A stretch of DNA of 35,336 nt, taken from an uncultured Pyrinomonadaceae bacterium (GTDB lineage Bacteria; Acidobacteriota; Blastocatellia; Pyrinomonadales; Pyrinomonadaceae). The stretch lies in NCBI GenBank assembly GCA_902805935.1, contig CADCUR010000086.1, forward strand, positions 1 through 35,336, given 5' to 3'. Each line of letters opens with the position of its first letter. Within the stretch, counting starts at the first letter, position 1. The notes under the pieces are model-generated. The model was not told the origin of the DNA, made no database searches, and saw only the letters and a program-made list of their open reading frames with translations. A program made the translations under genes and the position numbers. Shown piece by piece: positions 1-35,336 of the stretch.

Positions 1-2050
1 CTTTTTCTATTTCGTCGAACAGCACGACCGAATACGGACGACGGCGCACGGCTTCGGTCAATTGTCCGCCTTCTTCATAGCCGACGTAGCCCGGCGGCGC
101 GCCGATCATTCGAGCGACCGCGTGTTTTTCCATATATTCGGACATATCGAGTCGAATCATCGCCCGTTCGTCGTCGAAAAGAAATTCCGCCAGTGCACGA
201 GCCGTTTCGGTTTTACCAACACCGGTCGGACCTAAGAATATAAACGAGCCGACCGGACGATTCGGGTCTTGGAGTCCGGCGCGGGCGCGACGCACGGCGT
301 TAGCAACAGCCGTTAAACCTTCGTCCTGCCCGATGACGCGCCGCCGCAAACCGTCTTCCATTGTGACGAGCTTCTGCATTTCGCCTTCGAGCATTTTCGA
401 GACCGGAACGCCCGTCCATTTCGCCACGACTTCAGCCACATCCTCCTCGTCAACTTCTTCTTTCAAGAAAACGCCTTCGGTTTGCAGTTCGGCAAGCCTG
501 GCTTGCTCATCGGCGAGTTGTTTTTCGAGCGTCGGGATTTCGCCGTATTGCAATTCGGCGGCGCGGGTCAAATCGCCCGCGTTTCTTGCCTGGTCGAGCT
601 GAAGCCGCGCTTCTTCGAGTTTTTCCTTGCCGCCGCGCATTTTCTCGATTTCGTCTTTTTCCGATTGCCATTTCGCTTTCATCCCGCCGGATTTTTCCTG
701 CAAATCGGCGATGCGTCTTTCGATGTCTTCGAGACGAGTTTTCGATTTTTCGTCGGTTTCACGCGAAAGCGCCTGCTTTTCAATTTCAAGTTGGAGAATT
801 TCGCGCTCCAATTCATCAATTTCCTGCGGCAGTGAATCAATTTCGATGCGCAGTTTCGACGCGGCTTCGTCAATCAAATCAATCGCTTTGTCGGGCAGAA
901 AGCGGTCGGTGATATAACGATTCGATAAAGTCGCAGCGGCGACAATCGCCGAATCTTTTATGCGCACGCCGTGGTGAACTTCGTATTTTTCCTTTAAGCC
1001 GCGCAGAATCGCAATCGTATCTTCGACGTTTGGCTCGCCGACAAAAACGTTTTGAAAACGCCGCTCCAACGCTTTGTCTTTTTCGATATATTTTTGATAC
1101 TCGTTAAGCGTCGTGGCACCGACGCAGCGCAGAATTCCTCTGGCAAGCGCGGGCTTCAACATATTCGACGCATCAATCGCGCCTTCGGATGCGCCCGCGC
1201 CGACGAGCGTGTGCAGCTCGTCAATAAACAAAACGATTTGCCCGTCGCTTTTTTCGATTTCTTTCAAAACCGCTTTCAAACGGTCTTCAAACTCGCCTCG
1301 ATATTTCGCGCCCGCCAGCATCGCCCCCAAATCAAGCCCGACAAGTCGCTTGTTTTTCAAAGTTTCCGGCACGTCGCCCGAAACGATTCGCTGCGCCAAC
1401 CCTTCGACAATCGCCGTTTTTCCGACGCCCGGCTCGCCGATTAAAACCGGATTGTTTTTCGTTCTTCTGGATAAAACCTGAATCGTTCGGCGGATTTCAT
1501 CGTCGCGTCCAATTACCGGATCGAGTTTTCCTTTGCGAGCGCGTTCGGTCAAATCAAGCGCGTATTTTTCGAGCGCCTGAAAATTTTCTTCGGCGTTCTG
1601 GTCGGTAATGCGCGAACCGCCGCGCATATCTTCGACGACCTTCAACACGTTTTCTTTCGTAATGCCGTTCGAGCGCAAAATGCGTCCCGCTTCGCCTTCT
1701 TTTTCGTCGCTGATGACGAGCAGCAGATGCTCGGTCGAAACGTATTCGTCCTGCATCGCTTCGGCTTCTTTCTGCGCGTTTTGCGTAATCGTATTAAAGC
1801 GCGTCGAAAAATACTGCTGTCCGCCGGAAACTTTCGGAAAACGGGCAATCGCCGCCATTACGTCATTCAAAATAGTATTGGCGTTGGCGCCGACTTTTCC
1901 GAGAATCGGTTTAACCGTTCCTTCTTTCTGCTCAAGCATCGAAGCCAGCAGATGTTCCGGCTCGACTTGCTGGTTCTGATTTTTTTCGGCAACTCCGATT
2001 GCCTCCTGCACGGCTTCCTGTCCGCGAATTGTAAATCTATCGAATCTCAT
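1..2050 (-). CDS. clpB: ATP-dependent disaggregase ClpB (3' end outside window)
   Basis: About 683 N-terminal residues of a Hsp100 disaggregase are visible; the gene runs off the left edge, so the end of the second AAA+ domain is missing. The frame opens at the ATG complementary to 2048-2050 with [14 protein letters not shown], a typical Clp N-domain start. It contains the first Walker A (GEPGVGKT, complement of about 1420-1443), a coiled-coil middle domain rich in Glu, Lys and Leu (complement of about 500-860), and the second Walker A (GPTGVGKT, complement of about 208-231) followed by [13 protein letters not shown]. The middle domain distinguishes ClpB from ClpA and ClpC. ClpB extracts polypeptides from cytoplasmic aggregates with DnaK. 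It lies 107 bases downstream of the small heat-shock gene hsp20 on the same strand, a functional pairing because small Hsps hold substrates that ClpB and DnaK refold. The gap holds a CAGGAT-type inverted repeat. Confidence 0.97.
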
Positions 2051-2079
2051 TGTTTTATTGCAAAAATTACCAAAAATTA

Positions 2080-2147
2080 AAACAGGATGAACAGGATAGG
2101 CAGGATAAACGCGAAATTCAATCCTGTAAATCCTGTCTATCCTGTTT
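2080..2147. repeat. Inverted repeat built of CAGGATnnn 9-mers (copy 1)
   Basis: The left arm (2080-2108) has three CAGGAT words at 9-base spacing. The right arm (2121-2147) has three ATCCTG words at the same spacing, so the arms pair at every CAGGAT core and differ mainly in the 3-base spacers. It fills most of the gap between the hsp20 stop and the clpB start. A diverged copy of the same family lies at 5917-5980. The transcript could form a hairpin of about 27 base pairs with a 12-base loop; it has no clear U-tract on the hsp20-clpB strand. Confidence 0.85.
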
Positions 2148-2157
2148 GAAATTTGCG

Positions 2158-2661
2158 TTACGCTTTCGCCGTACCGCTTTTCGCTTCGGTTTCGATCGTC
2201 TTTGCCTGCGTCTGTTCGCCGCTTGCTTTTATTTCGATGCGGCGCGGCTTGGCTTCCTCGCGTTTCGCCAGAGTTAAGCGCAGAACGCCGTTGTTAAATT
2301 CGGCATTGGCGTTTTCGCTCGAAACCGTCGGCGGCAACGTAAACGAACGGGTGAACGAACCGTAACTGCGTTCGACGCGGTGAAAATTATCGCCTTCGTC
2401 CTTTTTCTCAAATCTACGCTCGCCGTGCAAAGTCAGCACGTTGTTTTCAATCGAGATATTCACGTCTTCGGCTGACATTCCCGGCAATTCGGCTTCGAGA
2501 ACGATTTCGTTTTTGTTCTCGAAAATATCCACGCTTGGCGACCACGCGCCGCGCAGAACCTCGTCTTGACTGTCGCGCGAAAATGTTCCGCTGAAAAGTC
2601 GGTTCATTTCATCCTGCAAAGTTCTCAAATCACGAAAAGGGTCATATTTTACTATGTTCAT
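2158..2661 (-). CDS. Small heat-shock protein, Hsp20/alpha-crystallin family
   Basis: A protein of 167 residues acting as an ATP-independent holdase in the cytoplasm. The start is the ATG complementary to 2659-2661 because a GGAGG (complement of 2670-2674) lies 8 bases upstream; the longer frame would need a TTG that overlaps this ribosome site. The N-terminus [23 protein letters not shown] is the usual bacterial HspA/IbpA class opening. The alpha-crystallin domain spans roughly residues 40-140 ([28 protein letters not shown]). The C-terminal tail is Lys/Glu/Ala-rich and lacks an obvious I-x-I motif, apart from RRIEIKA which may serve that role. It is probably cotranscribed with or coregulated with clpB downstream. 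Confidence 0.95.
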
Positions 2662-2729
2662 TTTTATTTCCTCCAAAAAATTTAGTTTAGTTTAATATGA
2701 CTACAGCCTTTATTGCTTAGTCTGAAATC

Positions 2730-2758
2730 ATAATAAAATATGAGTGCTATCTTGTCAA
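2730..2758 (-). promoter_or_regulatory. Sigma-70-like promoter of hsp20 with a CIRCE-like half-site in the spacer
   Basis: On the minus strand TTGACA (complement of 2753-2758) is followed after exactly 17 bases by TATTAT (complement of 2730-2735). The spacer contains TAGCACTC, identical to the left half of the HrcA operator CIRCE (TTAGCACTC-N9-GAGTGCTAA). The matching right half is absent after nine bases. The predicted transcript start gives a leader of about 60 bases before the hsp20 ATG. The promoter is seen in sequence; HrcA control is only a possibility. Confidence 0.6.
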
Positions 2759-2871
2759 GTGTTCTGCGCGAATTTTTTCAACTTTTCTTTGTAAATTTTT
2801 TCTTAAATTTTAGATGACACTGCGGGCGTTTGTTAGGTATATTTACAACGTCCAAATTTTTAAGATATAAA

Positions 2872-3951
2872 ATGAAAATCCTTCGTGAAATTCTTTCGCC
2901 GCTCGTTGCGGTCATCGCGGCGTTCGTTGTCGGCGGCATTATCGTCGCGCTAATCGGCGATAATCCGTTTGCGACTTTCGGCTTGCTAGTCGGCAATTCT
3001 TTCGGTTCGCTGCGCGATGTCGGCTATATGCTTTTTTACGCCACGCCGCTGATTTTCACCGGCTTGGCAGTCGCCGTCGCGTTTCGCTGCGGACTTTTGA
3101 ACATAGGCGCGGAAGGTCAGCTTTACGTCGCCGCGTTTGCGACGGCGTGGGTCGGCATCAAATTTGGCGGCACGATTGTCAACGTATTCGGCAAAGAGGA
3201 GAACTGGTCTTGGATGAGCCTTCCAGCGATTTTACTCGTGCCTTTATGTATCTTGACAGCGATTGTCGCGGGCGGAATTTGGGGCGCGATTCCCGGAATT
3301 TTGAAAGCGAAATTCGGCTCGCACGAAGTTATCAACACGATAATGCTGAATTTTATCGCCATCGCGCTGGTCAGCTATTTCACGCAGTATTACTATAAAG
3401 TTCCGGGCGACGCGATTTTGCAAACCGCGCCGATTGGCGAAGCCGCGCACATTCCGCGCATCAGTCAATTCATTCCCGGAATGCCCGATTTTGTTCCTTT
3501 AAGCGTCGCATTTCTGCTGGCGATTCTGATGTGCGTTCTCGTCTATATCTTTTTGTGGAAAACGAAATGGGGTTACGAACTTCGCGCCGTCGGCGAAAAT
3601 GCGAGCGCGGCGGAATACGGCGGAATCTCGCCGAAAAAACAGATTATTATTGCGATGACGATTTCCGGCGGACTGGCGGGAATGGTCGCCGTCGGCGAAG
3701 TGTTGGGCAATCGTTATCTTTATTACCACGACTTTTCGGGCGAAGTCGGTTTTCTGGGAATCGCCGTCGCGCTTTTGGGGAGAAATCATCCGCTCGGCGT
3801 TTTCATCGCCGCGCTGTTTTTTGCGATTTTATTGCGCGGCGGAATTTTCGTTGACGCCTTTACCGAATATGTCTCGAAAGATTTGGTCGAAGTTTTGCAG
3901 GCGGTGGTAATTTTGTTTGTCGCTTCTCTACAGCGATTGTCCAAAAAGTAA
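2872..3951 (+). CDS. Nucleoside ABC transporter permease (YufP-type)
   Basis: 359 residues, an inner-membrane permease of the RbsC/LivH-like superfamily, nucleoside (Bmp/Yuf) branch. The first ATG (2872) is preferred over the in-frame TTG at 2830 because the protein then opens MKILREILSPLVAVIAAFVV, directly into the first membrane helix; no strong ribosome site is visible. Family signatures are FRCGLLNIGAEGQ (about residue 70), the conserved GSHEVINTIMLNFIA segment, and ELRAVGENASAAEYGGIS, the cytoplasmic coupling loop that contacts the ATPase. About nine to ten hydrophobic helices are visible. The next gene is the partner permease. Neither the ATPase nor the BMP-family lipoprotein is in the window, and the gene upstream is divergent, so these are presumably encoded elsewhere. 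Confidence 0.9.
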   Translation: MKILREILSPLVAVIAAFVVGGIIVALIGDNPFATFGLLVGNSFGSLRDVGYMLFYATPLIFTGLAVAVAFRCGLLNIGAEGQLYVAAFATAWVGIKFGGTIVNVFGKEENWSWMSLPAILLVPLCILTAIVAGGIWGAIPGILKAKFGSHEVINTIMLNFIAIALVSYFTQYYYKVPGDAILQTAPIGEAAHIPRISQFIPGMPDFVPLSVAFLLAILMCVLVYIFLWKTKWGYELRAVGENASAAEYGGISPKKQIIIAMTISGGLAGMVAVGEVLGNRYLYYHDFSGEVGFLGIAVALLGRNHPLGVFIAALFFAILLRGGIFVDAFTEYVSKDLVEVLQAVVILFVASLQRLSKK

Positions 3952-4006
3952 ATACCGAAAGCTGCGATGCCGCACACTATTTTGAGAAATCGAATTTGAA
4001 TGTAAT

Positions 4007-4966
4007 ATGCTTGAAATATTTTCGATAGCTTTGATTTTTGCCACTATTCGTTCCGCCACGCCGCTGATTTTCGCGGCTCTGGGCGGAATGTTTTCCGAGC
4101 GTTCGGGCGTCATCAACATCGCGCTCGAAGGCTTGATGCTGGCGGGCGCGTTCACAGCGGCGGTCACGACATATGAGTTATATGAGTTGCAGACCAAATT
4201 AGACTTGCCTCCGAGCATTGCTCCGTTCGCTCCGAGCATTGCTGCGTTCGGCGGATTAATCGCTGGAGTAATTGCCGGTGCGGTTTTAGCTTTCGTTTAT
4301 GCGATTGCCTGTATTAAATTTGAAGCTGACCAAGTGGTTGCGGGTTTCGGCATCAACATTCTGATGCTCGGACTTCCCGCGCTTTTGTCGAGCAAGCTAT
4401 ACGATTCGGCAGGTTCCACCCAGCAAATCAAGAAAGCATATTTGCTGCCCGATTTGCTCGGTATCAACGTCGCTTCTTTCCTGGCTTTTTTGCTTGTGCC
4501 GATCTGCTGGTATGTGCTTTATAAAACACCCTTTGGTTTGCGGCTTCGCGCTGTCGGCGAAAATCCGGCGGCGGCTGACGCGGCAGGCGTCGGCGTTCTT
4601 AAATTAAGATACACCGCCGTCGTTTTGTCGGGCGTTTTAGCGGCGGCGGGCGGCGCGTATCTTTCAATCGGACAATCTTCGCTGTTCACGCGCGGAATGA
4701 CCGCCGGACGCGGATTTATCGCGCTCGCGGCTTTGATTTTAGCCAAGTGGCGACCGATTCAAGTTCTGCTCGCGTGTCTGTTTTTCGGTTTCACGGAAGC
4801 CTTAACGATTCCGCTTTCCAACTACCGGCTCGCTTCCGGCGAAACTATTCCGGTGCAGTTCGTACAGATTATTCCATACGTTTTGACGATTATCGTCCTC
4901 GCCGGATTCGTCGGTTTGTCGCGCGCGCCGAAAGCGCTCGGCGTTCCGTATCGCAAGGAAAAATAA
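4007..4966 (+). CDS. Nucleoside ABC transporter permease (YufQ-type)
   Basis: 319 residues, second half of the heterodimeric nucleoside permease. It opens MLEIFSIALIFATIRSATPL, followed by the family hallmark LGGMFSERSGVINIALEG. The coupling loop is LRLRAVGENPAAADAAGV, and RGFIALAALILAKWRPI near the C-terminus is also typical. An unusual insertion after the second helix (about residues 55-82) is encoded by two small tandem duplications: ATATGAGTT twice at 4171-4188 and a 21-base unit twice at 4209-4250 with one mismatch. The insertion should lie in a loop. It sits 55 bases after the first permease and is followed by purine nucleoside phosphorylase, which fits import of nucleosides for salvage. 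Confidence 0.9.
   Translation: MLEIFSIALIFATIRSATPLIFAALGGMFSERSGVINIALEGLMLAGAFTAAVTTYELYELQTKLDLPPSIAPFAPSIAAFGGLIAGVIAGAVLAFVYAIACIKFEADQVVAGFGINILMLGLPALLSSKLYDSAGSTQQIKKAYLLPDLLGINVASFLAFLLVPICWYVLYKTPFGLRLRAVGENPAAADAAGVGVLKLRYTAVVLSGVLAAAGGAYLSIGQSSLFTRGMTAGRGFIALAALILAKWRPIQVLLACLFFGFTEALTIPLSNYRLASGETIPVQFVQIIPYVLTIIVLAGFVGLSRAPKALGVPYRKEK
4171..4250 (+). repeat. Two in-frame tandem duplications inside the YufQ-type permease gene
   Basis: ATATGAGTT is repeated directly at 4171-4179 and 4180-4188. A 21-base unit beginning CTCCGAGCATTGCT is repeated at 4209-4229 and 4230-4250 with a single C/G difference. Both are multiples of three, so the reading frame is kept and the encoded loop gains YEL and PSIAPFA-like duplicates. 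Confidence 0.9.
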
Positions 4967-4978
4967 TTTTGCCGTTTA

Positions 4979-5037
4979 GAAATACAGCTCAATACAGGTT
5001 GATTGAAAATTCAGCCGTCTGTGTTAATCTGTGTTTC
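4979..5037. repeat. Decayed inverted repeat, ACAGnnnAA type
   Basis: The left arm (4979-4998, GAAATACAGCTCAATACAGG) and the right arm (5019-5037, CTGTGTTAATCTGTGTTTC) pair at 15 of 19 positions. It occupies most of the gap between the second permease and the phosphorylase start at 5046, and no Shine-Dalgarno sequence is visible for that start. Confidence 0.6.
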
Positions 5038-5045
5038 CTTTTATT

Positions 5046-5918
5046 ATGAACTATGAGAAAGCGGTCGAAGCCGCCGAATTTATCCGGTCGAAATACAGTC
5101 AAGAAATAAAAGTCGCCGTCGTTTTAGGAAGCGGATTAGGCGCCTTCGCCGACGAAGCGAAAAATGCGGTCGTCATTCCATACGAAGAAATTCCGCATTT
5201 TTCGAGTTCGACGGTCGAAGGACACGCCGGACGGCTTGTTCTCGGCGAAGTCGAAGGCATCTCGGTCGCCGTCCAGCAAGGGCGTTTTCACTACTACGAA
5301 GGCTACGAAATCGCGCAAGTCGTTTTTCCGGTTCGCGCATTCGGCGTGCTGGGCGTGAAAAATCTGATTTTGACGAACGCGGCGGGCAGCGTCAACACCG
5401 ATTTCGCGCAAGGCTCGCTGATGCTCATCCGCGACCATATCAATCTGACGGGCGTCAATCCCTTGCGCGGGATAAACGATGAAAGATTCGGCGCGCGATT
5501 TCCCGATATGACGGAAGTTTACGCGCTCGATTATCAGGAAATCGTCATCAGCGAAGCGAAGAAAATGGCGCAGGAAAAAGCCGCTCGCAAGGAAGCCGAA
5601 AGCGGACAAAAACAATCAATCAATTATTTTCTGCGGCGCGGAGTTTATTGCGGGCTGATCGGTCCGAATTACGAAACGCCAGCCGAAGTTCGGATGCTGC
5701 GCCAGCTCGGAGCCGATGCGCTCGGAATGTCCACGGTCGCCGAAGCGATTACGGCGCGCCACGTCGGAATGAAAGTCATCGGAATTTCGTGTATTACAAA
5801 TATGGCGGCGGGCATCAGCGACGACGTAATTCATCACGAAGAAGTGATGGAAACGGGCGCGAAAGTGGCGGAAACTTTTAAGGAATTATTGAGGCGCGTG
5901 ATAGCGAAATTAGATTAA
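5046..5918 (+). CDS. punA: Purine nucleoside phosphorylase (trimeric, PNP family)
   Basis: 290 residues from the ATG at 5046; the upstream in-frame alternative at 5031 is not an ATG. The enzyme cleaves purine nucleosides with phosphate to free base and ribose-1-phosphate (EC 2.4.2.1). The trimeric-class active site is recognisable: VLGSGLG with Ser29, GHAG with His60, Arg80/His82/Tyr84 in QGRFHYYEGY, NYET with Glu210, GMST with Met228/Ser229, and TN with Asn252. In characterised homologues an Asn at the last position goes with 6-oxopurine (inosine/guanosine) preference. Residues about 170-195 form a Lys/Glu/Ala-rich insertion. It lies between the nucleoside permeases and uridine kinase, consistent with a salvage operon. 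Its TAA stop is shared with the start of the following CAGGAT-type repeat. Confidence 0.95.
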   Translation: MNYEKAVEAAEFIRSKYSQEIKVAVVLGSGLGAFADEAKNAVVIPYEEIPHFSSSTVEGHAGRLVLGEVEGISVAVQQGRFHYYEGYEIAQVVFPVRAFGVLGVKNLILTNAAGSVNTDFAQGSLMLIRDHINLTGVNPLRGINDERFGARFPDMTEVYALDYQEIVISEAKKMAQEKAARKEAESGQKQSINYFLRRGVYCGLIGPNYETPAEVRMLRQLGADALGMSTVAEAITARHVGMKVIGISCITNMAAGISDDVIHHEEVMETGAKVAETFKELLRRVIAKLD

Positions 5919-5980
5919 AACAGGATGAACAGAACGGACAGGATAAAAACAAAATTCTGTCTATTCCGTCTATCCTGTAA
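5917..5980. repeat. Inverted repeat of CAGGATnnn 9-mers (copy 2, diverged)
   Basis: The left arm (5917-5945) reads AAAACAGGATGAACAGAACG followed by GACAGGAT. The right arm (5957-5980) carries the complements with 17 of 22 paired positions. The first two bases of the left arm belong to the TAA stop of punA, and the right arm ends about 5 bases before the udk ATG at 5986. It is the same family as 2080-2147. Confidence 0.8.
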
Positions 5981-5985
5981 AATTT

Positions 5986-6636
5986 ATGATAATTGGAATT
6001 TGCGGCGGAACAGGTTCGGGAAAAACGACTCTCGCCAGAAAAATCATCGAATCGGTCGGGCGCGAGAACGTCATTCTCGTCGAGCAGGATTCTTATTACC
6101 GCAATCTCGCCGATATGCCGCTCGATGAACGGCGGCAGGCGAATTTCGATCATCTCGACGCTTTCGACAACGGAATGCTTGTGGGTCATCTCAAACGCCT
6201 CAAACAAGGACAATCCATCGAGATGCCGATTTACGATTACAAAAAGCACGTGCGGAGCAAAGAGTTCGAGCATCTCGAACCGAAGCCGGTCGTGATTCTC
6301 GAAGGCATTTTGATTTTCGCCGAGCCGCGCATTTTGGAATTGTTGGACGTGCGCGTGTTCGTTGACACGCCCGACGATTTACGTTTTATTCGCCGAATGC
6401 AGCGCGACATTTCCGAACGCGGTCGCACGGTCGAATCGGTCGTCGCGCAGTATTTCGCTACCGTCCGCCCGATGCACCACGAATTCGTCGAGCCGTCGAA
6501 ACGCTACGCCGACATTATCATTCCCGAACGCGCCAACACCGACATCGGTATTGATTTCATCTGCACGAAAATCCGCGAAGAAGTCGGCAAACAATTAAAA
6601 AACCGCAAAAACCAAGTTAAGAAAAATGAAGAATAA
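5986..6636 (+). CDS. udk: Uridine kinase
   Basis: 216 residues, a P-loop kinase phosphorylating uridine and cytidine to the monophosphates (EC 2.7.1.48). The P-loop GGTGSGKT is at residues 7-14, followed by VEQDSYYRN, the FDHLDAFD segment and YDYKKHVRS, all typical of the uridine kinase/PRK family. ERGRTVESVVAQYFATVRPMH lies in the lid region. The length matches the family. No Shine-Dalgarno is evident because the gap is filled by the inverted repeat. The C-terminal Lys/Glu tail overlaps the start of cdd by 11 bases, so the two are probably translationally coupled. It should trap imported pyrimidine nucleosides as nucleotides. Confidence 0.96.
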   Translation: MIIGICGGTGSGKTTLARKIIESVGRENVILVEQDSYYRNLADMPLDERRQANFDHLDAFDNGMLVGHLKRLKQGQSIEMPIYDYKKHVRSKEFEHLEPKPVVILEGILIFAEPRILELLDVRVFVDTPDDLRFIRRMQRDISERGRTVESVVAQYFATVRPMHHEFVEPSKRYADIIIPERANTDIGIDFICTKIREEVGKQLKNRKNQVKKNEE

Positions 6637-7027
6637 TCTGGAAATAATCGAGGCTGCAACCGTTGCGCGCGAAAACGCCCACGCGCCGTTTTCGCGTTTC
6701 AAAGTCGGCGCAGCACTTTTAACGACAGGTAATGAAATCATTACGGGCTGCAATGTCGAGAACGCTTCTTATGGTTTGACGATGTGCGCCGAGCGCGTGG
6801 CGATTTTCAAAGCCATTAGCGAAAATAAAAAGGAATTCGTTAAAATCTGCGTCGTCGCCGATACTGACGCGCTCACGCCGCCGTGCGGCGCGTGCCGCCA
6901 AATCATCTGGGAATTTTGCGGCGATGTCGAAGTCTTGATGGCGAATCTCGACGGCGAAACCGAAACTTTTCAAATCAGCGAGCTTCTGCCGAAAGCGTTT
7001 GACGCGGGTTTTCTGGATGCAAAATAA
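6626..7027 (+). CDS. cdd: Cytidine deaminase
   Basis: 133 residues, the small homotetrameric class that converts cytidine and deoxycytidine to uridine forms (EC 3.5.4.5). The zinc site is complete: Cys54 and catalytic Glu56 in CAE, and Cys87/Cys90 in PCGAC. The substrate motif NVENASYG is at 43-50 and the N-terminal FSRFKVGAALL is typical. The start ATG lies inside the end of udk, giving an 11-base overlap. With udk it routes cytidine through uridine into UMP. Confidence 0.97.
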   Translation: MKNNLEIIEAATVARENAHAPFSRFKVGAALLTTGNEIITGCNVENASYGLTMCAERVAIFKAISENKKEFVKICVVADTDALTPPCGACRQIIWEFCGDVEVLMANLDGETETFQISELLPKAFDAGFLDAK

Positions 7028-7066
7028 ACGATTGCTTTCCCTGATAATTTTGTAGTAAATTCAGCT

Positions 7067-8461
7067 ATGGAAAAGCTAAACATTTTATTCTTCGTTTCGA
7101 TTCTTATATTTCTCCCGTTCGCAATTTTCGCACAAAAAAAATCAGTTGATTTGATTGTTCAAAACGGCACAATCGTCACGATGGACGCAAGCCGTCGCGT
7201 GATTGAAAACGGCGCGGTCGCCGTTCAAAAAGGCGAAATCGTCGCCGTTGGAACTGCGCAGGAAATCGCGCAACAATTCGCTTCCAACCAAGTTGTTGAC
7301 GCTCGCGGCAAACTCGTCATTCCCGGTTTAATCAACACTCACGCGCACGTTCCGATGTCGCTGTTTCGAGGTATTGCCGACGATCTGGACTTGCAGGAAT
7401 GGCTAACAAAATTCATCTTTCCCGCCGAAGCGAAAAACGTGACGGAAGATTTCGTGCGCGTCGGAACTCGCCTCGGCATTGCGGAGATGATTCGCGGCGG
7501 CACGACGACTTACTGCGATATGTATTATTTTGAGGATGCCGTCGCAGATGAAACTTTCAAAGCCGGAATGCGCGGCGTGCTGGGCGAAACGATTATTGAT
7601 TTTCCCGTCCCCGACAACAAAACGCACGCCGAGGCGCTTGCTTATACGGAACGCTTCGTCAACAAATGGAAAAACAATTCGCTGATCACGCCCGCGCTCG
7701 CGCCGCACGCGCCTTACACGGTTTCGACCGAACATCTGCAAAATGTCAGGAAACTTTCCGACAAATTAAATGCGCCCGTTTTGATTCACGTTTCGGAAAC
7801 GCGCAAAGAAGTTGACGATTCGATGGCGAGTAAAAAACTTCGACCCGTTGAATACCTCGAAAGCATCGGCTTTTTGAACAATCGTGTTATCGCGGCGCAC
7901 ACGGTTCACGTGAGCGACGCGGAGATTGACGTTTTGAAGAAGTATGGAGTCGGCGCGGCGCACTGCCCGCAGTCGAATATGAAATTAGCGTCGGGCGTCG
8001 CGCCCGTCCCGCAGATGCTTTTGAAAGATTTGGCGGTCGGATTGGGAACCGACGGCGCGGCGTCGAACAACGATTTGAATCTCTGGGAAGAAATGGACAC
8101 GGCGGCGAAATTGCACAAGGTTTTTTCGGATGACCCGAAAGTTTTAACCGCCGCGCAAGCGTTTGAAATGGCGACGATTCGCGGCGCGCGCGCGCTGCAC
8201 TTGGAAAAAATCATCGGTTCGATTGAAACGGGCAAACGCGCCGACCTCGTCATCGTAGATTTCGACGATTTAAATCAGACGCCTTTTTACAACGTCTATT
8301 CGCATCTCGTTTACGCGACGAAAGCCGACGATGTTCGCACCGTGATTATTGAAGGGAAAATTGTAATGCGCGACCGGCGTTTGCTGAACCTTGACGAAAA
8401 TGTTATAAAGAAAGACGCAAACGCATACCGACGAAAAATCATCACAAGTTTAACTGATTGA
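7067..8461 (+). CDS. Exported amidohydrolase, MTA/SAH deaminase-like (MtaD/TrzN family)
   Basis: 464 residues. Residues 1-22 form a Sec-type signal peptide ending AIFA-Q. The remainder is a metal-dependent hydrolase of the aminohydrolase family: THAH at 91-94, HVSE (His241, Glu244), HTVH (278-281), and GTDGAASNNDLN with Asp329, followed by GSIETGKRADLVIVD. The order HxH, His with Glu two to three residues on, His, Asp matches the 5-methylthioadenosine/S-adenosylhomocysteine deaminase branch (EC 3.5.4.28/31). Related enzymes act on guanine, adenosine analogues or triazines, so the substrate is not settled. Cytoplasmic family members lack the leader; here the enzyme should act outside the cytoplasm. 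It follows cdd by 39 bases and could deaminate extracellular nucleosides before uptake. Confidence 0.85.
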   Translation: MEKLNILFFVSILIFLPFAIFAQKKSVDLIVQNGTIVTMDASRRVIENGAVAVQKGEIVAVGTAQEIAQQFASNQVVDARGKLVIPGLINTHAHVPMSLFRGIADDLDLQEWLTKFIFPAEAKNVTEDFVRVGTRLGIAEMIRGGTTTYCDMYYFEDAVADETFKAGMRGVLGETIIDFPVPDNKTHAEALAYTERFVNKWKNNSLITPALAPHAPYTVSTEHLQNVRKLSDKLNAPVLIHVSETRKEVDDSMASKKLRPVEYLESIGFLNNRVIAAHTVHVSDAEIDVLKKYGVGAAHCPQSNMKLASGVAPVPQMLLKDLAVGLGTDGAASNNDLNLWEEMDTAAKLHKVFSDDPKVLTAAQAFEMATIRGARALHLEKIIGSIETGKRADLVIVDFDDLNQTPFYNVYSHLVYATKADDVRTVIIEGKIVMRDRRLLNLDENVIKKDANAYRRKIITSLTD

Positions 8462-8466
8462 AAAGA

Positions 8467-8485
8467 CAAGTTTTGAAAAAACTTG
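8467..8485 (+). terminator. Small hairpin after the amidohydrolase gene
   Basis: CAAGTTTT (8467-8474) and AAAACTTG (8478-8485) form an 8-base-pair stem with a 3-base loop a few bases after the stop. The T-tract is poor (CTTAATATGCGTTTT), so this is a weak or partial terminator. The remaining bases to 8590 hold no gene that I can see. Confidence 0.4.
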
Positions 8486-8603
8486 CTTAATATGCGTTTT
8501 AATGAGTCAAAAGATTCGTTTGTTCAGGTCGAGGAAGTGAATTGTTCGCTTTGACCTTTGCGGAATGTTACAGTCAGAAATTGACTTTTAAGGAGACTCG
8601 AAA

Positions 8604-9881
8604 ATGCCGCTGAATGTCAAAAGATTTTCCTGTTCGGTTTTACTAACATTTACTTTTTCAATTTTGATTTTCGCGCAAACGTCAGCCGACGTGATGCGTG
8701 AACGCGTGGGAAAAGCCAAAGCGTATATCGCCGTTAGAAATTACGGCGCGGCGATTTACGAACTCGAAAACATCAGGCGTGAAACCAGCGATACGACGGT
8801 TCACGCGGTCGTCAACGTTCTGCTGATCAACAGCTTTCTCGAACAGAGCGACTATAAACGCGCGCAGGATTTCTTAAACGAGCTTTCAAAAAAACCCGGC
8901 GCGTCGGCAAGTTATTTTGCGGCTGCCGGGCAAGTCGTCAAGGGCGCGAAAAATCAGATGGAACGTTATCGCGCGCTTGGTCTGAGCGTGTCTGACCGCA
9001 ACTTGCCGAAGGATGCCGTCGCCGACGTTGATAAAATGCGGGAGACTTTGGAGAAAGTCGTCGAGCAGACGAAAATTTTCAGTAAAGATAAAAATCAAGC
9101 TTCGAGCGCGATGGCTTTGATGGAAGAAGCGACCGCCGCGCGCAGCAGTCTGGCGCGCGATGATTTCGACGCCAACCGTTGGAAAAATGAAGCCGCCGAC
9201 GCGCGCGAAAATTTAGCCAGTTCGAGAAGCGTTATCGTCAACGCCGTTAGCGAAGCGCCCGCATCACCAATACAGACGGCTCAAGCGAATCCTGTTGCGG
9301 CGAATACGGCGCAAACGAGTTCGCCGAAAACAGACGAACCCGCGCCGATTGTGCAGCCCGATACGATTCCGGTAGAAAAGGCGATTGCCAAAACCGAACA
9401 GACTTCAAGTTCGCCGGTCGTCGAAACGCCGAAGCCGGAAATCACACGCGCCGATCAAACGCCAAAGATTGCGGCGACGGACAATTCGGCAAACTCGACC
9501 AGAACGCGGCGCGTCGAAAACTCAACCGCGCCGAACATTGTCGCGCCGAACAAAACCGAAACACAAGCCACAAGCGCGCCGACCGATGCGGCAAAAAGTT
9601 CTTCGCCGATTGCCGTCGGTTCTTTAATCGGTTACGCGACCCAGAAATCTAATCCGGTTTACCCGCCGATGGCGAGAAATATGCGGCTGACCGGCGTGGT
9701 TAAAGTCGAATTGACGATTGATGAAAGCGGACAAGTCGCCCAGGTGCAGAACACGAGTGGACCGGCGATGCTGCAACGCGCGGCGATGGACGCGGCGCGA
9801 AAATGGAAGTTCAAACCGTTCACGCGTGACGGTCAGCCGACGAAAGCCACTGGGTTTGTGAGTTTTAATTTCAGTTTGTAA
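8604..9881 (+). CDS. Periplasmic TonB C-terminal domain protein
   Basis: 425 residues. AGGAG at 8591-8595 lies 8 bases before the ATG. Residues 1-24 are a signal peptide ending IFA-Q. Residues about 25-200 are helical and TPR-like (RNYGAAIYELENIRRE, SDYKRAQDFLNELSKK). About 200-335 is a low-complexity Ala/Pro/Thr/Lys linker of the kind that spans the periplasm. Residues about 335-425 form a TonB C-terminal fold (NPVYPPMARNMRLTGVVKVE, AMDAARKWKFKPF). Classical TonB is anchored by an N-terminal helix and partners with ExbBD; here the N-terminus looks like a cleavable leader, so it may act as a soluble or outer-membrane-associated carrier of the domain rather than an energy transducer. The gene is monocistronic, ending in a strong hairpin. 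Confidence 0.85.
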   Translation: MPLNVKRFSCSVLLTFTFSILIFAQTSADVMRERVGKAKAYIAVRNYGAAIYELENIRRETSDTTVHAVVNVLLINSFLEQSDYKRAQDFLNELSKKPGASASYFAAAGQVVKGAKNQMERYRALGLSVSDRNLPKDAVADVDKMRETLEKVVEQTKIFSKDKNQASSAMALMEEATAARSSLARDDFDANRWKNEAADARENLASSRSVIVNAVSEAPASPIQTAQANPVAANTAQTSSPKTDEPAPIVQPDTIPVEKAIAKTEQTSSSPVVETPKPEITRADQTPKIAATDNSANSTRTRRVENSTAPNIVAPNKTETQATSAPTDAAKSSSPIAVGSLIGYATQKSNPVYPPMARNMRLTGVVKVELTIDESGQVAQVQNTSGPAMLQRAAMDAARKWKFKPFTRDGQPTKATGFVSFNFSL

Positions 9882-9902
9882 ATATTTCTTAGGTTAATTT
9901 TG

Positions 9903-9934
9903 AAGGCGGTTGTTTTCTTTAAAACAACCGCCTT
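9903..9934 (+). terminator. Strong intrinsic-type hairpin
   Basis: AAGGCGGTTGTTTT (9903-9916) pairs perfectly with AAAACAACCGCCTT (9921-9934) around a 4-base loop, 22 bases after the TonB-protein stop. It is followed by TCTGTTTGT. The A/T-rich inner stem means it could also stop the converging pilus operon from the minus strand. The bases from 9935 to 10025 hold nothing further that I can see. Confidence 0.8.
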
Positions 9935-10025
9935 TCTGTTTGTAGCGTGAATGTTTTTATAAGCCAGTGACCATAAAAGATAAGCGAAATAATATGGTTG
10001 AAAAATAGAAATTGTTGATTTTTTA

Positions 10026-10766
10026 TTACCTGCTAGGCGTCGGGTTGGGCGTCGGCGTTCGGATTGGAGGAGTATTTGGAATTCCTCCTTGTGGATTGAC
10101 GGAACTCACGCCCGCGCCTCGAAAAAGCGGCGTGAAAATCCATTTACTGTGATTTTCGATGCCGTAGTAGGCGACGACCGAGCGGCTGCGGCTTTGGCTG
10201 GCGACGCCGATGAACGGCGCTTTATCAGTCTTGATTTCGATTTCCTCCTCTGATTCGTCTTCCAAGTCTGATTCGCTTTGCGTGTCAAGAACATTAACTA
10301 AAGCCGCCGTAACATACCTGTCCAAGAAAACTCTTGGTTCGGGACTGGAAGGCAACGCGCCGTTGTTGTAAGCCTGCACACGCCGCCCGAAGTTTTGAAA
10401 CGCTTTGGTGGTCGGCTCGACCAATCGCCATTTGCCGTCCGCCGAAAGCGGGTCAATTGCCGCCGAAGGTCGCAGTATCTGGCGTTTTTTCGTGCCGACC
10501 GGAATGCCTTCGAGTAAATCGTCAATTGAATCGGGAAGCCTTCCCTGGTTTGCGGCGACATACTGCCGAATCGCCTCGGCGACTTCCTCGCCGCGCCGAA
10601 TCGCTTCGAGTTCTTTTTCGCGCTGAACGCCCTGCTGAACCGTCGGCGCAACCGCCAGCAGCGCAATGGAAAATAAAGTCATCACCGCTAGAATCGCAAG
10701 CAAAGACATTCCGCATTCAGATTTGCGGTCGTCGCATGGCGCATGGCGATTGTTTTCTGATTTCAC
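10026..10766 (-). CDS. Pseudopilin-like protein with prepilin leader
   Basis: 246 residues starting at a GTG (complement of 10764-10766). A polar leader of 19 residues ends ECG, followed by MSLLAILAVMTLFSIALLAV, the hydrophobic N-terminal helix of a type II secretion/type IV pilus subunit. Cleavage is expected after Gly19. The usual Glu at mature position 5 is Ala, as in minor pseudopilins of the GspK/PilX kind that sit at the fibre tip. A segment with AAIDPLSADGKWRLVEP resembles the globular part of secretion pseudopilins. An acidic run and a Pro/Thr-rich tail (TPTPNPTPSR) follow. It is the last gene of the pilN-pilO-pilP-like operon, separated from the previous stop by a 7-base-period tract. 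Confidence 0.75.
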   Translation of the reverse strand: MKSENNRHAPCDDRKSECGMSLLAILAVMTLFSIALLAVAPTVQQGVQREKELEAIRRGEEVAEAIRQYVAANQGRLPDSIDDLLEGIPVGTKKRQILRPSAAIDPLSADGKWRLVEPTTKAFQNFGRRVQAYNNGALPSSPEPRVFLDRYVTAALVNVLDTQSESDLEDESEEEIEIKTDKAPFIGVASQSRSRSVVAYYGIENHSKWIFTPLFRGAGVSSVNPQGGIPNTPPIRTPTPNPTPSR

Positions 10767-10796
10767 TTTCTACTTTTGCCTTTTTACTTTTTACTT
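10767..10796. repeat. Seven-base-period tract, single arm (CTTTTTA type)
   Basis: The whole 33-base gap between the PilP-like stop and the pseudopilin GTG is a heptamer iteration read on the plus strand: ACTTTCT, ACTTTTG, CCTTTTT, ACTTTTT, ACTT. It is the same word family as the right arm of the inverted repeat at 21846-21912 but has no facing arm. Confidence 0.65.
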
Positions 10797-10799
10797 CCG

Positions 10800-11948
10800 T
10801 CAGTTTCCCTCACCGTCGTCATCGTCGTCTTTTTTCTGTTGTTGCGGCGGCGGCGTCGGTTGATAAATCGGTATATTGCTCGGAATGCCCGGAATACTGC
10901 CCGGAATACCCGGAATTTCGCCCGGCTGCAGATTAACCGGCGGATTCGGATTGTTGGGATTGGGATTAGAATCGCTTGGTCTAAAACCGCCTCTGTTGGG
11001 AATACGACCCGGACTGCCTAAGGTCGGATTCGGATTTTGATTCGGATTTGAACCGGTGTTTTGTCCAGCCGGCGGGCGGTAAAGCGCGAGCCGGTGTTTG
11101 AATCCGAGATTGACATCTTCAAAAATCGTTTCGCCCGCCGAGATGCTCATCAATCGAAAACGTCCGCCGATGACATCGTTCAGCCGAGCGCCAACCGGCG
11201 TCGGCTTGCCCTGTTCCTGAAAATAAGCCGTGTCGTTGTTAAAACGCTGGCGGGCAATCATACCGATATACTGAAACTGCGGAACGGGCGGAGCCTGCAC
11301 GTTCAGCGACACCTGATTCGAATAAAGACCGCCGTCGGGCGTGCGAACCATAATTTGAATATCGCCCGCGCCGGCGATAAAATTCGACGGCACTTCGGCA
11401 ACTAATTGCTGCGGGCTGACGAAAGTCGTCGGCAGTTGACTGCCGTTCAAATAAATCAAGGAAGCGGGCGTAAATTTATCGCCGTTGACTTCGAGACGAA
11501 AAGATTTTGAACCGGCGTAAACGCTCTGCGGCGTAACAAATCCGACGAGCAGCGGCGGCGTTGGCGTCGGCGGCGGCGTTTTCATTTCAACAACCGGGGC
11601 AGGCGTCGGTGTTGGGCTATACGGAGTCGGCGCGGGCGGCTCGTAAAAGGCGAAGATGTTTCTGCCCGCGTCAGGCGCGTAAAACTGACCCGGATTGTAA
11701 ACGACTGGCGTAGTCGTGTATTGAAAATTCACTTCTGCGTCGCTTGGCAAGGCGGCGGTTTCCGCGTTCGTGCGTGGCGAAACTGTCGGCGTTGGCGTTG
11801 GCGAAACGCTGACGGTGACGGTTCTTTTGCCGCCGAAAATACTGCCGCCGAAAGTGTAGGTTAAAGAAAGCAGCGCCATCGCGCCGAGCGCGATTGCCGC
11901 GATGATTTTATTGCGTTCCGCCGGACTTTTTCCTTCAAATAATTTCAT
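10800..11948 (-). CDS. PilP/GspC-like alignment protein with inserted IPT/TIG domain
   Basis: 382 residues. A single membrane helix (about residues 14-36) is followed by a Pro/Thr linker and GRNIFAFYEPP, which resembles the PilP/GspC segment just before the homology region. An IPT/TIG immunoglobulin-like domain follows at about 135-215 (VTPQSVYAGSKSFRLEVNG, IQIMVRTPDGGLYSN). The PilP/GspC-like beta domain comes after it at about 225-295 (FQYIGMIA, GARLNDVIGGRFRLMSIS). The C-terminus is Asn/Pro/Gly-rich and ends in an acidic DDDDDGEGN. PilP and GspC link the inner-membrane platform to the secretin. The order PilN, PilO, this gene matches pilNOP. The IPT insertion is unusual. The PilP assignment rests on order and pattern and is moderately sure. 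Confidence 0.65.
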   Translation of the reverse strand: MKLFEGKSPAERNKIIAAIALGAMALLSLTYTFGGSIFGGKRTVTVSVSPTPTPTVSPRTNAETAALPSDAEVNFQYTTTPVVYNPGQFYAPDAGRNIFAFYEPPAPTPYSPTPTPAPVVEMKTPPPTPTPPLLVGFVTPQSVYAGSKSFRLEVNGDKFTPASLIYLNGSQLPTTFVSPQQLVAEVPSNFIAGAGDIQIMVRTPDGGLYSNQVSLNVQAPPVPQFQYIGMIARQRFNNDTAYFQEQGKPTPVGARLNDVIGGRFRLMSISAGETIFEDVNLGFKHRLALYRPPAGQNTGSNPNQNPNPTLGSPGRIPNRGGFRPSDSNPNPNNPNPPVNLQPGEIPGIPGSIPGIPSNIPIYQPTPPPQQQKKDDDDDGEGN

Positions 11949-11959
11949 TTTTCTTAATG

Positions 11960-12961
11960 CTATTGCTGCTGGCTGTCAACCGCAATCGGCTGAAAAGTCG
12001 GGCGACGGAAATACGCCGCCATTTCAAGACGCAAACTCACCGTTTCGCCGCGCGTCTTGCCGCGCGCGATTTTCGGCTGCTGATTCTGCGGAACGGTCTG
12101 CGTAAAAGTCGGGTCTTGCGGAAAAGCGCCGGGATTCATCGGATTGATTTGCACTTGATTGATGGATGCCTGGACGGGACGCGCCGGGTCGGGTTTTCGC
12201 TCTTCGCTTTCCGCCGGTTCTAATTCAATCGCGCTGATGACGACGAACTGCTCGCTCGTTTCGATTTCTCTGATAAAACGCCGCAAGTTTTGATACGAGC
12301 CTTCGATAGTCGTCGTCACGTAAACGCCGGGAAAAAGGCTTTGGAATTTCGCGCGCCCGCGTTCGGCTTCGTTTTCCGAACCTCGGTTGCCGTCGGAAAT
12401 TTCGAGCGGCGCGTAATCGGGTCCGCTCGTATTGGTCAAACCGTAAGCGCCAATCAAACCGTTGATGCGCTGGTAGAGCGAAGTTTTATCAATCAACGGA
12501 TTGCGCAGAAAACGCGTTTCAAACTCGTTGACGCTCGTGATAATTTTAGCTACTTGCGCTTCGGTCGTAGTAATATCGCCGTATTTACCTTTCGTTGCGG
12601 CTAGTTCGGTTTCCAGCCGGTCGCGTTCGGCTTTGTTCGCGGCGAGTTCTTTTTTGGCAGGCAAAACCACCAGCACAACTAAAAGAACGACCGTCAAAAT
12701 CGCCAGCATTCCCAGAGCGACGGTCGCAATCTCGGTCGGTCCCCACATTCCCGCGTAAATTTTGCGCGGGCGATTCTTCGGCGCGATGTCTATGCGCGGC
12801 TCTTTTTCGATGATGATGGTTTCGTTATCGGTCAGCAAAACCGTGCGCGTTTCTTCCTCGACGACGACGGTCGAGTCTATCGTCGTTCCGTATTCGTTGA
12901 CAACGATTTCCGGTTCTCGATTCGCTTCAGTCGAGTCGTTCGGTTTCAGGTTTTCGTTCAT
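11960..12961 (-). CDS. pilO: PilO-like pilus assembly protein
   Basis: 333 residues. The start codon overlaps the pilN stop by one base (TAATG), indicating translational coupling. An unusually long acidic cytoplasmic extension of about 75 residues precedes the single membrane helix (about residues 77-102, ATVALGMLAILTVVLLVVLV). A coiled coil follows (AKKELAANKAERDRLETELAA), then a ferredoxin-like domain with the PilO/GspM pattern GVYVTTTIEGSYQNLRRFIREIE and SAIELEP. PilO pairs with PilN in the inner-membrane ring that aligns the secretin with the motor. Family members usually have a short N-terminus, so the extension may recruit a partner or a regulator. Confidence 0.75.
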   Translation of the reverse strand: MNENLKPNDSTEANREPEIVVNEYGTTIDSTVVVEEETRTVLLTDNETIIIEKEPRIDIAPKNRPRKIYAGMWGPTEIATVALGMLAILTVVLLVVLVVLPAKKELAANKAERDRLETELAATKGKYGDITTTEAQVAKIITSVNEFETRFLRNPLIDKTSLYQRINGLIGAYGLTNTSGPDYAPLEISDGNRGSENEAERGRAKFQSLFPGVYVTTTIEGSYQNLRRFIREIETSEQFVVISAIELEPAESEERKPDPARPVQASINQVQINPMNPGAFPQDPTFTQTVPQNQQPKIARGKTRGETVSLRLEMAAYFRRPTFQPIAVDSQQQ

Positions 12962-13584
12962 TACTGATTGCCTCCTTGCGTTTGAGCTACATCCGAAGGA
13001 ACAGCAGCAGGCGCATAACCGTAACCCGGCGTATAAATAAGCCGCAGCGTGTATTCCGTATAAGTAATGCTTTCAGTTTTCTGCAAATCCTGCCCGCGTA
13101 GCTCGGCTTGAAATTTGCCGGAATTGTTCATCGTTTCAATCATCTGCATCACGCTTCCGTAATCGCGGCTCAAAACGGCGAATTCCAAATCAGCCTTTGA
13201 CCGGTCGCTGTCTTTATAGATGTTCTGCACGACGATGCGCGAAACGCTGACGCCGCCCGGCAAAAGCGATTCCAAATCGGCGAACAGACGCGACCAGCCG
13301 AACGATTTGTTCGCCACGAGTTTGTGCGCGGCGACCAGAAGCGCCTGTTGTTCGGGCGTCAACTGCTGCTGGACGAGTTCGCCTTTGCCCTTTAAGGCTT
13401 GTATGTCGGTCTGCATCCGCTCGATGTCGGTCTTGGCGATTTCGTTCTGGTCGGTCGTATTTCTCAAAGAGGCGAATGACAAAACCGCGCCGGAGACGGC
13501 GCACGCCAAAAACAGCAGCGCAATCAGATACGGCAGCGTCCGATTGCGAAAAGGTCGGCTTGATAAATTGAGTTTGTTAATCAC
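12961..13584 (-). CDS. pilN: PilN-like pilus assembly protein
   Basis: 207 residues from a GTG (complement of 13582-13584); no closer ATG gives the conserved N-terminus. It opens MINKLNLSSRPFRNRTLPYL, comparable to the PilN motif I-N-L-x-P-x-R that binds PilM, then one membrane helix (about 19-40), a coiled coil, and the PilN/GspL-type periplasmic domain (FADLESLLPGGVSVSRIVVQ). It is the first gene of the operon. PilM, the cytoplasmic partner, and PilQ, the secretin, are not in this window, and the 222 bases upstream (13585-13806) hold no gene. Confidence 0.75.
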   Translation of the reverse strand: MINKLNLSSRPFRNRTLPYLIALLFLACAVSGAVLSFASLRNTTDQNEIAKTDIERMQTDIQALKGKGELVQQQLTPEQQALLVAAHKLVANKSFGWSRLFADLESLLPGGVSVSRIVVQNIYKDSDRSKADLEFAVLSRDYGSVMQMIETMNNSGKFQAELRGQDLQKTESITYTEYTLRLIYTPGYGYAPAAVPSDVAQTQGGNQ

Positions 13585-13806
13585 TTTTTTTAGATTGTCC
13601 TTTGTTCGTCAGTAGTTGTCCGCCGCTCGGTCGAAAGTTAAGTTGCCGAGTGCTTCTCGCGGCAAGCGAAGAATGAAAATTCTAACAATAAAAGCTGCAA
13701 TGAACAACGAACCTTCGGCAAAACACAGCTTTCACGTCGGGTTTAAAGGAAAAGTTGCAAAAAGGTTTCAGGTTTAGCGCGTGGTTTAATCTGCGACCCG
13801 AAATCT

Positions 13807-14736
13807 TCAATCGCGGCGCGACGACAGAGTTTTGTGCGTTTCTTCCGTGTTTAAATCCTGATAAGTGCAGACGCGGTTTCTGCCCGCGCGTTTAGCGTGA
13901 TAAAGAGCCGAATCAGCCCGCTCGACGAGTTCAATCGGGTCGCTCGAATCGTCCGGAAAAGACGCCACGCCGATGCTGATCGTGATGTGATGCGATTCGA
14001 ACGCTTTGCCCTGCCTGATGACGCTGAACCGTTTGTTTTCGATTTCCGCGCGAATTCGCTCTGCCGCGACGAGTCCCTGCGCGAGTTCCGCGTCAAGCAG
14101 AAACGCGGCAAATTCTTCGCCGCCGAATCTGGCTGCCGCGTCGCCGCTGCGCAGGTTCTGCGTAATGCACAAACCGATTTCTTCCAGAGTTTTGCTGCCG
14201 GTCAAATGTCCGTAAGTGTCGTTCACCTTTTTGAAATGATCTATGTCCATCATCAACACGCAGAAGGGTCGTTTTTCTTGTTTGGCGCGTTCCGATTCGC
14301 GGCGCATCTCCGAGAAAAACGAACGGCTCGAAAGCAGTCCGGTCAAATCGTCGTGCGAGAGCAGACGGCGAATCTCGCGCTGGTATTCGCGGTCAATTTC
14401 GTCGAGCATCTCAAAACGCAAGATGTGTTTGCCGACCGTAATTTTATCGCCGTGCTGCAAAGTTTCGCTTTTGATTTGCTGACCGTTCAGCAGCGTTCCG
14501 TTGCTCGAAGTCAAATCGGTCAGAACATAATCGGTCGTTTCGTTTTCGCCCGCAACGGCGTTGATGCGCGCGTGCCGCCGCGAAACGCGCGTGTCGTTGA
14601 TGCGAACGTCGGCTTCGAGCGCGCGCCCTAAAACAACTTCCTCGCGTTCGAGCGGAATCGGCACCGCGAGCAAATCGCCGCTCAAAAAAATCAAAGCGGG
14701 ACGCAAATCACGTTTTTCACGTTTCGTCGGTTTCAT
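13807..14736 (-). CDS. FHA-GGDEF diguanylate cyclase
   Basis: 309 residues, cytoplasmic, with no membrane segment. An N-terminal FHA domain (about 15-110) shows the phosphothreonine-binding residues Gly37-Arg38, SRRH at 52-55 and SSNG at 77-80. A GGDEF domain (about 125-300) begins HDDLTGLLSSRSF and has an intact active site GGEEF at 205-209, so it should make cyclic di-GMP. RSGD at 196-199, five residues before GGEEF, is a canonical inhibitory I-site. FHA input implies control by a Ser/Thr kinase. It lies on the same strand as, and 222 bases upstream of, the pilN operon; cyclic di-GMP control of pili would be a natural link but is not shown by sequence. Confidence 0.93.
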   Translation of the reverse strand: MKPTKREKRDLRPALIFLSGDLLAVPIPLEREEVVLGRALEADVRINDTRVSRRHARINAVAGENETTDYVLTDLTSSNGTLLNGQQIKSETLQHGDKITVGKHILRFEMLDEIDREYQREIRRLLSHDDLTGLLSSRSFFSEMRRESERAKQEKRPFCVLMMDIDHFKKVNDTYGHLTGSKTLEEIGLCITQNLRSGDAAARFGGEEFAAFLLDAELAQGLVAAERIRAEIENKRFSVIRQGKAFESHHITISIGVASFPDDSSDPIELVERADSALYHAKRAGRNRVCTYQDLNTEETHKTLSSRRD

Positions 14737-14883
14737 AGCGGCAGGAATTCGGTAGTTGCCGGACGAATGCCCGGATTTATAGAATAAAACATTTTCGCTG
14801 GAATTTGCCAGATTTAATTTTTTCGCCCATAGTCTTATTTTTGATTATCATCTAATCTGACGAGAAATACTCAAGAAGAATTC

Positions 14884-15006
14884 TTAACGCAAAGACGAGA
14901 GAAGCGCAAAGGCGCAAAGAATTTTTCATAATGTAAGTCAAAGAAAATTGAGTATTTTAACCGATGAATAAAACAAACCGGATTTACCTTTGCGTCTTTG
15001 CGTTAA
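14884..15006. repeat. Inverted repeat of GCGCAAAG 8-mers (copy 1)
   Basis: The left arm (14884-14920) reads TTAACGCAAAGACG, then iterates GCGCAAAG. The right arm (14987-15006) is CCTTTGCGTCTTTGCGTTAA, pairing with TTAACGCAAAGACG plus a diverged stretch. About 66 bases separate the arms. It lies in the 324-base gap between the divergent diguanylate cyclase and heptosyltransferase genes; I see no gene in this gap. A fuller copy lies at 18701-18822. Confidence 0.8.
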
Positions 15007-15060
15007 ATTGATTTCTTTTTGAAATTCTTCTGATTTCGAATCTCCCAGGATTGACGAGCA

Positions 15061-16107
15061 ATGAGAATTCTCATAGTCAAACTCAGCAGCATCGGCGACG
15101 TTGTTCACGCACTGCCCGCGCTCGCCGCGATTCGCCGCGCTCTGCCTGCGGCGGAAATCGCCTGGACGGTCGAGCGCAGCGCGGCGGAAATTCTGCGCGG
15201 CAACTGTCTTATTGACCATCTTATCGAGATTGACACGCGTTCCTTGCGGCGCGGCGGCGGAAAAGTCATCGAGGAGATTTTCATTGACGCGAGCCGCCAG
15301 CTTCGCCAATTGCGCCAATACGAATTCGATGTCGCGCTCGATTTTCAAGGCTTGCTCAAGTCCGCTTCAATCATCAAACTTGCCAAAGCGCAAAAAAGAA
15401 TCGGTTTCTCAAAAGGTAATTTGCGCGAACCAGCGAGCCGGTTTCTTTTGACCGACACGGTTGATGTCGAAAAACAAACGCACATCATCCGCAAAAATCT
15501 GGCGCTCGCCGAGCGAGCCTTGAACATCGCCGTTCCCGAAAATGATTTTGAATTTCCGATCTTTGCCGACGAAAATCATCGGCGCGAAGCCGAAAACATT
15601 ATCGAACAGGCTGGGAAAAATTACGCGATTTTGAATCCGGCAGGCGGTTGGACGACGAAACTTTGGGCGACGGAAAAATTCGGCGCGCTGGCGGACCGAC
15701 TTTGGGAGGAAAATAATTTGACTTCCGTGATTACAACCGCGCCGAATGAAATCGAATTGGCGAAAGGAGTTTTGCGCTACAGTCGTTCGGGAAAAGTTAC
15801 GCTCGCTCAACCGAGTCTGAAAGGCTTTTACGAATTGGCAAGACGCGCGAAAATCTATATCGGCGGCGACACCGCGCCGACGCATCTGGCGGTCGCGGCG
15901 AAAACCCCGATTGTCGGCATTTTCGGTCCGACCGAATGGTGGCGCAACGGCAGCCCGAACCGAAACGATATTTGCGTCGAGCGAAACGACATCAATTGCC
16001 GCGCCGATTGTCACCGGCGAGCCTGCGACAACTGGATTTGTCTCGACATCACGACGGAAACAGTTTTGCGCGCGGCGCAAAAAAGATTAGAATTATCCGC
16101 GCAATGA
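15061..16107 (+). CDS. waaC: LPS heptosyltransferase I-like glycosyltransferase (GT9)
   Basis: 348 residues. It opens MRILIVKLSSIGDVVHALPA, the signature of ADP-heptose:LPS heptosyltransferases, which add heptose to lipid A-Kdo on the cytoplasmic face of the inner membrane. ILNPAGGWTTKLWATEKFG and GGDTAPTHLAVAAKTPIVGIFGPTEWWRNGS form the nucleotide-sugar pocket. The C-terminal CRADCHRRACDNWICLDI is a Cys-rich segment common in GT9 proteins. Length matches the family. The WaaC versus WaaF assignment is not certain. The last four bases overlap the next start (ATGA), so the two genes are coupled. It implies an LPS-bearing outer membrane. Confidence 0.88.
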   Translation: MRILIVKLSSIGDVVHALPALAAIRRALPAAEIAWTVERSAAEILRGNCLIDHLIEIDTRSLRRGGGKVIEEIFIDASRQLRQLRQYEFDVALDFQGLLKSASIIKLAKAQKRIGFSKGNLREPASRFLLTDTVDVEKQTHIIRKNLALAERALNIAVPENDFEFPIFADENHRREAENIIEQAGKNYAILNPAGGWTTKLWATEKFGALADRLWEENNLTSVITTAPNEIELAKGVLRYSRSGKVTLAQPSLKGFYELARRAKIYIGGDTAPTHLAVAAKTPIVGIFGPTEWWRNGSPNRNDICVERNDINCRADCHRRACDNWICLDITTETVLRAAQKRLELSAQ

Positions 16108-16652
16108 GTAGAATTAACGCCACGCCAATCCAACGCTTCAGAGTGCCGCTCGGTTTTTTATTTGCGGCAATCTTTTTGATTTTCGCCCGTCCCGAACTGC
16201 CGACCTTGGCAATTGGGGGCGCGATTGCCGTCCTCGGGCTTTTGATTCGCGCCTGGGCTTCGGGGCATATTCGCAAAAATCAAACTTTGGCGGTTTCCGG
16301 TCCTTACGCTTACACGCGCAATCCGCTTTATCTGGGAAGTTTCATTCTTGGCGTCGGTTTTACGATTGCAGCGGGCGTTTGGTGGCTCGCGCTTCTCTTC
16401 GTCATCTTGTTTTTGGGCATCTATCTGCCGGTGATGCGCGTCGAAGCCGAGGAATTGACGCAGATTTTCGGCGCGGATTATGAAAAATACGCCGAGCGAG
16501 TTCCGCTGTTTTTCCCCCGCCCGGCGGCGAACAAAAAATCCGAAACCAATTTCGATTTCGCTTTGTACCTGCGTTACCGCGAGTATCAGGCGGCGCTCGG
16601 TTTGATTTTCGCGTGGGCGGTTCTGCTCGTTAAAGCGATGTTTCTAAAGTAA
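16104..16652 (+). CDS. Isoprenylcysteine carboxylmethyltransferase-family membrane protein
   Basis: 182 residues from the ATG at 16104, which overlaps the heptosyltransferase stop; longer upstream starts would lie inside that gene. Four to five hydrophobic helices are visible, with the ICMT/PEMT signature GPYAYTRNPLYLGSFILGVG and the downstream YEKYAERVPLFFPR. Bacterial members of this family methylate diverse small or lipid substrates using S-adenosylmethionine and their targets are usually unknown. Its position in an LPS-linked cluster suggests an envelope lipid or glycan substrate, as inference only. Confidence 0.85.
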   Translation: MSRINATPIQRFRVPLGFLFAAIFLIFARPELPTLAIGGAIAVLGLLIRAWASGHIRKNQTLAVSGPYAYTRNPLYLGSFILGVGFTIAAGVWWLALLFVILFLGIYLPVMRVEAEELTQIFGADYEKYAERVPLFFPRPAANKKSETNFDFALYLRYREYQAALGLIFAWAVLLVKAMFLK

Positions 16653-16656
16653 AATT

Positions 16657-17448
16657 ATGATGATGAAAAAATTAGTCGGCTCGCTTTTGATAATTTTCAC
16701 CTTCGCCTACAGCAGCGCGGCGGTTTTCGCACAGAAAATCGAAGCCTACACCATTGGCGAAAACTTAATTTACGAAGGCAAATACAGCAAAGCGATTCTT
16801 CGGGGAGTTCCCGGCGCGGATTTGAGTTTCGCGGTCGAGCGCGCGCCGGACAGTCAAGATTTTTTGATAAAATCCGAAGTCAAATCCAAAGGAACGCTCG
16901 TCAAACTTTTCTTCAAATTTAATCTCAACGTCGAGTCAACCGCCGACGGCAAAAATTACTCGGTCAAAAGAACCGTCAAGCGCGATGAGCAGGGCGACCG
17001 GGTGCGCGAATCTGAAGCGCTTTTCGATTACCAGGCGAAAAAAGTTATCTACGTCGAAACCGACCCGAACAATGCGGCGCGTCCGCCGCGTCAAATCGCA
17101 TCGCCGGTTGTCAGAGACACGCAGGACTTGATCACGGCGGTTTACACTTTGCGCCGTCTGCCGCTCGCCGTCGGCAAAACTTTTGAATTGTCGGTCAGCG
17201 ATTCGGGATTGATTTATAAAATTCCGGTGCGCGTCGTCGCCCGCGAACAGCAGAAAACGATTCTCGGCAAAGTCTGGTGTTTTCGCCTTGAGCCGGAAGT
17301 TTTCGGCGCGAACCGCCTGGTTGACGGCAAAGGCAGTATGATTCTGTGGATAACCGACGACGCCAGGCGTTTGCCCGTCCGCTCGCAAATCAACGCCAGC
17401 ATCGGCAGAGTCGAGGTCAAACTCAAGAAATTTGAAACTAAAAACTGA
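16657..17448 (+). CDS. DUF3108-family exported protein
   Basis: 263 residues. A signal peptide (about 1-25) ends AVFA-Q. The rest is beta-rich and matches the DUF3108 pattern: IGENLIYEGKYSKAILRGVPGADLS near the start, a central DTQDLITAVYTLRRLPL, and a closing IWITDD/LPVRSQI segment. The function of DUF3108 is unknown; members are periplasmic or outer-membrane-associated. It starts 4 bases after the previous stop, so it likely forms an operon with the heptosyltransferase and methyltransferase genes. Its last codons and TGA stop lie within the left arm of the heptamer inverted repeat that follows. Confidence 0.8.
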   Translation: MMMKKLVGSLLIIFTFAYSSAAVFAQKIEAYTIGENLIYEGKYSKAILRGVPGADLSFAVERAPDSQDFLIKSEVKSKGTLVKLFFKFNLNVESTADGKNYSVKRTVKRDEQGDRVRESEALFDYQAKKVIYVETDPNNAARPPRQIASPVVRDTQDLITAVYTLRRLPLAVGKTFELSVSDSGLIYKIPVRVVAREQQKTILGKVWCFRLEPEVFGANRLVDGKGSMILWITDDARRLPVRSQINASIGRVEVKLKKFETKN

Positions 17449-17545
17449 AAACTAAAAGGTAAAAACTGAAAGAGCCGCCGGAGATAAACGAAAATATTCA
17501 TCAACGGCGGCTCTGCGCTTTTGACTTTTTAGTTTTCAGTTTTCA
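17434..17545. repeat. Inverted repeat of AAACTGA 7-mers nested around a GC hairpin
   Basis: The left arm (17434-17473) iterates a heptamer (AAACTAA, AAACTGA, AAACTAA, AAGGTAA, AAACTGA). The right arm (17519-17545) iterates the complement (CTTTTGA, CTTTTTA, GTTTTCA, GTTTTC). Between them is a perfect 10-base-pair stem (17472-17481 with 17506-17515). The left arm contains the TGA stop and the last three sense codons of the DUF3108 gene. Confidence 0.85.
17472..17530 (+). terminator. Rho-independent terminator of the envelope operon
   Basis: AGAGCCGCCG (17472-17481) pairs with CGGCGGCTCT (17506-17515) around a 24-base loop, followed by GCGCTTTTGACTTTTT. It lies 24 bases after the DUF3108 stop and is the core of the larger heptamer inverted repeat. 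Confidence 0.7.
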
Positions 17546-17618
17546 TTTCCCGCCGGTTGTTTCTTTCCGCGAATGTCCGCATAATCTTTGTTTCGACTGA
17601 CTTTTTAATACAAAATCT

Positions 17619-18704
17619 ATGACTACGAAAGATAAAAAGAGCCGGGAATACGCGCTCGAAGAGTTTAAATTAAAGCCGGTTTCTTCGGCGGAAACCATCA
17701 AACCTAATCTAACGATCAGCGAAGATGACGAAGATATTTTTTCGCTTTATGACGCGGCGCAGCCTTCGAGGGAAACAAACTTAGCGGCGGAAACCGAATT
17801 AGCCGATGCCGCAGAAATCCGGGAAGAAAACGAACCGGCTGAAATTGCAGACCCGATTTTCAAAGAACTAGCCGAGCCGAAACTGCCCGAGCTGTCAAAG
17901 GAAAATCGAGCGCGTCTGCAAATGCAGTCGCCGAATAAAATTTACTTTTACTGGTCGTTCAAAGACAGTCCGTTTCAAACTCTGCGGCGCGTTTTCGGCA
18001 ATCAGGTCAATTATCAATTGGTCGTTAAACTCGTCAACCGAACGAACGAGCGCGAGGAGATTTTTCCCGCCGAAGCCGAAGGCTCGACTTGGTTCGACGT
18101 TGACGCGGCTTCGACCTACCGCGCCGAAGTCGGTTTTTACGCCGTGAATCGCCCGTTCGTGCGCGTAATGTTTTCCAACACCGTTAAAACGCCGCGCCTG
18201 AATCCGAGTTCGCGCCGCGATTTCTCGCCGAATTTTACGGTTTCCGCCGAGCAATTCGCCGAAGTTCTGGACGTTTCGGGTTTCGAGCAGGACGCTTTTG
18301 AAGTCGCGCTCGCAGGCGACGACATCGAATCGGCGAACGAGTGGACGCAAACCGCCTTCTCGCAAATCGTCGGCGCGCCGACCAAAAGTTTTGGCGAAAA
18401 TAAATCGAGCGAGATACGTTTTATTCTACTGGCGCTCGCCTCCGGTTATTCGGTAGAGAATCTTCGCGGACATATCAGTCCGAGCCTTTTCGCTGTTTTG
18501 CAAGGCAACACGAAAAAAATAAACACGGCGAAAGCGCTTGCGGCGCTGCAGGAAAATTTCGGCGTTTTGTCAGATGAAACTGTTGAAGAATCATACGCGG
18601 CGACGGTCGTCGGGGCGAGTTTGATTAACTTTCCGCGCTTTTCCAAACGCAAAATTTTGCCGAAGTTGTCGCCGTTAAGCTCACTGTCGGAAAAGTTTTT
18701 TTAA
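17619..18704 (+). CDS. DUF4912 protein
   Basis: 361 residues with no signal peptide. An acidic, probably disordered N-terminus (1-90) is followed by a DUF4912 domain at about 95-190 (SPNKIYFYWSFKDSPFQTLRR, STWFDVDAASTYRAEVGFYA, FVRVMFSNTVKTPR). The domain is beta-rich and its role is unknown. In other phyla DUF4912 genes occur next to GH57 glycoside hydrolases, as here, which supports a link to alpha-glucan metabolism by association only. A helical C-terminal region follows. The TAA stop is formed by the first bases of the adjacent inverted repeat. Confidence 0.8.
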   Translation: MTTKDKKSREYALEEFKLKPVSSAETIKPNLTISEDDEDIFSLYDAAQPSRETNLAAETELADAAEIREENEPAEIADPIFKELAEPKLPELSKENRARLQMQSPNKIYFYWSFKDSPFQTLRRVFGNQVNYQLVVKLVNRTNEREEIFPAEAEGSTWFDVDAASTYRAEVGFYAVNRPFVRVMFSNTVKTPRLNPSSRRDFSPNFTVSAEQFAEVLDVSGFEQDAFEVALAGDDIESANEWTQTAFSQIVGAPTKSFGENKSSEIRFILLALASGYSVENLRGHISPSLFAVLQGNTKKINTAKALAALQENFGVLSDETVEESYAATVVGASLINFPRFSKRKILPKLSPLSSLSEKFF

Positions 18705-18822
18705 CGCACAGACGCAAAAACGCCAAAGGCGCAGAGGAAAAGGTAAATGCTTTTTTCCTCTGCGCCTTTGGCGTTTTCTTAAAAATCTCAAGTCTCCTTG
18801 CGTCTTTGCGCCTTTGCGTTAA
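18701..18822. repeat. Inverted repeat of GCGCAAAG 8-mers with a 25-base perfect stem (copy 2)
   Basis: The outer arms are TTAACGCACAGACGCA (18701-18716) and a right arm ending TTTGCGTTAA (18798-18822). An inner perfect stem of 25 base pairs pairs 18717-18741 with 18753-18777 (core AACGCCAAAGGCGCAGAGG) around an 11-base loop. The element starts within the DUF4912 stop codon and ends 9 bases before the GH57 ATG, so it occupies the whole gap and no Shine-Dalgarno is left for the next gene. Confidence 0.9.
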
Positions 18823-18831
18823 AATCCTTTT

Positions 18832-20427
18832 ATGCCGATTGGATACTTCAGCTTAATTCTGCACGCGCATCTGCCGTTCGTGCGGCATCCCGAATACCCG
18901 GAGTTTTTAGAAGAAGACTGGCTTTATGAAGCGATTACGGAAGTTTATCTGCCGCTCGTTTTCATTCTTCAAAACCTGCACGAGAGCGGGGCGAAACCGC
19001 GTTTGGCGATGAATGTTTCGCCGCCGCTGTGCGAGATGCTCGCCGATAAACTGCTCGAAACTCGATACACAAGGCATCTCGAAAATTTGTTTGAACTGGC
19101 TAAAAAGGAATTGACGCGAGTCCAAAGAGAAGAGCCGCAATTTACCGATGTCGTCAAAATGTATGCGGATAATTTGAGCATTTCCCTGATGCTCTGGAAT
19201 GATAAATACAAGAAAAATCTTATCAATGCCTTTCGCCAGTTGCAGGAAGAAGGCGTTTTGGAAATCATCACCTGCGGCGCGACGCACGGCTTTTTGCCGC
19301 TCATTTCCACCGAAGAATCGCGCCGCGCGCAAATTCAAATCGCCGTTAATAATTATCAAAAACATTTCGGCAGAAAGCCGCGCGGCATCTGGCTGCCCGA
19401 ATGCGCGTATGAACCGGGCATCGAAAATTTGTTAAAAGACGCGGGCATCGAGTATTTTATCGGCGATTCGCACGCGATTCTTTACGGCGAGCCGCGCCCG
19501 CGCTACGGTGTTCACGCTCCCGTTGTCTGTCCGAACGGCGTGGCGGTTTTCGCCCGCGATATCGAAACCTCGGAACAGGTTTGGAGCGCGGAAGTCGGCT
19601 ATCCGGGCAACGCCGCTTACCGCGAATTTTACCGCGACATCGGCTGGGATTTGCCGCTTGATTACCTGAAACCGCACTTGCACAAAGACGGAACGCGGCG
19701 ACATTTGGGTTTGAAATATTACCGAGTTTCCGGGCGCGACGTTTCGACCGGCGACAAACAGCCGTATGTTCCCGATTGGGCGCGGCAGCAAGCGGCGACG
19801 GATGCGGCGGATTTTGTCGGCAAGCGCGTCAGGCAGGCTTATAAATTACGCGAAACTTTCGACGGACATACGCCGATTGTCGCCGCGCCTTACGACGCCG
19901 AGCTTTACGGTCACTGGTGGTTTGAAGGTCCGCAGTTTTTGGATTTTCTTTTTCAAGAGCTGCGCGACAAGAAAGATTTGATTTCGCCCATCACGCCCGG
20001 CGATTTTCTCGACGCGCGCATTCCAATTCAAATTCAGCAGCCGTCGGCATCATCTTGGGGCGCAAACGGTTATTACAAAGTCTGGCTCAACGAGGGTAAT
20101 TCGTGGATGTATCCGTATCAACACGACGCGGAACGGCGAATGACTGAACTGGCAAACAAATATAATGAGCCGACGGAAATCGAGCAGCGCGCGCTGAATC
20201 AAATCGCCCGCGAACTTCTGCTTGCGCAGTCGAGCGATTGGGCATTTCAGATTTATCAAGGCACGACCGTGCAGTATTCTTCAAACCGCTTCAAAGCTCA
20301 CATTCATCGCTTTAATCTTTTGGCGACGGCTTTGGATGATGGCGACATCAACGAAGAACTTTTAGCGGAAATCGAACGGCGCGACAACATCTTTCAAGAA
20401 ATCGATTATCGAATTTATCGAAGTTAA
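18832..20427 (+). CDS. GH57 1,4-alpha-glucan branching enzyme (DUF1957-containing)
   Basis: 531 residues, the length typical of GH57 branching enzymes (EC 2.4.1.18), which form alpha-1,6 branches in glycogen. HAHLPFVRHPE at 11-21 holds the family His motif. ITCGATHGFLPL follows, then IWLPECAYEPG with the catalytic nucleophile Glu190 and APYDAELYGHWWFEGP with the acid/base Asp355. The C-terminal DWAFQIYQGTTVQYSSNRFKAH is the conserved helical domain of the branching subgroup and separates it from GH57 amylases. It is cytoplasmic. It follows the DUF4912 gene and precedes inositol phosphate synthase. Substrate specificity within GH57 cannot be proven from sequence alone, but the motif set is complete. 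Confidence 0.92.
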   Translation: MPIGYFSLILHAHLPFVRHPEYPEFLEEDWLYEAITEVYLPLVFILQNLHESGAKPRLAMNVSPPLCEMLADKLLETRYTRHLENLFELAKKELTRVQREEPQFTDVVKMYADNLSISLMLWNDKYKKNLINAFRQLQEEGVLEIITCGATHGFLPLISTEESRRAQIQIAVNNYQKHFGRKPRGIWLPECAYEPGIENLLKDAGIEYFIGDSHAILYGEPRPRYGVHAPVVCPNGVAVFARDIETSEQVWSAEVGYPGNAAYREFYRDIGWDLPLDYLKPHLHKDGTRRHLGLKYYRVSGRDVSTGDKQPYVPDWARQQAATDAADFVGKRVRQAYKLRETFDGHTPIVAAPYDAELYGHWWFEGPQFLDFLFQELRDKKDLISPITPGDFLDARIPIQIQQPSASSWGANGYYKVWLNEGNSWMYPYQHDAERRMTELANKYNEPTEIEQRALNQIARELLLAQSSDWAFQIYQGTTVQYSSNRFKAHIHRFNLLATALDDGDINEELLAEIERRDNIFQEIDYRIYRS

Positions 20428-20442
20428 AATTCCTTTCCGTGT

Positions 20443-20471
20443 TTGCCTTAACATTTTCGTAAAGTTATCAT
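20443..20471 (+). promoter_or_regulatory. Possible sigma-70-like promoter of the inositol phosphate synthase gene
   Basis: TTGCCT (20443-20448) and TATCAT (20466-20471) are separated by 17 bases, 31 bases before the ino1 ATG. The -10 matches at five of six positions and the -35 at four. It is the best candidate in the short gap after the GH57 gene. Confidence 0.4.
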
Positions 20472-20501
20472 CTCTCTTTTACTTCTTGGGAGACAAAATC
20501 A

Positions 20502-21818
20502 ATGGTTGAAAAAGGTGTGGACATTGCGCCCGCAAACGGGAAACTCGGAATTCTGCTCGTCGGACTCGGCGCGGTCAGCACGACATTTGTGGCTGGAGTG
20601 GAGGCGATTCGCAAAGGCGCGGCACAGCCAATCGGCTCGCTGACGCAGATGGGAACGATTCGCCTCGGCAAGCGAACCGATAATAATTGCCCGAAAATAA
20701 AAGATTTCGTGCCGCTCGCAGATTTGGACGATATCGTGTTCGGCGCGTGGGACATTTTTTCGGATTCGGCTTACGAAGCGGCACGAAATGCGGGCGTTCT
20801 GGAAAAATCGCAAGTCGAAGATTTGCGCGAACAGCTCGAATCTTTGCGACCGATGGCGGCGGTCTTCGAGCAGAATTACGTCAAGCGCATTACGGGCGAG
20901 AACGTCAAAACCGGCAAGAATAAAATGGAACTCGCCGAACAATTGATTGCCGACATCGCTCGTTTCAAAGAAGAAAAAGGCTGCGATAGATTGGTGATGG
21001 TCTGGGCGGCTTCGACCGAGATTTTCATCGAACCGTCGGACATCCACAACGATTTGGAAGCGTTTGAAAAGGCGCTGTATGACGACGACGCGCGCATCGC
21101 GCCTTCGATGATTTACGCTTATGCGGCGCTGAAATCGAAAGTCCCGTTCGCCAACGGCGCGCCGAATTTATCGTGCGACATTCCCGCATTGACCAAACTC
21201 GCCGAAGACAATAACGTGCCGATTTGCGGTAAAGATTTCAAAACCGGACAAACTTTGATGAAGACGATTCTCGCGCCCGGACTTAAATCAAGAATGTTGG
21301 GTTTGGAAGGCTGGTATTCGACAAACATTCTCGGCAACCGCGACGGCGAAGTTCTTGATGACCCGGAAAATTTCAAGACCAAAGAAGAATCGAAACTTTC
21401 GGTTCTCGAACACATTTTGCAGCCGGACGTTTACCCCGACCTTTATAAAGATTTCGCGCACGTCGTCCGCATTAATTATTATCCGCCGCGCGGCGACAAC
21501 AAAGAAGGTTGGGACGCGATTGATATTTTCGGCTGGCTCGGCTACAAAATGCAGATCAAAATTGACTTTATGTGCCGCGATTCGATTCTCGCCGCGCCGC
21601 TCTGCCTTGATTTAGCGCTTTTTATGGATTTGGCGCAGCGGGCGAAAATGAAAGGCATCCAAGAATGGCTGTCGTTTTATTTCAAAGCGCCGCAAACCGC
21701 GCCCGGACTTTACCCGGAACACGATATTTTTATTCAGTTGATGAAGCTGAAAAATACTCTGCGGCATTTGAAGGGCGAAGATTTAATCACGCATCTCGGA
21801 CTTGAGTATTACGATTAA
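20502..21818 (+). CDS. ino1: Inositol-3-phosphate synthase
   Basis: 438 residues, cytoplasmic NAD-dependent cyclisation of glucose-6-phosphate to myo-inositol-3-phosphate (EC 5.5.1.4). GGGAG at 20488-20492 lies 9 bases before the ATG. The Rossmann motif LGILLVGLGAVSTTFVAGVEA is near the N-terminus. NGAPNLSCDIPALTKLAEDNNVPICGKDFKTGQTLMKT is the conserved catalytic segment with the KDFKTGQT lysines. Length fits the compact bacterial/archaeal class. The product feeds phosphatidylinositol-type lipids or compatible solutes. It uses the same glucose-6-phosphate pool that branches to glycogen, which may explain its position after the branching enzyme. Confidence 0.95.
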   Translation: MVEKGVDIAPANGKLGILLVGLGAVSTTFVAGVEAIRKGAAQPIGSLTQMGTIRLGKRTDNNCPKIKDFVPLADLDDIVFGAWDIFSDSAYEAARNAGVLEKSQVEDLREQLESLRPMAAVFEQNYVKRITGENVKTGKNKMELAEQLIADIARFKEEKGCDRLVMVWAASTEIFIEPSDIHNDLEAFEKALYDDDARIAPSMIYAYAALKSKVPFANGAPNLSCDIPALTKLAEDNNVPICGKDFKTGQTLMKTILAPGLKSRMLGLEGWYSTNILGNRDGEVLDDPENFKTKEESKLSVLEHILQPDVYPDLYKDFAHVVRINYYPPRGDNKEGWDAIDIFGWLGYKMQIKIDFMCRDSILAAPLCLDLALFMDLAQRAKMKGIQEWLSFYFKAPQTAPGLYPEHDIFIQLMKLKNTLRHLKGEDLITHLGLEYYD

Positions 21819-21845
21819 TTTGCGGGTCGCCGCGGATGCTTTCAT

Positions 21846-21912
21846 AAAATAAAAAGGCAATGGTAAAAGCGGAAAGTCAATTCCAAACTTTTTACTTTTG
21901 CCTTTTTATTTT
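21846..21912. repeat. Inverted repeat of AAAAGGC/AAAAGTA heptamers, likely bidirectional terminator
   Basis: The left arm (21846-21869, AAAATAAAAAGGCAA then TGGTAAAAG) and right arm (21888-21912, CTTTTTACTTTTGCCTTTTTATTTT) pair perfectly over the outer 15 bases and then at most positions. It lies between the convergent ino1 and ankyrin genes. U-rich tracts on both strands suit a bidirectional terminator. It shares words with the single arm at 10767-10796. Confidence 0.8.
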
Positions 21913-21923
21913 GTATTTGAAAA

Positions 21924-23240
21924 CTACTCGGTCGCGCCGTAAGAAATCAAAATTTGTTTCACCGCTTCGTTGCGCGTCATAGACAAAGCGGTTTCGCCTT
22001 CCTTGTTTCTGAACTGTGCGTTTGCGCCCGCGCCGAGCAGTAAATTTACGTTCTCCAATTCGCCGTTTTCCGCCGCCCGCATCAAGGCGCTTTCGCCTTT
22101 TTTATTCAGCCAATTGACGTTTGCGCCCGCACGGATTAACGCTTGCACGACCTCTTCGGAAGAGTATTCGGCGGCGAACGTCAACGCCGTGTTGCCTTCC
22201 CTATCGGCGAAATTTATTTTCGCGCCGTAAATCAGCAGCAGATTGACGATTTCCGCGCTCGCGTCTTCGTCGAGCATCATCAAAGGCGTGCGTTTGTCGG
22301 CATTTTTGGAAGATGTTTTCGCGCCCGAAGATAAAAGAAATTTGACGATTTCAAGATTGCCGTTTTCGACCGCGACGTGCAGCGGCGTGTTTTTATCGTA
22401 ACCTTTATCTTTGGCGTTGACGCGCGCACCCTTTGCGACGAGCATTTTCACTTCGTCGAGATCATCGTTTTCAACCGCCATCACAAGTGCGCTATACCTG
22501 ATAATCGAAACCATTGCTCCGCCGACACCATAACCTACCCCGCTTCCTTCTCCCTGACCTTCGCCGCCGACGGTAACGGCTTCGTGCATCGTTTCAATCG
22601 CCAGTTGCGCATTGTAATTTTGCTCGCCGCTGCCGGCGGAAACTTGCGCGATTTCCTTTGACGCGAAACCGCCCGCGTCAACTTTTAATTTATATTCGCC
22701 AATCGGCACGTCTTTAAATTCGTAAACGCCTTCCTGATTTGAATTGACGCTTTGATAAAAGGCGGTCTGCTCGTTCGTCAATGTCACGAGCGCGAACGCG
22801 ATGACCGCGCCGTTCGGGTCGGTAATCGTGCCGGAAATTGTGCCGTTCGGCGCGTCGCTTTTTTGATTCTCGACCTGGACGGCGACGACGTTTTCATTCG
22901 GACTCACTCGCAGATCGCCCTGCGTATAAGCGACTGTCGAAGCCGCCAACGAAGTTCCGAGAACGCCCGCCGCGATTCCCGTCTGGCGGGTAATCTGGTG
23001 CAGAGTATTTTTTATCGCCTGAATTCTGCCGTCGGGACGGCGTGTGTAACGAACGCAAATATTGCCGTTCGACGCGGCGACGATTTTTCTCGCCCGCTTG
23101 CGCGTCATCTCTGAAAGGTTATGCACATCTTTGGCGCAGTGCGAGCAAAAGCGAATCTGTTCGTTGCCCCGCATTTCGTTCCAACTTTTGGAACACGGCG
23201 ACTGAACCGCAATCGAATCGAGAAAAGTTATTTTTGACAT
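21924..23240 (-). CDS. Cys-motif, CarboxypepD-regulatory and ankyrin-repeat membrane protein
   Basis: 438 residues; AGAGGA (complement of 23248-23253) lies 7 bases before the ATG. Residues 1-70 form a cysteine module: Cys16, FCSHC (Cys32, Cys35) with VHNLSEMT, and CVRYTRRPDG with Cys62. This resembles an N-terminal module I have seen before Carboxypeptidase-regulatory-like domains in Acidobacteria and Bacteroidetes. A weak membrane segment (about 88-105) follows, then a CarboxypepD-regulatory-like domain (about 132-215; GTISGTITDPNGAVI, GEYKLKVDAGGF). A Gly-rich spacer leads to about six ankyrin repeats (250-438; NTPLHVAVENGNLEIVKFLL). The Cys pairs could bind a metal or sense redox in the cytoplasm, with the rest exported. 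Function is unknown. Confidence 0.8.
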   Translation of the reverse strand: MSKITFLDSIAVQSPCSKSWNEMRGNEQIRFCSHCAKDVHNLSEMTRKRARKIVAASNGNICVRYTRRPDGRIQAIKNTLHQITRQTGIAAGVLGTSLAASTVAYTQGDLRVSPNENVVAVQVENQKSDAPNGTISGTITDPNGAVIAFALVTLTNEQTAFYQSVNSNQEGVYEFKDVPIGEYKLKVDAGGFASKEIAQVSAGSGEQNYNAQLAIETMHEAVTVGGEGQGEGSGVGYGVGGAMVSIIRYSALVMAVENDDLDEVKMLVAKGARVNAKDKGYDKNTPLHVAVENGNLEIVKFLLSSGAKTSSKNADKRTPLMMLDEDASAEIVNLLLIYGAKINFADREGNTALTFAAEYSSEEVVQALIRAGANVNWLNKKGESALMRAAENGELENVNLLLGAGANAQFRNKEGETALSMTRNEAVKQILISYGATE

Positions 23241-23423
23241 AGACGTATCCTCTGACGCTCTGCGATGAAAACCGGAGCGCTTGCCTTTTTGGACAAATTG
23301 TTTTTAATTTTGGCGGCGGCGAATTTTGACTTCGCGCCTGTCAGTCTGACGAGTTACCTACCTTGATGCGACGAGTTTTTGATTTGGTTGTATCGAGGGG
23401 GAAAAAGACGCAAATAAAAAAGC

Positions 23424-23454
23424 GCGGGGCGTTTGATTTTTATTAAACGCTGCC
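23424..23454 (-). terminator. Probable terminator of the Lys/Ala-rich protein gene
   Basis: On the minus strand GCGTTT (complement of 23445-23450) pairs with AAACGC (complement of 23429-23434) around an A/T loop, with adjoining GGG/CCC. CCGCGCTTTTTTATTTG follows, giving a T-run. It lies about 30 bases after the stop at 23484. The rest of 23241-23483 shows no gene. Confidence 0.5.
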
Positions 23455-23483
23455 CGTCACAGATTCGCCCAGGTATTGACGCT

Positions 23484-23741
23484 CTATTTTTTGCTCGTTT
23501 TCTTTTTTGCCAAAGCGCTCGCGGCGGCTGTTTTACTTTTCTTGCCCGTGTCGCCGGACTGCAAAACTTTCGACGCTTTTTTCGCCGCCGTGTCGCCCGT
23601 AGTTTTCTTCGATTTTTTATCCGCCTGCGCGAGCGCGCTGCCGGCGGCGGTTTTACTATCCTTGGCTGTTCGCCCGTCACGAAGCACTTTTGAAGCAGCG
23701 CTCGCCGCTTTACCAGCCGTTTGTTTCTTTTCGTTTGCCAT
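23484..23741 (-). CDS. Small Lys/Ala/Ser-rich protein with an internal duplication
   Basis: 85 residues, highly basic, no Cys, Trp, His, Phe or Tyr. GAGGAG (complement of 23751-23756) lies 9 bases before the ATG, so translation is well supported. Two copies of a module of about 24 residues (16-39 and 56-79, 40 residues apart) share ASKVL, then SKTAA and SALA. The composition resembles histone-H1-like or other nucleic-acid-binding proteins, but the ordered SKTAAxSALA motif suggests a defined fold or interaction motif. I do not recognise a named family. It has its own Shine-Dalgarno and a candidate terminator, so it may be a single-gene unit. Confidence 0.8.
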   Translation of the reverse strand: MANEKKQTAGKAASAASKVLRDGRTAKDSKTAAGSALAQADKKSKKTTGDTAAKKASKVLQSGDTGKKSKTAAASALAKKKTSKK

Positions 23742-23802
23742 ATTTGTAGTCTCCTCGGTCTGAAAATTTTTACGCTACTTTTGCACGCCAGTCAAGAAAT
23801 CT

Positions 23803-25872
23803 TCAGTTAATAAAATCCTGTTTTTTCTCCTCGATTGTAACGGGCGCGTCAAACGGCAGCGCGTCTTCTTCCAAACTCCAAACTTCAAATAATGCGGGCG
23901 GACATTCCATTACAAAGCGCGACGGTTTTTGCAAAACGGTCTGACGGTTGTAATCAACAATCATCAGCGGGTAAGTTAAATACAATTCATTTTGCGCGCG
24001 CGTCAAAGCGACATACCAAAGGCGGCGTTCTTCTTCCTCGCTGTCAATTTCTTTTAAGCTGCGCGGACTGGGAAATTTGCCTTCCGCCGCCCAGATTAAA
24101 AAGACGGCTTTCCATTCCAAACCTTTCGCCTGATGAACCGATGTTAAAGTTAAAAGTTCGTCTTCTTCGCCGCCTGAAACCACATCTTCGCCGACAATTC
24201 CGGTCGGCTCTTTGAAGCGTTCGGTTGAGAGCAACGCGAGTTCCGACAAAAAATCTTCGGTCGCGTCGTAACGCGCGGCATACATTCCCAAACCTTTCAA
24301 ATCTTCGAGACGCGCCTCGAAGTTTTCGTAATTTTCCTGTAAGTATTGCTCGTAGCCGTTCATTAAAATCAATTCGATTTGCTTGGCAGGACGATTACGG
24401 TTTTCGTCGGTCGTTATTTTCTCTAATAAATCAATGAAGTTTTGCCAGTTACCTTTGCTGCGCGGCTGGTATTTAAAGTCTTCCCGCCGGACGAGCGCGA
24501 AAGGATTTTCAGCATACGCTAAAGATTCGTAAATTTTATTCGCGGTTTGATTGCCGACGCTCGGAATCATTTTTAAGATTCGTTTCCACGCCAGTTCGTC
24601 GCGCGGGTTGCAGATGATTCTCAGATATGAAATCACGTCTTTGATATGTGCCTGCTCGAAAAATCTGACGCCCGATTGAACGCGATACGGAATGTTGCGG
24701 CGCGTGAGTTCCAATTGCAATTCGATGGAATGATAATGCGAGCGGTAAAGGACGGCGATTTCTTCTAAACTCGTTCCTTCATCGCGCAATTCCAAAATTC
24801 TTGAGGCGACGAATGCCGATTGTTGTTCGACATCCGAACACGGCACGAGCGCGGGTTTGAGGTCTTTGGATTTTTTTATCGCTTCCAGAGTTTTCGGAAA
24901 CTGTTTGCGGTTGTTCGCAATCGAAACGTTTGCCAAACCTAAGATTTCCGGCGTGCTGCGGTAATTCAATTCGAGTTTGTAAATTTCTGCCTGCGGATAC
25001 CTTTTGGGAAATTCGTAAATGTTTGTGAACTCCGCGCCGCGCCACGCGAAAATTGATTGCGCGTCGTCGCCGACGACCATCACGTTTTTATGTCGGACGG
25101 CGAGAAGATCAATCAATTCGGCTTGAAGTTTATTTGTATCCTGATATTCGTCAACCAGAATGTGCTGAAACTGCTCGGCGTAAACATTTGAAATGTCGGG
25201 TTTTTCGATTAGAAGACGTTTCCAGTTCAGCAGCAAATCGTCGTAGTCCATCACGTTGCGTTCCTTCTTTCGTTCCATATAAACCGAGTCAACGCGCTTG
25301 ATTTGTGCGGAAAGCATTTCAAAATACGGATATTTTTTGATGATGACTTCCTCAATCGGCTGGTCGGTGTTGTTGGCGAAAGAGATGATATTTTGGACGA
25401 CTTCGGGCTTCGGAAATCGTTTCGCTTTTGTGTCAATTGCCGCTTCTTCGATGCAGACGTTAATAAAATCGCGCGCGTCTTCTGCGTCTAAAATCGAATA
25501 GTTAGAATCGAAACCGATAGAGGCGGCGTGTCTTCTTAAAATTAAGTTCGCAATGCGGTGAAACGTTCCGCCCCAAATTCGGTGGACGTTTTGCGAGCCG
25601 GTCAGCATTTCGACGCGCTTGAGCATTTCGCGCGCGGCGCGGTTGGTGAACGTGGCGAGCAGTATTCTCTGCGGCGAAACGCCCTGCTCGATTAAATAAG
25701 CGACTCGATAAGTTATCGTGCGCGTCTTGCCGGTTCCCGCGCCGGCGACGACTAAAGCCGCGCCGGGTTTCGCCGTGACGACGCGAAACTGCTGTTCGTT
25801 TAATTCGCTGCGATAGCGCGTTAAACGTTCGGGCAGCGCGTTTTCATCTCGTTTGATAACGTATTTCTTCAT
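23803..25872 (-). CDS. UvrD/PcrA/Rep-like superfamily 1A DNA helicase
   Basis: 689 residues with all SF1A motifs in order: Q-motif LNEQQFRVV, Walker A GAGTGKT (44-50), motif Ia TFTNRAAREM, GGTFHRIA, motif II DEYQD (241-245), motif III VVGDDAQSIFAWRGA, NYRS (303-306), motif V LTSVHQAKGLEWKAVFL and motif VI RRLWYVALTRAQ. It is slightly shorter than Rep, UvrD and PcrA (about 670-740) and lacks any fused nuclease. It translocates 3' to 5' on single-stranded DNA in repair or replication restart; the exact paralogue cannot be fixed. It ends the TPR, unknown gene, helicase run, with a 76-base gap upstream containing a 9-base-period tract. Confidence 0.93.
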   Translation of the reverse strand: MKKYVIKRDENALPERLTRYRSELNEQQFRVVTAKPGAALVVAGAGTGKTRTITYRVAYLIEQGVSPQRILLATFTNRAAREMLKRVEMLTGSQNVHRIWGGTFHRIANLILRRHAASIGFDSNYSILDAEDARDFINVCIEEAAIDTKAKRFPKPEVVQNIISFANNTDQPIEEVIIKKYPYFEMLSAQIKRVDSVYMERKKERNVMDYDDLLLNWKRLLIEKPDISNVYAEQFQHILVDEYQDTNKLQAELIDLLAVRHKNVMVVGDDAQSIFAWRGAEFTNIYEFPKRYPQAEIYKLELNYRSTPEILGLANVSIANNRKQFPKTLEAIKKSKDLKPALVPCSDVEQQSAFVASRILELRDEGTSLEEIAVLYRSHYHSIELQLELTRRNIPYRVQSGVRFFEQAHIKDVISYLRIICNPRDELAWKRILKMIPSVGNQTANKIYESLAYAENPFALVRREDFKYQPRSKGNWQNFIDLLEKITTDENRNRPAKQIELILMNGYEQYLQENYENFEARLEDLKGLGMYAARYDATEDFLSELALLSTERFKEPTGIVGEDVVSGGEEDELLTLTSVHQAKGLEWKAVFLIWAAEGKFPSPRSLKEIDSEEEERRLWYVALTRAQNELYLTYPLMIVDYNRQTVLQKPSRFVMECPPALFEVWSLEEDALPFDAPVTIEEKKQDFIN

Positions 25873-25880
25873 CCGAATTA

Positions 25881-25916
25881 ATCAAAGATTAACACGAGAT
25901 GAAACGGGATAAAAAC
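25881..25916. repeat. Nine-base-period tract, single arm
   Basis: AAAGATTAA, CACGAGATG, AAACGGGAT, AAAAACTGC follow each other at 9-base spacing directly upstream of the helicase start (complement of 25870-25872). No facing arm is present. The words resemble one arm of the CAGGAT/ACACGAA-type elements elsewhere in the window. Confidence 0.45.
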
Positions 25917-25948
25917 TGCTCCCCAATTGACGAATTCAGCGGGAAAAC

Positions 25949-26401
25949 TTAACTGCCTTCACTCGCCGAAATTTCTTCTTCTTTCTTTGTCCAAAGCGCG
26001 TAAAGTCGTTTGCGGTTTTCGATTTTAGTTTCGATGTTCGGAACTTTCAGAGCGAGCGTTTCTAGATGAATCAGGTATTCCGGTTCATTAAAAAGCTTGC
26101 GGATTTCCGCCAGGAAAGGCGCGATTTTGGCGTAAACGAAAATATGTTCGGTGCCTGAGTCGAAAAACATTTTCTCGTCTAACGCGCCGTTCAGGACGAA
26201 CGACGAAGCCATATCCCAATACGATGTTACCGTGCGGAAATACGCGCTCGCCTGCTCGCCGTCGCGGTAGAGTTTGATAATATCCATCGCCGAACGCGGC
26301 GCGAAATCGGAAAAATACCAGGCGCGCGCTGCCCGCATTTTTTCGTCGCGGCGCAATTCGTAAAGTTTTAAAATCGCCATCACGTCCTGCTGTTTGTCCA
26401 T
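25949..26401 (-). CDS. Conserved-looking hypothetical protein
   Basis: 150 residues, no signal peptide. AGGA lies about 7 bases before the ATG (complement of 26399-26401), and the gene starts 10 bases after the TPR protein stop, so it is likely cotranscribed. It is predicted mostly helical: MDKQQDVMAILKLYELRRDEKMRAARAW opens the protein, followed by SYWDMASSFVLNGALDEKMFFD and IAPFLAEIRKLFNEPEYLIHLETLA. The pattern vaguely resembles DUF4760-like proteins but I cannot confirm a family. Two predicted helices around 60-110 are hydrophobic but not long enough for clear membrane spans. Confidence 0.7.
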   Translation of the reverse strand: MDKQQDVMAILKLYELRRDEKMRAARAWYFSDFAPRSAMDIIKLYRDGEQASAYFRTVTSYWDMASSFVLNGALDEKMFFDSGTEHIFVYAKIAPFLAEIRKLFNEPEYLIHLETLALKVPNIETKIENRKRLYALWTKKEEEISASEGS

Positions 26402-26411
26402 TTCATTTTCC

Positions 26412-27119
26412 TTAATTTTTGCGATTGAATTTTAACCGCGCCAGCAAATTTTGATTGAAATTTCGCTTGCGTAATTTACAGAATTCCAGATTGCTTTGCG
26501 CCTCGATTGATTTGCCGTTTGATTTTATCAAAGCCGTTTTAAATTCGATTTCGGCTGCCGAAAAATTTGCTTTGAGCGCAGAGATCACGCCGATATTATT
26601 GTGCGCGTCCGCCGCGCCCGTGCTCTCAAACTTGATTGCTTTTTGAAACGCGGTTTCCGCCCGGTCGTAATCTTCCCTTTCGAGCAACGCCAATCCTAAA
26701 TCGAACCACGCTTCGCCGTCGTCTTTTTTCAATTTTACGGCTTCTCGAAAAGCCGCTTCCGCCGCCCGCCAATTTTTCAATTCGCCGTGCGCCATTCCGA
26801 GCGCGTAAAAGGCTTTTTGGTAATTTCTTCGACTGAGCTTAATCGCTTCGGTAAATTCTGCGGCGGCTTGAGTCGTGTGCCGCAGATTAAAAAGGCAGAC
26901 GCCGATGTTGAAATGAATTCGGGCGAGAAAATCATCGCTCTCGTTTTCCGCGCCGGAAAACAAAATCGCCTGACGGTATTTTTTAATCGCTGATTCAAAT
27001 TGTCCGGCTCGCGCCGCCTGCGTTCCGTTTTCAAAATGGCGCTCGCTTAAAGGCGTCTGCGCCGCAACTGAAAGTGTAACGGTCAGGACGGCGGCGAAAA
27101 CAAAAAATGATAATCGCAT
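26412..27119 (-). CDS. Exported TPR protein
   Basis: 235 residues; AAGGAG lies 10 bases before the ATG. A signal peptide (1-20) ends SVAAQ. About five tetratricopeptide repeats cover residues 25-210, with the characteristic spacing in GTQAARAGQFESAIKKYRQA, FNIGVCLFNLRHTTQAAAEF and WFDLGLALLEREDYDRAETA. TPRs are protein-binding scaffolds; in the periplasm they often serve secretion or envelope complexes. The partner is unknown. It leads the run that continues with the unknown gene and the helicase. Confidence 0.88.
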   Translation of the reverse strand: MRLSFFVFAAVLTVTLSVAAQTPLSERHFENGTQAARAGQFESAIKKYRQAILFSGAENESDDFLARIHFNIGVCLFNLRHTTQAAAEFTEAIKLSRRNYQKAFYALGMAHGELKNWRAAEAAFREAVKLKKDDGEAWFDLGLALLEREDYDRAETAFQKAIKFESTGAADAHNNIGVISALKANFSAAEIEFKTALIKSNGKSIEAQSNLEFCKLRKRNFNQNLLARLKFNRKN

Positions 27120-27233
27120 AATCTTAAATCTCCTTAGACTTCTTCGAGTCTGAAGAGAGTTTAGAAAATGCGGCGGTTAATAATCTTCTCGTAGTTTGCG
27201 GTTTATGTTCTGAAATTGCTGAGAAGAATTCCA

Positions 27234-27310
27234 GCCGCGAATCAGACGAGCATCACGAATGCAAGACAAGAAAATTATTCGTGTTAATTTGCGCAGTTCG
27301 CGGTTAAAAT
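27234..27310. repeat. Inverted repeat of CGCGAAnnn/CACGAATnn 9-mers
   Basis: The left arm (27234-27260: CCGCGAATCA, GACGAGCAT, CACGAAT) faces the right arm (27277-27303: ATTCGTGTTAATTTGCGCAG then TTCGCGG). Both keep a 9-base period and pair at the GCGAA and CACGAAT words. It ends 8 bases before the stop of the minus-strand AraC gene and may act as its 3' hairpin. The surrounding gap 27120-27317 has no gene. Confidence 0.7.
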
Positions 27311-27317
27311 TTCTTCT

Positions 27318-28184
27318 TTAAGCGAGTTTGAGTTCGCGCCACGTTTTCGGCGTGTGTTTGGTAAATTTGCGAAACAGCGTGGTAAAGTGACTTTGATTTT
27401 TAAAGCCCGTGCGAAGGCTGATCTCGACAATCGGCAAATCGTTCGTCGCCAGTAATTCTTTGGCGCGTTCGATGCGCCGCCGCATCAGGTATTGCTGCGG
27501 CGTGTGTCCGGTTGACGCGCGAAAGGCGCGAGCGAAATGATACTGACTTAAATCGGCGACCGCGGCGATTTCCGCCAGACTCAAATCAGCTTCCAGATTC
27601 GCGCTGATGAATTCTTCGACGCGGCGCAATTTGTAGCCAGAAAGCCCGCCGTGTGCGTTTTCTTGTTTGAGATTTGCCGTCGAGTAGTTTTTCAACAAAT
27701 GCAATGTCAAAGTTTGAATTAAAGATTCGACGTAAAGCCGTCCGGCGGGCGCGTCCGTTTCGGCTTCGGCGAGCAGTGCCAAGCCGATATGCTGCACGAG
27801 CGAATCTTCTTTTTTGTAAATTTCGGCAAACTCAAAACTCGAATTAAAGCGATTTTCAATCGCCGTCCGCACGACAAAATCTGGGTCGAACGAAATGCCC
27901 ATATTATCGAGCGTTTTATCCCAGAACGCGCCGATGGGCTGACCGGCGGGCGTGATGCAAAGATTGCCGGTCGCGCCTTTCGTTCTGACAATCTTGCCGC
28001 CCGCCGAAATTTTTTCGGTCGTCAGATGTCCGCCGAGATTAATATTGATTTCGTGAAACGCGCCCGCGTGTTCGAGCATTCTGCCCGGCAGCACGCGTGC
28101 GCGATGAACTCGGACACCGTTCCATTTCGCTTGCTGCTTGAATAAAAACGGATTTTCGGCATTTGTTTTCCAATTGATTTCCAC
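27318..28184 (-). CDS. AraC-family transcriptional regulator
   Basis: About 289-300 residues. The longest frame begins at a TTG (complement of 28218-28220); a GTG at 28184 is also in frame and used here. Neither has a Shine-Dalgarno, so the start is uncertain. The N-terminal half is a cupin-like ligand domain (HRARVLPGRMLEHAGAFHEIN, CITPAGQPIGAFWD). The C-terminal 100 residues hold the two helix-turn-helix motifs: LSLAEIAAVADLSQYHFARAF and LPIVEISLRTGFKNQSHFTTLFRKFTKHTP, the latter the AraC signature. The ligand and targets are unknown. A 20-base-pair hairpin lies just upstream, separating it from the protease gene. Confidence 0.92.
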   Translation of the reverse strand: MEINWKTNAENPFLFKQQAKWNGVRVHRARVLPGRMLEHAGAFHEININLGGHLTTEKISAGGKIVRTKGATGNLCITPAGQPIGAFWDKTLDNMGISFDPDFVVRTAIENRFNSSFEFAEIYKKEDSLVQHIGLALLAEAETDAPAGRLYVESLIQTLTLHLLKNYSTANLKQENAHGGLSGYKLRRVEEFISANLEADLSLAEIAAVADLSQYHFARAFRASTGHTPQQYLMRRRIERAKELLATNDLPIVEISLRTGFKNQSHFTTLFRKFTKHTPKTWRELKLA

Positions 28185-28231
28185 AAAATATGTTTTAATC
28201 CTATCGAAAACAAAAATCAACTTTAAAACGT

Positions 28232-28289
28232 CGAAGCCCGCACAAAGTAAGGCGCAGCCGGCTTGCGTTCTTACTTTGTGCGGGCTTCG
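28232..28289 (-). terminator. Perfect 20-base-pair hairpin after the tricorn-like protease gene
   Basis: CGAAGCCCGCACAAAGTAAG (28232-28251) is perfectly complementary to 28270-28289 around an 18-base loop that contains the palindrome AGCCGGCT. On the minus strand it comes 10 bases after the protease stop and is followed by ACGTTTTAAAG. It can serve as a terminator. A partial third copy of the arm word (GCGCTTACTTT) follows at about 28296-28306 and overlaps the protease stop. The GAAGCCCGC core suggests a dispersed repeat family. Confidence 0.75.
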
Positions 28290-28299
28290 GCATTCGCGC

Positions 28300-31200
28300 T
28301 TACTTTCCGATTTGTCCTAAAAGTTCTTTGACAGCCGCGTCAAGCTGCGAATCTTTTCCGGTCAATGTTTCGCCAATCGGACGGGTTACGGGAACGTCAA
28401 CCGGACGCGGATTGAGTTCCATATTCACGCCGTCGTTTCCCGTAATCAATTGACGCGGCAGGCGCACCGTCGTGCCGTCGAACGTCGAGGCATTCCATGT
28501 GAAAATAATCCAGCCGGCGGTCGGTTCGCCGACGACTTTGCCGATTTTCAGCGAGCGGTAGCCTTCGGTGAAATCTTCCGCATCCGACAGCGAATGTTGA
28601 TTTATCAATAAAATCGTCGGGCGTTCCAGCGCGCGTTGTCCGAGATTCGACCGCGCCGGAACCGTCCAGCCGCCGCGCTCTTTCATATTCAAATAACCGC
28701 GACGGGATAAAACGTCAATCACATACGGATTGATAAAACCGCCGTTGTTGTTGCGTATGTCAACGACTACGCCGTCTTTCTGTTGATTCTGCACGTCGAG
28801 GTCAATATACAACTGCGCCAAACTTCCCGAACCCATATCGGGAATATGAACGTAGCCGAGCCGCCCGCCGCTCGCGCGCTCGACGTAGGCGCGATTCGAT
28901 TCGACCCAAGCGCGGTAAAGCAGATTTTTTTCGGCGCCGGTCGTGATGGGTTTGACAACGATTTCTCGTTTATCCGCGCCGCTCGCGTTTGACGAAATTT
29001 CAATCTCGACGCGCTTGCCGACTTTGTTTTCCAGCAGTTCGTCGAGATTTTTTCCCGCGTCAATCCGCGCGCCGTCAACGCTCAACAGATAATCGCCGAC
29101 CTTTATATTCTTTACGATGTCCGCCGGGCTGAGAGAAATGATTTCCGTGATTTTCAAACGCCCGCCGGTTTCGTATTCGTTGCGGTCAAACCGCAGACCG
29201 AGTTTGCCGATCGGCGTCGGCGTAAACGCGGGCGTGCCTGAAATTCCCAAGTGAGAAGCGTTCAATTCGCCGACCATCAACGACATCAGACGACGCGCTT
29301 CGTCAATGTTTTTCGCGCCCGCAATCAGCGGCTCGTAAGTCGTCCGAACCTGATTCCAATCCGCGCCGTGAAATTTGTCGTCGTAAAAATTGTCGCGCAA
29401 ATATCGCCACGCCTGACCGAAAATTTCCATTTTTTCCTGCGCGAAATTCGTGTTTAAATCAATATTGACGGCGAGCGGACGGACGGCAACGCGCTCCAAA
29501 TTGACGACGTTGACGCGTCCGTTTTCAAGGTAAAAAACTTCTTTTGAATCAGGAGAAAACTGCGCGTCGGATTTGAAATTCGGAGTCGAGGTAATTTGTT
29601 TGGCTGATTGGTCGGTTGCTAATTCGTCGAGCGGCAAAGTGTAAAGATTAAATTGATTTTCGGCTGAAGCGAGAATCAAAACGGTTTTTCCGTCAGGGCT
29701 GATAATCTGTTCGTTGACGTTCAAGCCGGTTTGCAAAACGCTCAAGCGGCGACGGATATTTTCAAAAACGATTTCCGTTTTCTTCTCGTCTTTTTTCGCT
29801 TCGGGCGGGGAAGGCGAAGACTGCGGTGTCGGCGTTGGTGTCGGTATCGGCGTTGGCGACGGATTCGGAGTCGTTGTCGGCGTCGGATTGACAATCGGCG
29901 TGGGCGAAGGTTGCGGCGACGGTTGTGTTCTCGGTTGCGGTGTCTCCTGATTGAAAAGGTCGCGGAACTGGTCTTCGCGGAAGCGAGGCGTGCGGAGCTG
30001 CAAATCAATCCGCGCGAGCAGCGCGTCTTCGGTGCGCTGCGCCGAACTGTATAAAATGAACGCGCCGTCGGGACTCCACGAAATGCTTCCGGCGAATGAA
30101 TTGGCGACGAAGCTAATCGGTCGGGCAGCGCCGCCTTTCGCAGACACGACCGAGACGTTCGTGTAAGAACGGTTTTCCGGCGCGCCGGTCAGAAAGGCGA
30201 TCCAATTGCTGTCGGGCGACCAGGTGAAATTCTTTCCGCCAATCGGCGGCGCGTCGGTGTAGAGTTTGCAAAGCTCGCGTTCCTGTTTTGAATTAACATC
30301 ATAAACCCACAGGGCGCGGGCGCTGCGAGTAAAAGCGATGAATTTTCCGTCGGGCGAATACGTCGGCGCGAAGTCGTCGCCCGCATTTGTGATTTGCGAT
30401 TCGGATTCGGTGGCAAAATCGTATTGAAAAATCTGCAATTTTCCGTTTCGCTCTGACGTATAGACGACTTTGCGGCTGTCGGGCGACCAGGCGGCGAACG
30501 ATTCCGCCGCCGACGTGTTAGTTAGCCGCTGCGCTTCGCCGCTGTCTTTCGACGAAGCTGCGAAAATCTCGCCGCGCGCGACGACCGCCACTTTTTTGCC
30601 GTCGGGCGAAAGAGAAAATTCGCGGATTTGCGTCGAGAGATTTATTCTTTCGGTCAGAGACGTGGCGGGCAAACCGCGCAGATTTATTTGAACTTCGGAA
30701 GCACGCCCGCCGTCGGTATCCATCGTCCAGATTTTAAAGTTTCTTTCAAAAACGATTTGCTTGCCGTCGTAGGAAATCTTCGCCCAGAGAACTCTGCCGT
30801 CTTTGAAATCGGTCAACGGTTTCGCCGAATTTTTCCCCGCTTGCGCCCAGATATTCTGCGTTCCCGTGCGGTCGGAAACGTAATACATTTGTTTGCCGTC
30901 CGCGCTCCACATCGTCCACAATTGCTTGGCGCCGCGCTCCGACATCTGCTCGTAAGCCTCGCCGCGTTTCACCCAAATTTCGCTTTCGTCAATATGGCTT
31001 CGCCCCCGGCGCCACCATTGTCCGTTGGCAAAGCCGCGCGCCGAAAATGCGAAACCGATTCCGTCCGGCGCGGGCGCGGCGAAAAATTCGCTCGTGAAGC
31101 GGTCGGCGGAAACGGTTTGCGGAGTTCCGCCCGTGGCGGCGACGCGGTAAATGTCGCTCATTCCGGCGATGTCGCGGCTCGAAGACGAGAAATAAAGAGA

Positions 31201-31569
31201 GCGTCCGTCGGGCGACCACGCATCGAGATTATCCGGCGCGTCGTCGAAAGTCACGCGCGATAAATCGTTCGTCTCCAAATTCAAAACGTAAATGTCGCCG
31301 CCGCCCGTGCGGTTGGAAACAAAGGCGAGGCGTTTACCGTCGGGTGAAAAAACGGGACGAGATTCGGTCGCCGGATGCGATACGAGAAGCGAAGCCGTGC
31401 CGCCCGACGCGCCGACAGTCCAAATGTCGCCGCCGGAAACAAACGCGATTTCCCGGCGGTCGGGCGACATTGCGGGTTCGGTCAAATAGGCGATTGATTT
31501 TTGAGCGTAACACGCAATCGCGGAACTTAAAACGAGAAGACAGACAGCGAAGTTTTTTTTCTGCAACAT
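28300..31569 (-). CDS. Tricorn-like S41 protease with beta-propeller and PDZ domain
   Basis: 1089 residues, comparable to tricorn core proteins. A signal peptide (1-22, ending CYAQ) sends it to the periplasm. Residues about 25-540 hold repeated PD40/WD-like blades (SPDGKRLAFVSNRTGG, WSPDGRSLYFSSS, YSPDGKFIAFTRS). A Pro/Thr/Ser linker of about 55 residues follows. Further PD40 blades lead to the tricorn C1 segment (GELNASHLGISG, with the candidate catalytic His), a PDZ domain (KVGDYLLSVDGARID) and the S41 core: VVDIRNNNGG, then NQHSLSDAED (990-999, candidate nucleophile Ser993/Ser995) and a Glu in MELNPRPVDV. It probably degrades peptides in the periplasm. Archaeal tricorn is cytoplasmic, so the leader is a bacterial feature. 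No clear Shine-Dalgarno is seen. Confidence 0.92.
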   Translation of the reverse strand: MLQKKNFAVCLLVLSSAIACYAQKSIAYLTEPAMSPDRREIAFVSGGDIWTVGASGGTASLLVSHPATESRPVFSPDGKRLAFVSNRTGGGDIYVLNLETNDLSRVTFDDAPDNLDAWSPDGRSLYFSSSSRDIAGMSDIYRVAATGGTPQTVSADRFTSEFFAAPAPDGIGFAFSARGFANGQWWRRGRSHIDESEIWVKRGEAYEQMSERGAKQLWTMWSADGKQMYYVSDRTGTQNIWAQAGKNSAKPLTDFKDGRVLWAKISYDGKQIVFERNFKIWTMDTDGGRASEVQINLRGLPATSLTERINLSTQIREFSLSPDGKKVAVVARGEIFAASSKDSGEAQRLTNTSAAESFAAWSPDSRKVVYTSERNGKLQIFQYDFATESESQITNAGDDFAPTYSPDGKFIAFTRSARALWVYDVNSKQERELCKLYTDAPPIGGKNFTWSPDSNWIAFLTGAPENRSYTNVSVVSAKGGAARPISFVANSFAGSISWSPDGAFILYSSAQRTEDALLARIDLQLRTPRFREDQFRDLFNQETPQPRTQPSPQPSPTPIVNPTPTTTPNPSPTPIPTPTPTPQSSPSPPEAKKDEKKTEIVFENIRRRLSVLQTGLNVNEQIISPDGKTVLILASAENQFNLYTLPLDELATDQSAKQITSTPNFKSDAQFSPDSKEVFYLENGRVNVVNLERVAVRPLAVNIDLNTNFAQEKMEIFGQAWRYLRDNFYDDKFHGADWNQVRTTYEPLIAGAKNIDEARRLMSLMVGELNASHLGISGTPAFTPTPIGKLGLRFDRNEYETGGRLKITEIISLSPADIVKNIKVGDYLLSVDGARIDAGKNLDELLENKVGKRVEIEISSNASGADKREIVVKPITTGAEKNLLYRAWVESNRAYVERASGGRLGYVHIPDMGSGSLAQLYIDLDVQNQQKDGVVVDIRNNNGGFINPYVIDVLSRRGYLNMKERGGWTVPARSNLGQRALERPTILLINQHSLSDAEDFTEGYRSLKIGKVVGEPTAGWIIFTWNASTFDGTTVRLPRQLITGNDGVNMELNPRPVDVPVTRPIGETLTGKDSQLDAAVKELLGQIGK

Positions 31570-31748
31570 AATTTATTCTTAATTTTTAACGGCAATTTCA
31601 GATGGCAATTTTTGCTACGCGGGAAGCGCGAATTTTGTTTTGAAAGTTTTATAAAGCCTGGCGTTTTCCGACTTTGACGAGTTTGCATTTAAGCGACCGG
31701 ACGGTTACGATTAAACATAACAAATTTAATTGTCGAGGAGCAAAAACT

Positions 31749-32054
31749 ATGAAATTTCCCGGTGGATTCGATATGAATTCGATGATGAAGCAAGCCCAAA
31801 AAATGCAGGAACAGATGGGCAAGGAAATGAAGGAAATGACTGTGGACGCGACTGCGGGCGGCGGCGCGGTGACGGTTAAAATGCGCGGAGATTTTGAAGT
31901 TTTGGATTTCAAAATTTCGCCGGATTTAATCAAAGACGGCGATGTCGAAATGATTCAGGATTTGGCGGTTGCCGCCCTGAATGAAGCGCGCCGCAAAGTC
32001 GAAGAATCTTTGAAGGGCAGACTCGGCGGAATGCTGCCGCCGGGACTCATCTAA
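31749..32054 (+). CDS. ybaB: YbaB/EbfC nucleoid-associated protein
   Basis: 101 residues from the ATG at 31749, chosen because GAGGAG (31735-31740) lies 8 bases upstream; the longer in-frame opening would be out of family. KFPGGFDMNSMMKQAQKMQEQMGKEMKEM is the helical N-terminus, and GAVTVKMRGDFEVLDFKISPDLI is the YbaB core. It binds DNA as a dimer. The ybaB-recR pairing is widely conserved in bacteria. The TAA stop abuts the heptamer inverted repeat that fills the gap to recR. Confidence 0.95.
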   Translation: MKFPGGFDMNSMMKQAQKMQEQMGKEMKEMTVDATAGGGAVTVKMRGDFEVLDFKISPDLIKDGDVEMIQDLAVAALNEARRKVEESLKGRLGGMLPPGLI

Positions 32055-32163
32055 TTTTGGATTTTAGATTTTGGATTGGAACTTTGGACAAAATTTTTGT
32101 TTCGTCTGAAATTACAATTTTGATTAGTCCGAAATCTAAAATCTAAAATCCAAAATCTAAAAT
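32054..32163. repeat. Inverted repeat of AAATCTA/AAATCCA heptamers between ybaB and recR
   Basis: The left arm (32054-32077) iterates ATTTTGG, ATTTTAG, ATTTTGG. The right arm (32132-32163) iterates AAATCTA, AAATCTA, AAATCCA, AAATCTA, AAAT. The left arm starts at the last base of the ybaB TAA stop and the right arm runs into the recR ATG at 32162. No Shine-Dalgarno is left for recR. Confidence 0.88.
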
Positions 32164-32776
32164 GTTAGATTATTCAGAACCCGTCGCCAAATTAATTGAC
32201 GAATTCAAACGTCTGCCCGGTGTCGGTCATAAATCGGCACAGCGGCTGGCGTTTCATATTCTTCGCCGCCCGCAGGAAGAAGTCGAAAGATTCGTTGACG
32301 CGCTGCACGAAGTTAAAGAAAAAATCGTTTTCTGTTCGGTGTGCAACAATCTGACCGATATTAATCCGTGTATGTATTGCGCTTCGACGACGCGCGACCG
32401 TTCAATCATCTGCATCGTCGAAGAACCGTATAATCTTGTCGCCGTCGAAAAAACGCGCTCGTACAAAGGCTTGTATCACATTCTCCACGGCTCGCTCTCG
32501 CCAATTCGCGGCGTTGGTCCCGACGAGCTGATGCTGGCGAATCTGATGCCGCGTCTGATGCCGAATAACAATGAAGGCGTGGAAATCAAAGAAGTAATCG
32601 TCGCCACCAACCCGACGACCGAAGGCGAAGCGACGGCGAATTATATCGCTCGGCTTCTAAAACCGCTCGGCGTGCGCGTCACCCGTATTGCGATGGGAAT
32701 GCCCGTCGGTTCCGATCTGGAATTTGTGGACGAGGTAACGATGGATAAGGCTCTAGCGAACCGTCACGAAATTTAA
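32162..32776 (+). CDS. recR: Recombination mediator RecR
   Basis: 204 residues, the usual RecR length. The HhH segment [17 protein letters not shown] is at 18-34, the zinc finger has Cys58, Cys61, Cys70 and Cys73 ([17 protein letters not shown]), and a Toprim domain starts at IICIVEE. The C-terminal Walker-like region [26 protein letters not shown] is conserved. With RecF/RecO it loads RecA on gapped DNA. The ATG is preceded only by the A/T-rich heptamer repeat. Confidence 0.97.
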
Positions 32777-32828
32777 TTTTCACAAAAACTGCGAAATATC
32801 AAACAACGGCAGTTTAATTTTTTCATAA

Positions 32829-32877
32829 AACGAAAGGGAAAGTCCGCCTGCCCGGAGCTTTCCCTTTCGTTGTTTTT
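32829..32877. terminator. Strong bidirectional terminator after recR
   Basis: AACGAAAGGGAAAG (32829-32842) pairs perfectly over 14 bases with CTTTCCCTTTCGTT (32858-32871) around a 15-base GC-rich loop, followed by TGTTTTT on the plus strand and preceded by A-rich sequence. It lies between convergent recR and the Sak4-like gene and can end both. Confidence 0.85.
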
Positions 32878-32900
32878 CGCCTTTTGCCCAGTGCGAAAAC

Positions 32901-33935
32901 TTACGCGGATTTAACGCGTTTGATTTGTCTGACATCTGCCGTTTGCGCGTTGTTTGTTTTTGCCACTCGCGCCGTCATTCTTTCGTCCAAATCGGCGATT
33001 TGTTCAGCCGTCAGATGATATATGTTCGGTTGATTGTGATAAATTCTCGCGCCGGTCACGATGTCGGCTTGTTTGAAACCGTTCGCTTCCGCCTTCTTTA
33101 TCAAATCCTCAATCGTCATCGTCTGCGGCGCAATCGAAACCGGAGTTTTATCTTCGATAAATTCCGGCACGTCTGATTTCTTTGGTTGCTCGAACGCCAG
33201 TTCTAACGCCTGCTCGCCTTTCATGTGTTCAAGAAAATCTTTGAAACCGGTGTTGCCCGTCATCTCGAATCCGACTTCAAACGCCGGTGAATTCGATTTT
33301 ACGACTTGAAAAACTCTGGTGATTTCGCCGTCGCGTTCCTGCAGCGAGACTTCAATCATTACATCCACGAAATACTCAAGACCGCTCGCCGTCATCGGCA
33401 GCACGCGCCCGATTTCGTTATCTTCTTTTGATTCTTTGCCGCGCGCCGGAATTTGGTCGGCGATAACGACGCATTTGCCGCTTTCGATGCAAAGTTTGCG
33501 CAGAACATTCTGCAAAATCATCTGGTCGGCAGCGAGTTCTTCCGCACTCGGCTGTGCCAGCGGGTCGCCGGTTCTGTCTCGCACCGCTTCAAGCATTTCC
33601 GAATGTTTTGCACTGAAATACGCCGCCCAACTGTCGAGTCCGAAACAGCCGTAATTTTGTTCACGTCCTTCGCCGTTGATTGCCCATTCGATAAATTCCG
33701 GCAACTCGTCAGTCTGTTCGATTTCCAGAGCGTCAAATGTCTGTCCGACTCCGCGCAACAGACGGGCTTTTCTTTCGGTGTCGAAAATGCAGAGTTTCCC
33801 CAGACCCGCTTCCGCCATCGAACTGACAAAATGACTTTTTCCAACGCCCGCGCCGCCGCGAATCGCCATAATCAGCCGCTGTTGACGCGGCACGCGGCTC
33901 AATGGATTTATTTTCGGTTTATTTGTAGTTTTCAT
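32901..33935 (-). CDS. Phage-type RecA-fold ATPase (Sak4/AAA_24-like)
   Basis: 344 residues. GGAGA (complement of 33944-33948) lies 8 bases before the ATG. Walker A GGAGVGKS is at 27-34, FDTE at 51-54, and the Walker B strand CFGLDSW ends at Asp101. The layout (short N-terminus, P-loop, CIFDTERKA, then KCVVIADQIPARGKE) matches phage single-strand-annealing-associated Sak4-like ATPases and AAA_24 nucleotide-binding proteins. A C-terminal region (about 260-344) ends in a helical tail with HLTAEQIADLDERM. No other phage gene is near. It stands alone between recR and a secreted-protein gene, with an elaborate operator region, so it may be a captured recombination gene. Role in repair or phage interaction is inference. 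Confidence 0.75.
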   Translation of the reverse strand: MKTTNKPKINPLSRVPRQQRLIMAIRGGAGVGKSHFVSSMAEAGLGKLCIFDTERKARLLRGVGQTFDALEIEQTDELPEFIEWAINGEGREQNYGCFGLDSWAAYFSAKHSEMLEAVRDRTGDPLAQPSAEELAADQMILQNVLRKLCIESGKCVVIADQIPARGKESKEDNEIGRVLPMTASGLEYFVDVMIEVSLQERDGEITRVFQVVKSNSPAFEVGFEMTGNTGFKDFLEHMKGEQALELAFEQPKKSDVPEFIEDKTPVSIAPQTMTIEDLIKKAEANGFKQADIVTGARIYHNQPNIYHLTAEQIADLDERMTARVAKTNNAQTADVRQIKRVKSA

Positions 33936-33993
33936 TTTTGCTTTCTCCAGGCTTTAAGTTTTTCCTAATGTTTTTCCTTATTTTACGTTTGTT

Positions 33994-34017
33994 AAATGCC
34001 TACCGTCAAAGGCATTT
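33994..34017 (-). promoter_or_regulatory. Leader hairpin of the Sak4-like gene
   Basis: AAATGCC (33994-34000) and GGCATTT (34011-34017) form a 7-base-pair stem with a 10-base loop in the predicted 5' leader, about 60 bases before the start codon. There is no T-tract in the immediate vicinity that would make it a terminator. It may be structural only. Confidence 0.45.
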
Positions 34018-34018
34018 T

Positions 34019-34034
34019 GTATCACTGATGAAAC
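34019..34034. promoter_or_regulatory. Palindromic operator-like site O2
   Basis: GTATCACTGATGAAAC is a 16-base palindrome with a 6-4-6 layout and one mismatch (GTATCA/TGAAAC). It spans the predicted transcription start of the Sak4-like gene, just downstream of the -10. It shares its layout and half-site TGAAAC with O1 at 34058-34073; the centres are 39 bases apart. Confidence 0.6.
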
Positions 34035-34035
34035 A

Positions 34036-34064
34036 AATCTAGCATAAGTTGTTTTGTGTTTCAA
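34036..34064 (-). promoter_or_regulatory. Promoter of the Sak4-like ATPase gene
   Basis: On the minus strand TTGAAA (complement of 34059-34064) is followed by 17 bases and TAGATT (complement of 34036-34041), with an extended -10 TGC directly in front. The predicted start near 34029 gives a leader of about 94 bases. Confidence 0.65.
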
Positions 34065-34073
34065 GTGTGAAAC
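34058..34073. promoter_or_regulatory. Palindromic operator-like site O1
   Basis: GTTTCAAGTGTGAAAC is a perfect 6-4-6 palindrome (GTTTCA/TGAAAC) that overlaps the -35 of the Sak4-like gene promoter. Together with O2 it brackets the promoter. A dimeric repressor of the LexA or phage-repressor kind could occupy both; its identity is not visible here. Confidence 0.65.
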
Positions 34074-34129
34074 GCGCTTTTTGAGGAAAGTATTTCCAAA
34101 CTAAAATTTATTTTGAATAAATGAAATAA

Positions 34130-34163
34130 AAAAAGCGACGAGTGTAAATACCTGTCGCTTTTT
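34130..34163 (-). terminator. Terminator of the RskA-like secreted protein gene
   Basis: On the minus strand AAAAAGCGAC (complement of 34154-34163) pairs with GTCGCTTTTT (complement of 34130-34139) around a 14-base loop and runs into TTTTATTT. It lies 24 bases after the stop of the gene at 34187. The remaining gap to the Sak4-like promoter shows no gene. Confidence 0.8.
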
Positions 34164-34186
34164 CCGAAATGAATTTCTAATTTTGA

Positions 34187-35266
34187 TTAGGGGGTAACGC
34201 TGAAAGTCGAATACATTTTCCCTGATGGCTGCAAAACGTCTTTCTCTTCAATCGTAACTAGCAACCCGAAATCTTTAAGTGCCGTTTCACCGCGAATTTC
34301 AGCTTCGGCACGGTTGCCGTTGTTGATAACCTGCCCAATTTTCGTATACTCCTTAGCAGCTGAAACCGCCCAGAGGACATACCTTTTTTGTTTCGGCGCC
34401 AATTTCATATCGTCGAAACGCATTTTTATTTTCGTTAACCCCGCTTTACTATTATCGAGATATGCCTTTCCCTTTAATCCTTCCAACTCGCCCGAAAAAT
34501 TTACTCTGATTTCCGTCTCGCCTTTTTCAAAACCGGTAACGCCGAGCAATGGAACGTCATAAGTGGAAGAAACCATTTGCGTCCCTGCAACTTGTTTATC
34601 GTCGCCACTGATCGGACTCGAGGTTCTATTATTAACAACGGCGTAACCTTTCGGCACGGCACTGCGAAAAACCACCGGCGTATCATTGGCAATACTCGTC
34701 AAGCCTTCGTTCGGCGACAGAACCAGCATAAACTGATTAAGCGGTGTTTTGAATGCCGCTTTCGCCATTCCTTTTTCCGAGTTAATTGGTCCGAGATATG
34801 TAACCGCGCCAGATGGGTCAACCGCGTAGGCATGGTAACTAGTCGTGTCGTTTCCAACTCCGCTCAAATCAAAATCAACCATTGTTTCGTTGTTCATGCG
34901 CATCACGCGAGCCGAGCCTTTCGCGCCGCTCATACTCGTCATTGGCGTCAAATCAACGACAACTTCCTTATTAACCGGATATTCGATAACGCTGTATGTG
35001 CCGTCGGAGTTCTGTACCACTTCGCTTTTCGTTGTTGTGGTCGTCGTTTTGGTAGCCGTTACAGGCGTTGGCGACGGCGATGGCATATCCATCGGACTCG
35101 GCGATGGAAACGGTGTTGGCGATTCGCTCGGCGTGGGGAAAGGAGTCGGCGATCCGCTCGGTGATGGAAACGGTGTTGGACTAGGCGTTTGCGCCAGAGA
35201 TGTTCCAGCCAAACAAACCGAAAAAATCAATCCCGTTCCAAATTTGAATAATCTGTTCTTAAACAT
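34187..35266 (-). CDS. Secreted protein with Pro/Thr-rich linker and two RskA-like modules
   Basis: 359 residues; GGGAGG (complement of 35279-35284) lies 12 bases before the ATG. Signal peptide 1-25 ends SLAQ. Residues 26-75 are a Pro/Ser/Thr tract (SPTPFPSPS units) encoded by a 30-base tandem repeat. Two related beta domains follow, at about 110-215 and 245-359. Each carries the pattern Y-x-x-(Y/W)-A-V, a short G-containing turn, then LGPI or IGQVI and a closing FxLxVxxE-like strand (YHAYAVDPSGAVTYLGPIN; YVLWAVSAAKEYTKIGQVIN). This resembles the extracytoplasmic domain of RskA-type anti-sigma factors, but there is no membrane helix or sigma-binding part. The protein may be a free or surface-exposed version. 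Function is unknown. Confidence 0.75.
   Translation of the reverse strand: MFKNRLFKFGTGLIFSVCLAGTSLAQTPSPTPFPSPSGSPTPFPTPSESPTPFPSPSPMDMPSPSPTPVTATKTTTTTTKSEVVQNSDGTYSVIEYPVNKEVVVDLTPMTSMSGAKGSARVMRMNNETMVDFDLSGVGNDTTSYHAYAVDPSGAVTYLGPINSEKGMAKAAFKTPLNQFMLVLSPNEGLTSIANDTPVVFRSAVPKGYAVVNNRTSSPISGDDKQVAGTQMVSSTYDVPLLGVTGFEKGETEIRVNFSGELEGLKGKAYLDNSKAGLTKIKMRFDDMKLAPKQKRYVLWAVSAAKEYTKIGQVINNGNRAEAEIRGETALKDFGLLVTIEEKDVLQPSGKMYSTFSVTP
35100..35187. repeat. 30-base tandem repeat encoding the Pro/Thr linker
   Basis: Three units of 30 bases start at 35100, 35130 and 35160, each beginning GG(C/T)G and sharing GGAAACGG(T/A)GT(T/C)GG and the (G)CTCGG junction; the third is incomplete. They encode a ten-residue Pro/Ser/Thr unit in the secreted protein on the opposite strand. 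Length variation between strains would change linker length without a frameshift. Confidence 0.8.
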
Positions 35267-35336
35267 AAATACTTGTAGCCTCCCTAGAATTTTAATGAGT
35301 GTGTTCCGAATCGAAACATAAAGATACTCAAGTCAA

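Follow-up and report, generated by a model that had tools for sequence, protein, structure and literature searches.

Twin palindromes at a sak4 promoter point to a candidate XRE repressor regulon over recombination genes in Pyrinomonadaceae

Introduction

In the genome of an uncultured Pyrinomonadaceae bacterium (phylum Acidobacteriota), two matching palindromes bracket the promoter of a gene for a Sak4-like ATPase. Which protein recognizes them, and which other genes share this control? An earlier note on the stretch of 35,336 nucleotides analysed here (the window; assembly GCA_902805935.1, contig CADCUR010000086.1) had taken the palindromes for twin operators of a dimeric repressor, either LexA or a phage repressor. 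The answer that we consider probable, though well short of certain, is that the sites are operators of an XRE repressor regulon over recombination genes, and that an M78 protein relieves repression upon DNA damage. Acidobacteriota soil bacteria would then appear to run their recombination genes by a switch resembling the radiation response of Deinococcus and not by the classical SOS repressor. This reading predicts how recombination is controlled in an abundant soil lineage, and it extends IrrE/DdrO-like control of recA well beyond the Deinococcus group. Operator, regulator and targets are all named, so that each can be tested.

The sak4 locus

The sak4 gene (positions 32901–33935, minus strand) encodes a P-loop ATPase of 344 aa. 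The protein matches PHROG 124, the “Sak4-like ssDNA annealing protein” (E=1.1e-8), over its N-terminal 95 residues (residues 8–102), while a Pfam search returned no match. Orthologues are present in 16 of 39 relatives. Convergent with sak4 lies a recR-like recombination gene (32162–32776, plus strand), recognized as an open reading frame and assigned to its family by our own reading of the sequence. The order of the two genes is the same in a relative (G004), no phage genes were seen at the locus, and a comparison with 50,697 phage records found no protein similar to the Sak4-like ATPase. On these grounds, the locus is chromosomal housekeeping DNA.

The minus strand from 34073 to 34019, read directly, is GTTTCACACTTGAAAC-ACAAAACAACTTATGCTAGATTT-GTTTCATCAGTGATAC, in which the outer elements are 6-4-6 palindromes in a register of 39 bp. 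Putative operator site 1 (34058–34073, minus strand; GTTTCACACTTGAAAC) is a perfect GTTTCA-N4-TGAAAC palindrome that covers the -35 region; the -35 hexamer, TTGAAA as read from the sequence (34059–34064, minus strand), lies inside it. A 17-bp spacer leads to the -10 hexamer TAGATT (34036–34041, minus strand), which is preceded by the TGC of an extended -10. Putative operator site 2 (34019–34034, minus strand; GTTTCATCAGTGATAC) carries one mismatch (GTATCA on the plus strand). It starts two bases past the -10, and transcription is expected to begin within it, at about position 34029. Written out on the minus strand, the promoter is GTTTCACAC-TTGAAA-C...17-bp spacer...TGC-TAGATT-T-GTTTCATCAGTGATAC. 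The sequence bears out the arrangement described in the earlier note, that of twin sites around an extended -10 promoter, and since they lie over the -35 and the start, repression is favoured over activation.

Both sites are kept at exactly 39 bp in all eight sak4 loci of the genus that were examined, and the -10-like sequence is similar in the genus orthologues. The sak4 loci of other genera retain one palindrome with at most one mismatch in seven of eight cases.

Between the sak4 promoter and the next gene upstream (34187–35266, minus strand) lies an inverted repeat of terminator-like form with a T-run after it (34133–34165, minus strand; AGCGAC...GTCGCTTTTTT). The upstream gene encodes a secreted proline/serine-rich protein without Pfam or PHROG match.

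Recurrence of the motif

The consensus GTTKCA-N4-TGMAAC recurs in the genome and in its relatives. At the base composition of the window, chance would supply 0.002 perfect copies per window and 0.22 per genome of 3.87 Mb; for a perfect copy accompanied by a one-mismatch copy no more than 60 bp away, the expectation is about 5e-7 per window. Against the 0.22 expected, the genome holds four perfect copies, every one of them before a recombination gene. Eight relatives of the genus contain 51 perfect copies, compared with 8 for the reversed control, and about 41 of the 51 are located at the targets listed below, an assignment made by our own judgement. Copy counts and conservation together rule out a chance palindrome. 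The earlier note had staked its reading on just these two observations, further copies in the genome and conservation before orthologous genes, and both were found, one of the copies being that before recA. None of the four perfect copies precedes a dnaE2/imuB-type gene.

Looser matches behave differently. Elsewhere in the window, 11 matches with two mismatches were found for 7.2 ± 3.5 expected, which is chance level. Other one-mismatch copies in the genome, outside the listed targets, mostly fall within genes or precede unrelated ones, and we regard them as chance matches. In the regions fetched from relatives devoid of the XRE gene, perfect copies lie inside genes (two genomes) or 194 bp before an unrelated gene (one genome), positions that fit chance as well.

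Targets of the candidate regulon

Besides the sak4 site, the genome carries perfect copies 94 bp before recA (contig C174), about 50 bp before an isolated gene for a 149-aa Rad52-family protein (contig C224), and in a second twin, with a spacing of 38 bp, between a SWIM-Rad52 gene and a divergent XRE gene (contig C92). By our own reading, the promoter that faces the Rad52 gene on C92 has TTGCAA inside the first palindrome, followed by 17 bp, TACAAT and, just after it, the second palindrome. This is the architecture of the sak4 promoter, with TTGCAA in the position of the sak4 -35.

In relatives of the genus, perfect copies are also found before ruvA, a second ruvB, the topoisomerase IB gene and a gene for an uncharacterised protein of 190 aa. 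With up to two mismatches allowed, a recA site is present in 19 of the 19 family genomes for which a usable recA was fetched, versus none of the 11 genomes that represent other families. Likewise, the paralogous second ruvB has a site in 13 of 13 loci, versus none of 17 for other ruvB copies. As defined by its sites, this would be a regulon of recombination and DNA-repair genes that includes recA. Of the earlier interpretation, the twin operators, the geometry of repression, co-control with recA and the theme of DNA damage and recombination are supported; the binders that it proposed are not (see below).

A few features of these targets may be mentioned. In many family genomes, the second RuvB is encoded apart from the ruvAB locus and has its own operator (seven loci), with topoisomerase IB or an XPB-like helicase as neighbours. 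The protein of about 190 aa (SKKxxILxLYxxGxT...), which has no match in Pfam or NCBIfam, is a frequent regulon member (seven loci), and its gene is also found 3' of the rad52-like gene at four loci. At four further loci, ruvA and a gene for a rex-like redox regulator diverge from each other, with the ruvA operator in between.

The XRE protein as candidate binder

As binder of the sites, the best candidate is an XRE repressor encoded on the chromosome, together with an IrrE-like partner; the earlier note named neither. The XRE gene (C92:4157-4555) encodes a Cro/C1-type protein of 132 aa and is divergent from the SWIM-Rad52 gene. Only one of the family genomes searched is without it, and its presence tracks that of the sites: relatives devoid of XRE have a recA without the site. 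In other families, the XRE/M78 pair can be present though recA has no site.

Of 79 Acidobacteriota records, which comprise Pyrinomonadaceae and other Blastocatellia, 65 have twin sites 38 bp apart upstream of the XRE gene. XRE proteins typically autoregulate via palindromes (PMC12565409), and judged from the sequence, autoregulation through the twin operator is likely here. However, the divergent neighbour of the XRE gene is usually Rad52-like, and the twin is missing at three checked XRE loci without a divergent gene; it may therefore serve the divergent rad52-like promoter. The helix-turn-helix of the protein matches those of many XRE proteins, DdrO included. In a fold search with its predicted structure, a weak model (pTM 0.42), DdrO came at rank 3 with a TM score of 0.40, too poor a basis for placing the C-terminal domain with that of DdrO.

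We infer the following scheme. Dimers of the XRE repressor, encoded at a distance from sak4, would bind both sak4 palindromes and so block RNA polymerase at two points of the promoter, the -35 and the start. The same protein would repress recA, ruvA, the ruvB paralogue, topoisomerase IB and two genes for Rad52-like annealing proteins, and probably its own gene from the twin operator in the divergent promoter region. Upon DNA damage, repression would most likely be lifted by the M78 protein, in the way that IrrE acts on DdrO.

Other candidate binders

That the sites are instead SOS boxes of an acidobacterial LexA, one of the options of the earlier note, must be considered very unlikely. LexA is found in most family genomes, recA, ruvA and ruvB belong to the classic SOS set, and the site is a 16-bp palindrome. 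However, LexA usually autoregulates, and the four readable lexA upstream regions of the family contain no conserved site, the best being a three-mismatch match in one of them. Moreover, a 99 % complete relative (G015) in which no LexA domain was detected keeps the recA and XRE sites with two mismatches, and three LexA-positive but XRE-negative relatives (G025, G027 and G031) have a recA without the site. Together, these observations make LexA the weaker candidate. The second option, a phage repressor in control of a phage-derived sak4, is scarcely credible. It draws on the fact that phages are the best-known source of Sak4-like proteins, but sak4 lies on the chromosome beside recR, as it does in a relative, the phage records hold no counterpart of its product, and the same sites precede recA and the ruv genes.

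A less specific alternative is fairly unlikely but has more to recommend it: another regulator, whether activator or repressor, could bind the sites, with the XRE gene merely one of its targets. Binding by XRE is indeed deduced from the distribution and position of the sites, and the twin upstream of the XRE gene is perhaps part of the divergent rad52-like promoter. Nevertheless, the parallel distribution of XRE gene and sites, the autoregulatory habit of XRE proteins and site positions that fit repression all speak for the XRE protein itself.

The M78 (ImmA/IrrE-fold) partner

A gene of the M78 family co-occurs with the XRE gene: both are absent from the same 9 of 39 relatives, five of six XRE-positive genomes outside the family have M78 too, and at many loci the two genes lie near each other. 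Of 197 genomes from the phylum as a whole, 15 yielded the M78 orthologue; 14 of these belong to one family and the last to the same class. No M78 gene was detected in three family genomes, all incomplete assemblies, among them that of the window. The latter is 90 % complete and also without ruvB, so that it may yet have the M78 gene.

The M78 protein of the relatives matches PF06114 (E=1e-14), and IrrE/PprI are the sole credible PDB relatives of its profile (E 0.002). With its predicted fold (pLDDT 83), the top 11 matches, at modest scores, were mycobacterial IrrE-like regulators, IrrE, PprI and CapP. The metal motif is EExxH and not HExxH, the first zinc histidine being replaced by glutamate in every aligned member, which makes proteolysis by the protein uncertain. 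The second glutamate, the second histidine and a downstream acidic cluster are retained; metal binding by Glu/His/Glu is therefore possible.

The XRE repressor could thus be bound to its operators as proposed and yet be released allosterically, with the M78 protein as a ligand-binding sensor rather than a protease. This is a variant of the preferred scheme, compatible with it, and a realistic possibility despite falling short of an even chance. The glutamate found throughout in place of the histidine points to it, as do the mycobacterial IrrE-like transcription regulators, which ranked first in the fold search, and a GAF-SpoIIE phosphatase gene that often follows the M78 gene in many genomes; the metal ligands that are retained speak against it. 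Brought together, these elements would make up a LexA-independent DNA-damage response of Acidobacteriota, in which an EExxH protein of IrrE fold, possibly a non-proteolytic sensor acting with the GAF-SpoIIE phosphatase, lifts XRE from recA, ruvA/ruvB, topoisomerase IB and three Rad52-like or Sak4-like genes. In this complete form the proposal is doubtful, albeit possible.

A primase-like gene is also often found 3' of the M78 gene, and in several genera a DnaG-like protein with CHC2 and Toprim domains is encoded in the XRE-M78 gene cluster (four loci).

Relation to known systems

The closest known parallel to the proposed XRE/M78 switch is DdrO/IrrE (PprI) of Deinococcus, which likewise combines a small XRE repressor, an M78/IrrE-fold partner, coexistence with LexA, a regulon with recA, ruvB and an annealing protein, and operators near promoter elements (PMC8533742, PMC8072749). 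The DdrO regulon of D. radiodurans includes recA, ruvB and ddrA (PMC8533742). An IrrE-fold partner is present in the relatives, though none was found in the genome of the window, and the sites outline a repair regulon with recA. However, the operator is GTTKCA-N4-TGMAAC and not the 17-bp RDRM of Deinococcus (TATGYYHTTARCRKA), and EExxH replaces the HExxH zinc site of IrrE; for these two reasons the pair is not classed as a member of the DdrO/IrrE system. PprI, moreover, carries in the same chain a GAF-like domain required for activation by ssDNA (PMC10904395), whereas the M78 protein has no fused domain of this type but a GAF-SpoIIE gene nearby. Targets here also include sak4, ruvA and topoisomerase IB, and the phylum is Acidobacteriota. 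The lineage is new, and so are the operator, the set of targets and the altered metal site; how an IrrE-fold protein would signal with a site of this kind becomes a question in itself. None of the papers in the collection searched joins DdrO, IrrE and Acidobacteria.

The pair can be counted among the XRE/COG2856 pairs, a broader and widespread kind (PMC8072749), since its XRE gene lies close to an M78-fold gene or occurs in the same genomes as one. CapH/CapP of CBASS operons also consists of an XRE repressor and an M78 partner, reportedly activated by ssDNA (PMC10904395), and CapP is among the fold matches noted above; it controls an immune operon, in contrast to the dispersed chromosomal recombination regulon proposed here. 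ImmR/ImmA of ICEBs1 and prophages is again an XRE and M78 pair (PMC8072749), but here no mobile element was seen and the targets are housekeeping recombination genes. The LexA SOS regulon shares recA and ruv targets and palindromic operators over promoters; it differs in that the readable lexA genes have no site here and that LexA presence does not track the sites. Finally, DdiA of Myxococcus xanthus is another XRE regulator; it acts in a DNA-damage response that is in part independent of LexA (PMC12288472).
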